64,000 bases of DNA from an uncultured Clostridia bacterium (GTDB taxonomy: Bacteria; Bacillota; Clostridia; Christensenellales; Borkfalkiaceae), in contig CALVHL010000001.1 in NCBI GenBank assembly GCA_944327625.1, positions 124,001 to 188,000 on the forward strand. The letters run 5' to 3'. The notes beneath the pieces are model-generated. The model saw nothing but the letters and a program-made list of their open reading frames with translations, was not told the origin of the DNA and ran no database searches. Below are positions 1-64,000 of the stretch, piece by piece. A program made the position numbers and the translations under genes. Each line of letters starts with the position of its first letter. Within the stretch, counting starts at the first letter, position 1.

Positions 1-262
1 GCGACTGATAGATGAGGCGGTGGACGGTGCAGGCGGGTATGCCCTTATTTATGAGTACCGTCGCCGCTTTTCCCGTGGGCGTGACGAATGCCGCACTGAC
101 GTCGGGCACGAGTTTAAGGGTATCTACGACGACGTGCTTCAAAAGCGTCGTCTTGCCCGTTCCCGCATAGCCCGTCAGTACGAATACCTGCCTCGTCGCG
201 CATGCAAACCATTCTGAAATTTTCCTGTCGGCTTCCCGTTGTTCGGCGTTCAATTCAAGCAT
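1..262 (-). CDS. RecD/Dda-like DNA helicase, N-terminal 87 codons (3' end beyond left edge)
   Basis: Reading leftward from the ATG at 262, the protein opens with a superfamily 1B helicase start: an LNAEQREA Q-motif-like segment, a Walker A loop GYAGTGKTT at about residues 31-39, and VTPTGKAATVL (motif Ia region) at about 60-70. This fits a RecD- or Dda-type ATP-dependent 5'-3' DNA helicase acting in recombination or repair. Only the first part of the nucleotide-binding domain is in the window, so subfamily and length cannot be judged. No Shine-Dalgarno sequence precedes the ATG, and a consensus promoter ends 6 nt upstream, suggesting a leaderless mRNA. No better upstream start is in frame. 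Confidence 0.85.
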   Translation of the reverse strand, partial: MLELNAEQREADRKISEWFACATRQVFVLTGYAGTGKTTLLKHVVVDTLKLVPDVSAAFVTPTGKAATVLINKGIPACTVHRLIYQS

Positions 263-268
263 GGCACT

Positions 269-298
269 ATTATACAACGCAAACCTATGTTTTTTCAA
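269..298 (-). promoter_or_regulatory. Sigma-A promoter of the helicase gene
   Basis: On the minus strand, TTGAAA (293-298), an 18-nt spacer, and TATAAT (269-274). The -10 box ends 6 nt before the helicase ATG, so the predicted first transcribed base is at or next to the start codon. Confidence 0.75.
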
Positions 299-343
299 GC
301 GTTTAAGGGTAAAATTGTTTTTAAATTAAATTTAAAAGCGGTA

Positions 344-372
344 TTGACTAACCGACGGGAGTGGTATATAAT
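344..372 (+). promoter_or_regulatory. Sigma-A promoter of pgi
   Basis: TTGACT (344-349), 17-nt spacer, TATAAT (367-372). This lies 45 nt before the pgi start, back to back with the leftward helicase promoter. Confidence 0.85.
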
Positions 373-417
373 ATATTAGGCTATAAAATGCACACTATAT
401 GATTTTTTGGAGGAACA

Positions 418-1854
418 ATGAGCTACAAGACGAGAGAATGGCGCAATTCCATGCGCGTGACGGTAGACTATAACAATATGATGTCCAAGTTTTTGGGCGA
501 AAAGGGAATAAAGGATTCAGAGCTTCGCGCCGTTAAGGACGAGGCGGAGGCAGCCTTCAACTACGTCAAGGCCAACAGGGGCAGGGACGAGCTGTTCATG
601 GGCTGGACCGAACTTCCCTACAATCAGGACGAGATAGTCGCCGACATACTTGCGACTGCTAAGGAAGTAAGAAGAAAATTCAAGTATTTTGTCGTGCTCG
701 GCATAGGCGGAAGTGCGCTCGGCCCCATAATGGCGTTCAATGCGCTCTGCCATCTTCACTATAACGAACTGCCCAACTCTAAGCGCAAGGGCCCCAAGTT
801 CTACGTTGAGGATAACGTCGATCCCGTCAGAATGGCTGCGCTCCTCGACATAATCGAACCCGATAAGACCTGCTTCAACGTAATTTCCAAGTCGGGCGCA
901 ACGTCCGAAACGATGACGCAGTATCTCATAATTGCCGACATACTCAAAAAGGCAGGCGTCGACGTCACTGAAAATATGATCTTCACGACCGATGCCGCAA
1001 AGGGCAACCTCAACAAGATAGACGCAAGCCTCGGCGGCAAGGTCAAAAAGTACGTGCTTCCCGACGGCGTAGGCGGAAGGTTCTCCGAACTCTGCCCCGT
1101 AGGTCTGCTGCCCGCGGCTGTGCTCGGCATAGACATCAAGGGTATGCTTGCAGGTGCGGCTTATATGGATGCGCTCTGCTCTAAGCCCCAGATCTCCAAG
1201 AACCCCGCGCTCGCCTGCGCAGCTTTACAGTACATAACCATGAAGCATGGCAAGAATATCAACGTGCTCATGCCCTATTCGGATAACCTCAAACTTATGG
1301 CAGACTGGTATTGCCAGCTCTGGGCGGAATCGCTCGGCAAGGCAGTCGACTATGACGGAAAGGTAGTCAATGCGGGTACTACCCCCGTAAAGAGCCTCGG
1401 CGTTACCGACCAGCATTCGCAGGTTCAGCTCTACACCGAAGGACCTTACGACAAGGTAATAACCTTCATATCCGTCGGACAGTATGCTACCGAAATGCCC
1501 ATACCCCACGGCTGTGAGGACATTCCCGACGTCGGCTTCCTCGGCGGTCACACCATGCAGGAGCTCATTCAGGCAGAGAACAAGGCAACGGCTTACGCGC
1601 TCATGATAGCAGGCAGAATGAACTACACCATCAACCTGCCCGAGGTCAATGCGTTCACGCTCGGTCAGCTCATGTTCCTTCTCGAATTGCAGACGGCTTA
1701 CACGGGCGCAATGCTCAACATCAACACGTTCAATCAGCCCGGCGTCGAAAACGGCAAGAAGGCAACCTTTGCTCTGCTCGGCAAGAAGGGCTATGAAGGA
1801 CAGAAGGCGCAGATGGACGCCGCTCCCGAAATCGACGAAAAGTATATCGTATAA
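418..1854 (+). CDS. pgi: Glucose-6-phosphate isomerase
   Basis: 478 aa, cytoplasmic; interconverts glucose-6-phosphate and fructose-6-phosphate in glycolysis and gluconeogenesis. Both SIS sugar-isomerase domains are present: VLGIGGSALGP near residue 97, the phosphate-binding VISKSGATSETM near 156, GGRFSELCPVGLLPA near 222, QLWAESLGK and TDQHSQVQLYTEGP further on. The ATG at 418 has GGAGG at 409-413. An internal Met follows 11 codons later, but the spacing favours the first. Transcribed alone from the upstream consensus promoter and followed by a GC-rich hairpin. Length is normal for the clostridial family. Confidence 0.97.
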   Translation: MSYKTREWRNSMRVTVDYNNMMSKFLGEKGIKDSELRAVKDEAEAAFNYVKANRGRDELFMGWTELPYNQDEIVADILATAKEVRRKFKYFVVLGIGGSALGPIMAFNALCHLHYNELPNSKRKGPKFYVEDNVDPVRMAALLDIIEPDKTCFNVISKSGATSETMTQYLIIADILKKAGVDVTENMIFTTDAAKGNLNKIDASLGGKVKKYVLPDGVGGRFSELCPVGLLPAAVLGIDIKGMLAGAAYMDALCSKPQISKNPALACAALQYITMKHGKNINVLMPYSDNLKLMADWYCQLWAESLGKAVDYDGKVVNAGTTPVKSLGVTDQHSQVQLYTEGPYDKVITFISVGQYATEMPIPHGCEDIPDVGFLGGHTMQELIQAENKATAYALMIAGRMNYTINLPEVNAFTLGQLMFLLELQTAYTGAMLNINTFNQPGVENGKKATFALLGKKGYEGQKAQMDAAPEIDEKYIV

Positions 1855-1882
1855 CGGGAAGAATATTAAAAACTGAAAGGAG

Positions 1883-1912
1883 AAGGGGCGGCGAATTGCC
1901 GCCCCTTTGTTA
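1883..1912 (+). terminator. Terminator-like hairpin after pgi, directly before the next gene
   Basis: 10-bp stem (1883-1892 with 1898-1907), loop GAATT, followed by a T-rich tail TGTT. The next start codon is at 1916, so the hairpin occupies the place where that gene's ribosome-binding site would lie. Confidence 0.65.
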
Positions 1913-1915
1913 GTT

Positions 1916-2920
1916 ATGGATACCTGGATAATAATTCTGATCGCCGTGCTCGCGTTCTCCGTCGTTGCCGTTGCGGCGACGGGCATTGCGTTTGCCGTAG
2001 TCGCCGACAGGGCGGTATTCGGCAAGCGTCAGGACAAGGACGCGCGGTTCAGATATTTCACGGAAGAAGATTTTGCCCTCAAAGGTCAGGACTTTCCGAT
2101 ACCCTATAAGGACAGCTCGCTCTGCGGCAGGCTGTACGAGGGGAGCGGCGTCCGTGCGGATACGCTCATTCTGTTCATTCACGGCTTCGGCGCGGGCAGT
2201 TCAAGCTATACCTCGGAAATTGCCGCGTTTGTCGGCAAGGGCTATACGGTCATCGCCTACGACGCTTATGGCTGCAACAATTCATTCGGACGGTCTGCGC
2301 GCGGATTTTACAGCGGCGCGGAATGTGCTCTGGCGGCGTGTGCGGCTGTTTCTTCGGACGAGAGAACTAAAAATAAGCGGCTCATACTCGTCGGGCACAG
2401 CTGGGGCGCGTATTCCGCGCTGTGTGCCGCTCCTTTTGTGGGCGCGGAAAAGGTTGTCGCAATCTCGGCGTTCGACTCGCCCGCCCGTGCGGAATGTAAC
2501 GCCGTCAATATGGCGACGGGCGGCAATGTAAAGGCGCTTTCGTTGCTCGCTATGCCGTGGTTTTATGTCATAAATGCCTTTAAATTCGGATTGCGCGGCA
2601 ATACCCGCGCGGCAAAATCGGCGGATAATAGCAGGGCGAAAGTGCTGCTCGTTCAGGGCGCGCTCGATACTACCGTACCGCTTGCCGACAGCGCGGCGGC
2701 AAAGGTAAAGAGGGCGGATGCCGAGCGCCTCGTTTTAAGCGACAAGGGGCATAATCCGCACAACACCTGCGAGGCGGAGGCAGCGCTTTCGCGGCTCTTT
2801 ACATTCAAGGCGGCTACGGCTGTCGAGGAAAAGCAATTTTTTGACAAGTTCGACTGGAAAACCGCCACCCGTCAGGACGGCGCGGTTATGGACAGAATAT
2901 TTGCATTTATCGGTCAATAA
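1916..2920 (+). CDS. Membrane-anchored alpha/beta hydrolase
   Basis: 334 aa. Residues about 4-31 form one hydrophobic membrane segment, followed by an alpha/beta-hydrolase fold. HGFGAGSSS looks like the oxyanion-loop region, GHSWG (Ser162) is the nucleophile elbow, LDTTVPL and SDKGHNPHN supply the probable Asp and His. It resembles serine hydrolases of the Hydrolase_4/BAAT-like type; substrate unknown. The ATG at 1916 is chosen because the membrane segment starts at once. A TTG nine bases upstream is also in frame. No good ribosome-binding site is adjacent; AGGAGA lies at 1879-1884 on the far side of the hairpin. It is followed 13 nt later by the DprA-like gene. Confidence 0.75.
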   Translation: MDTWIIILIAVLAFSVVAVAATGIAFAVVADRAVFGKRQDKDARFRYFTEEDFALKGQDFPIPYKDSSLCGRLYEGSGVRADTLILFIHGFGAGSSSYTSEIAAFVGKGYTVIAYDAYGCNNSFGRSARGFYSGAECALAACAAVSSDERTKNKRLILVGHSWGAYSALCAAPFVGAEKVVAISAFDSPARAECNAVNMATGGNVKALSLLAMPWFYVINAFKFGLRGNTRAAKSADNSRAKVLLVQGALDTTVPLADSAAAKVKRADAERLVLSDKGHNPHNTCEAEAALSRLFTFKAATAVEEKQFFDKFDWKTATRQDGAVMDRIFAFIGQ

Positions 2921-2933
2921 AGGGGGATAGATT

Positions 2934-3878
2934 ATGGGCGCTGTCGACAGAGACAGACGGGTTGTGCTTTGCCTTGGCGGCAGACTTACTTTTACCGACG
3001 GATTGCCGCTTACCGTAGGGGGCATAAAGGATATTGCTCTCAGGCTTGCAAGACATGGTATGCGCCTTGGCGAACTTTCGGGCGAAAGGGTTTCCGAACT
3101 CGGTTTGGGCGAGGAAATGAAAGAGCGGATAACCGCTCTGCTTTCGCGCGGAGACGAGTGGAAAGCTCGGCTAAAAAGGTATGAAAATTCTGGCATAGCC
3201 ACGCTTACCTATATCGACGGGGCATATCCGCGCAGTATTGCGGAGGCTTCCCCGGACGGCTGCCCGCCCGTGCTGTTCTGCTACGGCGACGTTAAAATTC
3301 TCTCCGAAAAGTCGGTCGGCTACGTCGGCGTGCGCGACTGTGACGAGCAGGATATAGATTTTACCCGCAATTCGGTATTCAAAACGGTTGCAACGGGCTT
3401 TGGCGTAACCTCGGGCGGCGCCCGCGGCATAGACTGCGCGGCAGAGTTCGCCGCTCTCGAAGCGGGTGCAAACGTGTGCGAATTTACGAGCGGGGCTTTC
3501 CGCGAAAGGCTGGCTTTTGCCGAAATCCGTTCGGCGGCAGACAACGGCAGAATGGTAATTGCCTCGTCAGAAGTGCCCGAGGAGGGCTTTTCGTCGGCGC
3601 GGGCGATGTCGAGAAATGCTTACATTTATATGCAGTCGGCGGCATGCGTCGTAGTCCGCTCCCACCTCAAACGCGGCGGTACCTGGTCGGGCGCAGTACG
3701 CAACCTCAAAAAAGGGTGGTGTCCGCTCTTTTGCCGCGACTATGCGCCCTATCTCGGCAATGCTGAACTCATTTCAATGGGTGCGAAGCCGATTGACGAA
3801 AATTGGGACGGCGATACGGGCGTGGAGGGTAACTCTCCCGAGGTCGTTCAGCTCAATATGTTCGATGACAAAACTTAA
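2934..3878 (+). CDS. DprA/Smf-like Rossmann-fold protein
   Basis: 314 aa. The middle and C-terminal parts match the DprA/Smf DNA-processing family: YPRSIAEASPDGCPPVLF (the YPxxL...PPxLF region), YVGVRDCDEQD in place of the usual VGSR, then TSGGARGIDCAAEFAALEAGA (the SGxAxGID-AH segment) and a late GGTWSGAVRNLKK. DprA binds single-stranded DNA and loads RecA in transformation; variant forms occur in other settings. VGVR instead of VGSR, and the lack of the usual GTGxDxxYP block, mark this as a divergent paralogue rather than certain competence DprA. RBS GGGGG at 2922-2926. It sits between a hydrolase and a small zinc-ribbon protein, probably one transcription unit. Confidence 0.7.
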   Translation: MGAVDRDRRVVLCLGGRLTFTDGLPLTVGGIKDIALRLARHGMRLGELSGERVSELGLGEEMKERITALLSRGDEWKARLKRYENSGIATLTYIDGAYPRSIAEASPDGCPPVLFCYGDVKILSEKSVGYVGVRDCDEQDIDFTRNSVFKTVATGFGVTSGGARGIDCAAEFAALEAGANVCEFTSGAFRERLAFAEIRSAADNGRMVIASSEVPEEGFSSARAMSRNAYIYMQSAACVVVRSHLKRGGTWSGAVRNLKKGWCPLFCRDYAPYLGNAELISMGAKPIDENWDGDTGVEGNSPEVVQLNMFDDKT

Positions 3879-3894
3879 CTTTTAAGGTGCGGCG

Positions 3895-4218
3895 ATGTGC
3901 AGTCTTTTAAATCTTGAAATTGAAGTTAATGCCGACGAGGTAAACTTCGACGAGGAAAAATTCTTCTCCGACGAGAAAGAGCTTGTCGAAGACTATCTCT
4001 GTATGTTGCAGATGAACGGGCAGATTTACTCCGATTACAGCGCGGTATGTGAGGGCGGGCATAAGTTCAGGGCGTTCGTCAATGTCCCTGAAAGAGAAAG
4101 CCTTGACGCAAGATATAACAACGACTATGACAACCGTTCATACAGGTATATGACGGTTAAAATAACCGATATGGTTTACCAAAAATCAGCTCTCAAATCC
4201 CCGTTCTTCGCTAAATAA
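3895..4218 (+). CDS. Small protein downstream of dprA-like gene, truncated by frameshift
   Basis: 107 aa as read. Family not recognised; acidic and Tyr-rich (sequence runs through NVPERESLDARYNNDYDNRS). The stop at 4216-4218 looks premature: in the +1 frame the sequence continues as a well-behaved coding stretch to 4438 that ends in a zinc ribbon. Removing one A from the A5 run at 4181-4185 gives one continuous 180-aa protein. Starts 16 nt after the DprA-like stop, so the two are probably co-transcribed and perhaps work together. The shift could be an assembly error, a real mutation, or programmed frameshifting. Confidence 0.6.
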   Translation: MCSLLNLEIEVNADEVNFDEEKFFSDEKELVEDYLCMLQMNGQIYSDYSAVCEGGHKFRAFVNVPERESLDARYNNDYDNRSYRYMTVKITDMVYQKSALKSPFFAK

Positions 4219-4438
4219 AGCGGCGTTCGCTGTCAGGGAGGAGCTGGAAAAGAAACTCGATAAACCCGTATATGTCAATCTGACAAAAATTTACGACCTT
4301 TCGTCGCGGCGGGCGGCAAGCGCCGACCAGGATAAATGCCCGTTATGCGGCAAAACTCTTTCCGAGTGTACATTCCAGATCGGCCTTGTAAGGATGTTTA
4401 AGTGCGACGATTGCAGGCAGATAACCGACAAAATTTAA
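4184..4438 (+). pseudogene. Out-of-frame C-terminal half with zinc ribbon
   Basis: Open for 84 codons and in the frame one base on from the preceding gene. It reads ...NKAAFAVREELEKKL..., then CPLCG and, about 25 residues later, CDDC, a four-cysteine zinc-ribbon arrangement, and stops at 4436-4438. No start codon with a ribosome-binding site begins it, so it is best seen as the C-terminal part of the gene starting at 3895. Codon choice matches neighbouring genes. Confidence 0.6.
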
Positions 4439-4446
4439 TATTAAAC

Positions 4447-4487
4447 AAAAACGGAGCGAAGAAAATAATTCTTTGCTCCGTTTTGTT
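4447..4487. terminator. Bidirectional terminator between convergent units
   Basis: 14-bp stem with one mismatch or G-U-type position (4450-4463 with 4469-4482), a T-rich run on the right for the plus strand and an A-run on the left that serves the minus strand. It separates the zinc-ribbon gene from the aldehyde dehydrogenase gene. Confidence 0.8.
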
Positions 4488-4494
4488 CGGGTGA

Positions 4495-5874
4495 TTATCT
4501 CACGAACATTCTTATAAGTTTATCGTTAAGTTTGGTATAAGGCTGGTATCTCATCGGCAGGTCGGTAATGTTCTTCTTGTCGATGATGGATTTGTAGTGA
4601 GTGAACGTATCGAAGCCCGTCTTGCCGTGGTAGGAGCCGAGGCCGCTCTCGCCGAAGCCGCCGAAAGGCATATAGGAAGTGGCGAGGTGAATTATTACGT
4701 CGTTAATGCAGCCTCCGCCGAAGCCCGTTCTTGCAAGGAATTTCTCAATCTGTTTTTTGTCCGTCGAGAAGTAGTATGCCGCGAGCGGGCTCTCTTCGGA
4801 ATTTATGCGGTCAATGACCTTGTCGAGGTCGTCAAAGGCAATAACAGGCATTACGGGGCCGAAGATTTCCTCGCTCATAATCTTATCGTCATAATCGACG
4901 TTGTCCATTACGGTCGGCGCAATCTGCAATTTCTGAGCGTCGGTTTCGCCGCCGAATATGACTTTGGATTGGTCAATCAGCCCGCATATTCTGTCGAAGT
5001 GCTTTTTGGTTACTATTCTGCCATAGTCGGCATTCGAGAGCGGGTTCTGCCCGTACTGTCTGACTATCTCTTTCTTGACCTCGGCTATGAATTCTTCCTT
5101 TACTGCGCTGTGGCAGAGGATATAGTCGGGCGCAACGCAGGTCTGCCCGCAATTGAGGTATTTGCCGAATACTATGCGCCTTGCGGCAAGCGGAATATCC
5201 GCCGTCTTGTCGACAATGCAGGGGCTCTTTCCTCCGAGTTCGAGCGTCACTGGCGTAAGTCTTGACGCGGCTTTTTCATAGACTTGCCTGCCGACCGCCT
5301 TACTGCCAGTAAAGAAGATATAGTCGAAATCGAGGTCAAGCAGAATTTTATTCTGTTCCCTGCCGCCTTCAACGACCGCGGCAACTTCTTCGGGGAATAC
5401 CTCGGAAATTATCTTTTTAAGTATTGCCGAGGAGGCAGGCGAATATGCGCTGGGCTTTAAAATAACCGTATTGCCCGCGGCAATCGCCTCGCAGAGCGGA
5501 TCGAGCGAGAGTAGCACGGGATAGTTCCACGGGCTCATAATCAGTACGGTGCCGTAGGGAGAGGGATAACGGAAGCTTCTGGCTATCCACTGCGACATAG
5601 GTGTTGCTACGCGCTGTTTTTTTGTGAATTTGTCAATATGCTTTATCTGATAGTTTATCTCGCTCAACGATAAGCCCGTCTCGCACATATAGCTTTCGGT
5701 TGCACTTTTGCCGAGGTCGCTTTTAAGCGCTTCGGCAATCTGCTCTTCATATTTTTCAACCGCGCCCCTCAGTGCGATAAGGCGGGCTTTTCGCTCCTTT
5801 ACGTTGAGCGTGCCGCCTGCGGCGAAATGCTGTTTCTGTCTTTCAAACAGGGCTATTATTTCGTTGTTACTCAT
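4495..5874 (-). CDS. Aldehyde dehydrogenase, short (class 3-like) type
   Basis: 459 aa, NAD(P)-dependent oxidation of aldehydes, or reduction of acids' activated forms in the reverse sense. Active-site signatures are present: SPWNYPVLLSLDPL, FTGSKAVGRQVYEKA (cofactor loop), LELGGKSPC carrying the general-base Glu, and NCGQTCVAPDY with the catalytic Cys. Length and the C-terminal FGGFGESGLGSYHG segment fit the fatty-aldehyde/class 3-like branch. Its ATG overlaps the upstream alcohol dehydrogenase stop by 8 nt, so translation is probably coupled and the pair interconverts alcohol, aldehyde and acid. Substrate cannot be told from sequence. Confidence 0.9.
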   Translation of the reverse strand: MSNNEIIALFERQKQHFAAGGTLNVKERKARLIALRGAVEKYEEQIAEALKSDLGKSATESYMCETGLSLSEINYQIKHIDKFTKKQRVATPMSQWIARSFRYPSPYGTVLIMSPWNYPVLLSLDPLCEAIAAGNTVILKPSAYSPASSAILKKIISEVFPEEVAAVVEGGREQNKILLDLDFDYIFFTGSKAVGRQVYEKAASRLTPVTLELGGKSPCIVDKTADIPLAARRIVFGKYLNCGQTCVAPDYILCHSAVKEEFIAEVKKEIVRQYGQNPLSNADYGRIVTKKHFDRICGLIDQSKVIFGGETDAQKLQIAPTVMDNVDYDDKIMSEEIFGPVMPVIAFDDLDKVIDRINSEESPLAAYYFSTDKKQIEKFLARTGFGGGCINDVIIHLATSYMPFGGFGESGLGSYHGKTGFDTFTHYKSIIDKKNITDLPMRYQPYTKLNDKLIRMFVR

Positions 5875-7069
5875 TGCACATTACCTCCTTATACATTGCT
5901 TTAAGCTGTGCCTTGTCCCAGAGAACGGGTACGGGATAGAGGGGATAGGCCTCTCTGTACGCATATCCGACGAGCAGGTCGAGATCGTCCTCTTTAATCT
6001 CGGGCATGGTAAGCGGAATATTGACCGCCCTTTCAAGCGCGTCGAGCTTGTCGAAGAATATCTCCGCCGCCTTATCGGGCGCGGCGTCGCTGTCGGCAAA
6101 CCCGCAATATACGCATATCTTTTTCAGCTTTTTATTTATTGACTTGCCGTAAGCTTTTAATACCGGTATAAGCAGTACGGCGTTTGCAAGCCCGTGCGGA
6201 GTGTTGTACCTGCCGCCGAGCGCGTGTGCGAGCGCGTGGACGTATCCCACATAAGATTTAGAGAACGCGCGTCCCGCATAGTGCGACGCGTGAAGCATAT
6301 TGTCAAGGCTTTCGTCAGTCTTTTGCGCGTAGGCAATTTCAAGGTTTTCAAAGATGAGCTTGATAGCCCTCAGGCTGTCCTCGCGCGTGTCTCTGGTCGT
6401 CGACCTGCCGATATAGGCTTCGAGTGCGTGCGTCATTGCGTCTATGCCCGTCGTCGATATGATTTTAGGCGGCAGCGTCTTTAAAACCGACGCGTCCAGA
6501 ACGGCATAGGAGGGGATGAGGGGGAAGTCGTCAATGGCGTACTTGTGCCTCGTCTCTGCGTCGCATATTACCGCCGCAAGCGTCGTCTCGCTGCCCGTTC
6601 CCGCTGTCGTCGGCATGGCAATCAGCAGGGGAATTTTCTTCATAACCTGCAAAATGCCCTCCATCTTCGCAAGCGGTTTTGCGGGGCGCGCAATTCTCGC
6701 GCCGACCGCTTTGGCGCAGTCGAGCGAAGATCCGCCGCCGATCGCCACGAGACAGTCGCACCCGTCGTCGAGGTAGAGCTTGCGAGCTTCTTCACATTCC
6801 TTGGTAGTGGGGTTGGGTACGATCTTGTCATATATGCTGTAACCCACGCCCTGCGCTTTAAATTCTTCAATCATCGGCTCAGCCGTGCCGAGCTGCATTA
6901 TTACGGGATCAACGACTAAAAGCGCATGCTTTTTGCCCTTCTGTTTGAGAAGGTGCGGCACTTCGCGCATATCGCCGAGAATTTTGGGCTTTCTGTAAGG
7001 AAGAACGGGTAAAATTGCCCTCATGCTTATCTGAAAAGTTCTCGCCCAGATCTTGGCTAATATATTCAT
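5867..7069 (-). CDS. Iron-containing alcohol dehydrogenase
   Basis: 400 aa. Group III (Fe-dependent) ADH: the nucleotide-binding GGGSSLDCAKAVG, PTTAGTGSETT, DAMTHALEAYIG and the metal-ligand segment HALAHALGGRYNTPHG. NAD(P)H-dependent aldehyde/alcohol interconversion in the cytoplasm, here paired with an aldehyde dehydrogenase. The reading frame stays open upstream to 7159, but the ATG at 7069 is chosen because AAAGGAGA lies 5 nt before it and the conserved protein begins there. A promoter with an inverted repeat over its -10 box lies about 75 nt upstream. Confidence 0.92.
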   Translation of the reverse strand: MNILAKIWARTFQISMRAILPVLPYRKPKILGDMREVPHLLKQKGKKHALLVVDPVIMQLGTAEPMIEEFKAQGVGYSIYDKIVPNPTTKECEEARKLYLDDGCDCLVAIGGGSSLDCAKAVGARIARPAKPLAKMEGILQVMKKIPLLIAMPTTAGTGSETTLAAVICDAETRHKYAIDDFPLIPSYAVLDASVLKTLPPKIISTTGIDAMTHALEAYIGRSTTRDTREDSLRAIKLIFENLEIAYAQKTDESLDNMLHASHYAGRAFSKSYVGYVHALAHALGGRYNTPHGLANAVLLIPVLKAYGKSINKKLKKICVYCGFADSDAAPDKAAEIFFDKLDALERAVNIPLTMPEIKEDDLDLLVGYAYREAYPLYPVPVLWDKAQLKAMYKEVMCNE

Positions 7070-7139
7070 TCTTTTCTCCTTTCCGTGTGACGTAAGTAAA
7101 GTCGCTGAAAGACGGAACACGGGTGTCTGTAACAATATA

Positions 7140-7167
7140 ATTATATAATAATTGTTCACTTTGTCAA
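7140..7167 (-). promoter_or_regulatory. Sigma-A promoter of the adh-aldh operon with overlapping inverted repeat
   Basis: On the minus strand TTGACA (7162-7167), 16-nt spacer, TATAAT (7140-7145). The AT-rich segment at about 7129-7158 is an imperfect inverted repeat with arms GTAACAAT and ATTGTTCAC covering the -10 box, a plausible operator. Not a recognisable Rex box. Confidence 0.75.
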
Positions 7168-7248
7168 CTATTTTATTGCGCTAAAACAGATGAGGCAGAA
7201 GTCAGAGACGAGAGGAGGGGTTGGTCGCGTCATTTTATATTTGCGGCA

Positions 7249-7278
7249 TTGACAGAACGTCTCCTTCGGGAGTATAAT
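7249..7278 (+). promoter_or_regulatory. Sigma-A promoter of bcp
   Basis: TTGACA (7249-7254), 18-nt spacer, TATAAT (7273-7278), 31 nt before the peroxiredoxin start. Confidence 0.8.
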
Positions 7279-7309
7279 CATTCTAACATGAAAAAGGAGA
7301 AATTTCAAT

Positions 7310-7777
7310 ATGCTTGAAATAAATCAGTCTGCACCCGACTTCACCCTGCCTGACAAGGACGGAAATTTTGTCAGTCTCTTGTCGTTCAGGGGCAGGAAAG
7401 TGGTGGTGTATTTTTACCCCAAGGACAATACGGCGGGCTGCACCCGTCAGGCATGCGCTTTTGCCGCCGACTACTCGGCGTACGAAAAGCTGGGGGTTGC
7501 GGTCATCGGCATAAGCAAGGACGGCGTTGCCTCGCATGCTAAGTTTGCCGCAAAGTACTCGCTTCCCTTCATACTGCTCTCGGACGAGGGGCTCGAAGCC
7601 ATAAAGGCGTACGACGTTTGGAAGGAGAAAAAGCTCTACGGCAAGACCTCTTTCGGCGTAGTCAGGACGAGCTATATAATAGACGAGGAGGGGAAGATTG
7701 AAAAGGTATTCCCCAAGGCCAACCCCGACAAAAATTCTTCGGAAATTTTAGAGTATCTTAGCGGAGCAAAAGGTTAA
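7310..7777 (+). CDS. bcp: Thiol peroxidase, Bcp/PrxQ-type peroxiredoxin
   Basis: 155 aa, cytoplasmic. Thioredoxin-fold peroxiredoxin that reduces hydrogen peroxide and organic hydroperoxides with thioredoxin. The active-site stretch is FYPKDNTAGCTRQACAF, with peroxidatic Cys44 and Cys49 five residues on, the PrxQ arrangement. The family usually has Pro-Gly before the Cys; here Ala-Gly. RBS AAGGAGA about 8 nt upstream. The gene ends 2 nt before the ABC transporter start, so the two form an operon, though the functions are not obviously linked. Confidence 0.93.
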   Translation: MLEINQSAPDFTLPDKDGNFVSLLSFRGRKVVVYFYPKDNTAGCTRQACAFAADYSAYEKLGVAVIGISKDGVASHAKFAAKYSLPFILLSDEGLEAIKAYDVWKEKKLYGKTSFGVVRTSYIIDEEGKIEKVFPKANPDKNSSEILEYLSGAKG

Positions 7778-7779
7778 AA

Positions 7780-10722
7780 ATGCTTGAAATCAAAGACCTG
7801 ACAAAAGTTTACCGAACGCGGGGCGGCGCGGACGTGGTCGCCCTTAACGGCGTATCGCTCGAGTTTGAGGATACTGGCATGGTGTTTCTGCTCGGCAAAT
7901 CGGGCAGCGGCAAGTCAACGCTGCTGAACCTGATTGGCGGACTTGACAGGCCCGACGGCGGCGAAATAATCGTCAAGGGCAGGGGCAGCGCGACGTTTTC
8001 GACAAGCGATTTCGACAGCTACCGCAATACGCTCGTCGGCTTTATCTTTCAGGAATACAACATTCTCAACGAGTTCACGGTAGAGGACAATATCGCGCTT
8101 GCGTTAGAACTTCAGGGCAAGCCCAAAGACAGGGAAAAGATTGCGTCCATACTGCGTTCGGTCGAGATGGAGGCGTATGCAAAGCGCAAGCCGAACACTC
8201 TGTCGGGCGGACAGAAACAGAGAATAGCCATTGCCCGCGCGTTAGTCAAAGATCCCGAAATCATAATGGCGGACGAGCCGACGGGCGCGCTCGATTCGGC
8301 GACTGGCAAGCAGGTTTTCGAGACGTTGAAGCGGCTGTCGGAGAGCAGGCTCGTAATAGTCGTGTCGCACGACCGCGAGTTTGCCGAGACTTACGGCGAC
8401 AGAATAATCGAACTCAAGGACGGCAAAGTGGTCTCCGACGTCACCAAGCACAGGGTTGCGCCGAAGACTGACGGCGAGAACATCAGCTTTCTCGGCGACA
8501 ACACCATATCCGTCAAAAGCGGAGCAAAGCTTACAGACAGGGAGCTGGAGCGAATAAGCAAATTCATAACTTCGGCGTCGGAGGACGTGCTTATAACTCA
8601 CGATTCCGGAGATATAGAGGCGTTCAGACGGCAGGCGCGCATAGATGCGGACGGCGCGAGAGAGCAGTTTGAAAACACCGTTCGGGAAAACATATCCGTC
8701 AGGGAATATTCTCCCGACGAAAGTCGTTTCATTCGTTCGCGCCTGCCCCTTCGACACGCGATCAAGATAGGCGCAAGCAGTCTTAAAATCAAGCCGTTCA
8801 GACTGTTCTTCACGATATTGCTTACGACCGCCGCGTTCGTGATGTTCGGACTGTTTTCGACGCTCATGCTGTTCGACGGTTCGCATACGATAGCGGAGAG
8901 CCTCAAGATGTCCGACTATGAATACATAATCTGCGGCAAGCGCTATTCGTATGTGTCTAAGAACTATCTCGGCGACGAACTTATGAGCGAGGTCAGCGGG
9001 ACAAAAGCAGCGGCGTTCAAGGATGCGGAGGCCGAGGAGTTGTGGAACGACGTCAGCGCGGATGCGGTTATGGCGTTCAACTATTCTGACGCCAACTACA
9101 GCCGCGTAAGTTTCACGATCAATAATGTGGTTGGCGAAAAGGAAGGCGTCTACAAGACCGCGCTTTCGGGCTTCGGTGTTACCTCGAAGAATTCCTTCTA
9201 CCGCGAGAAAAAAATACTTTGGGGCAGCTATCCCGATTCTGCCGACGAAGTGATGATCTCCGACTATACTTATGCCGCTCTCCGTGCGTGCGAGGGCGTC
9301 AAATTCGGGGACGAAACGGTTAAAATAAATAACTACGACGATTTGTCTTCCGCAAGACTTGAACTGGACACAAATCTGTATTTCCGTATATGCGGCGTCT
9401 ATGAGGCGCAGAAAGTGCCCGAAAAATATATTTCGCAGGGCGTCAGCTATCAGGACATTCGCTACGAATGGGAAAGGGAACTTTCAAGCGGCTTCTATAA
9501 CTTTGCGATCGTGTCCGACGACTTCTATGAGACCAATTTTAACGCGTTCAGAAATCAGTCTGACGCCGAGTCGCCTTACGACTATTTTGTCACTTTAAGC
9601 GATTTTAAACTTCTCGGCTGGGACGGGTTTGTCTATTCGGTTTTCGGCGCGTCGCGCTATCCCGCAGAGGCAGGATATCAGCAGCTGGACGTCTATGGTA
9701 TGGACGGCAATCGGTTAACGGCGCTCGGCGACGGGAGCATAGCCGTTTCGTCGTACGTGATTTTTGACAAGCTCTATAATTCCGCCGAAATGTATTTTGC
9801 GGAGAGCGGGCATGCCGACGTCTATGACGAATGGATGTCGGACGAGAACGGCATTTCCATCAGCGGCAAGCTGGACATTGTCTACTCAGGCAAAGACGAT
9901 TACGGGTATGTGTCAGACGAGACGCGTGCGAAGTATCTGTCGGATGTCGTCGCCTTTTTCGTCGAAAACGGCATAGTCGATTCGTTCGCCGTTTCTGTCT
10001 CGGACGGCAACGGCAGCACGGTCGCCGAGTGCCAAGTTGCGGGCGTATTCTTCAACAATTTATTTGACGCCTATTGCTACGCCTCCGACGACGCATATTC
10101 GGCGCTCGTTGCGTCAGATAGCAACGCCTGGCGCTATGAGGAGTATACGGCATACGACAAGACGGGTGACAAGTATAACCTTGCGATATTTGATAGAAAT
10201 AACAGAGTAATCGATGAGATGGCCGAGAGAATGGAGGCGGAAGCAGACGATTCGTTTGTAGATATAACCAATCCGCTCGTCTCGCAGATAATGGTATTCA
10301 TGGAGCTGATAGCCGTGCTTTCCAAGGTATTCCTGTATGTCGGAATAGCGTTTGCCGTATTCTCCATGCTGCTGCTTTTCAACTTCATCTCAGTTTCGAT
10401 AGTCAACAAGAAAAAGGAGATAGGCATACTCCGTGCGGTGGGAGCGCGCAGCGCGGACGTGTTCCGAATCTTTTTTGCAGAGTCTGCGATTATAACCCTC
10501 ACGTGTCTCGTTGCGGCAATAATAATTTCGGCGATGCTGTGCGCGTCGTTCAACTCGATGATTGCAGCCGAACTTACAATACCGCTCGCGCTGTTCGTGT
10601 TCGGTCCGTTGTCCGTACTCATAATGGTAGTGATAGCCGTCCTGACGTCGGTAATCTCAACTTTCCTGCCGGTGTACTCCATTGCAAAAAAACGCCCGGT
10701 CGAAAGCATAAGAGCATTATAA
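7780..10722 (+). CDS. ABC exporter: ATPase fused to FtsX-type permease (MacB-like topology)
   Basis: 980 aa. Residues 1-220 are an ABC ATPase of the LolD/MacB type: Walker A GKSGSGKST, Q-loop FIFQEYNIL, signature LSGGQKQRIAIARAL, Walker B IIMADEPTGALD. A linker leads to a membrane helix at about 345-370 (FRLFFTILLTTAAFVMFGLF), then about 480 residues of extracytoplasmic domain, and three C-terminal membrane helices in an FtsX fold containing KKEIGILRAVGARSADVF. Such fused proteins export peptides, lipoproteins or antibiotics, or act in mechanotransmission. Substrate unknown; no periplasmic adaptor is encoded nearby, as expected for a monoderm. RBS GGAG about 15 nt upstream, spanning the bcp stop. 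Confidence 0.92.
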   Translation: MLEIKDLTKVYRTRGGADVVALNGVSLEFEDTGMVFLLGKSGSGKSTLLNLIGGLDRPDGGEIIVKGRGSATFSTSDFDSYRNTLVGFIFQEYNILNEFTVEDNIALALELQGKPKDREKIASILRSVEMEAYAKRKPNTLSGGQKQRIAIARALVKDPEIIMADEPTGALDSATGKQVFETLKRLSESRLVIVVSHDREFAETYGDRIIELKDGKVVSDVTKHRVAPKTDGENISFLGDNTISVKSGAKLTDRELERISKFITSASEDVLITHDSGDIEAFRRQARIDADGAREQFENTVRENISVREYSPDESRFIRSRLPLRHAIKIGASSLKIKPFRLFFTILLTTAAFVMFGLFSTLMLFDGSHTIAESLKMSDYEYIICGKRYSYVSKNYLGDELMSEVSGTKAAAFKDAEAEELWNDVSADAVMAFNYSDANYSRVSFTINNVVGEKEGVYKTALSGFGVTSKNSFYREKKILWGSYPDSADEVMISDYTYAALRACEGVKFGDETVKINNYDDLSSARLELDTNLYFRICGVYEAQKVPEKYISQGVSYQDIRYEWERELSSGFYNFAIVSDDFYETNFNAFRNQSDAESPYDYFVTLSDFKLLGWDGFVYSVFGASRYPAEAGYQQLDVYGMDGNRLTALGDGSIAVSSYVIFDKLYNSAEMYFAESGHADVYDEWMSDENGISISGKLDIVYSGKDDYGYVSDETRAKYLSDVVAFFVENGIVDSFAVSVSDGNGSTVAECQVAGVFFNNLFDAYCYASDDAYSALVASDSNAWRYEEYTAYDKTGDKYNLAIFDRNNRVIDEMAERMEAEADDSFVDITNPLVSQIMVFMELIAVLSKVFLYVGIAFAVFSMLLLFNFISVSIVNKKKEIGILRAVGARSADVFRIFFAESAIITLTCLVAAIIISAMLCASFNSMIAAELTIPLALFVFGPLSVLIMVVIAVLTSVISTFLPVYSIAKKRPVESIRAL

Positions 10723-10890
10723 GATTGGTTTATATAAACATATTCAGGTCGTTTATTTATGCTGCAATATGTTTTATTGACTATATCTATCGTAAAATGA
10801 ACTTAATTATCAGAAATTCGATTGAAAATGCAAATATAAAATACGGTTTTTGCAATGTATTTCTGTAAGGCGTTATGCTATAATCTGTTC
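10723..10890. other. AT-rich spacer with inverted repeat and an extended -10 promoter
   Basis: No convincing gene. AAACATATT (10736-10744) and AATATGTTT (10766-10774) can form a weak terminator-like hairpin for the ABC gene. An extended -10 box, TGCTATAAT (10876-10884), lies near the right end with no clear -35, and could start transcription near 10891 into the hairpin-rich segment. A 23-codon ORF at 10797-10868 lacks a ribosome-binding site. Confidence 0.4.
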
Positions 10891-11369
10891 AGGAATAAAG
10901 GTTAAATGCTTTAATTTCAGATGTGTTGTTTCTTCCCTCATTATCAGCAATTTGATGCGGGCGGGCGGAAGATCAGAATTCTCCTTAAAAAATCATAACC
11001 TATTCCGCCCGCCTGAAATCGCCGTCTTAACGGGTTCTATCCCGATAAGCTATGCGGAAAAGTCGGCTTTCTATCTCTCCATCGTCCGCCTTTTCCGCCT
11101 TATATACCGACCGTAAGCGCAATTGGTCTCAGGCTTTGCCATCACCCTGAAATCATCGCATGGCGCTTACCCCGAATTTGCCGCGCATTTCCTGCCGCCA
11201 TCAGCGATTGGAGCGCAAGCATCGTCTTTTGTTCTTAAATCTCCTCCGATTTATCATTATCTTTCATCGGCGGTCAGGTTTATGCGCGGGGTGCGGTCGG
11301 TCAGCATCTTCTTTGATGCACCTTCGACATACCCGCAGGGGAAAAGCCCCTGCGGATATGTCATTTTTT
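10891..11369 (+). ncRNA. Candidate structured non-coding RNA ending in a strong terminator
   Basis: About 480 nt without a credible gene but with a succession of local inverted repeats. These are an 11-bp perfect stem 10960-10970/11003-11013; CGGG/CCCG at 11031-11044; a 9-bp stem 11054-11062/11090-11098; an 8-bp stem 11113-11120/11163-11170 enclosing TCAGG/CCTGA; CCGAT/ATCGG at 11246-11270; GCATC/GATGC at 11304-11319. It closes with a 15-bp terminator. An extended -10 box lies just upstream. It matches none of the RNA classes I could check from memory (RNase P, tmRNA, SRP RNA, 6S, T-box). It could instead be a dispersed repeat. Confidence 0.4.
11326..11369 (+). terminator. Strong intrinsic terminator closing the hairpin-rich segment
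   Basis: Stem GACATA (11326-11331) with TATGTC (11357-11362) and CCGCAGGGG (11333-11341) with CCCCTGCGG (11347-11355), one C-A mismatch, loop AAAAG, then six T residues at 11364-11369. Only the plus strand has the T tail, which sets the direction of transcription. Confidence 0.85.
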
Positions 11370-11404
11370 GCGCCTCAAAAGCGCCCTTTTAATTTTTCCG
11401 AGTA

Positions 11405-11433
11405 TTGACAACCAGCCGTCCATAATGTAAAAT
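11405..11433 (+). promoter_or_regulatory. Sigma-A promoter of the LytTR-GHKL operon
   Basis: TTGACA (11405-11410), 17-nt spacer, TAAAAT (11428-11433), 30 nt before the regulator start. Confidence 0.8.
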
Positions 11434-11462
11434 GGGTACATAGTTATCGGGGGATATGAATT

Positions 11463-12182
11463 ATGATGAATGTTGCGGTCGTGGAGGATAAGGACAGTTC
11501 GGCTGAAAGGCTGATTTCGTTCATAGACAAATATTCCGCAGAGAGCGGGCAGAAATTCAACGTCGTCCGCTTCGGGAGCGGCGACGAGCTTCTCAAAGAT
11601 TATTGCGCTACCTTTGCCGTGATATTCATGGATATTCAGATGCCTGGCAAAAACGGCATGGATACGGCGTTTGAACTGAGAAAAATAGACAAGACGGTCT
11701 CGATAATATTCATAACCCGCATGGTTCAGTTTGCCCAGAAGGGCTACGAGGTCGACGCGGTAAGCTTTCTCGTCAAGCCCGTGACCTATTACGACTTTTC
11801 AATGAAATTCCGCAAGGCGCTCGACATCTATCTCATGCACGAAGAAAAGGGCATAATGATAACCATGGCGGGCGGCATGCGCCGCATTTCGACCGATAAA
11901 CTTATGTATGTCGAGATAATAAGGCACAGGTTGTATTATCATCTTGTCGACGACGTCATCGAGGTGACGGGCGTGCTTGCCAACGTCGAAAACGAGCTCA
12001 GAAAGTACGGCTTCCTGCGCTGTAACAAGTGCTATCTCGTCAACCCCAAGTTCATAGTCAACGTCAAGAACTGCGAAGTGCAGGTGGGCAATCAGGTATT
12101 GCAGATCAGCCGACCGCGCCGCGCATCGTTCATGGCGGAGCTTGCCAACTGGTTCGCAGGTGCGGGCGGGGGAGAAAGCTGA
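11463..12182 (+). CDS. LytTR-family response regulator
   Basis: 239 aa. N-terminal receiver with the acidic pair VVEDKD near residue 8, phospho-acceptor Asp57 in IFMDIQMPGKNG, and the Lys of FLVKPV near 107; C-terminal LytTR DNA-binding domain from about 130, with YVEIIRHRLYYHL and FLRCNKCYLVNPKFI. AgrA/VirR-like transcription factor, phosphorylated by the kinase encoded next; their reading frames overlap by one base (TGATG). RBS GGGGGA at 11449-11454; the start could also be the second of two adjacent ATGs. Upstream of glycoside hydrolase genes, so these are candidate targets, but no clear LytTR direct repeat was found in front of them. Confidence 0.93.
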   Translation: MMNVAVVEDKDSSAERLISFIDKYSAESGQKFNVVRFGSGDELLKDYCATFAVIFMDIQMPGKNGMDTAFELRKIDKTVSIIFITRMVQFAQKGYEVDAVSFLVKPVTYYDFSMKFRKALDIYLMHEEKGIMITMAGGMRRISTDKLMYVEIIRHRLYYHLVDDVIEVTGVLANVENELRKYGFLRCNKCYLVNPKFIVNVKNCEVQVGNQVLQISRPRRASFMAELANWFAGAGGGES

Positions 12183-13564
12183 TGGATATGTATTCGGTTT
12201 TATCCGATTTCCTGCGCATAATATTGGAATTCGTGCTGGAAATTTACGTGTTCTGCGCGCTCGTCACGCTCAGGCTCAGCAGGGCAAAACATTTCGCGCT
12301 CAGGGTTTCGGCAATACTCGGCGTATTCGCCGTCGCGTTCGGCGCGGCATGCCTCTACAACCTTTTCGGAAACAACGTATTGGGCAGGGTACTGATATAC
12401 ACTTCGTTATTTTTCGTCATAACCCTGCATATCCGCCTTTGCTTTGACGAAAGTTATAAGACGGGCGTATTCTGCTGTTGTCTTGCCTACGCCGCGCAGA
12501 ACCTCACGTATAAGCTCTTTCTCGTCTGCTTCGGCATCGGCGAGGCGTTAAGACTGTACGACGGCTGGAACGACAATTTCGAGCTCTTTTATCGCCTCGT
12601 CTACTATTCTTTCTTCATTATCGCGGCGACGGGGCTGTATTTTATCGTCATTCGCCCGCTCTCGCGCAGAATGACCGACAGCAAGATAAATTACCGTATG
12701 CTCATCACTGCGGTGACGGTGCTCGGCATAACCGTCGTGCTGTGCTCTTTCGAGGACATATATTTTGCCGAACTGTGCGTCGAAAGGATAGGCAGGTTCG
12801 ACAATGAGGTATATTACGTTCTCTGGCAGACGGGCAACATATTCTCTGTCGTATGCTGCGCAATCGTCATGCTGCTCATCACCAAGACAGTCGAGCAGAA
12901 CAATCTCGAACGCGAGGTAGAGTATCTCCAATACGCCATAAAGCAGAGCAAACAGCAGTACGAGATTTCGCGCGACACTATCGACATGATAAACATAAAG
13001 TGTCACGACATAAAGTATAAGCTGAGCGAAATATTCGCCGAACGGGGCGACATAAGCAGAGACGCGGCGGCAGACCTCTACAAGAGCATAAACATATACG
13101 ATTCAAAGGTAGAGACGGGCAATAAACTGCTCGACGTTCTGCTCACCGAAAAGAGCCTCTTTTGCGAGCAGAACGACATTAAATTTACCTGCATGGTAGA
13201 AGGCGAGCTGCTGTCGTTCATGGACAGCGGAGATCTCTGTTGTCTTTTCGGCAATATCATAGACAATGCGCTCGAAGCCGTCATCAACCTGCAGGACAGG
13301 GACAAGAGGATAGTCAATATCGTCATCAAGCGGCACAACGACCTCATAATTTTGCAGGAGGAGAATTACTTTGCGGGCGAGCTCGAATTTAAGGAAGGGT
13401 TGCCCGTAACAACTAAATCGGACACAAATTATCACGGCTTCGGTTCGCGCAGCATAAGGATGATCGCCCGAAAGTACGGCGGCGAGCTGACTACTTTCGT
13501 GACGGAGGATGTGTTCCACCTCAATATTTTATTCGGTGCTTCCCGCTCAAAGAGTGCAGAATAA
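12182..13564 (+). CDS. GHKL-domain sensor histidine kinase (AgrC-like)
   Basis: 460 aa. About six membrane helices over residues 1-235 form the sensor, followed by a coiled coil (about 240-270), the phospho-acceptor region INIKCHDIKYKL (His275), the N box FGNIIDNALEAV near 355, and a glycine box GFGSRSIRMIARKYGG near 430. This is the HATPase_c_5/GHKL type found in peptide-sensing kinases. Start at 12182 is preceded by GGGGGAG and overlaps the regulator stop. No agrB-like processing protease lies in the window, so the signal is unknown: a peptide made elsewhere, or a sugar-related cue given the downstream genes. Confidence 0.9.
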   Translation: MDMYSVLSDFLRIILEFVLEIYVFCALVTLRLSRAKHFALRVSAILGVFAVAFGAACLYNLFGNNVLGRVLIYTSLFFVITLHIRLCFDESYKTGVFCCCLAYAAQNLTYKLFLVCFGIGEALRLYDGWNDNFELFYRLVYYSFFIIAATGLYFIVIRPLSRRMTDSKINYRMLITAVTVLGITVVLCSFEDIYFAELCVERIGRFDNEVYYVLWQTGNIFSVVCCAIVMLLITKTVEQNNLEREVEYLQYAIKQSKQQYEISRDTIDMINIKCHDIKYKLSEIFAERGDISRDAAADLYKSINIYDSKVETGNKLLDVLLTEKSLFCEQNDIKFTCMVEGELLSFMDSGDLCCLFGNIIDNALEAVINLQDRDKRIVNIVIKRHNDLIILQEENYFAGELEFKEGLPVTTKSDTNYHGFGSRSIRMIARKYGGELTTFVTEDVFHLNILFGASRSKSAE

Positions 13565-13585
13565 GTAAAAAAAATGCAGTTTAAG

Positions 13586-13622
13586 AAACGCTCATTGACA
13601 ATGAGTGTTTTTTTATTACAAT
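13586..13622 (+). promoter_or_regulatory. Overlapping terminator and promoter between kinase and GH16 gene
   Basis: A hairpin of 11 bp (13586-13596 with 13600-13610, loop GAC) followed by a T-run ends the LytTR-GHKL unit. The -35 box TTGACA (13595-13600) sits across the hairpin loop, then a 16-nt spacer and TACAAT (13617-13622) make a promoter for the GH16 gene at 13658. Confidence 0.75.
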
Positions 13623-13657
13623 GAAATCGAACAAAACCTGACGGAGAGAACAGAAAA

Positions 13658-14458
13658 ATGAAAGTAAATAACAGACATAAGACTTTTAAGGTTATTTCGG
13701 CAATGGTTGCCGCAATCGTCTGCGGCGCGGCGCTCATGCCCGCCTGTATATTTGACGACGCGACGGACGGAACTATAAAGCCCGGCACCCCGCACGAATC
13801 TGCGGCGGGCATTCCCGACAGATATACTCTGCAAAGCGAAAAGATAGTCAATTTCGCAAAGAACAAGACGGCGGACTTCTATGCCGCGCACGGTTACAGC
13901 AACGGCGATCCGTTCAACTGCACCTGGAGCAGGGACAGCGCGGTAATTTCAGACGGCATACTCAGCATGACCGTATCGAAGGGCGATAAGGGCTATTACG
14001 GTGCGGAATACCGTTCGGAAAACGCCTATTCTTACGGCTTTTATTCGGTCTGCATGAAGGCTGCCGACTGCCCAGGCATAGTTTCGTCATTCTTCACCTA
14101 TACAAACAGACCGTATTGGGACGAGATTGACATAGAATTTCTCGGCAAGGACATGACCTCGGTACAGTTCAACTACTATACGAAGGGCGAAGGTCAGCAC
14201 GAATATTCCTACAACCTCGGTTTCGATGCGTCCGAGGGCTTTCACGAATACGCATTCGACTGGCAGCAGGACTATATAGTCTGGTACGTCGACGGCAAGG
14301 CGGTATATAAGGCGACCGAAAATATCCCTGCTTTGCCCCAGCAGATAATGATGAACGTCTGGAACTGTATCGGACACGACGAATGGACGGGCGCGCTCGA
14401 CGAAAGCGGGCTGCCTGCCACGGCTGAGTATCTGTGGGTTGGTTACAGCCCCTCATAA
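13658..14458 (+). CDS. GH16 beta-glucanase (licheninase/laminarinase-like), lipoprotein
   Basis: 266 aa. N-terminal signal with lipobox MPAC near residue 31, so it is likely lipid-anchored on the cell surface. The rest is one GH16 beta-jelly-roll domain. The catalytic signature WDEIDIEFLG provides Glu156 (nucleophile), Asp158 and Glu160 (acid/base) in the compact ExDxE spacing typical of the beta-1,3-1,4-glucanase/laminarinase branch. Expected to cut mixed-linkage or beta-1,3-glucan outside the cell. RBS GGAGAG upstream. First gene of a GH16-GH16-GH3 set, 35 nt before the next. Confidence 0.9.
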   Translation: MKVNNRHKTFKVISAMVAAIVCGAALMPACIFDDATDGTIKPGTPHESAAGIPDRYTLQSEKIVNFAKNKTADFYAAHGYSNGDPFNCTWSRDSAVISDGILSMTVSKGDKGYYGAEYRSENAYSYGFYSVCMKAADCPGIVSSFFTYTNRPYWDEIDIEFLGKDMTSVQFNYYTKGEGQHEYSYNLGFDASEGFHEYAFDWQQDYIVWYVDGKAVYKATENIPALPQQIMMNVWNCIGHDEWTGALDESGLPATAEYLWVGYSPS

Positions 14459-14493
14459 GGGTTAAAATATTTTATATATTCAGGAGGAAGATT

Positions 14494-16908
14494 ATGAAAA
14501 AGAGGACAGTTGCATTGTTTGTCGCGCTGGTCACTTCTGCCGTAGCAGGCACGTCGGTATTATCCGCGTGCAAGCTTCACGACGAACCGTTGACGGGCTC
14601 GATGCTTGCAGACTTTACGAAGGGTGAGGCGGAGACTTTCTTTGCCTCGGACGGCTGGGCAAATTCCGAATGGTTCAACTCTGCCTGGACGGCTGACAAC
14701 ATCAGCTATGAGGGCGGCAAGATGAGCCTCAGCATAACCGAAAACCCCGACGGCGACTATACGACGCATAACGAGTATTTCGGCGGCGAGGCGCGCACTT
14801 ACCAGTTCTTCGGCTACGGCGACTATGAAGTGAGAATGAAGCCGTCGTCGGCTGTCGGCACGGTCAGCGCGTTCTTTACCTGCACGGGCGACTACGATAT
14901 CGGTCAGGACGGTACGCCCAATCCCTGGGACGAGATTGACATAGAGTTCCGCGGCAACCTTAAAAATATAGTTCAGTTCAACTACTTCGTCGACGGCGTC
15001 GGCGGACACGAGCACGAATACAACCTCGGCTTCGACGCCACGGCAGAATTCCACGAGTACGGCTTCCGCTGGACTTCGGAATATATCGTCTGGTTTGTCG
15101 ACGACGAACCCGTATACAAGGTAACGGCTTCGGCTAAAAATCCTCTGCCTTCGACGCCGGGCAGAATACTCATGAATCACTGGTGCGGCGTGCCCGATTC
15201 GGCTGGCTGGATGGGCAAGTATGAGGGCGTGAGCGACAAGACCACGCAGTACGAGTGGGTTAAGACCTCTGCAACGCCCGTCGGAACTATTCCCGACGAT
15301 CCCGTCATCGACGACACGAACTATGAGGAGTTCACGGGCGATTGGTCGACTATCGACGATATAGCCACCGACTTCGCTTCGAGCACGGAAGGGCTCTACA
15401 CCGTGACCAACGACGGCACTTCGGCAAACATAACCTATACCGACGTCAAGGCTTCGAGCTATCAGAACGTCAAGACTTCGGTCAGCGCATATTCCGAGGG
15501 CAAGAACTGGATGCACATCGACATAGCCAACAACGGCGAAGAAGAAGTCAGCGTGCGCATCAATATCCGCAACCTCACTTCGACGATAAATTCTTACGGC
15601 TTCGGCGACGGCGAAGTGCTTGACACCAAGCCCAACGACGGCACGTTTGTATACGTTCCCGCAGGCGAGAGAGTGGAGGTAGAGATCAAGTACGAGGGCG
15701 TTGCAGACAACTTCGAGCTCATGATCGATTCGGCGCGCACGGGCAGCGGCACTTATGCGGGCGACATAACCGTCAGCGGCGTCAAGTTTGCCGTTCAGGG
15801 CGAAGTCGTAATCCCCGAAGAACCCGAAAGCCATAACGACGGCGTTATCATAAACGGCGTAAATAAGGTGTTCGGCGGCGACGTAGGCGGCAGTCTCTAC
15901 ATAATCAATACCGACGCCGAAAACAACAGCATGAACGTCACCTATTCGGGCGTTGCAGGCGCAACCTACAAGAATATAAATGCGCCCGTAAAGGACATTG
16001 CGTCCACCAAGAATATTCTCAGGGCTAAGATAACCAATAACGGCACCGAGAGCGTCACCGTCAGGGGCGACATAATTTCCGAAACGCAGGTAACCGCAGA
16101 CACAAAGGCGTGCAACCTTTCGGCAACGCAGGACGGCGTAGCCGTTGCAACCGACTTGCAGCACGGCGGCTCTACTTTCGTAATCGCGGCAGGGCAGACG
16201 GCTTTAATAGAGATTATCTACGACGCCTCCAAAGTGCCTTCCGGCCTGCAATTCATGATTGACAGTTCGGTATATGGCGACACGGCAACGCACAGCGGCG
16301 ACGTAACCTTCTCCGAAATAGTATTTGACGGCGAATACGTGCCCGAAACGCCCGAAGAACCCGTAGAGCCCGTAGAGCCCGAAGAACCCGAAGAACCCGG
16401 CGAAACGCCTTCCGAACCCGTATTTACCAATGCAGAGCTTACTTTCTACTCGGCTTCCGGCTATAACGTGGCACAGTCCGGACAGAACGTAAACACCATC
16501 GATGTTACATATAACGGTCTTGAAGGCGGCTACTGCAACATCGGTGCAGACATTGCGACCTACGCGACTGACTGCAATACTTTCAGGGTTACCATAAAGA
16601 ACAACGGAGATACCCAGTCCACCGTAAGAATCGATATTCAGGGCAGTGATAAAGTCGGCAATACAGAAGCCTGCAACCTCAGCGCTACCTGCACTGGCGG
16701 CAGCAACATAAAAACCGATACCGAGTGGGGCGGATCGTTCGTCACCATAGCCGCAGGCGAGGAAGTTACCTTTACAATCACCTATCAGCCCGACGGCGAG
16801 AGGGGAACGGTTGTACACATGTTAATATACATGGATTCCTGCGACGGCAATCACGCAACCGCGACGGGCAACCTGACGTTCAGCGGGTTTGCATTCGCGA
16901 AAGTCTGA
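14494..16908 (+). CDS. Modular GH16 beta-glucanase with three repeated C-terminal modules, lipoprotein
   Basis: 804 aa. Signal peptide with lipobox LSAC (about residue 24-27), then a GH16 domain to about residue 275 with WDEIDIEFRGN (Glu147, Asp149, Glu151). It continues with three related beta-rich modules at about 279-440, 458-612 and 647-804. Each has a NxTYxGVxG-like strand and a KITNNGTESVTVR-type strand, which suggests carbohydrate-binding modules. A Pro/Glu-rich linker (about 616-640) separates modules 2 and 3. The frame is open from 14434, but the ATG at 14494 has GGAGGA 8 nt upstream and the signal peptide. Paralogue of the preceding gene. Confidence 0.9.
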   Translation: MKKRTVALFVALVTSAVAGTSVLSACKLHDEPLTGSMLADFTKGEAETFFASDGWANSEWFNSAWTADNISYEGGKMSLSITENPDGDYTTHNEYFGGEARTYQFFGYGDYEVRMKPSSAVGTVSAFFTCTGDYDIGQDGTPNPWDEIDIEFRGNLKNIVQFNYFVDGVGGHEHEYNLGFDATAEFHEYGFRWTSEYIVWFVDDEPVYKVTASAKNPLPSTPGRILMNHWCGVPDSAGWMGKYEGVSDKTTQYEWVKTSATPVGTIPDDPVIDDTNYEEFTGDWSTIDDIATDFASSTEGLYTVTNDGTSANITYTDVKASSYQNVKTSVSAYSEGKNWMHIDIANNGEEEVSVRINIRNLTSTINSYGFGDGEVLDTKPNDGTFVYVPAGERVEVEIKYEGVADNFELMIDSARTGSGTYAGDITVSGVKFAVQGEVVIPEEPESHNDGVIINGVNKVFGGDVGGSLYIINTDAENNSMNVTYSGVAGATYKNINAPVKDIASTKNILRAKITNNGTESVTVRGDIISETQVTADTKACNLSATQDGVAVATDLQHGGSTFVIAAGQTALIEIIYDASKVPSGLQFMIDSSVYGDTATHSGDVTFSEIVFDGEYVPETPEEPVEPVEPEEPEEPGETPSEPVFTNAELTFYSASGYNVAQSGQNVNTIDVTYNGLEGGYCNIGADIATYATDCNTFRVTIKNNGDTQSTVRIDIQGSDKVGNTEACNLSATCTGGSNIKTDTEWGGSFVTIAAGEEVTFTITYQPDGERGTVVHMLIYMDSCDGNHATATGNLTFSGFAFAKV

Positions 16909-16931
16909 TAAAAAAGTCTGATAAAAATGAG

Positions 16932-16953
16932 GAGAGCGGCTCTGTCCGCTCTC
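16932..16953 (+). other. Hairpin between GH16 and GH3 genes
   Basis: Perfect 8-bp stem GAGAGCGG/CCGCTCTC with a 6-nt loop and no T-run. It is more likely an mRNA-stabilising or processing element than a terminator, and could set different GH16 and GH3 levels in one transcript. Confidence 0.45.
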
Positions 16954-16992
16954 TGAAATAATGTTCAAAAATATAAAATCAAGGGAACTTTT

Positions 16993-19900
16993 ATGAAAGC
17001 ATTTAAAAAGTTAAGTACAATACTTCTTTCGGTCGGCATTGCGCTAGTCATTGCGGCGACCGTAGTCGTAAATACGCTTACGCTCGGCAAGTTCGACAAT
17101 GTGCTCGAACAGTATTTCGGCAAGACCGATGACAGCACCCGCGGCGACACGATGGGTGCGGACGTAGAGTACTACAAGAGTTCGTTCGACAGCGCGAAAG
17201 AGCTCTATGAATATGAAGAACAGGTCTGCGCGGAAATAGCGCAGGAGGGCATAACCCTGCTTAAAAACGACGACAATGCGCTTCCGCTTGCAAAGGGCAC
17301 CAAGCTCAGCCTTTTCAGCCATTCTTCGGTCGACCTCGTCAGCGGCGGTTCCGGCTCGGGTTCGGGCAGCTTCGAGCTTACCAAGAACCTCAAAGAGGGG
17401 CTTGAACACGCAGGGCTTTCGGTAAACGAAAAGCTGTGGAATTTCTATTCGACGGGTGCCGGCTCGGGTGAAAAATATACGAGGGGCGTCGGTTCCGTCG
17501 ATTACGGCAGAGATCTCGACTGGAACCTCAACGAAGTTCCCCTTTCGGTAATAACCGCCGACAAGGAGCTCGTTTCCAGCTTTGACGGTACGGTTGCAAT
17601 GTTCGTAATGTCCCGCACGGGCGGCGAAGGCGCGGACGAGGCGAGGGATATGGCGGCTTTCGGCGGCAAGTCGGGACAGCACTATCTCGAACCGAGCGAT
17701 GAAGAACTTGAAATTTTGTCCTACCTCAACGAAAACTTCGATAAGGTCATACTGCTCGTCAACTGCAACAACGCAATGGAGCTCGGCTGGGTAAAGAACT
17801 ATTCCAACATCAAAGCCGTTCTCAATATGCCCGGCGCGGGCAGAACGGGCGTCTACGGCCTCGGCAATGTCATAACGGGACAGGACGAGGACGGCAACCG
17901 CATTTCCCCGTCGGGACACCTCGTAGACACCTTTGTCTATGACAATTTCTCCTCTCCCGCAATGCAGAATATGGGCGACTATAACTATGCGGGCACCGAT
18001 TACTATTACGTCAACTATGCCGAGGGCATCTACGTCGGCTATAAGTACTATGAAACCCGCTATGAGGACTATGTCCGCTCGCAGGGCAACGCAGGCAACT
18101 ATATCTATGACCAGACCGTGCTCTATCCTTTCGGCTACGGCCTCAGCTATACGACTTTCGGGTGGAGCGATTACAGCGTGTCTGCCGCCGACGCCGACGG
18201 CAATATAACCGTCAGCCTCAAAGTCACCAACACGGGCGACTATCCCGGCAAGGAAGTAGTGCAGGTATACGTACAGTCGCCCTATACGCTCGGCGGCATT
18301 GAAAAGGCTTCCGTTTCGCTCGTAGGCTTTGCCAAGACCGACCTCATTCAGCCCGACGGTCAGCCTCACGACGTCAGCGTGACGATAAACATCTCCGATT
18401 TCATCTCCTACGATTCAAAAAATGCCAAGACGTACGTGCTTGAAGCGGGCGACTATTACATAACCGCCGCATCCGACGCGCATAAGGCAATAAACAACGT
18501 GCTGGCAGCCCGCGCAGCCGACGGCGATGACAAGGTCGACCTCGACAAGATGTCGGGCACTGGCGACGCAAGCTTCACGGGCAAATATTCGCAGGGCGCG
18601 ACCGATACCGAAACTTATTCGGTAACCGCAACGGGCGAGGGCGAAATAACCAACCAGTTCGACGGTTCGTCGCTCACCGACGGCAAATATCTCTCGCGTT
18701 CGGATTGGAGCGTGATGGAAAATAACGGACTTCGCTACGGTTCGGCTTCATCGGCAGAGAGCAGGGCGGAGATAGGCGGAAAACAGTTCTCTCATTCCAT
18801 CACAGCAGAACTTAAAGCCGCGCTGGACTCCACTTCCTCGGGCAATCCCGACGAGGGCAAGGTGGTTGAAGAATACACCTTCGGTCAGGACAATGGGGTT
18901 GACCTCATCGACCTCCGCGGTCTTGACTATGACGATCCTCTCTGGGACGATCTCCTCGACGAAATAGAGCTTGACGAGCTTGCCAAACTCGTTGCCGAGT
19001 GCGGCTATTGCTCTCCTGCGGTGCAGTCCATAAACAAACCCAAGGTAACCGACCTCGACGGTCCCGCGGGGCTAAATAAAGTAGTGGGACACGGCTCTGT
19101 CGAGCTGGGCGACGACTATCTGTCGATGACTTGGCCCACCGAATATATGCTTGCCTGCACCTGGGATACCGACTACGCGTTCGCCATGGGCGAGGGCATA
19201 GGCGAAGACGGCCTCTATGGCGGTGTTCAGGGTTGGTACGGACCTGCCGTCAACATTCACAGAACGCCTTTCGCAGGCCGTAACTTCGAGTATTATTCCG
19301 AGGACAGCTTCATAAGCGGCGTCATGGGCAAGGCGGCAATAAACGGCGCAGCTACAAAGGGAATGTACGCATTCCTCAAACACTTCGCGCTCAACGACCA
19401 GGAAACCCACCGCGATCACCTCGGTCTCGTTACCTGGGCGGAAGAACAGGCAATAAGGGAAATCTATCTCAAACCCTTTGAAATGTGCATAGAGGACAAC
19501 GAAGTTGAAATCATGTACAATCAGGCCGTAAAGGATGAAGACGGCAATATAGAGAGCTTTGAGAAGAAATATACGACCGTACCCGCGGCGACGGCGGTAA
19601 TGACTTCGTTCAACCGCATCGGAGCAACGTGGGCGGGCGGCAACTACCACCTCATAACGGGCGTACTCCGCAACGAGTGGGGCTTCAACGGCTTTGCGCT
19701 CACCGACTATGAAGTGCTCAGCTATATGGGCACCGACCAGACGATTGCCGCAGGCGGCGACGGCAAGCTTACGACCGTCGAATGGACGGGCTACACGCTC
19801 GAAGGCAGACCTGAATATCAGGCTTACGCCCGCGAATCGGCTCATCACATTCTTTATACGGTAGTTCATTCTTCGGGCATGAACGGCTATGTACACGGCA

Positions 19901-20040
19901 TACAGTACGTTCCCGGATTTGCATACTACAAGATGATGGTAATAGGCTTCGACGTTCTGGCAGCGGCAGGTCTTGCCGTACTCGGCTTCTTCCTCTACAG
20001 AAATATCAAAAAATATTCTGTATCCGAGACGGCTGAATAA
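16993..20040 (+). CDS. GH3 beta-glucosidase, reversed domain order, membrane-anchored at both ends
   Basis: 1015 aa. Membrane helix at about 8-30, then a GH3 C-terminal-type alpha/beta sandwich (LLKNDDNALPLAKG near 90), a fibronectin-III-like domain (KEVVQVYVQSP near 415), and only then the GH3 N-terminal barrel. The barrel carries DLDGPAGLN near 687, HRTPFAGRNFEYYSED near 755, KHFALNDQETHRD near 795, and the nucleophile Asp905 in GFALTDYE. A second membrane helix lies at about 979-1003. The sandwich-before-barrel order is known in some rumen clostridial GH3 enzymes. It probably releases glucose from the oligosaccharides made by the two GH16 enzymes at the cell surface. Confidence 0.9.
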   Translation: MKAFKKLSTILLSVGIALVIAATVVVNTLTLGKFDNVLEQYFGKTDDSTRGDTMGADVEYYKSSFDSAKELYEYEEQVCAEIAQEGITLLKNDDNALPLAKGTKLSLFSHSSVDLVSGGSGSGSGSFELTKNLKEGLEHAGLSVNEKLWNFYSTGAGSGEKYTRGVGSVDYGRDLDWNLNEVPLSVITADKELVSSFDGTVAMFVMSRTGGEGADEARDMAAFGGKSGQHYLEPSDEELEILSYLNENFDKVILLVNCNNAMELGWVKNYSNIKAVLNMPGAGRTGVYGLGNVITGQDEDGNRISPSGHLVDTFVYDNFSSPAMQNMGDYNYAGTDYYYVNYAEGIYVGYKYYETRYEDYVRSQGNAGNYIYDQTVLYPFGYGLSYTTFGWSDYSVSAADADGNITVSLKVTNTGDYPGKEVVQVYVQSPYTLGGIEKASVSLVGFAKTDLIQPDGQPHDVSVTINISDFISYDSKNAKTYVLEAGDYYITAASDAHKAINNVLAARAADGDDKVDLDKMSGTGDASFTGKYSQGATDTETYSVTATGEGEITNQFDGSSLTDGKYLSRSDWSVMENNGLRYGSASSAESRAEIGGKQFSHSITAELKAALDSTSSGNPDEGKVVEEYTFGQDNGVDLIDLRGLDYDDPLWDDLLDEIELDELAKLVAECGYCSPAVQSINKPKVTDLDGPAGLNKVVGHGSVELGDDYLSMTWPTEYMLACTWDTDYAFAMGEGIGEDGLYGGVQGWYGPAVNIHRTPFAGRNFEYYSEDSFISGVMGKAAINGAATKGMYAFLKHFALNDQETHRDHLGLVTWAEEQAIREIYLKPFEMCIEDNEVEIMYNQAVKDEDGNIESFEKKYTTVPAATAVMTSFNRIGATWAGGNYHLITGVLRNEWGFNGFALTDYEVLSYMGTDQTIAAGGDGKLTTVEWTGYTLEGRPEYQAYARESAHHILYTVVHSSGMNGYVHGIQYVPGFAYYKMMVIGFDVLAAAGLAVLGFFLYRNIKKYSVSETAE

Positions 20041-20047
20041 AATGCGG

Positions 20048-20080
20048 AAAGGGGCGGACATCTGATGTCCGCCCCTTTTT
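20048..20080 (+). terminator. Terminator after GH3 gene
   Basis: 11-bp GC-rich stem (20051-20061 with 20065-20075), extended by A-T pairs, loop CTG, tail of five T residues. Confidence 0.9.
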
Positions 20081-20094
20081 CTGCGTATTTGCTA

Positions 20095-20123
20095 TTGACA
20101 GCCAGTGTTCTGTGTGTTACAAT
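20095..20123 (+). promoter_or_regulatory. Sigma-A promoter of cpsB-like gene
   Basis: TTGACA (20095-20100), 17-nt spacer, TACAAT (20118-20123). Confidence 0.8.
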
Positions 20124-20171
20124 AAACTGAAATAGTCGGCGGCAGACCTTTTGCCACCCTCGGAGTTTACT

Positions 20172-20921
20172 ATGATAGATTTTCACACCCACATTTTACC
20201 CGCAATAGACGACGGCAGCCGCGACGAGAGCGAATCGTGCGAGCTTCTTTCCCGCCTTGAAAGGCAGGGGGTTGACACCGTGCTGCTGACGCCGCACTAC
20301 TACGGCAGAGATTACAGCGTTCCCAAATTCCTTGAACGCAGGGAGAAGGCCTTTTCCGCGCTTGAAAGCGCATATACGGGCAATATCAGGCTAATCAAAG
20401 CTTGCGAATACAATATTGCGACCGACGTCAATTCCGACTTCATGTCGCTCGTTCCGCTCGCTATCGGGAATACCTCGTATATTCTCACCGAGCTGTCGTT
20501 TGAAAGCGAATGGGGGGACAGGCTGTTCAAGCGCATTAACTCGCTTCAGCTCTGCGGGCTTACGCCCGTCATCGCCCATGCCGAGCTCTATCCCGCCGTA
20601 AGGAAAAACCCGTCGCTCGTCGCGCGGCTCATCGACGGCGGCTGTTATATCCAGATAAACTGCGGTTCGGTAATCTCCTCCGATCCGCTCGTTGCCGCCC
20701 TGATAAACGGTATGCAGGTGCATTGTCTCGGCTCCGATACGCACAACACGACCAAGCGCCCGCCCGAATACGGCAGGGCGATTGAGATGCTTTCCGCCTC
20801 TTTCGGAAGTCAGACGGCAGAGGGGCTCAACGATAATATGAACCTCATCTTGCAGGGCAAGCCGCTTTCCGCAAGGCGCGGCGCGGCGGTAAAGAGAACG
20901 CTTTTCGGCAAATACAAATGA
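20172..20921 (+). CDS. cpsB: CpsB/YwqE-type protein-tyrosine phosphatase (PHP family)
   Basis: 249 aa, cytoplasmic. PHP-domain metallo-phosphatase with DFHTHILPAIDDGSRD at the N terminus (metal ligands), LLTPHYY near 39, CEYNI near 78, VIAHAELYP near 136 and GSDTHN near 195. Members dephosphorylate the tyrosine cluster of CpsD-type kinases and so control capsule or exopolysaccharide chain assembly. The kinase and its membrane partner are encoded head-on downstream. Start at 20172 has GGAG 6 nt upstream; a TTG at 20151 is in frame but lacks support. Confidence 0.92.
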   Translation: MIDFHTHILPAIDDGSRDESESCELLSRLERQGVDTVLLTPHYYGRDYSVPKFLERREKAFSALESAYTGNIRLIKACEYNIATDVNSDFMSLVPLAIGNTSYILTELSFESEWGDRLFKRINSLQLCGLTPVIAHAELYPAVRKNPSLVARLIDGGCYIQINCGSVISSDPLVAALINGMQVHCLGSDTHNTTKRPPEYGRAIEMLSASFGSQTAEGLNDNMNLILQGKPLSARRGAAVKRTLFGKYK

Positions 20922-20931
20922 GATAACATAT

Positions 20932-20971
20932 AAAAAAACAGAGCGGACCGACAAATCGATCCGCTCAAATT
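20932..20971. terminator. Bidirectional terminator between cpsB and cpsD
   Basis: Stem 20941-20951 with 20956-20966 (one mismatch), loop CAAA. T-rich run on the right for the plus strand; A-run on the left for the minus strand. Confidence 0.8.
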
Positions 20972-20972
20972 T

Positions 20973-21686
20973 TTAAGAATTTTTATCGCTGTAACTGTAA
21001 CCGTATTTATATTTCTCGCTCCGCATGAGCGTCGCTCCGTTCCAGACGAAGCCGAGGAAGCGACAGTCGGAAAATTCAATCTGCGCCAGCACCTTCTTGA
21101 TGAGCTTGTGGTTTGTAATGTATTTTCTCGTCACAAGCACTATGCCGTCGGTGTTCTTGGCTATTATCACCGCATCCGAAACGACGTTTGCGGGCGGCGT
21201 GTCGATTATGATATATTCGTACTGCTCCGAAAGCTTTTTGATTAGTATATCGAATACTTCGTTGTGCAGAAGCGTTGTGGGGTTAGGCGCTGAACGTGAG
21301 CAGGGGAGTATGTCAAGGTTTTCAAAAGCTCCCTTGATTACAGCATCTTCAAGGTTGCACTGGCCGCTGAGATAAGAGATAATGCAGTTCTTTGCGCGGA
21401 GGTGGAAAATGCTGCTTATTCTCGGCTTTCTCATGTCGCAGTCGACGAGAATAGTGCGGTAACCCGACCGCGCATAGGTGAGCGCGAGGTTGGCGGAAAC
21501 CGTACTCTTGCCCTCGCCGGGTACGCAGGAACTGACGCATATAACCTTACCGCATCCCGTCTTTTTGGGAACGGCGAAGCTGACGTTGTTCATGAGGTTG
21601 CGGAAGGCTTCGGTTATGACGAAGGGGGTATCGTCGTCTACCAGATATTCTGCATAGGAGATGCGTTCCTTATTTCTGAGCGTCAT
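20973..21686 (-). CDS. cpsD: CpsD/CapB-type bacterial tyrosine kinase
   Basis: 237 aa, cytoplasmic BY-kinase. Walker A SCVPGEGKSTV near residue 52, Walker A' ILVDCDMRKP near 80, Walker B YIIIDTPPA near 160, and a C-terminal tyrosine cluster KYKYGYSY that would be autophosphorylated. Works with the membrane co-polymerase encoded immediately upstream (1-nt gap) to regulate capsule/EPS chain length, and is opposed by the CpsB phosphatase on the other strand. Confidence 0.93.
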   Translation of the reverse strand: MTLRNKERISYAEYLVDDDTPFVITEAFRNLMNNVSFAVPKKTGCGKVICVSSCVPGEGKSTVSANLALTYARSGYRTILVDCDMRKPRISSIFHLRAKNCIISYLSGQCNLEDAVIKGAFENLDILPCSRSAPNPTTLLHNEVFDILIKKLSEQYEYIIIDTPPANVVSDAVIIAKNTDGIVLVTRKYITNHKLIKKVLAQIEFSDCRFLGFVWNGATLMRSEKYKYGYSYSDKNS

Positions 21687-21687
21687 T

Positions 21688-22473
21688 TCAGTTGCCCTCC
21701 TTAGAAGAACTCTTATAATCCTTTTTCATGAGCTGCTTGTCGTTGAAGTCGGGTATAGCGCCGAGTATTGAGGCGTTATACGTCTCCGCAAGCTCGTTTT
21801 CGTCCTTCACGCGGGAGTCGACGACATAGACAACGCCGAGAACGATCGCGGAGACGAGCGCAAGCCCTATTCCGCCGAGCAATGCGAATATCGTCGCACG
21901 GGAATTTATCTCTACGTCGTCATAGAAAATGTCGTTGGCAAGCGAGAAAGTCAGCGACTCGTCGCTGGCAAGCTCATAGTGCGACTTGATATAGTCTGGG
22001 AAGATCTTTACGACCGACTGCATAATGTGGTACGAAAGGTCTGTCGAACGAGTTTCGACGGTGAGATAAATGAAGTTGCCCGCAGACGAGGAGGAAGAAA
22101 TTTCCACGCTAAGCGCGTCCTCTACCGTCTCGAAGGAGAAGTCCTGCGGCAAATCGTATTCGTCGGAAGCCTGCATATCGTCGGCAACCGCCCTGTAAAA
22201 GCGACTCTGCGTCGCCATGAGCTTACAGCCCGAAAGCAGGCTGTAAACGCCCGACTGGCTCTGCGACTGCTGTCCGAAATCGGTCGTCGTGCGATAGTAG
22301 AGAATGTACGTCGAACTGTATGTGTAGGTCACCGACGACTTGCCGATGAGATAGCCTGAAACGCCGCCGACGACGAGGCAGATGAGTATTATCCACCAAC
22401 ATTTGAGAAGATAAAGACAAATCTTGCCTATGTCTATTTCTACGTCGTCCGTATTCTGTGTCTTTTCGTTCAT
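21688..22473 (-). CDS. cpsC: CpsC/Wzz-type capsule chain-length co-polymerase
   Basis: 261 aa membrane protein. Two helices: about 24-45 (WWIILICLVVGGVSGYLIG) and about 195-215 (ALLGGIGLALVSAIVLG), with an extracellular domain between them and a short cytosolic C-terminal tail, the topology of CpsC/YveK adaptor proteins that activate a separate BY-kinase. DVEIDIGKICLYLLK is the usual N-terminal amphipathic start. RBS AGGAG about 8 nt upstream. First gene of the leftward cpsC-cpsD unit. The biosynthetic glycosyltransferases are not in this window. Confidence 0.9.
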   Translation of the reverse strand: MNEKTQNTDDVEIDIGKICLYLLKCWWIILICLVVGGVSGYLIGKSSVTYTYSSTYILYYRTTTDFGQQSQSQSGVYSLLSGCKLMATQSRFYRAVADDMQASDEYDLPQDFSFETVEDALSVEISSSSSAGNFIYLTVETRSTDLSYHIMQSVVKIFPDYIKSHYELASDESLTFSLANDIFYDDVEINSRATIFALLGGIGLALVSAIVLGVVYVVDSRVKDENELAETYNASILGAIPDFNDKQLMKKDYKSSSKEGN

Positions 22474-22601
22474 TTTCTTACTCCTGTTGTCAAATGTTAA
22501 AAATCAAGCAAGAATGTAATTGCATTCACGGGCAAAACACATTGAAAAATCAGTTCACCCGAGCTAATTATTGTTCCGAACCTCGTTTTCTATACTACCA
22601 G

Positions 22602-22630
22602 ATTATACCATTTGCCTTATGTAAAGTCAA
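22602..22630 (-). promoter_or_regulatory. Sigma-A promoter of cpsC-cpsD
   Basis: On the minus strand TTGACT (22625-22630), 17-nt spacer, TATAAT (22602-22607). Confidence 0.85.
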
Positions 22631-22768
22631 TTATATTGCAGATCATTCGACATATTGCGACTTGCTCTCAAAATGTTGTAATTATTCGCTCAATTTGTTA
22701 TCATATTGTGTGTAAGTTATCATAACGGCGCGTTAAGCTTAAAAATCGGCAAAATAATTTTAAGCCTG

Positions 22769-22799
22769 CCAATAAAACGCGCTGATGAAATCGTTTAAT
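22769..22799 (+). promoter_or_regulatory. Putative alternative-sigma promoter, copy 1 (sigma gene)
   Basis: CCAATAAAA (22769-22777) and CGTTTAAT (22792-22799), 14 nt apart. The same two boxes recur 13 nt apart upstream of the lipoprotein gene at 24730-24759 and not elsewhere in the window. This fits auto-regulation by the sigma factor. The second box ends 16 nt before the sigma start, leaving a very short leader. Confidence 0.6.
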
Positions 22800-22815
22800 A
22801 AGCGAGGATGAGAAG

Positions 22816-23331
22816 ATGGAAAAGTCAGAGCTCGACAAGTTAATGTCGCGTGTTGCCGAGGGAGATAATCAGGCCTTCGGCGAGCTTTACCGCGCGACTG
22901 CCAAAGGCGTCTATGCCTTTGCCTATTCCTATCTCAACAATTCCTCAGACGCCGAAGACGTAATGCAGTCGGCTTTTCTGCAAATCAAGCGCAAGGCTTA
23001 CACCTATAAAAAGGGCAGCAATGCGCGCGCGTGGATATTGCAGATCGTCAAAAATCTTGCGCTGGACGAACTCCGCAAGCGCAAAAGACGACGGCAGACC
23101 AACTATCCGCCCGACGAGCGCGACGCGGTTATTTCCCCGACCGAGCCGTCGGCGCTCGACTATATGATGAAATGCCTGACCGACGAGGAAAGGGAAGTTG
23201 TCATTCTGCACGTAGTATGGGGATACAAGCACAGGGAAATAGCCGAAAAGCTGGAAATCCCAGTAGGCACCGTGACCTGGCGGTATAATCAGGCGATTAA
23301 GAAATTAGAAAAATTCAAGGAGGGAGTATGA
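22816..23331 (+). CDS. ECF-type RNA polymerase sigma factor
   Basis: 171 aa. Sigma-70 region 2 at about residues 20-90 (FGELYRATAKGVYAFAYSYL, DAEDVMQSAFLQIKRK, ARAWILQIVKNLALDELRKRKR) and region 4 at about 115-165 (LTDEEREVVILHVVWGYKHREIAEKL, then PVGTVTWRYNQAIKKLEKF). No region 1 or 3, as in extracytoplasmic-function sigma factors. Its stop overlaps the anti-sigma start by 4 nt (ATGA), which ensures coupled, near-equal synthesis. GAGGATGAGAAG precedes the ATG. Probably auto-regulated from the motif just upstream. Confidence 0.93.
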   Translation: MEKSELDKLMSRVAEGDNQAFGELYRATAKGVYAFAYSYLNNSSDAEDVMQSAFLQIKRKAYTYKKGSNARAWILQIVKNLALDELRKRKRRRQTNYPPDERDAVISPTEPSALDYMMKCLTDEEREVVILHVVWGYKHREIAEKLEIPVGTVTWRYNQAIKKLEKFKEGV

Positions 23332-24617
23332 AAGATAAAGACTTTTTCAATCAGTTGGATAAAGAGCTTGACAGGCTTGTGCCGCCGATGTCGGAAAAGC
23401 TCGCGTCAGAGCCTATAATCACGCGCGATCCCTCCGAGACAGGCGAAGAACAGACCTCAAAGCGGGTTCGCCGCCCTCAAAGGCGCGGGCTGTTCGCGTT
23501 TGTCGGCGTAGCCGCTGCGGCTGCGCTGACCATGGCGGCGGTATTGCCGTTCGCGCTCTCTCCGTCAGACAGTTCACAATATATAGTAATGCGCACGGAT
23601 ATAAACCCGTCGGTGTCGCTGCTTCTCGACTCTGACTATATCGTCAGGGGAGTGATGAGCAATAACGACGACGGCGACGCGCTTCTTTCAGACGAGCAGT
23701 TCACGAGCTCGCTCGAGGGCAAGAGCGCACAGCAGGCGGCCGTGCTCATCTCCGAACGCGCGGCAAAATCTGGCTTTATCGACGTAGCTAACCGCGGCTC
23801 GGGCGAGGACTATAACCGCATAAACGTGTCGCTGACAGCCGACGGCAAGACCGACGGGAATATGGCGGACGAGATTGCGGCAGGGCTTACAAACTACTTC
23901 AACGGCATAGGCGTGTACGTCCTTGTTGACTGTACCGAGACGGTTGAGGTCGGCATAGATCTCTCGTCGGCATTCGACGAAAATACGCTCGTCTATCAGC
24001 GGCTTGACGCGGACGAGATGGAGGAATACGCCGCGCAGGCGGTCTATTCGTTCGCGCAGGAGCTTCTCGGCGACGCGCTTGAAAGATACGACCTCTATGA
24101 GCACATATATGCCCTCAACGAACAGATTGCAGATCTCAACGGCGGGCGCGACTATTGGGATATAACCCCTGGCAGCGGCGAAAACGCCCTGCTCTGCGCA
24201 GAGATGGCGGATAAACTTGCAAAGATGAGCGTACTATACGATGCCGACTATTCTTCCCGCGCGGAATTTTTAATAGATTACGGCGCGTATATGACGGGCA
24301 TATTGCTCGTCGATGTGGACGCATTGAAGCTCCTCTATGACGACGGCATAGACGGGGAAAACTTCAGCGGCATAGAGAATTTCGACACCCGCCTCAACTA
24401 CTATAACTTCATCGGCAACAACGTGCTTAAAACGGTCATCGAGGAGCTGTTCAGTGGCAGCACCGACACGCTCGACGAACTTATCGACAGCGCCGTGCGC
24501 CTTACCGAGATGAGGATTGAGGCAAGGCTGGAACGCTTCACTTCGCTGTTTGAGCTTGAAAGAAAGCCCATAACCGAGGACGACTATGCCGAATTCATTG
24601 CAAGGATAGACGCATAA
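23328..24617 (+). CDS. Membrane anti-sigma factor with RsgI-like extracellular module
   Basis: 429 aa. A cytosolic part (1-52, basic near the membrane) is followed by one helix (about 54-77) and a large extracellular part. Just outside the membrane is TDINPSVSLLLDSD...NNDDGDALL. This is the conserved DxNPSxxLxLD...NxDG pattern of RsgI-family anti-sigma-I factors, with the Asn93-Pro94 bond that is autocleaved in characterised RsgI proteins (established for the family, not shown here). The remaining roughly 230 residues are alpha-rich and not recognised. It should hold the ECF factor inactive until an outside signal triggers proteolysis. Pairing an RsgI-type sensor with an ECF rather than SigI factor is worth noting. 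Confidence 0.85.
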   Translation: MKDKDFFNQLDKELDRLVPPMSEKLASEPIITRDPSETGEEQTSKRVRRPQRRGLFAFVGVAAAAALTMAAVLPFALSPSDSSQYIVMRTDINPSVSLLLDSDYIVRGVMSNNDDGDALLSDEQFTSSLEGKSAQQAAVLISERAAKSGFIDVANRGSGEDYNRINVSLTADGKTDGNMADEIAAGLTNYFNGIGVYVLVDCTETVEVGIDLSSAFDENTLVYQRLDADEMEEYAAQAVYSFAQELLGDALERYDLYEHIYALNEQIADLNGGRDYWDITPGSGENALLCAEMADKLAKMSVLYDADYSSRAEFLIDYGAYMTGILLVDVDALKLLYDDGIDGENFSGIENFDTRLNYYNFIGNNVLKTVIEELFSGSTDTLDELIDSAVRLTEMRIEARLERFTSLFELERKPITEDDYAEFIARIDA

Positions 24618-24659
24618 GAAATTCTTTAAATAAACCATATATGACATATATGATTATTC

Positions 24660-24691
24660 GGGTGCGGGCGCGTTGCGCGGCGCACCCTTTT
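24660..24691 (+). terminator. Terminator after the sigma/anti-sigma operon
   Basis: GGGTGCG (24660-24666) pairs with CGCACCC (24681-24687), with inner GCGC/GCGC, followed by TTTTACTTT. Confidence 0.75.
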
Positions 24692-24729
24692 ACTTTCCTT
24701 AAAAAAAATTTAAAAAATTTGCGCGATTG

Positions 24730-24759
24730 CCAATAAAAGGCGCAGGCAATTCGTTTAAT
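24730..24759 (+). promoter_or_regulatory. Putative alternative-sigma promoter, copy 2 (lipoprotein gene)
   Basis: CCAATAAAA (24730-24738) and CGTTTAAT (24752-24759) repeat the boxes found before the sigma gene, 13 nt apart here against 14 there; the GCGC after the first box is also shared. It lies 78 nt before the lipoprotein start. Confidence 0.6.
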
Positions 24760-24771
24760 GAGTGAAAGCGA

Positions 24772-24803
24772 AAGACGGAAGGCAGTAAAAATGTGCCCGT
24801 CTT
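24772..24803 (+). other. Leader hairpin of lipoprotein mRNA
   Basis: AAGACGG (24772-24778) pairs with CCGTCTT (24797-24803) in the predicted 5' leader. No T-run; possible stability or translation element. Confidence 0.4.
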
Positions 24804-24837
24804 GGCGCAGAAAAAAATTGACCGCGAGGTAAAAATT

Positions 24838-26325
24838 ATGAAAAAGAGATTTATGGCATTGACGGCGGCCGTTCTGTCGCTGAGTATGATAGCGGGCACG
24901 GCTGCGGGTTGTTCCAAGAACAGCGGAAGTGACGCAGTATCGTATATGTCGGTAGACATTAACCCTTCTGTGTCCTTTACGCTCGACAAACATGACAAGG
25001 TCCTGTCGGTAATCGCCGACAACGAGGACGGTCAGGTAGTGGTCTACGGCGAGGAATTCGTCGGACTGAGCGCGGAGGAAGCCCTCGACAAGCTTGCGGA
25101 GCTGTCGGTTAAACTCGGCTACCTCAACGAGGCAAACGTCGGCGTCAGCGTGACGGTTGCTGGCAAGGCGGACGATGAGGAGATAATCGCCGCGGCAAAG
25201 CGTTCGTTTGAAGCCAACGCGGGCGACCTCGATATAAACGTCTCCGACGGCGCTACGTTCGAGCTTCAGAGGGAGCTCAAAGCCGCAAAGGCCGTCTACG
25301 GCGCAGACGCCAACGTGCAGGGGCTCGACCTCGTAAAGTTCAGGCTGATAACCGAAGCGCAGATGGTTGACAATACGCTCACCGTAAGCGCGGCGGCAGA
25401 ACTCGACGCAAGCGAACTCATAGCGATAATCGAACAGGGCGCGAAGAAGATAGAGCCCTACGCGACGGCGGCTTACAACACGGCGGTTGCGGCGGCGCAG
25501 AGGGTTTACGGCGACCTCAAAGGTCAGCTCGTCGACACCATCTGGACGATCCCCTACACCAACGACATCGTCAACATAGTGACGGGCAACAGAAAGTATG
25601 ACGTCAACTACGGCGTAATATACAACCTCTATACGTCGTCCTCGCGCGTACTCGGCGCAGGGCTTGACGCGGCGGAAGTTGCGGCTCAGCTCGCCGAAGA
25701 GACGGCGGTTGCCGAGAGTGTGCTCGACGCGATAGAGCTTACGCTCCCCGAAGCCGATAGACAGGCGTTTGCCGACGGCGCAGACGGTAACAGCGACGGC
25801 AAGGTTACGGTTGCCGAGCTCGACGACTACTTCAACATATACTTCAAGAATATGACCGAAGAACAGCGTCAGGCGGCGGAGCAGCTTTTAAACGACGTAA
25901 TGGACGAAGTTCAGACGGTTGCAACGGAGATTGACGCAAGCATAGCCGACGAATACAAGGCGGCGCTCAATAAGCTCGGCGAAGACATAGTCAACCTCAT
26001 ACCCGACAGCATAGTTTCGACGGTAAACGAGTATGTGACCGAATTCAAGGGTATAGCCGAAGATATAGCCGAGGCGGCAGAGGGCAAGGAGCCCATGGCG
26101 GCGGCGTATGCGGCGAAGCAGGCGATTGACAACCGCGCAGAAATGATAATGCAGACCATGCGCGAAGACCTCACCGAGGAAGATCTCGCCGACGTCGAGA
26201 GCAGAATAGAAAAACTCAACGCAACTTTAAAGGAAGCGGAAGATAAGCTCAACGAGGCTATCGAACAGGCAAAGGCACAGGCTGAAAAGTATCTTGCCGA
26301 CCTCAAAGCAGAACGCGAAGCCTGA
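24838..26325 (+). CDS. Secreted lipoprotein carrying an RsgI-like module and an EF-hand loop
   Basis: 495 aa. Signal peptide with lipobox TAAGC (lipid Cys25). Residues about 35-145 repeat the module of the anti-sigma factor, with VDINPSVSFTLDKHDKVL (Asn42-Pro43), NEDGQVV and then GLSAEEALDKLAELS. There is no cytosolic or sigma-binding part. A helical middle follows, then DGNSDGKVTVAE (316-327), an exact EF-hand calcium-loop pattern, and a long charged helical C terminus (about 390-495, coiled-coil-like). The ATG at 24838 has GAGGT 7 nt upstream. Its own promoter-like motif matches that of the sigma gene, so it is a likely regulon member: decoy, feedback element or accessory sensor (inference). 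Confidence 0.8.
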   Translation: MKKRFMALTAAVLSLSMIAGTAAGCSKNSGSDAVSYMSVDINPSVSFTLDKHDKVLSVIADNEDGQVVVYGEEFVGLSAEEALDKLAELSVKLGYLNEANVGVSVTVAGKADDEEIIAAAKRSFEANAGDLDINVSDGATFELQRELKAAKAVYGADANVQGLDLVKFRLITEAQMVDNTLTVSAAAELDASELIAIIEQGAKKIEPYATAAYNTAVAAAQRVYGDLKGQLVDTIWTIPYTNDIVNIVTGNRKYDVNYGVIYNLYTSSSRVLGAGLDAAEVAAQLAEETAVAESVLDAIELTLPEADRQAFADGADGNSDGKVTVAELDDYFNIYFKNMTEEQRQAAEQLLNDVMDEVQTVATEIDASIADEYKAALNKLGEDIVNLIPDSIVSTVNEYVTEFKGIAEDIAEAAEGKEPMAAAYAAKQAIDNRAEMIMQTMREDLTEEDLADVESRIEKLNATLKEAEDKLNEAIEQAKAQAEKYLADLKAEREA

Positions 26326-26375
26326 AAAATCGGCTTACACTCAGCGACTGCATAGCCGGATTAGCAGCCGAAACA

Positions 26376-26407
26376 GGGGCGCGGGGCAACCCGCGCCCCC
26401 ATGTTTT
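26376..26407 (+). terminator. Terminator after lipoprotein gene
   Basis: Perfect 10-bp GC stem (26376-26385 with 26390-26399), loop GCAA, tail CATGTTTTT. Confidence 0.9.
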
Positions 26408-26428
26408 TATGCGGCTATTGAAAAACGC

Positions 26429-26457
26429 TTGACAAAATGCCGTTAAAGTTATAAAAT
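26429..26457 (+). promoter_or_regulatory. Sigma-A promoter of the preQ1-controlled operon
   Basis: TTGACA (26429-26434), 17-nt spacer, TAAAAT (26452-26457). Confidence 0.85.
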
Positions 26458-26479
26458 CACTGCAAAAATATACTTAAAC

Positions 26480-26556
26480 GGACAGTTCGTGACCATCCTG
26501 TCTTTAAACAAAACTATGGAAAACGGATGGGCGCATTTTGCGCTCTTTTCTTTTTC
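26480..26556 (+). promoter_or_regulatory. PreQ1-I riboswitch with terminator/antiterminator platform
   Basis: Stem P1 GACAG (26481-26485) with CTGTC (26498-26502), loop TTCGTGACCATC, then the A-rich tail TTTAAACAAAACTATGG. CCAT (26493-26496) in the loop can pair with ATGG (26516-26519) as the H-type pseudoknot of preQ1-I aptamers. An intrinsic terminator follows (GGGCGC 26529-26534 with GCGCTC 26540-26545, then a T-run). CCATCC (26493-26498) is also exactly complementary to GGATGG (26525-26530), which would make an antiterminator exclusive with both aptamer and terminator. PreQ1 binding should therefore stop transcription of the transporter gene. Confidence 0.85.
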
Positions 26557-26607
26557 TGTCGCGTTTTGAGGTTGGTCGCCTGCGCCGTGCGGAGTTAAAG
26601 TTTTAAG

Positions 26608-27366
26608 ATGAGACAGAAAATCAAAGACGAAATCAAAGAATTCAGGCTGCTCGTGAGGAGCGTCCCCGGCGTTGTCACCGCGCTCTTTATTATGTCGGTA
26701 TTTGCCATGAATTTGCTCGCCAACAAGAGCATTTCCTTGCCCTTCGACTGGCTTGCGCTCGACTGCGGCATAGTCGTTTCGTGGTTCGCCTTCCTCACCA
26801 TGGATATGGTTACCAAGCATTTCGGCCCCAAGGCGGCGACCGAACTCTCCGTCCTCGCAATACTCGTAAACCTCATTTTCTGTCTTCTCATGTTCCTCGG
26901 AAGTCTCATTCCCGGGGTGTGGGGCGAGAGCTATGTCGAGGGCAGCGAAAATATCATAAACGCCGCGCTCAACAAAACTTTCGGCGGCACGTGGTACGTG
27001 CTTGCGGGCAGTACGCTTGCATTCGTCGTATCGGCGCTCGTTAATAATTTCTCTAATTGGGGAATAGGCAAGCTGTTCAGAAAAAATCTCGATGGCAAAG
27101 CCGCATATTTCATGCGTTCCTACGTCTCGACGGCTGTCGGACAGTTTGTCGACAATCTCATATTTGCCTTCGCCGTCAGCCACGTCTTTTTCGGTTGGTC
27201 GGTCGTGCAGTGCATAACCTGTTCGCTTACGGGCATGGTCGCCGAACTTCTGTGCGAAGTGCTGTTCTCGTACTTCGGCTACCTCACCTGCAAGAAGTGG
27301 AAGAAGGAGAACGTCGGCGCGGAATACTTCGCTTTCGTTAACCGTGTAGGGGAGGAAAAGGCATGA
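26608..27366 (+). CDS. Queuosine-precursor transporter, VUT family (YhhQ-like)
   Basis: 252 aa integral membrane protein with about six helices. Family marks are FAMNLLANKSIS, FLTMDMVTKHFGPKAA and the late VGQFVDNLIFAFAVSHV segment of the VUT/COG1738 family, which imports preQ0/preQ1 for tRNA queuosine synthesis. The preQ1-I riboswitch directly upstream independently supports this substrate. GGAG lies 13 nt before the ATG, an unusually long gap. Its stop overlaps the following SDR gene by 4 nt. Confidence 0.9.
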   Translation: MRQKIKDEIKEFRLLVRSVPGVVTALFIMSVFAMNLLANKSISLPFDWLALDCGIVVSWFAFLTMDMVTKHFGPKAATELSVLAILVNLIFCLLMFLGSLIPGVWGESYVEGSENIINAALNKTFGGTWYVLAGSTLAFVVSALVNNFSNWGIGKLFRKNLDGKAAYFMRSYVSTAVGQFVDNLIFAFAVSHVFFGWSVVQCITCSLTGMVAELLCEVLFSYFGYLTCKKWKKENVGAEYFAFVNRVGEEKA

Positions 27367-28010
27367 AGGTACTTGTGACGGGCTCGTCGAACGGAATAGG
27401 CAGGGCAATCGCCCTTAAATTTCTTAAAGAGGGGCACGAAGTGACGGGGCTCGACATTGCGCCCGCGGGCATTGAAGCTGACAGATATTCGCATATCGTC
27501 TGCGATATATGCTCGAAAGAGCTTCCCGAAATAGACGGGGTGGATATACTCGTCAACAATGCGGGCGTTCAGGATTCGGGCAGGGATATAGAAATAAATC
27601 TCAAAGGCACCATTGCCGTAACCGAAAAATACGCTCTGCGCGAGGGGATAAAGAGCGTGCTTTTCATCGCCTCGGCAAGTGCACACAACGGCTCGGAATT
27701 TCCCGAATATGCCGCAAGCAAGGGCGGCATGATAGCCTATATGAAGAACGTCGCGCTGAGGGTGGCAAAATACGGCGCGACCGCCAACAGCCTTTCCCCG
27801 GGCGGCGTGACCACGTCGCTAAACGACAGGGTAATGAAGGACGAAAAGCTGTGGGCGCAGATTATGAATGAAACGCTGCTTCCCAAGTGGGCTTCCGCCG
27901 AGGAAATTGCAGAGTGGGCGTATTTCGTCACGGTCGTCAACAAGTCGATGACGGCGCAGGACGTTCTCATAGACAACGGCGAAATCGCCAAAGCTAACTT
28001 CATCTGGTAG
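27363..28010 (+). CDS. Short-chain dehydrogenase/reductase
   Basis: 215 aa, classical SDR Rossmann fold: TGSSNGIGRAIALKF (TGxxxGIG cofactor loop) at residues 6-20, NNAG near 64, catalytic Ser in ASASAHN and YAASKG (Tyr/Lys) near 118, and the substrate loop SPGGVTT. NAD(P)-dependent oxidoreductase, substrate unknown. The ATGA overlap with the queuosine-precursor transporter puts it under the same riboswitch, but no link to queuosine synthesis is visible. Confidence 0.85.
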   Translation: MKVLVTGSSNGIGRAIALKFLKEGHEVTGLDIAPAGIEADRYSHIVCDICSKELPEIDGVDILVNNAGVQDSGRDIEINLKGTIAVTEKYALREGIKSVLFIASASAHNGSEFPEYAASKGGMIAYMKNVALRVAKYGATANSLSPGGVTTSLNDRVMKDEKLWAQIMNETLLPKWASAEEIAEWAYFVTVVNKSMTAQDVLIDNGEIAKANFIW

Positions 28011-28134
28011 ACATAAGTAGTTGCGGTAATCTTCGCACTGCCGCAAAACAGTTAAACAAAGTCATTGCCCCGCTCGCCGAAAGGCTGTTTTCGCCCGTCG
28101 GGCACGGCAATATAAAACACGCATAAAGGGCGTT

Positions 28135-28159
28135 AGCCGCGGATATTCCGCGGCTTTTT
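28135..28159 (+). terminator. Terminator after the SDR gene
   Basis: AGCCGCGG (28135-28142) pairs with CCGCGGCT (28148-28155), loop ATATT, five-T tail. Confidence 0.9.
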
Positions 28160-28210
28160 GTATGTATTGGCAAGCGAAAAATAATTTCACATAACTATTT
28201 TTTATACTCA

Positions 28211-28239
28211 TTGAAAATTGTGTAAATATGTGATATAAT
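28211..28239 (+). promoter_or_regulatory. Sigma-A promoter of the cardiolipin synthase operon
   Basis: TTGAAA (28211-28216), 17-nt spacer, TATAAT (28234-28239). A small hairpin GGGTT/AACCC (28253-28266) lies in the leader just before the ribosome-binding site. Confidence 0.8.
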
Positions 28240-28278
28240 CTGCTTAAATGCAGGGTTTTACAACCCTCGGGGTGAATT

Positions 28279-28836
28279 ATGACAGACGGTCGGTTAGATT
28301 ACAGGACTGAGGACAGCCTTGTAATTTCCGTAAGGAAGGACAAAGAGTGGTCGATAAGGCAGAAATACAAGAAATTCGGCTGGGTGCAATACCGTATGAC
28401 GGACGACAGCGTGTACGAAAATATCGCGCATATCTACTTCAAGCGTCCGCACGACATCGCCCATAAGGACGAACTTCAGCTTCTGCAAGTCAATATGGAG
28501 ACGGCGGTAAACAGGCTTTCCAAGGCGGAGCGGTACAAAAATTATAAGTCAATGGCGTGGGGTACGGCAATCGCGCTCATTTCCTCGCTGTCCTTGCTTA
28601 TAGCCGTACTTTTGCCCCTTCTCTCCTTTGCGTTGCACCATCTGGTCGCCTGCGGCATTTTCGCCCTGCTTGCGATATTAACCCTTGCGATAGGTATTCC
28701 CGTAAACGCCAAACGGCGCGAGAGGGAGCAGACGGCTTACGACAAACTGACTTTGCAGCTCAATGCCGAGATCGACGGCATACTCAAACGGGCGGAACAG
28801 CTCATCGGGGTGAATGATGAAGAAAAACTATCCTGA
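28279..28836 (+). CDS. Two-helix membrane protein of unknown function
   Basis: 185 aa, family not recognised. Cytosolic N-terminal half rich in charge (to about residue 90), two adjacent membrane helices (about 93-113 and 118-140), then a charged helical C-terminal tail. It overlaps the cardiolipin synthase start by 20 nt, so the two are translationally coupled and it may be an accessory or regulator of that enzyme. RBS GGGGTG 5 nt upstream of the ATG. Confidence 0.7.
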   Translation: MTDGRLDYRTEDSLVISVRKDKEWSIRQKYKKFGWVQYRMTDDSVYENIAHIYFKRPHDIAHKDELQLLQVNMETAVNRLSKAERYKNYKSMAWGTAIALISSLSLLIAVLLPLLSFALHHLVACGIFALLAILTLAIGIPVNAKRREREQTAYDKLTLQLNAEIDGILKRAEQLIGVNDEEKLS

Positions 28837-30406
28837 AAGCAGACTGGGCAGAAATACCATAAGAAAAGCCGTCTATAACGACTATAAAGTAGTCAGAATA
28901 CAGACCGAAACCAACGGCTGGGGCGCGATAAAGACGCTCATAGTCGTAGGGCTTCTGGCACTTCAGCTGTCGGTAATCGTGCTCATCTACGTATTTTTGA
29001 GTTATCTCCTTAAATGGTACATGGCTTTTTCCTACGCGCTGTGTTTAGTCACCTGCGTTTACGTGCTGTCGACGAACAAAAACAGCCTTTCTAAGGCAGT
29101 CTGGATACTTTTCATTCTGCTTTCGTTCGGCTTCGGATATATCATCTATTTTCTGTCGGACGAGCGCATTTTCTTCGGTCGCTCCAAGCGCAGATATGCG
29201 GCAATTTTCAGCCGCGCTGAGAAGTTTAAGGATATTTCTTCGCCCGTCGACCGCCCAGAAACGGCTTGCGACGTCGGCTATCTGCAAAATACGGGCGGGT
29301 TTGTCGCCTATAATGACGCAAAGCTTAAATATTTTCCCTCGGGCGCGACCTTTTTCGACGACGTCCTCAATACGCTCAGAGGCGCTCAGAAATTTATCTT
29401 CATAGAGATGTATATAATCTCCGACGGCGTACTTCTCGACAGAGTGTACGACGTGCTGTCCGAAAAGGCGGCGGAGGGGGTTGACGTCAGGATAATCTAT
29501 GACTTTATCGGCTGTCATAAGACGCTCGGCGCGGCGTCTAAGAAAAAGCTTAAAAAAGCAGGCGTAAAATTACAGGAATTCAACCGCCTCACGCCGAGGT
29601 TTTCGGTCGCGCTCAATATCCGCGACCACCGCAAGTTCATAATCGTCGACGGCAGGACGGCGTATACGGGCGGCGTAAACCTTGCCGACGAATATATCAA
29701 TGAAAAGCGCATGTTCGGCTATTGGAAAGATTCGGGCATAAAGGTCGAGGGCAGGGCGGTCAATGCGTTCACGCTCTTTTACCTCAGACAGTGGGATTTC
29801 GTCACTCGCGCCGAGGAGGAGTATGCGCCCTATATGAACGCCTCCGACTGCCACTCGGGCGAAAGCCTCGTCATTCCGTATATCGACGGGCTGGAATTTG
29901 ACTATCGCATAGGCAAAAACGTATATGAAAATATGATAACGGGCGCAAGGCGGCGCGTATTCATAATGACGCCGTACTTCATACCCGACGACTCTTTCGT
30001 GCAGCTGCTCGTAAATAAGGCGCTTTCGGGCGTGGACGTAAGGCTCGTCATTCCCGGAATACCCGACAAGTCGTTCGTGTACAGCGTTACGCGCAATTTT
30101 GCCGAAAAGCTCCTGGATTCGGGCGTTAAGGTGTACTGTATGAAAAACAGCTTCGTGCACAGCAAGGTAATGCTCACCGAAAACTGCGCGGTTGTCGGCT
30201 CGATAAACTGCGACCTAAGAAGCTTTTATCAGCAATTTGAAAGCGCCGTCTATACCGATGATAAGGCGGTTATGGACGACATCGAAAGGGATTTTGAATA
30301 TACTATTTCCAATTCCGAACAGATAACCGACCAGAACAGAATGAGGAAAAATCTCATCCACCGCATATATGCGGGCTTATTGCACCTCGTCGCGCCCTTT
30401 ATGTAA
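28817..30406 (+). CDS. cls: Cardiolipin synthase (phospholipase D family)
   Basis: 529 aa. Two N-terminal membrane helices, a third near 100-120, then two PLD domains. HKD motif 1 is intact (RDHRKFIIVDG, His271). Motif 2 reads HSKVMLTEN (His448), with Glu455 where Asp is usual, followed by GSINCDLRSF. Makes cardiolipin from two phosphatidylglycerols at the membrane. Two adjacent ATGs exist (28814 and 28817); the second is better spaced from GGGGTG. Second gene of the operon. Confidence 0.9.
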   Translation: MKKNYPESRLGRNTIRKAVYNDYKVVRIQTETNGWGAIKTLIVVGLLALQLSVIVLIYVFLSYLLKWYMAFSYALCLVTCVYVLSTNKNSLSKAVWILFILLSFGFGYIIYFLSDERIFFGRSKRRYAAIFSRAEKFKDISSPVDRPETACDVGYLQNTGGFVAYNDAKLKYFPSGATFFDDVLNTLRGAQKFIFIEMYIISDGVLLDRVYDVLSEKAAEGVDVRIIYDFIGCHKTLGAASKKKLKKAGVKLQEFNRLTPRFSVALNIRDHRKFIIVDGRTAYTGGVNLADEYINEKRMFGYWKDSGIKVEGRAVNAFTLFYLRQWDFVTRAEEEYAPYMNASDCHSGESLVIPYIDGLEFDYRIGKNVYENMITGARRRVFIMTPYFIPDDSFVQLLVNKALSGVDVRLVIPGIPDKSFVYSVTRNFAEKLLDSGVKVYCMKNSFVHSKVMLTENCAVVGSINCDLRSFYQQFESAVYTDDKAVMDDIERDFEYTISNSEQITDQNRMRKNLIHRIYAGLLHLVAPFM

Positions 30407-30430
30407 CGGGCTTAACTTCACAGAAAAACA

Positions 30431-30467
30431 AAAATCCTCCGCCATTTTCGTGACGGAGGGTATTTTT
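30431..30467. terminator. Bidirectional terminator between cls and the permease gene
   Basis: CCTCCG (30436-30441) pairs with CGGAGG (30454-30459). T-run on the right (plus strand), A-run on the left (minus strand). Confidence 0.8.
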
Positions 30468-30490
30468 TATCAGTGCCGACTATATTTATT

Positions 30491-31789
30491 TTACAGTACC
30501 AGCGCGAGACAGCCGAGCGCCGCCGCAAGCGACACTATCGACACGCACGAGCCGTACAGTATGAAGTTGATATTGGAAAATCTCTGTCCGCTCTTTTTGG
30601 TTATTGCCGAGAACATTATTCCCGCAAGCGCGCCGACGGGCGAGAGGAGTGCGCCGAGGTTAGAGCCGATTATCGTCGCATATACCGCCGTAATTCCCGC
30701 ATTGCCCGAAGCTATTACCGAGGAGAACAGCACGCTCATCGGGATATTGTTGACGAGGTTGGAGGCGAGGTAAGAGCCAGCGCCGTATTCGATTAGTTCG
30801 TTGTACGAGAATGCGTCGGCTATATATTTGGTTATTCCCACCTTGTCGAGGGCGAGAACGATTACGAACATTGAAAGCACGAAGGGAATGAGCTGATAGG
30901 GCACTTTGCCCAGCGCGTGGCCGACGACAGTCGGCTTCTTGTGCCTGAAAAGACAAAGAAGGAGCGCAGAGATTATGAGCGTTATTGCGCATACGGCACA
31001 TTCGAGCCACATTTCCACGTTTATATATCCGCTTATCGCCAGCCCGACCGTGCATATCAGCAGAATTATAAGCCCGAGTATGCACAGCGGTTTGTCCTTC
31101 ATTTTGACGTCGATATTCTCGTCGGGGAGAATGATGGGTTGGGTTAAGGACTTTCTGAAAAGCAGCAGAAGGACGAGCAGCGAAACCGTGCCCGCCGCAA
31201 TCGTCGGGAGCAGCATTACCCTGACGTAGCCGAGGAAATCTATCCCCGCCGCCGTCGCTATGTAGAGGTTTGTCGGGTTGCCTATTATCAGCGCCATACT
31301 CCACGTGTTTGCCGCCGTAAATTCGGCGACGAGGTAGGGAGCGGGCTTAATCTTTCCGCTCTTGCAGAAATAGAGAATTATCGGCGTGAAAGTAAGTATT
31401 ATTACGTCGTTGGAGGTGAATACGGTGAGAACGGATACGGTGATATAGAGGAAGATGAACAGCTTTATCTTGCTTCTGCCCGATTTTTTGAGCACCTTGC
31501 AGGCGAGAAATTCAAAGAAGCCGCCCTCGTCGAGGAATATCGAAATTGCCGTGACCGAGATGAACAGCGTCAGTATTTTGAGCGGGTTTACCGCGCCCGC
31601 GCCGAGTATGCCGTCAATGCAGTCGCCGATAGTCAGCGGCGTAAAGGCAATCGCCGCAATCGCCCCGACGAGCGCGATAAAGGGATAGAGCGGCAGAATA
31701 AACTTGCCAAGCCCTATATCGGGCTTCAAAAGTACGCAAAGTACTAAGCATATACACGTAAGAACGGCTATGACAATGGTTGCAATCAT
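30491..31789 (-). CDS. ArsB/NhaD-type (ion transporter superfamily) permease
   Basis: 432 aa with about 11-12 membrane helices. VFTSNDVIILTFTPI, ANTWSMALIIGNPTNLYIA and ASNLVNNIPMSVL are the paired inverted-repeat motifs of the ArsB/CitM-like anion permease superfamily. Substrate (arsenite, dicarboxylate or other anion) cannot be assigned, and no arsR or arsA is adjacent. The frame runs upstream to 31828, but the ATG at 31789 has GGAG 8 nt before it and starts the first membrane helix. Confidence 0.85.
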   Translation of the reverse strand: MIATIVIAVLTCICLVLCVLLKPDIGLGKFILPLYPFIALVGAIAAIAFTPLTIGDCIDGILGAGAVNPLKILTLFISVTAISIFLDEGGFFEFLACKVLKKSGRSKIKLFIFLYITVSVLTVFTSNDVIILTFTPIILYFCKSGKIKPAPYLVAEFTAANTWSMALIIGNPTNLYIATAAGIDFLGYVRVMLLPTIAAGTVSLLVLLLLFRKSLTQPIILPDENIDVKMKDKPLCILGLIILLICTVGLAISGYINVEMWLECAVCAITLIISALLLCLFRHKKPTVVGHALGKVPYQLIPFVLSMFVIVLALDKVGITKYIADAFSYNELIEYGAGSYLASNLVNNIPMSVLFSSVIASGNAGITAVYATIIGSNLGALLSPVGALAGIMFSAITKKSGQRFSNINFILYGSCVSIVSLAAALGCLALVL

Positions 31790-31951
31790 ATTGTGAACTC
31801 CGCATCTGTAATAAAAACCGAATAGCATTATAGCACATATTTCAGGCAGTACAAACTATTTTAAGACAAAAAAAGTCCGTCTTATGAATATTTGCGCTTG
31901 TGTGCAGATAATGTTCGGTATTACCTTGAAAAGGTCGGAATATTATATTAT

Positions 31952-32605
31952 ATGTCTGATCTTAAAAATTGCAGGAGGGCGGCGGTGACCGCGCTTGCCG
32001 TCGCCCTCCTTTCACTCTGCCCGTTTCTTGCAGCCTGCAAGAGGGAGTTGGGCTTTGAAGCTAAATTTTACTATGTGTGTTACGACTGCCCGACGGACGC
32101 CGTTTCGGCAAGTTCAATCTCCTCGCTCGTTTCAAGCTACGGCGGCGCGGGCTATATCGTGCTCGTCGACGGCGAATACTACGTCACGGTTTCCTGCTAT
32201 TATACGGAGAGGGAGGCGGCGTCGGTGGTCGCCGCACTCGGCGAAAAGCAGCTCCCATGCAAGGCGGTAGAGGCGGAGAGGAGCGACTATTTCGTACCCG
32301 CCGCCCGCGCCGAATATGCCGAAAGGCTGTTGTCGGAGCTGAAAACGCTCCTTTCGCTGTCGAAGATCTGCTACGACCTCGCAAACTCCATGGACGAGTA
32401 CGCCGTCGACCAGAGTGCGGCAAAGTCCGTGCTTGAAGACGTGCGCGTTTCGCTCTCGGCGCTTGAAAGGCGGGACGCGCTCGGCGGGGGGATCGAACGG
32501 ATAATTGCCGAATGTGACGACGTTTCGGGCGGCTATATTCTGTCGAGGGACGTCAGACGCTTGCAGATTGTGCTGTGCGACGCTATAATAAATGCCGAGA
32601 TATGA
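31952..32605 (+). CDS. Putative lipoprotein with SPOR-like repeat
   Basis: 217 aa. Signal peptide with lipobox LAAC (Cys29). Residues about 35-95 (FYYVCYDC...GGAGYIVLVDGEYYVTVSCYYTEREAASVVAAL) have the strand-helix-strand pattern of SPOR-like peptidoglycan-binding domains; the rest is helical. The family is not firmly identified. The frame is open from 31892, but the signal peptide starts at 31952. No strong ribosome-binding site or promoter was found. Precedes an SDR gene by 16 nt. Confidence 0.6.
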   Translation: MSDLKNCRRAAVTALAVALLSLCPFLAACKRELGFEAKFYYVCYDCPTDAVSASSISSLVSSYGGAGYIVLVDGEYYVTVSCYYTEREAASVVAALGEKQLPCKAVEAERSDYFVPAARAEYAERLLSELKTLLSLSKICYDLANSMDEYAVDQSAAKSVLEDVRVSLSALERRDALGGGIERIIAECDDVSGGYILSRDVRRLQIVLCDAIINAEI

Positions 32606-32621
32606 TGCGAGGTGCAAAAAG

Positions 32622-33401
32622 ATGACCTATACCCTCATAACGGGCGCGAGCGGCTATATCGGCGCGGCTTTTGCAAAATTGTGTGCGGAGCGGGGTGAAA
32701 ACCTCATTCTGACGGGCAGAAATACCCAAAAACTCAACGCCGTCGCCGAGAGTGTCGCCAAGCTTTCGGGAAGCCTTCCCGTCGTCGTTCCCTGCGACCT
32801 TACGGACTTTTCGCAAAGGGAGGATATGTTTGAAAAGCTTGCAAATTTTAAGATTTCGCGGCTCATATCCGTTGCGGGCGCGGATACGCAGATGCCCTTT
32901 TCGGAATATTCCGACGAAAAGATTGCCTTTCAGATACGCATAAACTTCGAGGCGGCTGCCGTGTGCGCGGCGTTCGCCGTCAGAAACCGCGCGGAAAGAC
33001 TGAGCATTATCAATATTTCCAGCGTCTGCGGGCTGTCGCCCATGCCCAACTTTGCAATCTATTCGGCGGCAAAGGGCGCGCTGACTTCCCTTTCGGTCGC
33101 GCTCAATGAGGAGTTCAGGGGCAAGGGCGTCACCGTGACCGCCGTTCTGCCAGGTTCGGTCTATACCCGTCCCGACGTGTGCGAATATATCGAGGGGCTG
33201 GGCGCGTGGGGCAGGTTTGCCGCAAAATCGCCCGAATTTGTAGCAAAGAAGGCGCTCGGAGCGGCGGACAAGCGCAAGGCGAAAGTCGTTGTCGGCGGGG
33301 CGAATAAGTTTGTCGCGTTCGCAATGCGCTTTATTCCCCAGAGGATAAGGTTGAGATTTATAGCGAGCAAGTGGGGCGCAAGCAGAAAGGACGCATTTTG
33401 A
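32622..33401 (+). CDS. Short-chain dehydrogenase/reductase
   Basis: 259 aa. TGASGYIGAAFAKL cofactor loop at residues 6-19, DLTD near 60, NISSV catalytic Ser, YSAAKGAL Tyr/Lys near 145, PGSVYT loop. C-terminal basic tail (RFIPQRIRLRF) as in membrane-associated acyl/lipid SDRs of the DltE/YqjQ kind. NAD(P)H-dependent; substrate unknown. ATG at 32622 with GAGGTG 8 nt upstream. Confidence 0.85.
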   Translation: MTYTLITGASGYIGAAFAKLCAERGENLILTGRNTQKLNAVAESVAKLSGSLPVVVPCDLTDFSQREDMFEKLANFKISRLISVAGADTQMPFSEYSDEKIAFQIRINFEAAAVCAAFAVRNRAERLSIINISSVCGLSPMPNFAIYSAAKGALTSLSVALNEEFRGKGVTVTAVLPGSVYTRPDVCEYIEGLGAWGRFAAKSPEFVAKKALGAADKRKAKVVVGGANKFVAFAMRFIPQRIRLRFIASKWGASRKDAF

Positions 33402-33430
33402 TTGACTAAACGGGCGCGCTGTGATAGAAT
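33402..33430 (+). promoter_or_regulatory. Sigma-A promoter of thyA-folA
   Basis: TTGACT (33402-33407), 17-nt spacer, TAGAAT (33425-33430); begins at the stop codon of the SDR gene. Confidence 0.75.
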
Positions 33431-33454
33431 ATCTAAAATTGCGGAGGTCAGTTT

Positions 33455-34285
33455 ATGAGCGTTGCAGATAAGATTTTTGTCGAAAATATGAAGGACATTC
33501 TCGAAAACGGAGTGTGGGATACCGAGCTTGAAGTGCGCCCAAAGTGGAGCGACGGAACGCCCGCCCATACGGTCAAGAAGTTCGGCATAGTCAACCGTTA
33601 CGACCTTTCCAAGGAATTTCCCATTCTGACGATAAGGCGCACCTATTTCAAGTCTGCCTTGGACGAGCTTTTGTGGATATGGCAGAAAAAGAGCAACAAC
33701 ATAAAAGATCTCCACTCGAAAATCTGGAACCAGTGGGCGGATGCGGACGGCAGCATCGGCAAGGCTTACGGCTATCAGCTCGGCGTAAAACATATCTATA
33801 AAGAGGGCGAGTTCGATCAGGTCGACAGGGTTATCTATGACCTCAAACACGACCCCGCAAGCAGGCGGATACTGACGAATATCTATAATTTCGCCGACCT
33901 GCACGAGATGAATTTATATCCCTGCGCGTATTCCATGACCTTCAACGTGTCGGGCAATACGCTCAACGGCATACTCAATCAGCGCTCCAACGATATGCTT
34001 ACCGCCAATAACTGGAACGTCGTGCAGTACGCAATTCTCATGATAATGTTCGCGCAGGTTTCAAACCTCAAGGTCGGCGAACTCGTCCACGTCATTGCCG
34101 ACGCGCATATCTACGACAGGCACGTTCCGATGGTCAAGGAAATTATTGAAAACGAGCAGTTTGCCGCACCCAAGCTCGCCGTCGATCCCGACGTTAAAGA
34201 TTTCTACGATTTTACGGTCGACAGCTTCAAGCTTGTTGATTATAAGTACAACGATAAAAAATATGACATTCCAGTGGCGGAATGA
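33455..34285 (+). CDS. thyA: Thymidylate synthase, B. subtilis ThyA/phi3T type
   Basis: 276 aa. Converts dUMP to dTMP with methylene-tetrahydrofolate as methyl donor, producing dihydrofolate. DGTPAHT near 28, LLWIWQKKSN, catalytic Cys157 in LYPCAYSM, NQRSNDM and the C-terminal DFTVDSFKLVDYKY. The PCHxxxQ motif of E. coli ThyA is replaced here, as it is in the B. subtilis ThyA branch. RBS GGAGG. Forms an operon with folA, which recycles the dihydrofolate product. Confidence 0.95.
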   Translation: MSVADKIFVENMKDILENGVWDTELEVRPKWSDGTPAHTVKKFGIVNRYDLSKEFPILTIRRTYFKSALDELLWIWQKKSNNIKDLHSKIWNQWADADGSIGKAYGYQLGVKHIYKEGEFDQVDRVIYDLKHDPASRRILTNIYNFADLHEMNLYPCAYSMTFNVSGNTLNGILNQRSNDMLTANNWNVVQYAILMIMFAQVSNLKVGELVHVIADAHIYDRHVPMVKEIIENEQFAAPKLAVDPDVKDFYDFTVDSFKLVDYKYNDKKYDIPVAE

Positions 34286-34293
34286 GGTGAAAT

Positions 34294-34794
34294 ATGAAGG
34301 CAATTTTACACGCTGACAGAGAGTGGGGAATAGGCAAGAGCAACGGGCTGATGTTCTCCATTCCCGCCGATATGAAATTTTTCAGGGAGACCACTACGGG
34401 CAACGTGGTCGTAATGGGCAGTAATACGCTCAAATCTTTTCCCGGCGGCAAGCCGCTCAAAAACAGGGTTAATATCGTGCTCTGGCCGAACGGCGAAAAG
34501 CGCGACGACTGCACGGTCGTCGACTCGCTCGACGAGCTATTTGCAGAAATTAAGAAATACGACTGCGACAAGGTGTTCGTCATAGGCGGCGCGATGATGT
34601 ACAGAACGCTTCTTCCCTATTGCGACGAAGTGCTCGTCACCAAGGTCGACGCCGTCGGCGGCGCGGACGCATACTTTGAAAACCTCGACGAGAATAAGAA
34701 TTTCTCGCTCGTCAGCCGTTCAGAGGACGTCGAAACCAACGGCTATACCGTCAATTTCTGCACATATAAAAATCTTGACGTCAGGCCGCTTTGA
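34294..34794 (+). CDS. folA: Dihydrofolate reductase
   Basis: 166 aa. NADPH-dependent reduction of dihydrofolate to tetrahydrofolate. GIGKSNGLMFSIPADMKFF at the N terminus (with the active-site Asp in IPADM), VVMGSNTLKSFP, and KVFVIGGAMMYRTLLP near 100. Coupled to thyA 8 nt upstream; RBS GAGGTG. Followed by a hairpin terminator. Confidence 0.95.
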   Translation: MKAILHADREWGIGKSNGLMFSIPADMKFFRETTTGNVVVMGSNTLKSFPGGKPLKNRVNIVLWPNGEKRDDCTVVDSLDELFAEIKKYDCDKVFVIGGAMMYRTLLPYCDEVLVTKVDAVGGADAYFENLDENKNFSLVSRSEDVETNGYTVNFCTYKNLDVRPL

Positions 34795-34802
34795 CGCGGC
34801 GC

Positions 34803-34831
34803 AAATCCGCGGTTTATGCTGCGGATTTTTT
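34803..34831 (+). terminator. Terminator after folA
   Basis: AAATCCGC (34803-34810) pairs with GCGGATTT (34821-34828), with a continuing T-run. Confidence 0.85.
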
Positions 34832-34864
34832 GTATAAAAGCATATTTATTCACGGGAGAGACTT

Positions 34865-35779
34865 ATGAGGATAATCGACGCGCACGCACACGTCGTGCAG
34901 TGCATTGCTGGCTTTACTTCGCGCGGAGAACTGCGCGCGGTCGGCGGGGGAATGGCGGAATACGCCGACGGACAGCAATTCAGAATGATACCCGAGGGCA
35001 TGGGGGAATATTCTGTAACGCCCGAAACGCTCCTTGCCGTCATGGACAAAAACGGCGTCGAAAAGGCGGTGCTGCTGCAAGGGCAGTTTTTCGGCTTCCA
35101 GAACTTATATACTTACGAGGCGGTCAGAAAATATCCCGACAGATTTATCGGCGCGGCTTCTTACGATCCCTATTGTCTTAAATGCGAAGAAGTCAGGCGT
35201 CACCTCTTTGACGAGCTGAAATTTAAAATTGTCAAGTTCGAGATGAGCGACGGCTCTGGGCTGATGGCGTATCACGGCGCGATTGACCTCGACGGCGAAA
35301 TCATGAACGAGCAGTACGAATATGCCGCCGAAAAGGGGCTGACGGTCGTAATTGATATGGGCAGACCGGGCGGAATATGCTGGCAACCCCGTCGGCTTGC
35401 CTCGGCGGTCAGAAAGTACGAAGATATAAATTTCGTAATCTGTCACCTAATGTCGCCGCAGAAGGACAGCGGGGAAATACTCGCCGACGCGCTCTCGCAG
35501 TTGGTTGCCGAGAACGTCTTTTTCGATATTTCCGCGCTCTCGCACAACCAGCGAGGGGAGAGCTATCCCTACCCGTCGGCGGTAAAACACCTTGAAACGG
35601 CAAAGCGCATAGTCGGCGCGGACAAGATAATGTTCGGTTCGGATATGCCCGGGTGTCTGTGCAGGGAGAGCTATGAAAATCTCGTCGGTTATATTGTCGA
35701 TAGCGGCGTGTTCGACGGGGACGAGCTCGACAGGGTATTTTATCGCAACGCCCTGCGGGTATACGCTGAAAAAGCATAA
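34865..35779 (+). CDS. Amidohydrolase-related metal-dependent hydrolase
   Basis: 304 aa, TIM-barrel Amidohydro_2 family. DAHAHV at residues 5-10 (metal ligands), YDPYCLK, a His in VICHLMSP near 190, and FGSDMPG near 257 (Asp ligand). Such enzymes are decarboxylases or hydrolases; the substrate is not apparent. RBS GGGAGAG 6 nt before the ATG. Apparently monocistronic, between the folA terminator and the gdhA promoter. Confidence 0.8.
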   Translation: MRIIDAHAHVVQCIAGFTSRGELRAVGGGMAEYADGQQFRMIPEGMGEYSVTPETLLAVMDKNGVEKAVLLQGQFFGFQNLYTYEAVRKYPDRFIGAASYDPYCLKCEEVRRHLFDELKFKIVKFEMSDGSGLMAYHGAIDLDGEIMNEQYEYAAEKGLTVVIDMGRPGGICWQPRRLASAVRKYEDINFVICHLMSPQKDSGEILADALSQLVAENVFFDISALSHNQRGESYPYPSAVKHLETAKRIVGADKIMFGSDMPGCLCRESYENLVGYIVDSGVFDGDELDRVFYRNALRVYAEKA

Positions 35780-35827
35780 GTTTGAAAAGTATATAAACTC
35801 TGCTTATACCCCGTATAAATAATAATA

Positions 35828-35878
35828 ATGCAAAAACATTGCATAAAATTTGTATATTTGCGAAAATTATGCTATAAT
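35828..35878 (+). promoter_or_regulatory. gdhA promoter with upstream inverted repeat
   Basis: TTGTAT (35850-35855), 17-nt spacer, TATAAT (35873-35878) with an extended TG. Directly upstream, ATGCAA (35828-35833) and TTGCAT (35839-35844) form a perfect inverted repeat around AAACA, a possible operator. Confidence 0.7.
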
Positions 35879-35906
35879 CTCATCAAATCAGAAAAAGAGC
35901 ATATAA

Positions 35907-37256
<1,350 letters not shown>

Positions 37257-37310
37257 TATATTTAGCTATATGCGCGCCGAAAGCGCAATTCGGTGCGGAA
37301 AATTTATAGA

Positions 37311-37351
37311 AAAGGGTTGTCTGCATAAAGGTGCGGGCAACTCTTTTGTTG
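37311..37351 (+). terminator. Terminator after gdhA
   Basis: 15-bp stem with several G-U pairs (37311-37325 with 37332-37346), 6-nt loop, T-rich tail. Confidence 0.8.
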
Positions 37352-37373
37352 TATTCGGTTATTGCGCTTACCG

Positions 37374-37402
37374 TTGACAAACGCCGCAAAATTATTTACA
37401 AT
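37374..37402 (+). promoter_or_regulatory. Sigma-A promoter of proBA
   Basis: TTGACA (37374-37379), 17-nt spacer, TACAAT (37397-37402). Confidence 0.85.
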
Positions 37403-37434
37403 ATAAAATGTACCGAAAATTCCGAGGTTAATTT

Positions 37435-38205
37435 ATGAGAGTAGTCATCAAGGTGGGCACGTCGACGCTGACGCATAAGACGGGCAACCTCAATATCCGT
37501 CTCGTCGAGGAGCTGTGCAAAGTCATAAGCGACATAAAAAATGCGGGCAACGAGGTAATAATGGTCTCGTCGGGCGCAATCGCCATGGGTGCGAGCAAGC
37601 TCTCGCTCAACGAACGCCCCAAGGACATACCCACCAAGCAGGCGGCGGCAGCCGTCGGGCAGTGCGAGCTCATGTATTTCTACGACAAGCTGTTTTCCGA
37701 TTACAGGCAGACGGTCGCTCAGGTGCTGATCATTGCCGACGATCTGAGACATTCGCGGAGAAGCAAGCATTTCGGCAACACGATGGAGCGGCTTTTAGAG
37801 CTTGGCGCAATACCCGTCATCAACGAAAACGACACGGTCGCAACCGACGAACTGACTGTAAGCGACAACGACTCGCTCTCGGCGATAGTCGCGGTCGAGG
37901 TCAAGGCCGACCTTCTAATTTTATTGTCGGATATAGACGGGCTGTATTCCGCCGATCCGCATATCGACCGTTCGGCTCATCTCATACCCGTCGTGGAGGA
38001 GATAACCGAGGATATAGCCTCGGCGGCGGGCGGCTCGGTAAGCGGGCTGGGCACGGGCGGAATGGCTACGAAGGTCAACGCCGCCAAACTCTGCACGGAT
38101 AACGGCGTGGATATGATCATTGCCAACGGCGCCGATCCGAGAATACTCTACGACATAATGCGCGGTCTGCCCGCGGGAACTAAATTTATCGGTAAAAGAA
38201 AATGA
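37435..38205 (+). CDS. proB: Glutamate 5-kinase
   Basis: 256 aa. First step of proline synthesis: phosphorylates glutamate with ATP. Amino-acid-kinase fold with [11 protein letters not shown] at the N terminus, [11 protein letters not shown] near 45, [11 protein letters not shown] near 133, and [13 protein letters not shown] near 162. The C-terminal PUA domain of the long form is absent, as in many Firmicutes. Overlaps proA by 4 nt (ATGA). Confidence 0.96.
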
Positions 38206-39458
38206 CGACACGCGAAATTCTTGAAAAAACTTTAAATGCAAAGCGCTCGCTCATAAAGCTCTCATCGGAGGATAAGAACGGGCTTCTCTATGCCATAGCC
38301 GACAGCCTTGAAGCTCATACCGCCGATATTCTCGCGGCGAACGCGCAGGATATGGAGAGCGCGAGGGGCGTAATTTCGGACGTAATGCTCGACAGGCTCG
38401 CGCTTAACGAAAAGCGCATTGCGGCAATGGCGGAGGGCGTAAGGCAGGTTGCTGCCTTGCCCGATCCCGTGGGCGTCGTGCTCGATTCGAGAAAGCGCCC
38501 CGACGGGCTGAAAATAACCAAGATAAGCGTACCTCTCGGCGTGGTGGCAATCATCTACGAAAGCCGCCCCAACGTCACTTCCGATGCGGCGGCGCTGGCG
38601 TTAAAGAGCGGCAATGCCTGCGTATTGAGGACGGGCAAGGAGGCGCACCGTTCTGCCGCCGCAATAGTCGCGGCTATGCGGAGCGGCATAGAAAAATTCG
38701 TTGATCCCTCAGTTATTGGCTTTATCGAGGACACTTCGCGTCAGAGCGCGAACGAGCTTATGACGGCAAAGGGCTATATTGACTTACTCATTCCCAGAGG
38801 TGGCGCGGGGCTCATCAGGGCCTGCGTCGAGAATGCCAAAGTTCCCTGCATAGAGACGGGCACGGGCGTATGCCATATATATGTCGACAGGTTTGCCGAC
38901 TTCGACAAGGCGTTGAAGATAATAGAGAATGCCAAGTGCAGTCGTCCGTCGGTGTGCAACGCCATGGAAGTCTGCGTCGTGCATAGCGCCGTCGCAAAGA
39001 GCTTTCTGCCCCTTCTTTATGAACGGCTGAGAAAATCTGACAACCACCCGCCCGTCGTGTTCTACCTCGACGACAGAGCATACTCGCTCATCGGCGAAAA
39101 CGACGGCTGTATGATGGCGGAGGAGGGCGACTTCGACAGGGAATTCCTCGACTATAAGCTCGCGGTCAAGGTCGTCGACGACCTCGACGGGGCTATCGCG
39201 CACATCTCCGCGCACTCTACGGGGCACAGCGACTGCATAATAACCGAGGACAAGGGCGCGGCGGAGGCGTTCGTCGCGGCAATCGACAGCGCGGCGGTCT
39301 ACGTCAACGCCTCGACGCGCTTTACCGACGGCGGCGAGTTCGGGCTGGGTTGCGAAATGGGCATTTCCACGCAGAAACTTCACGCCCGCGGACCTATGGG
39401 GCTTAAAGAGCTAACCACCTATAAATACGTCGTGCGCGGCGACGGAAACATAAGATAA
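38202..39458 (+). CDS. proA: Glutamate-5-semialdehyde dehydrogenase (gamma-glutamyl phosphate reductase)
   Basis: 418 aa. NADPH-dependent reduction of glutamyl-5-phosphate to the semialdehyde, the second proline step; ALDH-superfamily fold. [17 protein letters not shown] near 108, [10 protein letters not shown], and the catalytic Cys region [15 protein letters not shown] near 247. Translationally coupled to proB. Confidence 0.96.
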
Positions 39459-39465
39459 TTTTACT

Positions 39466-39502
39466 TTGCGGGTGCATATTTCGTGTGCCCGCAATAATTT
39501 TT
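39466..39502 (+). terminator. Terminator after proA
   Basis: 11-bp stem with two or three G-U pairs (39466-39476 with 39484-39494), followed by AATTTTTT. Confidence 0.8.
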
Positions 39503-39564
39503 TAAATGCGATTATTCTGCCGTGCCGCGGCAGCTATCTTTTTTGACCTTGTGCCTCACGACAA

Positions 39565-39593
39565 TTGACAATCGTCCGCCGCTTTGTTAAAAT
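39565..39593 (+). promoter_or_regulatory. Sigma-A promoter of the flavodiiron gene
   Basis: TTGACA (39565-39570), 17-nt spacer, TAAAAT (39588-39593). Confidence 0.85.
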
Positions 39594-39623
39594 GTAATCG
39601 AATAAAATTTATTCGGAGGAATT

Positions 39624-40790
39624 ATGAAAAAGATTATCGACGATATATTCTATGTCGGCGTTGATGACCTGAAGCTTGACCTGTTCGAGGGGCAGTTTGC
39701 CATTCCCGACGGCATATCCTACAACTCTTATCTCATAGTTGACGAGAAGGTTGCGGTCATAGATTCGATCGATGCGAAGTTCGGCGACGAGTGGCTTGCA
39801 AATCTCGAAGAAGTGCTCGAAGGCAGGTCGCCCGACTATCTCATCGTCCAGCACATGGAGCCCGACCACAGCTCGTCCATAAGAAAGTTTACAGAAAAGT
39901 ATCCCGAGGCGCAGGTCGTCGGCAACCAGAAGACCTTTGTCATGCTCGGCGAATATTTCGGCGCTGGCTTCCCCGCAAATCAGCTCGCCGTCAAGGAGGG
40001 CGAAACGCTGTCCTTCGGCAAGCACAGCCTTCGCTTCATCTTCGCGCCCATGGTGCACTGGCCGGAGGTAATGTTCTCCTACGACGCGGCGACGAGGACG
40101 CTCTTTTCCGCCGACGCGTTCGGCAAGTTCGGCGCGCTCTCCAAGCGTGAAAAGAATTGGGAGGACGAGGCGAGGAGGTACTATTTCGGCATAGTCGGCA
40201 AATACGGCGCGCAGGTAAAGGGCGTGCTCCTCAAAGTCGGCAGCCTCGACATCGACAGAATTGCGCCGCTTCACGGCCCCGTGCTCGAAGGCAAGAAGCT
40301 GACGACTGCCGTTCACCACTATAAGAAATGGGCGGCTTACGCTCCCGAAACCGACGGCGTGCTCATCGCCTGCTCGTCCATCTACGGACATACGAGAGAG
40401 GGCGCCGAATACCTCGCCGCACAGCTTGAAAAGCGCGGGCAGAAGGTAAAGCTCATAGACCTCATAAGGGACGACTGGGCGGAGTGCATAGCTCAGGCTT
40501 TCCGCTTCCCCAAGCTCGTCGTTGCGGCGACGACCTATAACGGCGAAATATTCCCCGCGGCGCGCAACTTCCTCACGGGGCTTGCAGAGCGCAACTATCA
40601 GTGGCGCACGGTCGGGTTTATCGAAAACGGCACCTGGGCGCCCGTCTGCGCCCGCCAGATGAGGGCAAAGCTCGAAGACTGCAAGAACCTCGTATTCACC
40701 GAAGCCGCCGTCAAAATAAGGTCGGCTTTGAGCGAGCAGAGCAGGGCGGAGATCGATGCGCTTGCCGAAGAACTTTCAAGGAACGGCTGA
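39624..40790 (+). CDS. Flavodiiron protein (A-type flavoprotein, FprA-like)
   Basis: 388 aa, cytoplasmic. N-terminal metallo-beta-lactamase-like diiron domain with HMEPDHS (HxExDH ligands, about 78-84), HWPEVMFSYD near 143 and LHGP near 223, followed by a flavodoxin domain from about 250 (IACSSIYGHTREGAEYLA for FMN). Reduces oxygen to water and/or NO to nitrous oxide, protecting anaerobes; the electron donor is usually rubredoxin, not encoded here. RBS GGAGG. mscL follows after 8 nt. Confidence 0.94.
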   Translation: MKKIIDDIFYVGVDDLKLDLFEGQFAIPDGISYNSYLIVDEKVAVIDSIDAKFGDEWLANLEEVLEGRSPDYLIVQHMEPDHSSSIRKFTEKYPEAQVVGNQKTFVMLGEYFGAGFPANQLAVKEGETLSFGKHSLRFIFAPMVHWPEVMFSYDAATRTLFSADAFGKFGALSKREKNWEDEARRYYFGIVGKYGAQVKGVLLKVGSLDIDRIAPLHGPVLEGKKLTTAVHHYKKWAAYAPETDGVLIACSSIYGHTREGAEYLAAQLEKRGQKVKLIDLIRDDWAECIAQAFRFPKLVVAATTYNGEIFPAARNFLTGLAERNYQWRTVGFIENGTWAPVCARQMRAKLEDCKNLVFTEAAVKIRSALSEQSRAEIDALAEELSRNG

Positions 40791-40798
40791 GGGGCGCG

Positions 40799-41383
40799 AT
40801 GAAGAAATTGAGTGCGCTCTGGCAGGAATTCAAAAAATTTATTTGCAGGGGCAACATCGTCGACCTGTCCGTCGCGGTGATAATCGGCGCGGCGTTCAAC
40901 GCGATAGTCACAAGCCTGACGAATAACATCATAAAGCCCGTCATCAACTGGCTGGCGGGCGGCGCTTACGGCGGCGGTCTCGTGACCATGTTAAGACCTG
41001 TCTACACGACAGACGCCGAGGGTACGCAGATACTCGACATGGCCAATTCGATCTATATCGATTGGGGCACGTTCATAATGAAGATAATAGATTTTCTCAT
41101 TATCGCGCTCGTGCTTTTCGTCATAGTCAAGGTATACGGCGGGCTTAAAAATGCCGCAGAAACGGCCAACGAAAAGCGCAAAAAGCAGGCAGAAAAGCTA
41201 ATAAAAAAGCTCAAAAAGCGCGGTATGTCGGACGAGGACGCGGCAAATGCGGCGCTTAAACAGGTAGAGGCGGAGACGGCGGAAGCCGCCGAGCAAACCC
41301 CGCCGCCCAAGCCCACGGCCGAGGAATTGCTCACCGAGATACGCGACCTCTTAAAGGCGAACGCGGAAAACAAAGAACAGTAA
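40799..41383 (+). CDS. mscL: Large-conductance mechanosensitive channel
   Basis: 194 aa. EFKKFICRGNIVDLSVAVIIG at the N terminus is the MscL start; helix 1 about 18-45, helix 2 about 82-105, with a pore loop between. Opens under membrane tension to release solutes. The C-terminal tail is longer than the usual 130-150 aa type: basic KRKKQAEKLIKKLKKRG, then an acidic/Pro stretch and an amphipathic end. RBS GAGGGG. Probably co-transcribed with the flavodiiron gene. Confidence 0.95.
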   Translation: MKKLSALWQEFKKFICRGNIVDLSVAVIIGAAFNAIVTSLTNNIIKPVINWLAGGAYGGGLVTMLRPVYTTDAEGTQILDMANSIYIDWGTFIMKIIDFLIIALVLFVIVKVYGGLKNAAETANEKRKKQAEKLIKKLKKRGMSDEDAANAALKQVEAETAEAAEQTPPPKPTAEELLTEIRDLLKANAENKEQ

Positions 41384-41428
41384 TTTATGCCGCGCTGCGC
41401 GTAAATATTAACCAAATAATGACAAACT

Positions 41429-41465
41429 ATGGAGGATAAGGGCAGATTTGCCTTGCCTCCATTAT
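41429..41465. other. Hairpin downstream of mscL
   Basis: ATGGAGG and CCTCCAT form outer arms and GGCA/TGCC inner arms. No clear T-run, so a weak terminator or processing site. The rest of 41384-41580 is AT-rich, with an isolated TATAAT (41550-41555) that lacks a -35. Confidence 0.4.
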
Positions 41466-41580
41466 GTTATTTGTGACATATTACAAAAAATTTTCGGTTC
41501 AAAACAAAAAACATCGGTCAAACAGTTTTCTTTTTACAATATGTCGTGTTATAATTAAATCATAGCTTGCAGATATTGTG

Positions 41581-41883
41581 TCACATTACGAAGAAGGTCA
41601 TTCCCGAACGGAATGCGATTATCGTCAGCCACACGTTGAAAACGGCAATGACGGGCAGCAATATCATGAGAACTATGTTTTTGAGCTTGTATCTTGTTAT
41701 GAACATTGCGACGTACAGCCCGATCGCCCCGCCGAGCAGCGCGGCGAGTATAAGTTTGCCGTCGCCGCCGTTCGGTCTCTGACCATCGTCTGCCGCCTCG
41801 TTGCGCTGGGTTATGAGCAGCATTACCGAGTAGACGTTAATCGCCGCAATGTACACGGCGAACAGAATGTAGAGTAACAGCAT
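41581..41883 (-). CDS. DUF1294-family membrane protein
   Basis: 100 aa with three membrane helices. LILAALLGGAIGLYVAMFITRYKLKN is the characteristic DUF1294 segment; function unknown. Start at 41883 lacks a clear ribosome-binding site. It lies head to head with purE, with about 50 nt between their start codons, so the two probably share a control region. Confidence 0.8.
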   Translation of the reverse strand: MLLLYILFAVYIAAINVYSVMLLITQRNEAADDGQRPNGGDGKLILAALLGGAIGLYVAMFITRYKLKNIVLMILLPVIAVFNVWLTIIAFRSGMTFFVM

Positions 41884-41935
41884 ACAACATAAGTTTGCTT
41901 AAAATTTTTATATAAATACGGGAGACAGCATTTGT

Positions 41936-42433
41936 ATGGCAAAAGTAGCAGTCGTTATGGGCTCCAAATCGGACCTTTCCGCGGTTAAACCTGCGGTCAG
42001 CGTATTGAGATCGTTCGGCATAGAGGTCGAAGTGCGCGTAATTTCGGCGCACAGAACGCCCGAGGAAGCGCACGAGTTCGCGTCGTCCGCCGTTGCAAAC
42101 GGCTTCGAGGCGATAATTTGCGCGGCGGGCAAAGCCGCTCATCTCGGCGGCGTGTTTGCCGCTTCTACAACCCTGCCCGTTATCGGTCTGCCCATAAAGA
42201 CTGATATGATGGGCGGTCTCGACAGCCTGCTGTCGATAGTGCAGATGCCCTCCGGCATACCCGTCGCAACGGTCGGCGTAAACGCGGGCGAAAATGCGGG
42301 TATTCTTGCCGCGCAGATACTCGGCGTGAAGTACCCCGAAATCGCCGCAAAGATAGCCGAATACAAGTTGAAGATGAAGGAAAAGATAAACTCTGACGAC
42401 GCAGCGGTTCAAAGCGAATCTGCGGAGTTTTGA
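41936..42433 (+). CDS. purE: N5-carboxyaminoimidazole ribonucleotide mutase
   Basis: 165 aa. Rearranges N5-CAIR to CAIR in purine synthesis. VVMGSKSDLSAVKPAV near residue 7, SAHRTPEEAHEFA near 39, CAAGKAAHLGGVFA near 63, DSLLSIVQMPSGIPVATVGV near 96: class I PurE pattern. No purK is in the operon, so N5-CAIR must come from a distant purK or the enzyme may use AIR plus CO2. RBS GGGAGA. First of eight purine genes but separated from purC by a terminator-like hairpin. Confidence 0.95.
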   Translation: MAKVAVVMGSKSDLSAVKPAVSVLRSFGIEVEVRVISAHRTPEEAHEFASSAVANGFEAIICAAGKAAHLGGVFAASTTLPVIGLPIKTDMMGGLDSLLSIVQMPSGIPVATVGVNAGENAGILAAQILGVKYPEIAAKIAEYKLKMKEKINSDDAAVQSESAEF

Positions 42434-42444
42434 CATACCCATTG

Positions 42445-42467
42445 CCCGCAAGTCATTGCGGGTTTTT
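42445..42467 (+). terminator. Terminator-like hairpin between purE and purC
   Basis: CCCGCAA (42445-42451) pairs with TTGCGGG (42456-42462), loop GTCA, then five T residues. It would attenuate read-through into purC. A weak TTGCAT-N17-TCTTAT promoter could restart just after it. Confidence 0.75.
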
Positions 42468-42511
42468 GCATTAAACAATGTATTAACATCTTATAAGGAG
42501 ATTTGATTTTT

Positions 42512-43234
42512 ATGGAAAAGAAAGAACAGCTTTATGAAGGAAAGGCAAAAAAGGTTTTCGCCACCGAAAATCCCGACTATGTAATCGTTTCCTACAAGGA
42601 CGACGCGACGGCGTTTAACGGCCTCAAAAAGGGCACGATTGCGGGTAAGGGCGTAATCAACAACAAGATGAGCAACCTCATGATGAAGATGCTCGAAAAG
42701 AAGGGTATTCCCACGCACTTCGTTGAGGAACTCGACGACAGAAACACCGTCGTAAAGAAGGTTCAGATCGTTCCCCTCGAAGTAATCATAAGGAATGTTG
42801 CCGCAGGCAGCTTCTCCAAGAAATACGGCGTACCCGAAGGCACTATCCTTGCAAATCCTACCATAGAATTTTCCTATAAGAACGACGAATTGGGCGATCC
42901 TCTCCTCAACACCTATCACGCGCTCGCTTTAAGGCTTGCCACCAAGGAGGAGATTGACACCATAACCAATATGGCGTTCGCCGTAAACGACGCAATGAAG
43001 GCATTTTTCAAGGAACTCAACATCGACCTCATCGACTTCAAGCTTGAATTCGGCAGGTACAAGGGACAGATCGTGCTCGCGGACGAAATTTCCCCCGACA
43101 CCTGCCGCTTCTGGGAAGCAGGCAGCTGGGATACTACCAAGCACGTAAGCCTCGATAAGGACAGGTTCCGCAGGGATCTCGGCGGCGTAGAGGACGCTTA
43201 TGCAGAGATCTTCAAGAGAATAGGACTCAACTGA
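42512..43234 (+). CDS. purC: SAICAR synthetase
   Basis: 240 aa. ATP-dependent joining of aspartate to CAIR. LYEGKAKKVFAT near 8, SYKDDATAFNG, PLEVIIRNVAAGSFSKKYG near 87, and ADEISPDTCRFWE near 190. The frame is open from a TTG at 42503, but the ATG at 42512 has AAGGAG 11 nt upstream and is the usual start. Confidence 0.96.
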   Translation: MEKKEQLYEGKAKKVFATENPDYVIVSYKDDATAFNGLKKGTIAGKGVINNKMSNLMMKMLEKKGIPTHFVEELDDRNTVVKKVQIVPLEVIIRNVAAGSFSKKYGVPEGTILANPTIEFSYKNDELGDPLLNTYHALALRLATKEEIDTITNMAFAVNDAMKAFFKELNIDLIDFKLEFGRYKGQIVLADEISPDTCRFWEAGSWDTTKHVSLDKDRFRRDLGGVEDAYAEIFKRIGLN

Positions 43235-43267
43235 TCATTTCAGGACGCAGATTAAAGAGAAAAGCTT

Positions 43268-44695
43268 ATGTATCTCAGATCGGAAAAATTGCCCTTTGAC
43301 GGTATGCATGAGGAGTGCGGCGTTTTCGGCGTGTACTCGCAGGAAAACAGGAACGTCGCATACACCGTGTATTACGGTCTCTATGCCCTGCAACACAGGG
43401 GGCAGGAGAGCGCGGGTATTGCCGTCGCTTATGCGGACAAGATAACCTACTATAAGGGTATGGGGCTCGTTCCCGACATATTCTCGGGCGGCAAACTCGA
43501 CACCCTTCCCGAGGGCGACATAGCAATCGGGCACGTCAGGTATTCGACTACGGGCGCAAGCCAGCTTCTCAACGCCCAGCCCGTAGTTTTTACGGGTAAG
43601 TGCGGCAGAATAGCGCTTGCCCATAACGGCAACCTCACAAATACCAAACAGCTCCGCGACGAACTCATTGCGGAAAATGCCGTATTCCAGACGACGATCG
43701 ACTCCGAAGTAATGGCTGTAATGATCAACAGCCTTTCGGACGGCGATATTCTGACGGGAATTAAGCGCGCCTGCGCCAAATTCAAGGGCTCTTACGCGCT
43801 CGTCATTATGACCGCCGACAAGCTCATCGCCGTCAGAGATCCCTACGGCATAAGGCCGCTGTGTATCGGCACGGTCGTTGACGACTATATCGTCGCAAGC
43901 GAGACCTGCGCACTCGACGCGGTCGGCGCAAACTTTTTGAGGGACGTCAAGCCGGGCGAAATAGTCGTGTTCGACAGCAACGGCGAACATTCCTACATGA
44001 TGGAAAATCTCCCCGAAAAGAGCAGAATGTGCATATTTGAATATGTATATTTTGCCCGTCACGACTCGGTTTTGGACGGTTGCAGCGTCTATGAGGCGAG
44101 GAAGGAGGCAGGAAAACTGCTTGCAAGGTATTGCCCCGTAGAGGCAGACCTCGTTTCGGGCGTACCCGATTCGGCGAACGTGGCGGCGAGGGGCTATGCC
44201 GAGGAGAGCGGAATACCGTTTGTCGAGGCGTTGGCTAAAAACCGCTACGTCGGCAGGACTTTCATTCAGCCCGACCAGAGGACGAGGGAGAACAGCCTCA
44301 ACGTCAAGATGAACGCTCTGCGTTCCAACGTCAACGGTAAGAGGGTAATAATAATCGACGACAGCATCGTGCGCGGCACGACCATGCGCAAGATAATCAA
44401 AATGCTCAGAAACGCGGGCGCGGCGGAAGTGCATATAAGGATATGCTCGCCCATAATCAAGCACCCTTGTCATCTCGGCATAGACATTCAGACCTATTCG
44501 CAGCTCATCGGCGCATACAAGGACGAGGAGCAGATATGCGAAAGCCTCGGCGCGGACAGCGTCAGGTATCTGACCGTAGACCAGCTCGTATCCACCTGCA
44601 AGTCGGCAAACGTCGGCTTCTGTCTGGGCTGCTTCAACGGCGAATATCCCTATCCTCTCAAAGGGTATGAGGCGGATAAACTCAAACTCGAATAA
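43268..44695 (+). CDS. purF: Amidophosphoribosyltransferase
   Basis: 475 aa. First committed purine step, PRPP plus glutamine to phosphoribosylamine. ECGVFGVYSQE at residues 16-26: Cys17 becomes the N-terminal nucleophile after removal of a 16-residue propeptide. The PRPP loop VIIIDDSIVRGTTM lies near 360. The four Cys that bind an Fe-S cluster in the B. subtilis type appear as CIFEYVYFA near 256, CPVEAD, and C-terminal CKSAN...CLGCF. Confidence 0.96.
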   Translation: MYLRSEKLPFDGMHEECGVFGVYSQENRNVAYTVYYGLYALQHRGQESAGIAVAYADKITYYKGMGLVPDIFSGGKLDTLPEGDIAIGHVRYSTTGASQLLNAQPVVFTGKCGRIALAHNGNLTNTKQLRDELIAENAVFQTTIDSEVMAVMINSLSDGDILTGIKRACAKFKGSYALVIMTADKLIAVRDPYGIRPLCIGTVVDDYIVASETCALDAVGANFLRDVKPGEIVVFDSNGEHSYMMENLPEKSRMCIFEYVYFARHDSVLDGCSVYEARKEAGKLLARYCPVEADLVSGVPDSANVAARGYAEESGIPFVEALAKNRYVGRTFIQPDQRTRENSLNVKMNALRSNVNGKRVIIIDDSIVRGTTMRKIIKMLRNAGAAEVHIRICSPIIKHPCHLGIDIQTYSQLIGAYKDEEQICESLGADSVRYLTVDQLVSTCKSANVGFCLGCFNGEYPYPLKGYEADKLKLE

Positions 44696-44737
44696 CATAA
44701 ATATACGCAAGTCGAAATAATTAAGGAGAAACAGAAT

Positions 44738-45757
44738 ATGGCAATATCTTACAAGGACAGCGGCGTAGACGTAGAACGCGGCTATAAGGCGGTCAAGCTC
44801 ATGCGCGAACACGTACAGTCTACTTATACCGACGGCGTGCTCGGCGATATAGGTTCGTTCGGCGGCTTCTTCAAGATGCCGCAGGGCATGAAAGAGCCCG
44901 TGCTCGTCGCAGGTACGGACGGAGTGGGCACTAAGCTCAAATATGCCTTCATATCCGACAAGCACGACACGATAGGCATCGACGCCGTCGCAATGTGCGT
45001 CAACGACATAGTCTGCCAGGGCGCAAAACCCCTCTTTTTCCTTGACTATTTCGCAACGGGCAACCTCTCTCCCGAGGTGGTTGCAACCGTCGTTTCAGGC
45101 GTTGCCGAGGGCTGCCGCCAGAGCGGAGCCGCCCTCATCGGCGGAGAAACTGCCGAAATGCCCGGCTTCTATGCCGCAGGCGAATATGACATAGCAGGCT
45201 TTGCCGTCGGCGTGGTCGACAAACAGAAGGTCATCAACGGCAAGGACATAAAGGAGGACGACGTGCTCGTCGGAATCAAGTCGAGCGGCATACACTCCAA
45301 CGGCTATTCGCTCGTCAGAAAACTCTGGGGCGAGGACAAGGCAGAGCTTGAAAAATATGACGAAAGGCTGGGCTGCAGGGTTATCGACGCTCTGCTCACA
45401 CCCACTAAGATATACGTAAAGTCCATTCTCGCGCTCATCGAAAAGGTAAACGTCAAGGGCATTGCTCACATCACGGGCGGCGGCTTCATCGAGAACATTC
45501 CCAGAATTTTCCCCGAGGGAATAGGCTGCGAGATAGACACGAAGTCCTACGAAGTTCCCGCGCTTTTTAAGATAATGCAGGAAAAGGCGGGCATAACCGA
45601 CGCGCAGATCTACAACACCTTCAATATGGGTATCGGTATGGTAGTATGCGTCGACGAAAAGGACGTAGAAGCTACTATCGCCCAGCTTGAAAGCACGGGC
45701 GAAAGCTGCGCCGTAATCGGCAAAACCGTAAAGGGCAGCGGGGTAAAACTGCTTTGA
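44738..45757 (+). CDS. purM: AIR synthetase (phosphoribosylformylglycinamidine cyclo-ligase)
   Basis: 339 aa. ATP-dependent ring closure of FGAM to AIR. YKDSGVDVERGYKAV at the N terminus, VAGTDGVGTKLKYAF near 60, GGETAEMPGFYAAGEYDIAGF near 135, and HITGGGFIENIPR near 245. RBS AAGGAGA. Its stop overlaps the purN TTG start. Confidence 0.97.
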   Translation: MAISYKDSGVDVERGYKAVKLMREHVQSTYTDGVLGDIGSFGGFFKMPQGMKEPVLVAGTDGVGTKLKYAFISDKHDTIGIDAVAMCVNDIVCQGAKPLFFLDYFATGNLSPEVVATVVSGVAEGCRQSGAALIGGETAEMPGFYAAGEYDIAGFAVGVVDKQKVINGKDIKEDDVLVGIKSSGIHSNGYSLVRKLWGEDKAELEKYDERLGCRVIDALLTPTKIYVKSILALIEKVNVKGIAHITGGGFIENIPRIFPEGIGCEIDTKSYEVPALFKIMQEKAGITDAQIYNTFNMGIGMVVCVDEKDVEATIAQLESTGESCAVIGKTVKGSGVKLL

Positions 45758-46368
45758 AACGCATAGCGGTATTCGCCAGCGGCGGCGGCACGGATTTTCA
45801 GTCAATAATAGACGCGAACGAGAGGGATAAGTTCTGCGAAATAACCTATTTAATTGCCTCGAAAGAGGGGATAGGCGCAATCGACCGCGCAAAAAAGCAC
45901 GGCATACATACGGCGGTATTTGCAAAAAAGGACTATCCCGACATCGAAAAGCTGTATGCCGAGCTCACCTATCTTCTCAACCTCAACAGGGTTGACTATA
46001 TAGTGCTCGCGGGCTGGCTCAAAATAATTCCCGAAAGCTTCGTAAGGACTTTCGCAGACAGAATAATAAACATTCACCCGTCGCTCATTCCGTCGTTCTG
46101 CGGTGCGGGCATGTACGGGCTGAACGTGCATAAAGCCGTACTCGAATACGGCGCAAAGATCTCGGGGTGCACCGTGCATTTCGTCAACGAAGTGCCCGAC
46201 GGCGGGGCGATTATCGCCCAGCGAACAGTCGAAGTAGAGGACGGCGACACGCCCGAGAGCTTGCAGGCGAGAATACTCGAAGTCGAGCACTCGCTTCTGC
46301 CCGAATGTGTCAGGAAACTGTGCGAGGGCAGAATAGTCAAGGACGGAAGAAAAGTAACCGTTAAGTGA
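45754..46368 (+). CDS. purN: GAR transformylase
   Basis: 204 aa. Transfers a formyl group from 10-formyl-THF to GAR. ASGGGTDFQSIIDAN near residue 8, VLAGWLKIIPESF near 87, NIHPSLIPSF near 106 (catalytic Asn/His), CTVHFVNEVPDGGAIIAQ near 137. The start codon is TTG, overlapping the purM TGA (TTGA) with no separate ribosome-binding site, so translation relies on coupling. Confidence 0.95.
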   Translation: MKRIAVFASGGGTDFQSIIDANERDKFCEITYLIASKEGIGAIDRAKKHGIHTAVFAKKDYPDIEKLYAELTYLLNLNRVDYIVLAGWLKIIPESFVRTFADRIINIHPSLIPSFCGAGMYGLNVHKAVLEYGAKISGCTVHFVNEVPDGGAIIAQRTVEVEDGDTPESLQARILEVEHSLLPECVRKLCEGRIVKDGRKVTVK

Positions 46369-46397
46369 GAAAAATTTAATTTGGGAGACGATAGATT

Positions 46398-48017
46398 ATG
46401 GAAATGAAGAAAAGAGCGCTTGTGTCCGTCTCGGACAAAGAAGGAGTTGTCGAGTTCTGCAAAGGACTTGTAAAGAACGGTTTTGAAATTATCTCGACGG
46501 GCGGCACGGCAAAGGCGCTCAAAGACGCGGGACTGAAAGTTATCGGGATTTCCGAAATTACGGGCTTCCCCGAATGTCTTGACGGCAGGGTCAAGACGCT
46601 TCACCCCAACGTCCATGCGGGACTTCTCGCCATGCGTTCCAATCCCGAGCACATGGCTCAGCTCGAAAAGCTCAACATCAACACCATTGACATAGTCTGC
46701 GTAAACCTCTATCCCTTCAAGGCGACCTTGCAGAGGGGGGCAGATTTCGCCGAATGTATAGAAAATATCGACATCGGCGGCCCTACGATGATAAGGGCGG
46801 CGGCAAAGAACTATCAGGACGTTGCCGTAATAGTCGATCCCAAGGACTACGACAAGGTGCTTGCCGAGCTCGAAAACGGCGGAGTGACGCTTGAAACCAA
46901 GAAATATCTCCAATATAAGGTGTTCGCGCACACCGCAGTTTACGACAGCCTTATTTCCAACTATCTCGCATCGCAGCTCGGCATCGAATACCCTGACAGC
47001 GTAACTTTCGCTTACGAAAAGGCGCAGGATCTGAGGTACGGCGAAAACCCTCAGCAGACGGCGGTATTCTACAAGGAAGAATTTGACAGAAAGGGTTGCC
47101 TTTCCTCGGCGGAACAGCTCTGGGGCAAGGAACTTTCGTATAACAACATAAACGACGCCAACGGCGCGCTCGAGCTCTTAAAGGAGTTCGGCGGTACGCC
47201 CGCGGTAGTTGCCTGCAAGCACGCAAATCCCTGCGGCGTAGGCACGGGCGAAAGTGTATGCGAGGCATATCTCAAAGCATACAATTCCGATCCTGTTTCG
47301 GTATTCGGCGGCATACTTGCCATTAACGGCGAGGTCGACGCGGCAACCGCAACCGAAATAAATAAGATATTCATTGAAATAGTCATGGCTCCCTCGTACA
47401 GCAAGGAAGCGCTTGAAATACTTGAACAGAAGAAGAATATCCGCCTCCTTAAAATTGCCGACATCACGGCTCGCCGCGAGGCAACGGCAAAGGATATGAA
47501 GAAAGTTTACGGCGGCCTGCTCGTTCAGCAGTACGACGAATGTCTCATCAAGGACGAGGATATGTCGCTGTTTTCAAAGAAAGCTTCCGTCGATGTCGTA
47601 ACTCTGCCCTCGGGCAAGCAGAAGACCGTCTACGGCTGCGGCGTAGTCACCGACCGAGCTCCCACGGCGGACGAGATCGAAGCGCTCATGTTTAACTGGA
47701 AGGTCGTAAAGCACACCAAGTCCAACGCCATAGTAATAGGCAAGAAGGGCAGGACGACGGGCATAGGCATGGGACAGACCAACCGCATCTGGGCGGCTCA
47801 GCAGGCGATAGCTCACGCAAGCGAGGAGGCAAAGGGCTCGGTAATGGCTTCCGACGCCTTCTTCCCCTTCCCCGATTGCGTCGAAGAATGTGTCAAGGCG
47901 GGCATAACCGCCATAATTCAGCCGGGCGGCTCCATTCAGGATAAGGCGTCGGTCGACGCGTGCAACGCGGCAGGCATAGCAATGGTATTCGTCGGCGACA
48001 GACATTTCAAACACTGA
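46398..48017 (+). CDS. purH: Bifunctional AICAR transformylase/IMP cyclohydrolase
   Basis: 539 aa. Last two steps to IMP. N-terminal MGS-like cyclohydrolase domain (SVSDKEGVVEFCKGL, ISTGGTAKALKDAG, RVKTLHPNVHAGLL) to about 200, then the transformylase domain with LRYGENPQQTA, CKHANPCGVG and a C-terminal SDAFFPFPDCVEE. Somewhat longer than the usual roughly 510-530 aa. RBS GGGAGA. Confidence 0.96.
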   Translation: MEMKKRALVSVSDKEGVVEFCKGLVKNGFEIISTGGTAKALKDAGLKVIGISEITGFPECLDGRVKTLHPNVHAGLLAMRSNPEHMAQLEKLNINTIDIVCVNLYPFKATLQRGADFAECIENIDIGGPTMIRAAAKNYQDVAVIVDPKDYDKVLAELENGGVTLETKKYLQYKVFAHTAVYDSLISNYLASQLGIEYPDSVTFAYEKAQDLRYGENPQQTAVFYKEEFDRKGCLSSAEQLWGKELSYNNINDANGALELLKEFGGTPAVVACKHANPCGVGTGESVCEAYLKAYNSDPVSVFGGILAINGEVDAATATEINKIFIEIVMAPSYSKEALEILEQKKNIRLLKIADITARREATAKDMKKVYGGLLVQQYDECLIKDEDMSLFSKKASVDVVTLPSGKQKTVYGCGVVTDRAPTADEIEALMFNWKVVKHTKSNAIVIGKKGRTTGIGMGQTNRIWAAQQAIAHASEEAKGSVMASDAFFPFPDCVEECVKAGITAIIQPGGSIQDKASVDACNAAGIAMVFVGDRHFKH

Positions 48018-48034
48018 TATAAGCGGTATTAAAT

Positions 48035-49315
48035 ATGAAAGTACTCGTTATAGGAAACGGCGGCAGAGAACACGCCATTCTGACCGCGCTCAAAAAGAGC
48101 GCGAGGGTAGATAAACTCTATTGCATGAAGGGCAACGCCGGCACGGCGGAGATTGCCGAAAATATCGACGTAGACTATATGAACGTCGACGCGGTGGTCA
48201 AATTCGCGCTCGAAAATCCCCAGATAGATTATTACGTCGTAACGCCCGACGATCCGCTCGCGATAGGGCTCGTCGACGCGCTTCAGGCGATAGGCAAGCG
48301 CTGTTTCGGTCCTACCAAGGCGGCGGCGCTCATCGAAGCAAGCAAGGCTTTCGCCAAGCAGCTGATGAAAAAGTATGACATTCCCACGGCGGCTTCCGAA
48401 ACTTTCGACAATTACGGCGACGCGCTCGAATACGTCAGAAAGGTCGGCGCGCCCATAGTTCTCAAAGCCGACGGACTTGCGCTCGGCAAGGGCGTACTGC
48501 TCTGCGAAACGCTCAAACAGGCGGAAGAAGGGCTCAAAGAGATAATGCTCGACAAGGCGTTCGGCGCGGCGGGCAATAAGGTCGTCGTCGAAGAATATAT
48601 GAAGGGGCTCAAATATACCCCCGGCGAAGAAGTTTCCGTTCTCGCATTCACCGACGGCAAGACGATCGTGCCGATGATTACTTCCTGCGACCACAAGCGC
48701 GCAATGGACGGCGACAAGGGGCTGAATACGGGCGGCATGGGCACTTTCTCGCCCTGTCCGTTCTGGACGGCGGAGCTTGAAAAGGAAGTACTCGAAAAGA
48801 TAATGCTTCCCACCGTAAAGGCTATGAACGCAGAGGGCAGGACCTTCAAGGGCTGTCTCTACTTCGGACTCATGCGCACGGATAAGGGCATGAAAGTCGT
48901 CGAATACAACTCGCGCTTCGGCGATCCCGAAACGCAGGTCGTTCTGCCAATGCTCAAAACCGACCTTCTCGATATATTCGAGGCGGTGACGGACGAGCGG
49001 CTTGCCGATATAGACATAGAATGGGAGAGCGGCGCCTGCGTCTGCGTAGTGCTTGCAAGCGGCGGCTATCCCCTGCACTATGTAAAGGGCAAGGAAATTA
49101 CGATAGGCGACACGGGCGAATGTTCGATAATCCACGCAGGTACGGCGATTAAGGACGGAAAGCTCGTCACCAACGGCGGCAGGGTGCTCGACGTGGTTGC
49201 CAAGGGCGCGACCGTCGAAGACGCGCGTAAAAAGGCGTACGCGGCGGTTAAGAATATTTTCTGGGAAGGAATGCAGTACCGCACTGATATCGGCATAAAG
49301 TACCGCGACAGATAA
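48035..49315 (+). CDS. purD: GAR synthetase (phosphoribosylamine-glycine ligase)
   Basis: 426 aa, ATP-grasp ligase. VIGNGGREHAILTAL at residues 4-18, CFGPTKAAALIEASKAFAK near 90, PIVLKADGLALGKGVLL near 135, DHKRAMDGDKGLNTGGMGTF near 212, YNSRFGDPETQ near 291. Adds glycine to phosphoribosylamine. Starts 17 nt after purH. Confidence 0.97.
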   Translation: MKVLVIGNGGREHAILTALKKSARVDKLYCMKGNAGTAEIAENIDVDYMNVDAVVKFALENPQIDYYVVTPDDPLAIGLVDALQAIGKRCFGPTKAAALIEASKAFAKQLMKKYDIPTAASETFDNYGDALEYVRKVGAPIVLKADGLALGKGVLLCETLKQAEEGLKEIMLDKAFGAAGNKVVVEEYMKGLKYTPGEEVSVLAFTDGKTIVPMITSCDHKRAMDGDKGLNTGGMGTFSPCPFWTAELEKEVLEKIMLPTVKAMNAEGRTFKGCLYFGLMRTDKGMKVVEYNSRFGDPETQVVLPMLKTDLLDIFEAVTDERLADIDIEWESGACVCVVLASGGYPLHYVKGKEITIGDTGECSIIHAGTAIKDGKLVTNGGRVLDVVAKGATVEDARKKAYAAVKNIFWEGMQYRTDIGIKYRDR

Positions 49316-49349
49316 TGTTGCCGAGCATAGATTTTTGGGATACGAAAAG

Positions 49350-52300
49350 ATGATTTACAGAATTTTTGTTGAAAAAAAGGACAATTTACAGGCAAAAAAG
49401 ACGGTTGACGATATTCGCAATCAGCTCAAAATCGAGGTTGAGGACGTAAGGCAGCTCATTCGCTACGACGTTGAGAATATCACCGAGGACGAGTTTATGG
49501 CTGCCGTTCCCGGCGTATTTTCAGAGCCGCCCGTCGACAATGTCTACTATGAGAGCGTAGATATACCCGCCGAATACAAGGTATTTGCCGTCGCATATCT
49601 GACGGGGCAGTACGACCAGCGCGCGGACAGCGCGGCGCAGTGCGTTCAGCTCCTCACCAAGAAAGAGCGTCCGCTCATCAAGTGCGCAAATATTTACGCC
49701 GTAAAGGGCGTGACCGACGAACAGCTCGAAGTCATCAAAAAGCACGTCATCAACCCCGTCGAGAGCGAGGAAGTCACGCTCGATAAGCCTACTTCGCTCG
49801 TTCACGAGGCGATAAGGGCGGAGGACGTCAAGGACGTAGAGGGCTTTATAGAAATGTCCGACGAGCAGATAGCCGCATACCACAGGAAGATGGGGCTTGC
49901 AATGTCGGTTGCCGACCTCGCGTTCGTCAGGGACTATTTCATCACCGAAAAGAGAAACCCTACCGAAACCGAAATAAGGGTTATCGACACCTATTGGTCT
50001 GACCATTGCCGTCACACGACCTTTGCAACCGAAATTAAAAATATAGTTGTAAACAGCGATAATAAGCACGTCAAAAAGGCGCTTGACGAATACAAGGAAC
50101 TCTTTGCCGAGCTCTACAAGGGCAGGACGGATAAATATCCCTGCCTTATGGATATTGCGACAATCGGCGCAAAGAAACTTAAAAAAGACGGGCTTTTGGA
50201 CAATCTCGACATATCCGACGAGATCAACGCCTGCTCAATAAAGATTGATGCCACTCTCGACGGCAAAAAACAGCCGTACACCATAATGTTCAAGAACGAG
50301 ACGCACAATCACCCCACCGAAATAGAGCCTTTCGGCGGCGCGGCGACCTGCCTCGGCGGCGCGATAAGAGATCCGCTTTCGGGCAGAACTTATGTGTTGC
50401 AGTCCATGCGCGTCACGGGCTGTGCCGATCCTACCGAACCCATAAGCGCGACGCTTCCCGGCAAACTCCCGCAGAGGGTTATCACCCGTACTGCGGCGGC
50501 AGGTTTCTCCTCTTACGGCAACCAGATAGGTCTTGCGACAGGTCAGGTAGACGAGGTATATCACCCCGGCTATAAGGCAAAGAGGCTGGAAACTGGCTTC
50601 GTCGTAGGCGGCGCAAAGTCGGATATGATCTACAGGGCTAAGCCCTGCAAGGGCGACGTCATCATTCTGCTCGGCGGCGAAACGGGCAGGGACGGCTGCG
50701 GCGGCGCGACTGGTTCTTCCAAGGCGCACGACAAGAAGTCCGTTCAGACCTGCGGCGCGGAAGTGCAGAAGGGCAACGCGCTCACCGAAAGAAAACTTCA
50801 AAGACTTTTCCTCAATAAAGAGGTAACCAATAAAATCAAAAAGTGCAACGACTTCGGCGCGGGCGGCGTATCGGTTGCTATCGGCGAACTTGCCGACGGG
50901 CTTATCATAGAGCTCGATAAAGTGCCCAAGAAATACGAGGGACTTTCGGGCACCGAACTCGCCATAAGCGAATCTCAGGAGAGAATGGCGGTCGTCGTTG
51001 CAAAGGAAGACGTCGAAAGCTTCATTGCGCTCGCCGCAGAGGAAAACCTCACGGCAACGCCCGTTGCCGTCGTAACCGACGACAGAAGAATGAAGATGTA
51101 CCACCGCGGCAGGGCGATCGTCGACATTTCGAGAGATTTCCTCGACACCAACGGCGTAAAACAGCAGACCGACGCGGAGATCAACGAAAAAGTCACCGAT
51201 TTCTTCGACGCTGCTCAAAAGGGCGGGTTTGCCGAGCGGCTTGAAAAGACGCTCTCCTGCCTCAACGTCTGCTCGAAGAAGGGGCTTGCTGAAATGTTCG
51301 ACTCGACCATCGGCGCAAAGTCGGTATATATGCCCTTCGGCGGCAAGTATCAGCTTACCCCCGTAATCGCCATGGCGGCAAAACTCATGGGCGGCGAGAC
51401 AGACGATTGCACGGTTTCGGCTTACGGTTACAGCCCCGAGCTGTCCTCATCGTCGCCTTTCACGGGCGCGGTATATGCAATAATGACCTCCGTTTCAAAG
51501 CTCGTCGCGGCAGGCGCGGACTTTAAGGACGCCCGCCTCACCTTGCAGGAATTCTTCATGCGTCTGCGCGAAGATCCCGCTCGCTGGGGCGTTCCGCTCG
51601 CCGCACTTTTAGGCGCGCTGTATGCACAGCTCGGTCTGGGGCTCGGCGCGATCGGCGGCAAGGACTCTATGAGCGGCTCTTTCGAGGATATCGACGTGCC
51701 TCCGACGCTCATTTCGTTCGCGCTCGCACCCTCAAAGGCTTCGGCGCTCATAACCAACGTAATAGGCGGTGCGGGCAAAAAGCTCTATCTGCTTCCAGCG
51801 AAGAAGGACGAAAGTAAAATGCCCGACTTCGGCTATCTCAAAGAGCTCTATTCCGCCGTACACGAGAATATTTCAAGCGGCAATATCTCCTTTGCGACCG
51901 TCGTCGAAAAGGGCGGCATTGCGGCGGCTGTCGTCAAGAGCTGTCTGGGCAACGGCTACGGCTTCGATTTCGCAATGGATAAGGACGAGCTGTTCAAGGA
52001 GCACTACGGCGAAATAATAGTTGCCGCAGACGATATTTCCAAGCTCGGCAACATTCAAAGCGTATATATCGGCGCATCTTCCGACGGCGCGTTCACCTGC
52101 GGCGGCGAAAGCCTTTCCGTAAAGGCGGCGGAAGAAAAGTATATCGGCAAGCTCAACGGCGTGTTCCCCGTTACGGCAAAGGCGGAGGGCGCTATCCCTG
52201 ACTGTGACTATACGGGCGGACAGAGATATACCAACATTGCTACTAAAATCGCAAAGCCGAGGGTATTCATTCCCGCATTCCCCGGCACTAACTGCGAACT

Positions 52301-53051
52301 CGATACCGCCCGCGCGTTCAAAATGGCGGGTGCAGAGCCCGAAATTCTCGTAATCAAGAATCGTTCGGCGGCAGACATCGAGGAGAGCGTAGAGGCGATA
52401 ATCAAGGCTATCGACAGGGCGAACATAGTGGCGTTCCCCGGCGGCTTCTCGGGCGGCGACGAACCCGACGGCTCGGGCAAGTTCATTGCCACGACCTTCA
52501 AGAACCCCGCGGTTGCCGAGAGAATTATGAAGCTGCTCGAAGTGAGAGACGGCCTCGCGCTGGGTATTTGCAACGGCTTCCAGGCGCTCATAAAGCTCGG
52601 GCTCGTTCCGTACGGCAAGGTCAGCCCGCTCACGGCAAATTCGCCTACATTGACTTACAACAACATTTCGAGACACGTTTCGACGATGGTCAATATAAGG
52701 GTTGCCTCCAACCTCAGCCCCTGGCTGAGCGGCTGCAAGGTCGGCGAAGTCTATGCCGTTCCCGTATCGCACGGCGAGGGCAAGATAGTCGCTCCCGCGA
52801 TAGAGCTTGAAAAGATGCTCGCAGGCGGTCAGATCGCCACGCAGTACGTCGACCTCGACGGCAAACCGACGATGATAAGTCCCTACAATCCCAACGGCAG
52901 TATGTGGGCAATAGAGGGCATAACCTCGCCCGACGGCAGGGTGCTCGGCAAGATGGGACACAGCGAAAGAAAGGGTAAAAACCTTTACAAGAATTACGAC
53001 GGCAATTTCGATATGAAGATATTTGAAAGCGGCGTAAAGTATTTCAGTTAA
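49350..53051 (+). CDS. purL: FGAM synthetase, single-chain clostridial type
   Basis: 1233 aa. Converts FGAR to FGAM using glutamine and ATP. SDHCRHTTFATEI near 215 and the duplicated PurM-like ATP domains (FKNETHNHPTEIEPFGGAATC near 315, LGAIGGKDSMSGSF near 765) precede a class I glutaminase domain from about 970 (VFIPAFPGTNCELDTARAF, nucleophile Cys in LALGICNGFQAL, SHGEGKIVAP). PurL, PurQ and the PurS role are in one chain, so no purS or purQ is needed. Frame is open from a TTG at 49335; the ATG at 49350 has only a weak GGGA upstream. Confidence 0.96.
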   Translation: MIYRIFVEKKDNLQAKKTVDDIRNQLKIEVEDVRQLIRYDVENITEDEFMAAVPGVFSEPPVDNVYYESVDIPAEYKVFAVAYLTGQYDQRADSAAQCVQLLTKKERPLIKCANIYAVKGVTDEQLEVIKKHVINPVESEEVTLDKPTSLVHEAIRAEDVKDVEGFIEMSDEQIAAYHRKMGLAMSVADLAFVRDYFITEKRNPTETEIRVIDTYWSDHCRHTTFATEIKNIVVNSDNKHVKKALDEYKELFAELYKGRTDKYPCLMDIATIGAKKLKKDGLLDNLDISDEINACSIKIDATLDGKKQPYTIMFKNETHNHPTEIEPFGGAATCLGGAIRDPLSGRTYVLQSMRVTGCADPTEPISATLPGKLPQRVITRTAAAGFSSYGNQIGLATGQVDEVYHPGYKAKRLETGFVVGGAKSDMIYRAKPCKGDVIILLGGETGRDGCGGATGSSKAHDKKSVQTCGAEVQKGNALTERKLQRLFLNKEVTNKIKKCNDFGAGGVSVAIGELADGLIIELDKVPKKYEGLSGTELAISESQERMAVVVAKEDVESFIALAAEENLTATPVAVVTDDRRMKMYHRGRAIVDISRDFLDTNGVKQQTDAEINEKVTDFFDAAQKGGFAERLEKTLSCLNVCSKKGLAEMFDSTIGAKSVYMPFGGKYQLTPVIAMAAKLMGGETDDCTVSAYGYSPELSSSSPFTGAVYAIMTSVSKLVAAGADFKDARLTLQEFFMRLREDPARWGVPLAALLGALYAQLGLGLGAIGGKDSMSGSFEDIDVPPTLISFALAPSKASALITNVIGGAGKKLYLLPAKKDESKMPDFGYLKELYSAVHENISSGNISFATVVEKGGIAAAVVKSCLGNGYGFDFAMDKDELFKEHYGEIIVAADDISKLGNIQSVYIGASSDGAFTCGGESLSVKAAEEKYIGKLNGVFPVTAKAEGAIPDCDYTGGQRYTNIATKIAKPRVFIPAFPGTNCELDTARAFKMAGAEPEILVIKNRSAADIEESVEAIIKAIDRANIVAFPGGFSGGDEPDGSGKFIATTFKNPAVAERIMKLLEVRDGLALGICNGFQALIKLGLVPYGKVSPLTANSPTLTYNNISRHVSTMVNIRVASNLSPWLSGCKVGEVYAVPVSHGEGKIVAPAIELEKMLAGGQIATQYVDLDGKPTMISPYNPNGSMWAIEGITSPDGRVLGKMGHSERKGKNLYKNYDGNFDMKIFESGVKYFS

Positions 53052-53059
53052 AAGACATT

Positions 53060-53090
53060 TTCAGCCCGCCCTTTCGGCGGGCTGAATTTT
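53060..53090 (+). terminator. Terminator ending the purine operon
   Basis: 11-bp stem TTCAGCCCGCC (53060-53070) with GGCGGGCTGAA (53076-53086), loop CTTTC, T-run. Confidence 0.9.
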
Positions 53091-53156
53091 AAAATGTGCA
53101 ATAACGCACAATAGTACTGCGGGCGAAACCCCGCAATTATAGGGAAGGTAATAATT

Positions 53157-53966
53157 ATGAACGGAAAAAAAGTTCTTGCAATTCAGGATATTTCATGCGT
53201 CGGGCAGTGCTCGATAACGGCCGTGCTGCCCGTAATGTCTCACTTCGGCATGGAGACGGCAATTCTGCCGACGGCAATTCTCTCCAACCACACAATGTAC
53301 AAAAAGTGGTCGTATTTCGACTTCGCGCCCGAATTTGAAAGCGTGTTCGACGCGTGGAGGGTGAACGACATTAAGTTCGACGGATACGTGCTCGGCTATC
53401 TCGGCAGCAAAAAATATATGGAGCTGTCGGAAAAGATCTTCAAAGAATTTTCTAACGACGGCGCAAAGATAATAATCGATCCCGTGTTCGGCGACAACGG
53501 CAAGCTCTACCCCGGGTTTGACGAGAAATACGTTCAGGCGGTGAGGGAGTTCATCTCCAACGCCGACGTAATCGTTCCCAACATAACCGAAGCCTGCTAT
53601 CTCGCCGATATGCCCGTTCCCGATAAGTGCGACATCCCCAATGTAGAAAAGCTTATGTCGAAGCTTTCCGCTCTCACAAAGGGAACTATAATCATAACGG
53701 GCGTAGAGCGCGACGGAATGATAGGCGAGGGGATATACGACGGCGGCAAAATAGAATACGTCTTCGACGAAAAGTTGCCCCGTTTCTTCCACGGCACGGG
53801 CGACATATTCACCGCGGCTTATGCTGCTCATAAGCTCTGCGGCATGAGCGACGCCGAAAGCTGCAAAATCGCAGGCAGATTTGTCGCTGACTGCATACGC
53901 GCGACGGGCGACAATCACCCTTACGGCGTTCAGTTCGAGGACGTAATGAAGTCATCGCTCAGATAA
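53157..53966 (+). CDS. Pyridoxal/pyridoxamine kinase-like (PfkB-superfamily) protein
   Basis: 269 aa. IQDISCVGQCSITAVLPVMS at residues 8-27 and the activator-loop HGTGDIFTAAYAA near 220 mark the PdxK/PdxY ribokinase-like group. VIVPNITEACYLADM near 145 is the usual NxxE-type segment. Phosphorylates B6 vitamers to the active cofactor (salvage). RBS GGGAAGG. The leader (53091-53156) holds two small hairpins, GTGC/GCAC and TGCGGG/CCCGCA. Confidence 0.88.
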   Translation: MNGKKVLAIQDISCVGQCSITAVLPVMSHFGMETAILPTAILSNHTMYKKWSYFDFAPEFESVFDAWRVNDIKFDGYVLGYLGSKKYMELSEKIFKEFSNDGAKIIIDPVFGDNGKLYPGFDEKYVQAVREFISNADVIVPNITEACYLADMPVPDKCDIPNVEKLMSKLSALTKGTIIITGVERDGMIGEGIYDGGKIEYVFDEKLPRFFHGTGDIFTAAYAAHKLCGMSDAESCKIAGRFVADCIRATGDNHPYGVQFEDVMKSSLR

Positions 53967-54032
53967 TCGCCCTTTGCCGCTCAAAAATGCCGTATTTATG
54001 CGCTTTTGCCTCAATAAATCGAAAATTAGGTC

Positions 54033-54061
54033 TTTACAATCACAATATTTTGTGGTAAAAT
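54033..54061 (+). promoter_or_regulatory. nrdR promoter containing an NrdR-box-like palindrome
   Basis: TTTACA (54033-54038), 17-nt spacer, TAAAAT (54056-54061). The spacer contains CACAATATTTTGTG (54041-54054), a perfect CACAA/TTGTG palindrome close to the NrdR box, suggesting auto-repression. Confidence 0.65.
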
Positions 54062-54091
54062 AATATAAAATTACAAGGTATGGGGAAATTT

Positions 54092-54550
54092 ATGAAGTGC
54101 ATTTATTGCGGTTGCGAGGACAGCAAAGTTATTGACAGCCGTTCCGCCGACGAGGGCAGGACGATAAGAAGGCGCAGGGAGTGTGTCAACTGCGGCAGGC
54201 GTTTCACTACTTACGAGACTATCGAAGATACGCCCGTGCTCGTCATAAAGTCCAGCGGCGCAAGACAGGCTTACGATGCGCAGAAGGTCAAAAACGGCAT
54301 AATCAAGGCATGCGAAAAGCGCCCCGTGTCGATGGAAAAGATCGACAAGGTGGTCGACGACATTACCAAGAAGGTCTATAATTCTATGGAGCAGGAAATT
54401 ACCTCCAAGCAGATAGGCGAAATGGTAATGGACGAACTCAAATCGCTCGACGAAGTCGCCTATGTCAGATATGCAAGCGTTTACCGCTCGTTCACCGACA
54501 TAGACAGCTTTATGAAAGAACTGCAAAAAATGATGGAAAACAGAAAATAA
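54092..54550 (+). CDS. nrdR: Transcriptional repressor NrdR
   Basis: 152 aa. N-terminal zinc ribbon (CIYCGCEDS and later CVNCGRRF) followed by the ATP-cone domain (VIKSSGARQAYDAQKVKNGI). Senses dATP/ATP and represses ribonucleotide reductase genes. The frame is open from 54080, but the family starts MKCxYCG, giving the ATG at 54092 with GGGGA 6 nt upstream. A palindrome in its own promoter resembles its binding site. Confidence 0.96.
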   Translation: MKCIYCGCEDSKVIDSRSADEGRTIRRRRECVNCGRRFTTYETIEDTPVLVIKSSGARQAYDAQKVKNGIIKACEKRPVSMEKIDKVVDDITKKVYNSMEQEITSKQIGEMVMDELKSLDEVAYVRYASVYRSFTDIDSFMKELQKMMENRK

Positions 54551-54559
54551 TAATTACTT

Positions 54560-54590
54560 AAAGGCAGCCTGAAACTGCCTTTATTATTTG
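54560..54590 (+). terminator. Terminator-like hairpin between nrdR and ispG
   Basis: AAAGGCAG (54560-54567) pairs with CTGCCTTT (54575-54582), loop CCTGAAA, then ATTATTT. The ispG start codon is only 18 nt further on. Confidence 0.65.
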
Positions 54591-54599
54591 GTAGAAGAA

Positions 54600-55658
54600 A
54601 TGGAAAATTTGCTTAAAAAGACGCGAAAGGTCAACTGCGGCGGCGTAATAATAGGCGGCGGCGAGCGCGTTAAAATACAGTCTATGTGCACGACGAGGAC
54701 TGCCGACACCGAGGCGACTTTAAGACAGATTGCCGCCCTGCGCGAGGCGGGGTGCGACATCGTCAGGGTTTCGGTGCTCGACGAGGCGGATGCAGACGCG
54801 ATATCTGCGCTTAAAGCGGGCAAATTGCCCGTCGTAGCCGACATACACTTTTCTTACAAGCTTGCCGTCCGCGCGATTGAAAACGGCTGTGACAAGGTGC
54901 GCATCAACCCCGGCAATATCGGCGGAGAGCGCGAAATAGCCATAGTTGCGGACTGCATCAAAGCGCATAAAATTCCCGTCAGGGTGGGCGCGAATACGGG
55001 CAGCATTGAAAAGCAATATCTCGAAAAATACGGCAGAAGCGAAATATCGCTCGTCGAAAGCGCGCTCTATAACGCCCGCATACTCGAAGATCACGGCGTG
55101 AGCGATATTGTCGTTTCGGTCAAGGCTTCCGACGTGCCGCTTACCGTCAGGGCTTACAGACTGCTGTCGTCCAAGTGCGACTATCCCCTGCATATCGGAG
55201 TGACCGAGGCGGGGACCGAGCAGATGGCGATAATCAAGTCGGCGGCGGCGCTCGGCGGGCTGCTAATAGACGGCATAGGCGATACGCTCCGCATATCCAT
55301 AACGGGCGATCCCGTGCGTGAAATCTACGCCGCGCAGAAGCTGCTCCGCGCGGTGGGGCTGGACGATCAGTTCGTCGACGTCATTTCCTGCCCGACCTGC
55401 GGCAGAACGCAGTGGAATGTCGTCGAACTCGCCGAAAAGGTCAATAAGCGCGTCGAAAACGTCAGAAAAAAGCTCAAAGTCGCCGTAATGGGCTGTGTAG
55501 TCAACGGCCCGGGCGAGGCGAAGGACTGCGATCTGGGCATTGCGGGTTCTAAGGAATATTGCGTAATTTTCAGGCGCGGCGAGGTGGTAAGGCGCATTGC
55601 CGCCGCCGATGCCGAGAGCGAATTTTTCGCCGAACTGGAAGGTCTGCTTAATGGTTGA
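54600..55658 (+). CDS. ispG: 4-hydroxy-3-methylbut-2-enyl diphosphate synthase (IspG/GcpE)
   Basis: 352 aa. Penultimate step of the MEP isoprenoid pathway; [4Fe-4S] enzyme. IQSMCTTRTADTEAT near 26, ADIHFSYKLAV near 80, RINPGNIGG near 100, and the cluster ligands CPTCGRTQW near 263 plus GCVVNGPGEAKD near 300. The frame is open from a TTG at 54588; the ATG at 54600 has only a weak GAAG upstream. Its stop overlaps the following PolC-like gene by 8 nt. Confidence 0.96.
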   Translation: MENLLKKTRKVNCGGVIIGGGERVKIQSMCTTRTADTEATLRQIAALREAGCDIVRVSVLDEADADAISALKAGKLPVVADIHFSYKLAVRAIENGCDKVRINPGNIGGEREIAIVADCIKAHKIPVRVGANTGSIEKQYLEKYGRSEISLVESALYNARILEDHGVSDIVVSVKASDVPLTVRAYRLLSSKCDYPLHIGVTEAGTEQMAIIKSAAALGGLLIDGIGDTLRISITGDPVREIYAAQKLLRAVGLDDQFVDVISCPTCGRTQWNVVELAEKVNKRVENVRKKLKVAVMGCVVNGPGEAKDCDLGIAGSKEYCVIFRRGEVVRRIAAADAESEFFAELEGLLNG

Positions 55659-57186
55659 TGAGATACTTGACGAAATAAGAAAAATACCCGCGATGAGTAC
55701 GGCGATACTCAACTCGGTAGAGCTCATCAAGTCTGAAAACGCCGTCGAGGTCGGGCTGATTACCGACAAGGCGTTTACCCCCGACGACGAACTCAAAGTC
55801 AGAAAGATTTTGTCGGGCTATGTGCCGCAGCTCTTTTCTTCGCGGGTAAAAATATCCAAACTCACGCCCGACGAGGGCATGGTCGCCCGCAAAATTCTCT
55901 CGATAATTCCCTCCTGCAACAGGCAGATTTCTGCGTTCGTCACCGCCGACGATATAAAAGTAGAGCGCGTCGAGGGCGGGTTTTACTTTACCATTAAGGT
56001 CATAAGCTGCAACGCCTATACCAACGACTTTATAGCCGCCGTGGTAAAGGAGCTTAAAAAGTGCTATTGCGGCGAGTTTTCGGGCAAGTGCATAGCCGAT
56101 GCCTCCAAGGTCGACGACATAGTCATCGAGGAGGAGCACGAGAATATAGAGTACGTCATTCCCGTCAGGACTTTTGAAATAGCCGACTTTACGCCCATAG
56201 AGAGCACTAAGGAAAGGACTTCGGCGGTATATCTTTCCGACCTCAATTTCGTCAGCGAGGAAGTCGTCGTCTGCGGTAAGATCGAGGACATAAGGGAGCG
56301 CGAACTCGAACGCCCCGACGGCAGAAAGCGCATAATGTTCAACTTTACGATAACCGACACGACGGCGACCATGCGCATTTCATATTTCGCGCGGCAAAAG
56401 AGCATAGACAAGATACGTAAGCTTGCGGTGGGCGACAGCATAGTCATGACCTGTAAGACCGACACCTTTAACGGCATGGTGCGCCCGACGGCAAACCTCA
56501 TAGACTACGGTAAAGTGCCGGACGGCTTCGTGCCCGAAAAGCGCATGTCCAAGCCCGTGCCCAAGTACTACGAGACCATCAATCCTCAGCCCTTTGAGGA
56601 GTTCACGCAGGACGATATGTTCACCGACAGGTCGATGCCCGATTGTCTAAGACAGAACGTATTTGTCGTGTTCGACCTCGAAACGACGGGGCTCAACAGC
56701 TCTCCGTCGGCGGGCAATATGGACAAGATTATAGAGATAGGCGCGTTCAAGCTCATAGACGGCGAAATTGCCGAGCAGTTCAGCACCTTCGTCAACCCGA
56801 GGCGCAAGCTCTCGGAGGAAATAGTCAAACTTACGGGCATAGAGCAGAGCCAGGTGGACGGCGCGCCCGACTATGAGGAGGTCATGCCGGATTTCTTCAA
56901 GTTCTGCGACGGCGCATATCTCGTCGGTCACAACATAGCCAATTTCGACTTCAAGTTCGTCGATTATTACTGCTCCAAGTGCGGCTATATGCTCGAAAGA
57001 AAGATCTTCGACACTATACCGCTTTCGCAGCAGCTTTTAAGGCTGTCCAACTATAAGCTGAATACCATCGCCGACTACTTCGGCATAACTTTCAACCACC
57101 ACAGGGCGGCGGACGACGCGCTGGTGACGGCAAAAATCTTCAAAGAACTGATAAAAATAAAAAAATCTTTGCCAAACCTGTGCTAA
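55651..57186 (+). CDS. PolC-derived protein: N-terminal domain, OB fold and 3'-5' exonuclease, no PHP or polymerase
   Basis: 511 aa. Residues 1-190 resemble the PolC N-terminal region. About 199-290 is a PolC-type OB fold (VVVCGKIEDIRERE, FNFTITDTTATMRISYFAR). From 336 on it is a DEDDh exonuclease with all catalytic residues: VFDLETTG (Asp342, Glu344), GHNIANFDF (Asp433) and HHRAADD (His484, Asp489). In full PolC the exonuclease is inserted in the PHP domain and followed by the polymerase; here neither PHP half nor polymerase exists and the gene ends at 57186. The position (ispG upstream, rimP-nusA downstream) is that of polC. Coupled to ispG by an 8-nt overlap (ATGGTTGA). Confidence 0.85.
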   Translation: MVDEILDEIRKIPAMSTAILNSVELIKSENAVEVGLITDKAFTPDDELKVRKILSGYVPQLFSSRVKISKLTPDEGMVARKILSIIPSCNRQISAFVTADDIKVERVEGGFYFTIKVISCNAYTNDFIAAVVKELKKCYCGEFSGKCIADASKVDDIVIEEEHENIEYVIPVRTFEIADFTPIESTKERTSAVYLSDLNFVSEEVVVCGKIEDIRERELERPDGRKRIMFNFTITDTTATMRISYFARQKSIDKIRKLAVGDSIVMTCKTDTFNGMVRPTANLIDYGKVPDGFVPEKRMSKPVPKYYETINPQPFEEFTQDDMFTDRSMPDCLRQNVFVVFDLETTGLNSSPSAGNMDKIIEIGAFKLIDGEIAEQFSTFVNPRRKLSEEIVKLTGIEQSQVDGAPDYEEVMPDFFKFCDGAYLVGHNIANFDFKFVDYYCSKCGYMLERKIFDTIPLSQQLLRLSNYKLNTIADYFGITFNHHRAADDALVTAKIFKELIKIKKSLPNLC

Positions 57187-57189
57187 AAC

Positions 57190-57218
57190 TTGCCAAACGC
57201 ATTCAGTCGTGTTATAAT
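57190..57218 (+). promoter_or_regulatory. Sigma-A promoter of the rimP-nusA-infB operon
   Basis: TTGCCA (57190-57195), 17-nt spacer, TATAAT (57213-57218). Confidence 0.8.
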
Positions 57219-57245
57219 ATAGCAGACTTAATACTTAGTTTTAAG

Positions 57246-57273
57246 ATTGAGTGCCTTGACAAAGGCACTCAAT
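57246..57273 (+). promoter_or_regulatory. Perfect 12-bp leader hairpin before rimP
   Basis: ATTGAGTGCCTT (57246-57257) pairs fully with AAGGCACTCAAT (57262-57273), loop GACA, no T-run. It sits in the leader 18 nt before the rimP start and may be an RNase or regulator target. Confidence 0.6.
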
Positions 57274-57291
57274 ACTTGTATATGGAGATTT

Positions 57292-57750
57292 ATGAAATTC
57301 AAATCAGCTGATGAAATAAGGAAATTTGTCGAGAAAATAGCTGCGCCTATGGGCATTGAGATAGTCGATATCGCGCTCAACGAAAAGCAGGCGCAGTTGA
57401 CTGTCTTCATCGAGACGGAGGAGGGCGTAGACCTCGACACCTGCGAGAAGTTCCACAACGCAATAATCGATCCGATAGACGAGCTCGATCCGAGCTACGG
57501 CGACGCATACACGCTCAACGTATCCAGCCCCGGGCTCGACCGTCCGTTTAAGACACAGCGCGATTTTGAGAGAAATCTCGGCAAGGAAGTGGAGATTAAG
57601 CTCTATTCGCCCCTTAAAGGCAAGAAATTTCTCGAAGGCGTACTCAGCGCGTTCGACGAGAACAATATAACCGTCGAGGTAAACGGCGAAAGCCTCAAAC
57701 TGCCCCGCAACCGCATAGCCAAGATAAACAAGGCTATCAAATTTGAATAA
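57292..57750 (+). CDS. rimP: Ribosome maturation factor RimP
   Basis: 152 aa. Two-domain RimP needed for 30S subunit maturation. AAPMGIEIVDIAL near residue 18, VDLDTCEKFHNAI near 46, LNVSSPGLDRPFKTQRDFERNLG near 73. The frame is open from 57247, but the ATG at 57292 has GGAG 4-5 nt upstream and is the family start. First gene of the translation operon. Confidence 0.95.
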   Translation: MKFKSADEIRKFVEKIAAPMGIEIVDIALNEKQAQLTVFIETEEGVDLDTCEKFHNAIIDPIDELDPSYGDAYTLNVSSPGLDRPFKTQRDFERNLGKEVEIKLYSPLKGKKFLEGVLSAFDENNITVEVNGESLKLPRNRIAKINKAIKFE

Positions 57751-57801
57751 TTAAGGCGCTCTGAAAACCGCGCAAACAGACATATTATAGGAGAAATCAA
57801 A

Positions 57802-58902
57802 ATGGTCAATAAGGATTTTTTTGCTGCTCTTGCAGATCTTGAAAGTCAGAAGGGTATTCCCCAGGAAGTATTTATCGAGGCGCTCAAAAACGCGCTCGTT
57901 TCTGCACGCAAAAAGCAGGGCGGTTCCGGCGCGATCGAGTTCAAGTTCCTTCCCGAAAAGGGCACTATCGAGTTTTACTCGGTAAGGACGGTCGTCGAGG
58001 AAGTCGAGAACAGGGATACCGAAATCTCGCTCGAAGAAGCGCAGGAGATTAAGAAAAGCTATAAGGTCGGCGACAAAATCATCGAAAGCTTCAAGCCCAA
58101 GGATTTCTCCCGCATTGCCGCGCAGACCGCAAAGCAGGTAATACTTCAGAAACTGCACGAGACCGAGAGAGACGCCGCAATGACCGAATTCTCCGACAAG
58201 GAGGGCGAACTTGTCGTCGGTACGATAAGAAAGATCGACGCGAGAAACGTATATGTCGAGCTCGGCAAAGGTCAGGTCGAGGGGCTTATGATGCCCTCCG
58301 ATCAGGTGCCCAGCGAGACCTATAACGTCAACGACAAGATAAAGGTATTCGTCAAGCGCGTCAAAAGCGGCTATAAGGGCGCACAGGTGCTCGTCAGCCG
58401 TTCTTCGGCAGGGCTCGTGAGAAAGCTCTTTGAGGAAGAAGTGCCCGAAATTAAGCAGGGCAGCGTAGTCATAAAGGAAGTCAGCAGAGAGGCGGGCGCA
58501 AGGACCAAGATTGCCATAAGCTCCGAAGATCCGAGGGTGGACGCCGTCGGTGCGTGCGTAGGCAACAAGGGTTCGAGGGTTAATGCGATCGTCGAGGAAC
58601 TCCACGGCGAGAAGATAGACATCATTCCCTGGAGCGAAAATCCCCTCGAATTCATCGCCAAGGCGCTCTCCCCCGCAAAGGTCATTTCGGTTACACAGCT
58701 CGACGGCGAGAAGTCGGCAATGGCTGTCGTTCCCGACGACAAGCTGTCGCTTGCGATAGGCAAGGACGGTCAGAACGCCCGTCTTGCCGTAAGGCTTACG
58801 GGCTGGAAGATAGACGTCAAGAGCGAGAGCGCGGCCGCAAAACTCGGCTACGGCTTGCAGGATATAGAGGACGAAGGCGAAACGGGAAAGGAAGAAGAAT
58901 AA
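57802..58902 (+). CDS. nusA: Transcription termination/antitermination factor NusA
   Basis: 366 aa. NusA N-terminal domain (FFAALADLESQKGIPQEV) to about 125, S1 domain (GTIRKIDARNVYVELG) about 135-200, then KH1 and KH2 (VGACVGNKGSRVNAI, AIGKDGQNARLAVRLTG). The C-terminal acidic repeats of E. coli NusA are absent, as in Firmicutes. RBS AGGAGA. ylxR starts 3 nt downstream. Confidence 0.96.
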   Translation: MVNKDFFAALADLESQKGIPQEVFIEALKNALVSARKKQGGSGAIEFKFLPEKGTIEFYSVRTVVEEVENRDTEISLEEAQEIKKSYKVGDKIIESFKPKDFSRIAAQTAKQVILQKLHETERDAAMTEFSDKEGELVVGTIRKIDARNVYVELGKGQVEGLMMPSDQVPSETYNVNDKIKVFVKRVKSGYKGAQVLVSRSSAGLVRKLFEEEVPEIKQGSVVIKEVSREAGARTKIAISSEDPRVDAVGACVGNKGSRVNAIVEELHGEKIDIIPWSENPLEFIAKALSPAKVISVTQLDGEKSAMAVVPDDKLSLAIGKDGQNARLAVRLTGWKIDVKSESAAAKLGYGLQDIEDEGETGKEEE

Positions 58903-58905
58903 TAG

Positions 58906-59181
58906 ATGCCCAAGACTAAGAAAATACCGCTCAGACAGTGCATAGCGTGCAGGGAACTCAAAGAAAAGCGCGAGATGCTCAGGATCGTCAAGACGTCCGA
59001 GGGCAAAATATTCCTCGACTTTTCTTCAAAGGCCGCAGGCAGAGGCGCATATATCTGCGACAACCCCGAATGTATCAAAAAGCTCAAAAAGGCGCGGCTT
59101 ATAGACAAAGTGTTCGGTTGCAGGGCAGACGACGCGGTCTATGCCGCAATCGAGGAGGAATACCTTGGCAGAAAAGGTTGA
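58906..59181 (+). CDS. ylxR: YlxR (RnpM) RNA-binding protein
   Basis: 91 aa, DUF448. RQCIACRELKEKREMLRIVK near residue 10 and GRGAYICDNPECI near 47 are family hallmarks. B. subtilis YlxR/RnpM binds RNase P RNA and modulates its activity (established for the homologue). In the standard operon between nusA and the L7Ae-like gene, with which it overlaps by 17 nt. Confidence 0.93.
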   Translation: MPKTKKIPLRQCIACRELKEKREMLRIVKTSEGKIFLDFSSKAAGRGAYICDNPECIKKLKKARLIDKVFGCRADDAVYAAIEEEYLGRKG

Positions 59182-59482
59182 CGCATACCTCGGCTTTTGT
59201 CTCAGGGCGCGGAAAATCGCGCTCGGTTCGGGTACGATAGACACCCTGAAAAAGGACGTCTATCTCATAATTGTCTGTTCGACTGCGTCGGAAAACGCAT
59301 TTAAACTAGCTTTGAAATACAGCAACAGATTTTCCTGCCCGCTCGTCGTGTGCAACGGCGGTCTTGAAAATTCTGTCCATAAAGCAGGTTGCAAGCTTGC
59401 GGCCGTGCGCGATAAAAATCTTGCCGAGGCGATATGCGATAACCTCGGCGGCAACTACAAATTATATGCTGGGAGGCAATAA
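59165..59482 (+). CDS. ylxQ: L7Ae-family ribosomal/RNA-binding protein YlxQ
   Basis: 105 aa, L7Ae/L30e/S12e fold that binds kink-turn RNA. YLGFCLRARKIALGSGTIDTL near residue 7 and LIIVCSTASENAFK near 34. Start assigned to the TTG at 59165 because AGGAGG lies 6 nt before it and the protein begins at that point; no ATG is suitable. It overlaps ylxR by 17 nt and ends 2 nt before infB. Confidence 0.88.
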   Translation: MAEKVDAYLGFCLRARKIALGSGTIDTLKKDVYLIIVCSTASENAFKLALKYSNRFSCPLVVCNGGLENSVHKAGCKLAAVRDKNLAEAICDNLGGNYKLYAGRQ

Positions 59483-59484
59483 TT

Positions 59485-62085
59485 ATGGCAAAATACGAAA
59501 ATATTGAGAATATATCCAAAATGCTCGGCGACGGCAGTTTCAGCGAGCTGTCCAAGAAAATTTCCGCCGTCGAGAAGTCGGCTTTCGACGTAATTAAAAA
59601 ACTCTCCGCCCTTGAAAACGAAAGGGCGAAGAAGCAGGCTGAGATATCGGACAAGGAGAATGTGCAGGAAGCGTCCGAACAGCCCGCCGCACCCGCGCCG
59701 AAAGAGGCCGTAAAGGAGGTTAAGCCCGCCGCAGAAGTCAAGGCGGAAGAACCTGCCGAAATAAAGCCCGAGAAGGTTGAAAAGGTTGAGGTCAAGGTTG
59801 AAGAAAAGCCCGCAGCCGAAGAAAAACCCGTAAAGGCAGCCGAAAAGCCGACGGTTAAGACCGAGGAAAAACCCAAGGCGGAGGCTAAACCCGCCGAAAA
59901 GAAGGGCAAAGAGGAGGCAAAAGCTCAGCCTGCTCAGCCCAAGAGACCTTCATTCATAGTCGCTAAGGCAAGTTCTCTGCCTCCCAAGACATTTGTCAAC
60001 AGCGACAGTTCATCCCGCGGACAGAGGAGCGCGAACGGCGGTCAGGCAAGACAGGGCGCAAGCCGTCCTGCATCTTCCGCGCCGAGATACGTCGCACCCG
60101 CCGCGCCTCAGCCTGTAAAACCTGCGGGCAAGAACTTCGGTCCCGACAAGAAGAAGGGCTTTGAAAAGACCTACGTCGAAAAGGACAGACACGCAATATC
60201 CAAGCGCGCGCTTGCCAAGCAGCAGGGCGTTACCGTCGAGGACTTCGACGAGGACAAGAGCGGTTACAGAAAGCTGAGGGTAAAGAAGGATAAAAAGCAG
60301 GTTGCTGCCAATACCGTCAAGATAGAGCACGCAGTCGTCACTACCGACGAAATACCCCTTAAACTGCTCTCCGAAAAGATAGGCATGCCCGCTGTCGGAA
60401 TAACCAAGTGGCTGTTCAAAGAGGGCATAATGAAGACGGTTAACGAATCTATCGATTACGATACCGCCGCGCTCCTTGCCGCAAGCATAGGCATAGAGCT
60501 TGAATACAAGCCCGAAAAGACGGCGGAGGAAATACTCAGCGAAAAGCAGGCGGACACCGTGGAGGAGATCGAAAGCCTCGTTCCCCGTGCTCCAGTCGTA
60601 ACCGTCATGGGACACGTCGACCACGGCAAGACTTCGCTTCTCGACTATATCAGAAAGTCCGCCGTAGCGTCAGGCGAAGCTGGCGGTATTACCCAGCATA
60701 TCGGCGCATATTCGGTCAACGTCAACGGCAAGTCGATAACCTTCATCGATACCCCGGGACACGAAGCGTTCACGGCGATGAGGGCGAGAGGCGCTCAGGT
60801 CACAGATATAGTCATTCTCGTCGTTGCCGCAGACGACGGCATAATGCCCCAGACGATAGAGGCAATCAACCACGCCAAGGCGGCAAACGTCTCGATAATC
60901 GTTGCGATTAACAAGATGGATAAAGTCGGGGCAAATCCCGAAAAGATAAAGCAGGATCTGACGGGCTACGGGCTCGTTCCCGAAGAATGGGGCGGCGATA
61001 CCCCCGTATGTCCCATCTCCTGCAAGACGGGCGAGGGCATACGCGAATTGCTTGAAAACGTCCTGCTCGTCGCCGAGATGAAGGAACTTCTCGCCAACCC
61101 CGAAAGAGAGGCGAGGGGCGCTATCATCGAGGCTCAGCTCGACAAGGGCAAGGGCCCCGTTGCGACCGTGCTCGTGCAGAACGGTACACTGCATACGGGC
61201 GACAATATAATTTCAGGCACGATTACAGGCCGCGTCCGCGCCATGATAGACGACAGGGGCAGGACGGTCAAGGAGGCAGGTCCTTCAATGCCCGTATTCG
61301 TCCTCGGCCTCGAAGAAGTGCCCAATGCGGGCGACTCTATCTTCGCGGTATCGCAGGACCTCATGAAGTCTGTCATCGAGGAGAGAAAGAGAAAGCAGAG
61401 CGAGGCCATGGTCAAGGCGGCTTCCAAGATTTCGCTCGACGACGTGTTCGGCAAGATAGCCGAGGGCAATATCAAGACGCTCAACCTCATCATCAAGGGC
61501 GACGTTCAGGGTTCTGTCGAAGCGGTTAAGCAGTCGGTCGTCAAGCTCTCCAACGATGAAGTTCAGGTCAAGGTCATTCACAGCGGCGCAGGCGCGATTA
61601 CCGAATCGGACGTTATGCTCGCCGACTCGTCAAATGCCATAATTCTCGGCTTCAACGTGCGTCCCGACTCCAAGGCAAGGGCAACCGCCGAGAGAAGCAA
61701 GGTCGACATAAGGACTTATCGCATAATCTACGACCTGCTCGACGATATCGAAGCGGCGCTCAAAGGCATGCTTTCTCCCAAGTATCAGGACGTATATCTC
61801 GGCAAGTGCGAAGTTCGTCAGACCTTCAAGATCACGGGCGTCGGCAATATTGCGGGCTGCTACGTGCTCGAAGGCAAGATAATTAGGGGCGGCAAGCTCA
61901 GGATATACCGCGACGACGTGCTCGTCGTCGAGGGCAACGTGCAGCAGCTCAAACGCTTCAAGGACGACGTCAAGGAAGTCAACTACGGCTATGAGTGCGG
62001 TTGCGCAATCGAAGGCTTCAACGACATCAAGGTCGGCGACATTATAGAGTGCTATTCGATCGAGGAAATTGCGCCTAAGGCATAA
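59485..62085 (+). CDS. infB: Translation initiation factor IF-2
   Basis: 866 aa. N-terminal 1-270 is low-complexity, rich in Ala/Glu/Lys/Pro, as usual for IF-2. IF2_N ([20 protein letters not shown]) at about 290. G domain: [12 protein letters not shown] near 376 (G1), DTPGHEAF (G3), [10 protein letters not shown] (G4), then the conserved domains II-IV with the fMet-tRNA-binding C terminus ([20 protein letters not shown]). GTPase that brings initiator tRNA to the 30S subunit. Confidence 0.97.
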
Positions 62086-62103
62086 ATTTTCGGAGGTGAT
62101 TGA

Positions 62104-62472
62104 GTGAAAGGAGTCAGAGGAGAACGGCTTGCAAGCCAGTTCAGGGAAGAAATTTCCAGGATTATTGCCACAGATTTAAGGAACAGACATCCCGAACTCA
62201 GCGCAATAATCAGCATTACCGAAGCCGACGTCGCGCCCGATTTAAAAAGCGCGAAGATCTATACGAGCATTTACGACACCGACGAAGCCAAAAAAGAGCG
62301 CAGTTTTGAAATTTTAAAGGAAAATGCGGGGCATATCCGCCACGAACTTGCCAAAGTTCTGCGGATCAGGACCGTGCCCGAACTTCGTTTCATCGTTGAC
62401 GGCAGTATGGAATACGGCGTCAGGATAGACAATATTTTAAGTAAGATAGAAAAGAGCGATAAAGATGACTAA
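62104..62472 (+). CDS. rbfA: Ribosome-binding factor A
   Basis: 122 aa KH-like protein for 16S rRNA 5'-end maturation. REEISRIIATDLRN near residue 16, KSAKIYTSIYDTDEAKKE near 42, HELAKVLRIRTVPELRFIVD near 79. Starts with GTG at 62104, 4 nt after a strong GGAGGTGA. Overlaps nrnA by 8 nt (ATGACTAA). Confidence 0.94.
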   Translation: MKGVRGERLASQFREEISRIIATDLRNRHPELSAIISITEADVAPDLKSAKIYTSIYDTDEAKKERSFEILKENAGHIRHELAKVLRIRTVPELRFIVDGSMEYGVRIDNILSKIEKSDKDD

Positions 62473-63433
62473 TTCGGCACTCGGCGATATTGCAAGGGTT
62501 TTGAATAACAGCAAGCGGGTTGCGATCACCTGCCACGTCCGCCCCGACGGCGACGCGCTGGGCAGTGCGCTCGCACTCTGTCTCGCGCTCAGAAATGCAG
62601 GTAAAGAGGCATACATGATCTGCGAGGACGGAGCGCCCGAAAGGCTGTCGATCTTCCCCGCAATGTCAGAGGTTTCAGTAAGTCTGCCCGTTAAATTTTC
62701 GGATATCGACCTGTTTGTCACCGTCGACGCGGCGGACGTAACCAGAATAGGCATATTCTGCGACGAATACCTGAAATTCAAGGGCGTAACGCTCAATATC
62801 GACCACCATATATCAAATCAGGGCTACGCAAAGTATAACTACGTCGTGCCCGAAAGCACGGCGACGTGCGAAATATTGCCCGAAATACTGCTTGCGGCGG
62901 GGTTTGAGATAACCAAGGACATTGCCGACCTCATCGCGCTCGGGCTGCTGACCGACAGCGGAAATTTCTCGCATAACGACGTCAGCGCAAAGACCTTTGC
63001 GGTCGCCTCGCTCCTCAAAGAGCGCGGCGCAGACATTTGCAGAATAAGCTATCTCATGTTCACGCGGCAGACGCGCGGCAGGGCGATACTGTTCGGAAAA
63101 GTTCTGAACCGCCTGCGCTTCGCCCTCGACGGCAAACTCGCCTTTATCAATATTACACAGAAGGACTTTGAGACGACGGGCACGGACAAGAGCCATACGG
63201 AGGGTTTTGTCGACTATGCTCTGTCCATTGACGAGGTGGAGGTTTCGGTTTCCCTGCTCGAAGTCAAGCCCAACCAATACAAGGCTTCGCTTCGCAGCAA
63301 GCGCGTAAACGTCAACGCCGTCGCTTCAAACTTTGGCGGGGGCGGGCACGTCCTCGCAAGCGGCTGTATGCTGTTCGGCGAGCTTGAAGAAGTCATTGAA
63401 AGGCTGACTTACGCCGTATATCAGCAGTTATGA
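62465..63433 (+). CDS. nrnA: DHH-family oligoribonuclease/pAp phosphatase NrnA
   Basis: 322 aa. DHH phosphoesterase: CHVRPDGDALGSALAL near residue 23, DAADVTR near 84, NIDHHISN near 112, LLTDSGNFSH near 160, and the DHHA1 motif FGGGGHVLASG near 293. Degrades nanoRNA and dephosphorylates pAp. Standard neighbour of rbfA and truB; overlaps truB by 4 nt (ATGA). Confidence 0.94.
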   Translation: MTNSALGDIARVLNNSKRVAITCHVRPDGDALGSALALCLALRNAGKEAYMICEDGAPERLSIFPAMSEVSVSLPVKFSDIDLFVTVDAADVTRIGIFCDEYLKFKGVTLNIDHHISNQGYAKYNYVVPESTATCEILPEILLAAGFEITKDIADLIALGLLTDSGNFSHNDVSAKTFAVASLLKERGADICRISYLMFTRQTRGRAILFGKVLNRLRFALDGKLAFINITQKDFETTGTDKSHTEGFVDYALSIDEVEVSVSLLEVKPNQYKASLRSKRVNVNAVASNFGGGGHVLASGCMLFGELEEVIERLTYAVYQQL

Positions 63434-64000
63434 ACGGGTTTGTCAACGTAAATAAAGCGCCTTTCGTCAGTTCGGCGAGGGAAGTTGCCATAATCAAGCG
63501 GCTCAGCGGTACGCCCTGCGGACATCTCGGCACGCTCGATCCCATGGCGAGCGGCGTTCTGCCGATAGCAATCGGCAACGCGGCGCGGCTTTTCGACTAT
63601 TTTCTCACAAAGAGAAAGAGATATACCGCCTCGTTCCGCTTCGGCGTCGACTATGACACGCTCGACACGACGGGGACGCTTAAAGCGAGCGGGGAGAGAG
63701 TGCCCGACGAGGCTGAAATAATCTCCGTCCTGCCCTCGCTCGTCGGCGAGGTCGACCAGATTCCGCCCAATTACAGCGCAAAGTGCGTAAACGGCAAGCG
63801 CGGCTATATGCTTGCGAGGAGCGGCGAAGAATTTACTCTGCCGCCCAAGCGCGTGACTATATATTCGATAGATTTTGAGGGCAGAGACCAAAACGGAGAT
63901 TTTATTTTCGACATAGAGTGCGGCGGCGGAACATATATCCGCTCTATCGCCCGCGACATGGCAAAGTCGCTCGGCACAGTTGCCGCCATGAGCGCACTCG
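63430..64000 (+). CDS. truB: tRNA pseudouridine-55 synthase, N-terminal part (3' end beyond right edge)
   Basis: 190 codons visible. Converts U55 in the T-loop of tRNAs to pseudouridine. Catalytic region GHLGTLDPMASGVLPIAIG near residue 32 (Asp in TLDP), RYTASFRFGVDYDTLDTTG near 64, PPNYSAKCVNGKRGYMLAR near 112, CGGGTYIRSIARDMAKSLG near 165. Starts with an ATGA overlap with nrnA. Continues past the window end. Confidence 0.95.
   Translation, partial: MNGFVNVNKAPFVSSAREVAIIKRLSGTPCGHLGTLDPMASGVLPIAIGNAARLFDYFLTKRKRYTASFRFGVDYDTLDTTGTLKASGERVPDEAEIISVLPSLVGEVDQIPPNYSAKCVNGKRGYMLARSGEEFTLPPKRVTIYSIDFEGRDQNGDFIFDIECGGGTYIRSIARDMAKSLGTVAAMSAL

Follow-up and report, generated by a model that had tools for sequence, protein, structure and literature searches.

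Why should a lipoprotein carry the same extracytoplasmic module as the anti-sigma factor encoded just upstream of it? The question arises in a 64,000-nucleotide stretch of DNA from an uncultured Clostridia bacterium (the window), in which three genes on the plus strand between positions 22816 and 26325 specify a sigma factor of the ECF type, a membrane-bound anti-sigma factor and a lipoprotein (Table 1). The first-pass annotation had placed this locus correctly. The start of the third gene is most likely ATG 24838; this codon and Cys25 align with all relatives, and the alternative GTG at 24793 is disfavoured. The sigma factor contains regions 2 and 4 only, as judged by Pfam and NCBIfam models, and is thus of the ECF type rather than a SigI, which is without a sigma-4 domain. 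The anti-sigma gene starts 4 nt before the end of the sigma gene, to which it is translationally coupled, and is followed after a gap of 220 nt by the lipoprotein gene.

Table 1 Features of the sigma/anti-sigma/lipoprotein locus in the window.
Feature	Position	Strand	Details
Promoter-like element, sigma/anti-sigma operon	22767..22799	+	TGCCAATAAAA-N14-CGTTTAAT; one of two exact genome copies
ECF sigma factor, 171 aa	22816..23331	+	Pfam Sigma70_r2 (1e-16), Sigma70_r4_2 (2.6e-11); NCBIfam sigma70-ECF TIGR02937 above cut-off
Anti-sigma factor, 429 aa	23328..24617	+	Pfam RsgI_M 7.4e-11; AF2 model pLDDT 81; top PDB fold match RsgI 8t9n
Probable intrinsic terminator after anti-sigma gene	24660..24691	+	Hairpin then TTTTACTTT; RNA fold −20.8 kcal/mol, z −3.0
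Promoter-like element, lipoprotein gene	24728..24759	+	TGCCAATAAAA-N13-CGTTTAAT; second of two exact genome copies
SEAL lipoprotein, 495 aa	24838..26325	+	Pfam RsgI_M 9.2e-20; AF2 model pLDDT 84; PDB 8hep_B E=1.4e-13
Intrinsic terminator after lipoprotein gene	26376..26407	+	10 G-C pairs then TTTTT; z −5.4

The anti-sigma factor consists of a cytosolic stretch of ~55 aa, a single membrane helix (residues 56–76), a SEAL/RsgI_M domain (86–191) in which the Asn-Pro pair sits within DINPSVS, and a helical ectodomain. No Pfam match to the RsgI N-terminal anti-SigI domain was found in this protein at E values up to 10, and none was found in 19 relatives. Judged by domain content, it is not a true RsgI: it is without the RsgI N-terminal domain, and its partner is an ECF sigma factor rather than SigI. 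The lipoprotein, by comparison, comprises a signal peptide, a lipobox cysteine (Cys25), a SEAL/RsgI_M domain (34–146) with a predicted scissile bond between N42 and P43, and a helical ectodomain (141–495). Residues C25, D40, N42 and P43 are invariant in an alignment of 16 lipoprotein relatives, all of which match RsgI_M. The signal peptide, the lipobox cysteine and a signal peptidase II in the genome (LspA, 3.7e-24) mark it as a bacterial lipoprotein, with lipidation predicted. Profile and Foldseek searches found no confident PDB match for its helical part, and apolipoprotein-like matches to this part were dismissed as low-complexity helix matches. Because the lipoprotein has no cytosolic part and its signal peptide is the sole membrane-spanning anchor, it could not signal inward alone.

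Several lines of evidence establish what the two proteins share. RsgI_M scores above the Pfam cut-off in both, and they are the only RsgI_M proteins in the 1.83-Mb genome. Compared directly, they are similar beyond chance (BLASTP E=3e-11 with 37% identity over 99 aa; profile–profile probability 99.3, E=1.3e-20), a likeness limited to approximately the first 170 extracytoplasmic residues, with dissimilar ectodomains past the SEAL domain. A profile built from 16 lipoprotein sequences matches, over residues 43–209, solved periplasmic domains of Clostridium thermocellum RsgI proteins (8hep_B and, further, 8her, 8heq, 8hdj and 8u9o), and a search with the anti-sigma profile recovers these entries at lower significance (8e-7). 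Chain B of each of the five depositions opens with the proline that is the counterpart of the lipoprotein's P43, as would fit RsgI structures that have been cleaved. Foldseek returned 8t9n, 8hdj, 8hep, 8heq, 8her and 8u9o as top matches for the lipoprotein model and 8t9n for the anti-sigma model, with probabilities of 0.99–1.00 and E values of only 2e-4 to 2e-2 across both models, and each AlphaFold model places Asn-Pro in the β1–β2 turn. On this combination of profiles and models, the common module is the RsgI/SEAL self-cleavage domain, with cleavage itself predicted.

These results bear on most of what the first-pass annotation had claimed about the proteins. It saw an RsgI-type module with Asn-Pro in both, and Pfam, BLASTP, profile–profile and fold matches agree, so that the opposite outcome, modules without significant profile or structural similarity, did not materialize. 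The RsgI kinship that it suggested extends to RsgI_M in both proteins and stops short of the RsgI N-terminal domain, absent from the anti-sigma factor. Its description of a lipoprotein with the module and no sigma-binding domain also stands, a lipid anchor being found and no cytosolic part recognisable. Its view of the lipoprotein module as a duplicate needs division: the similarity is real, but a recent copy is contradicted by a tree of 238 modules, in which the window lipoprotein groups with lipoproteins (15-row set, SH-aLRT 97) and the window anti-sigma factor with anti-sigma factors (21-row set, SH-aLRT 98). Recent duplication of the anti-sigma module into the lipoprotein is thereby ruled out, leaving an old paralogue. 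Since the two module types are largely separate on the tree, the partnership is old.

Is the lipoprotein gene under the control of the neighboring sigma factor? The promoter-like element TGCCAATAAAA-N13/14-CGTTTAAT occurs twice in the window, where 0 copies are expected, and nowhere else in the 1.83-Mb genome. The ECF-like form common to the sigma and lipoprotein genes is CAAYAAAA-N14/15-GTTTAAT, and CGTT at −10 is also typical of ECF promoters. The AAC core at −35 agrees with what is stated for such promoters (PMC6056542). By these features, the sigma factor would recognise its own promoter-like element, with an AAC-type −35 and a CGTT-type −10. Across 101 family genomes, CAAYAAAA-N14-GTTTAATA has 20 matches, 19 of them at these loci, versus 1/16 for other spacers (read by hand). 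Counted over all collected loci, a slightly looser motif precedes 44/77 sigma and 49/99 lipoprotein genes, 0/80 anti-sigma genes and 3/585 other genes, the motif having been defined on part of the loci later counted. Within 66 distinct triads, the strict motif precedes both genes in 37, one or both in 48 and neither in 18; P-values were taken over related loci and therefore overstate independence. Terminators lie both between the anti-sigma and lipoprotein genes and after the latter, so the lipoprotein probably has its own transcript. The suggestion in the first-pass annotation that the lipoprotein is apparently under the same control thus gains support from a promoter-like element before each transcription unit.

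The possibility that the sigma factor controls many genes, the lipoprotein gene being just one of them, was considered and rejected: a search of the organism's own genome for extra promoter sites with up to two mismatches gave no excess (14 versus 22 in a reversed control), with the proviso that a looser promoter could hide some. Apart from the sigma operon, then, no target but the lipoprotein can be recognised, and this can be read in two ways. In the main rival to the explanation that we favor, the lipoprotein is a single output and not a regulator; the sigma factor would sense envelope trouble via its own SEAL anti-sigma factor, and the SEAL domain of the lipoprotein would be a breakaway anchor from which the helical ectodomain is shed when pulled. 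We consider this account possible, although doubtful. It accommodates the existence of orphan SEAL lipoproteins in genomes without a SEAL anti-sigma factor and the fact that lipoproteins never lose Asn-Pro, but leaves unexplained why the sole output should bear the sensor domain of its regulator across dozens of genera, and why the two proteins co-occur so strongly.

This co-occurrence is evident at several scales. The full set of three genes was found at 66 distinct loci, most of them from uncultured Clostridia of the gut, so that the neighbourhood proposed from a single locus in the first-pass annotation is conserved, and homologues of the lipoprotein do lie beside sigma/anti-sigma pairs. 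RsgI_M is present in 42 of the 101 family genomes; by hand count, 31 contain both a SEAL anti-sigma factor and a SEAL lipoprotein, 3 the anti-sigma factor only, 8 the lipoprotein only and 59 neither (Fisher p=3e-15, which is indicative since the genomes are related). The 8/42 genomes with a lipoprotein and no SEAL anti-sigma factor imply that one lipoprotein class can exist without the partner; conversely, two sigma/anti-sigma loci (L107 and L109) lie in genomes where no SEAL lipoprotein was found. Among named genomes, a scan turned up 55 loci, of which 38 are full triads; nearly all come from uncultured Clostridia of the gut, Candidatus Scatosoma for instance. Triads were found also in other families of the order. 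Most matches in a class-wide sample are anti-sigma factors without an adjoining lipoprotein; exceptions with one include L250 in that sample and, inside the order, L207, and the anti-sigma factor in these cases looks RsgI-like.

Capsule genes adjoin the triad in the window. By gene sizes and order, no wider conserved neighbourhood was seen around other triads; these capsule genes, for example, are not kept. The lipoprotein gene comes first in five loci (L080, L085, L093, L103 and L104), and the gap between triad genes varies widely. Mere co-location, in which two SEAL proteins of unrelated pathways have a common promoter by ancestry, would fit the age and separateness of the two module lineages and the dissimilarity of the ectodomains. 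We regard it as highly improbable, given that the association persists though gene order and gap vary, and that no anti-sigma gene and hardly any of the other genes counted is preceded by the promoter motif.

In the SEAL mechanism, the domain cuts itself, the halves remain together and release of the ectodomain bares a stub to a site-2 protease. In the SigI–RsgI systems of Bacillus subtilis and C. thermocellum, self-cleavage of the SEAL/periplasmic domain is followed by RseP/RasP and then ClpXP (PMC12203970, PMC10202637). By analogy, we propose that a single-pass anti-sigma factor sequesters the ECF sigma factor, and that a self-cleaving SEAL domain forms the start of its outer portion. Pulling or pushing off the cleaved ectodomain would allow the genomic site-2 protease (Peptidase_M50, 2.2e-63, at G000:C10) to cut the stub, as carried over from RsgI, and the freed sigma factor would transcribe its own operon and one more recognisable gene, that of the SEAL lipoprotein. 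The lipoprotein, whose SEAL domain sits directly after the lipid anchor, could then work on the outer face by sharing the ligand or load of the anti-sigma ectodomain, or by binding that ectodomain, and so damp or tune release. Because no other target outside the sigma operon is recognisable, and because it bears the regulator's own sensor fold, we view the lipoprotein as an inducible partner. Our tentative conclusion, held with confidence that falls a little short of even, is that it is a sigma-induced SEAL partner tuning release of the anti-sigma ectodomain, with damping the more likely outcome. Self-cleavage at Asn-Pro is presumed for both proteins, physical contact between the lipoprotein and the anti-sigma ectodomain may occur, and a negative effect on release seems likelier than a positive one. 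Each of the roles offered in the first-pass annotation, namely competition for the signal or for the site-2 protease pathway, assembly with the anti-sigma ectodomain and negative feedback, may apply.

The conservation of Asn-Pro offers a further view of this relationship. The pair is kept in 113/113 lipoproteins and 89/93 anti-sigma factors among all modules collected, counts in which four anti-sigma factors were moved by hand out of the automatic lipoprotein class and the locus sets partly overlap. The four anti-sigma factors without Asn-Pro belong to one genus, g6 (L077, L078, L079 and L111), and have a longer loop in place of the hairpin, whereas the lipoproteins of this genus keep DINPSVEF at the loci where a lipoprotein was seen (L077, L078 and L079). 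The self-cleaving part would therefore be found only in the lipoprotein there, as expected if the lipoprotein were a positive component, one that captures a wall or ligand signal and, on release at its own SEAL domain, causes or allows the anti-sigma ectodomain to come off. We judge this alternative unlikely: the pattern comes from four genomes only, the long loop might instead be the substrate of a conventional site-1 protease, and an activator induced by the sigma factor would constitute positive feedback.

A more specific form of feedback, which we offer as a long shot, is a strand swap between the SEAL domains. In this scheme, self-cleavage would leave the β1 strand of the anti-sigma factor on the membrane as a stub, and the SEAL core of the sigma-induced lipoprotein, freed from its own β1, could dock on this stub, cap it again and shield it from the site-2 protease; alternatively, and within the same slim probability, the lipid-anchored β1 of the lipoprotein could dock into the anti-sigma core.

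The triad has some parallels with known systems. As in SigI–RsgI, the anti-sigma factor crosses the membrane by a single helix and carries, right behind it, a SEAL domain with Asn-Pro in the β1–β2 turn, and the genome encodes a site-2 protease. In contrast, the sigma factor is of the ECF type, the RsgI N-terminal domain is absent, and a SEAL lipoprotein is encoded separately behind a copy of the same promoter-like element. As predicted from its domains, the triad works like SigI–RsgI yet is not a member of that group, the RsgI N-terminal domain and SigI having been tested for and found absent. RseA–RseB (MucA–MucB) of the gammaproteobacterial sigma-E pathway likewise adds a third extracytoplasmic protein to a sigma/anti-sigma pair, and RseB binds RseA and blocks its cleavage (PMC10202637). 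Unlike the lipoprotein described here, RseB is soluble in the periplasm and has a different fold, and site 1 of RseA is cut by DegS rather than self-cleaved. A second parallel is CseA, a lipoprotein whose gene lies with that of an ECF sigma factor in the Streptomyces sigE-cseABC operon; when CseA is lost, the activity of the sigE promoter goes up (PMC6767563). That system, however, is without an anti-sigma factor, and CseA is believed to work together with a sensor kinase. We know of no SEAL domain in CseA. Finally, RsgI9 of C. thermocellum is a SEAL protein with a self-cleaving domain and no paired sigma gene (PMC12203970), but spans the membrane with an intracellular part and is not a lipoprotein. 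A literature search of small coverage, hence weak evidence, found no description of a SEAL lipoprotein partner. Domain identity, conservation of Asn-Pro and of the triad, and the common promoter-like element are the observations that support a three-part unit, and they suggest that this stress-signalling switch is a three-part form of a known bacterial signalling pathway that has not been described before.

More broadly, SEAL domains are believed to carry signals, whether mechanical or from ligands, through the membrane of Gram-positive bacteria, and have been discussed so far in anti-sigma factors. Here, in dozens of gut Clostridia, they occur in lipoproteins that would be unable to signal inward alone and are apparently under the same sigma factor. 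Genus g6, with Asn-Pro lost from the anti-sigma factor and kept in the lipoprotein, provides a ready natural experiment. If true, the strand swap would amount to a form of control in which two proteins trade the halves of a domain that has cut itself. More generally, SEAL lipoproteins may offer a direct route to learning how the threshold for release is set in a SEAL sensor.

In the anti-sigma factors of one genus (loci L077, L078, L079 and L111), a longer loop has replaced the lost Asn-Pro hairpin of the SEAL domain, the self-cleavage module that anti-sigma factor and lipoprotein otherwise have in common. The lipoproteins keep DINPSVEF at the three loci of this genus where a lipoprotein was seen. 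At the triad of the window, the sigma gene has an apparently very short leader, with about 17 nt between the -10 element and the ATG, whereas that of the lipoprotein gene is about 80 nt long, a contrast that recurs in several relatives.

Capsule regulation genes lie directly upstream of the sigma operon, those for the CpsD-like kinase and Wzz being divergent from it; other triads do not seem to share this neighborhood. The more distant glycosyl hydrolase has its C-terminal domain ahead of its N-terminal domain, a reversed order, and hydrophobic stretches at both ends.

Features at and upstream of the triad
Feature	Position
Glycosyl hydrolase family 3 protein	16993-20040
CpsB phosphatase, CpsD-like kinase and Wzz genes	20151-22473
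Sigma gene, -10 element and leader	22792-22816
Lipoprotein gene, -10 element and leader	24752-24838

Three records (L142, L152 and L155), whose labels read Corallococcus or Candidatus Fimimonas, hold the same clostridial-type triad. NCBI assigns Candidatus Fimimonas to Myxococcota; the labels of these records look wrong.

SEAL lipoproteins also occur outside triads. Ten orphans of about 380-400 residues (L086, L088, L091, L094, L096, L097, L100, L106, L108 and L110) have neither sigma nor anti-sigma genes nearby and lack the strict promoter motif, and eight Borkfalkiaceae genomes contain a lipoprotein of this type and no SEAL anti-sigma factor. Another, L090, is unlinked to the triad of its own genome (L089) and bears an element resembling the promoter motif, CAACAAAA followed at the usual spacing by TTGTATAATA; it is possibly a second member of the regulon. 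Finally, at L207 and L250, where no ECF sigma gene was detected near the pair, a SEAL lipoprotein adjoins an RsgI-looking anti-sigma factor, an arrangement that perhaps represents a second, independent pairing in Clostridia.
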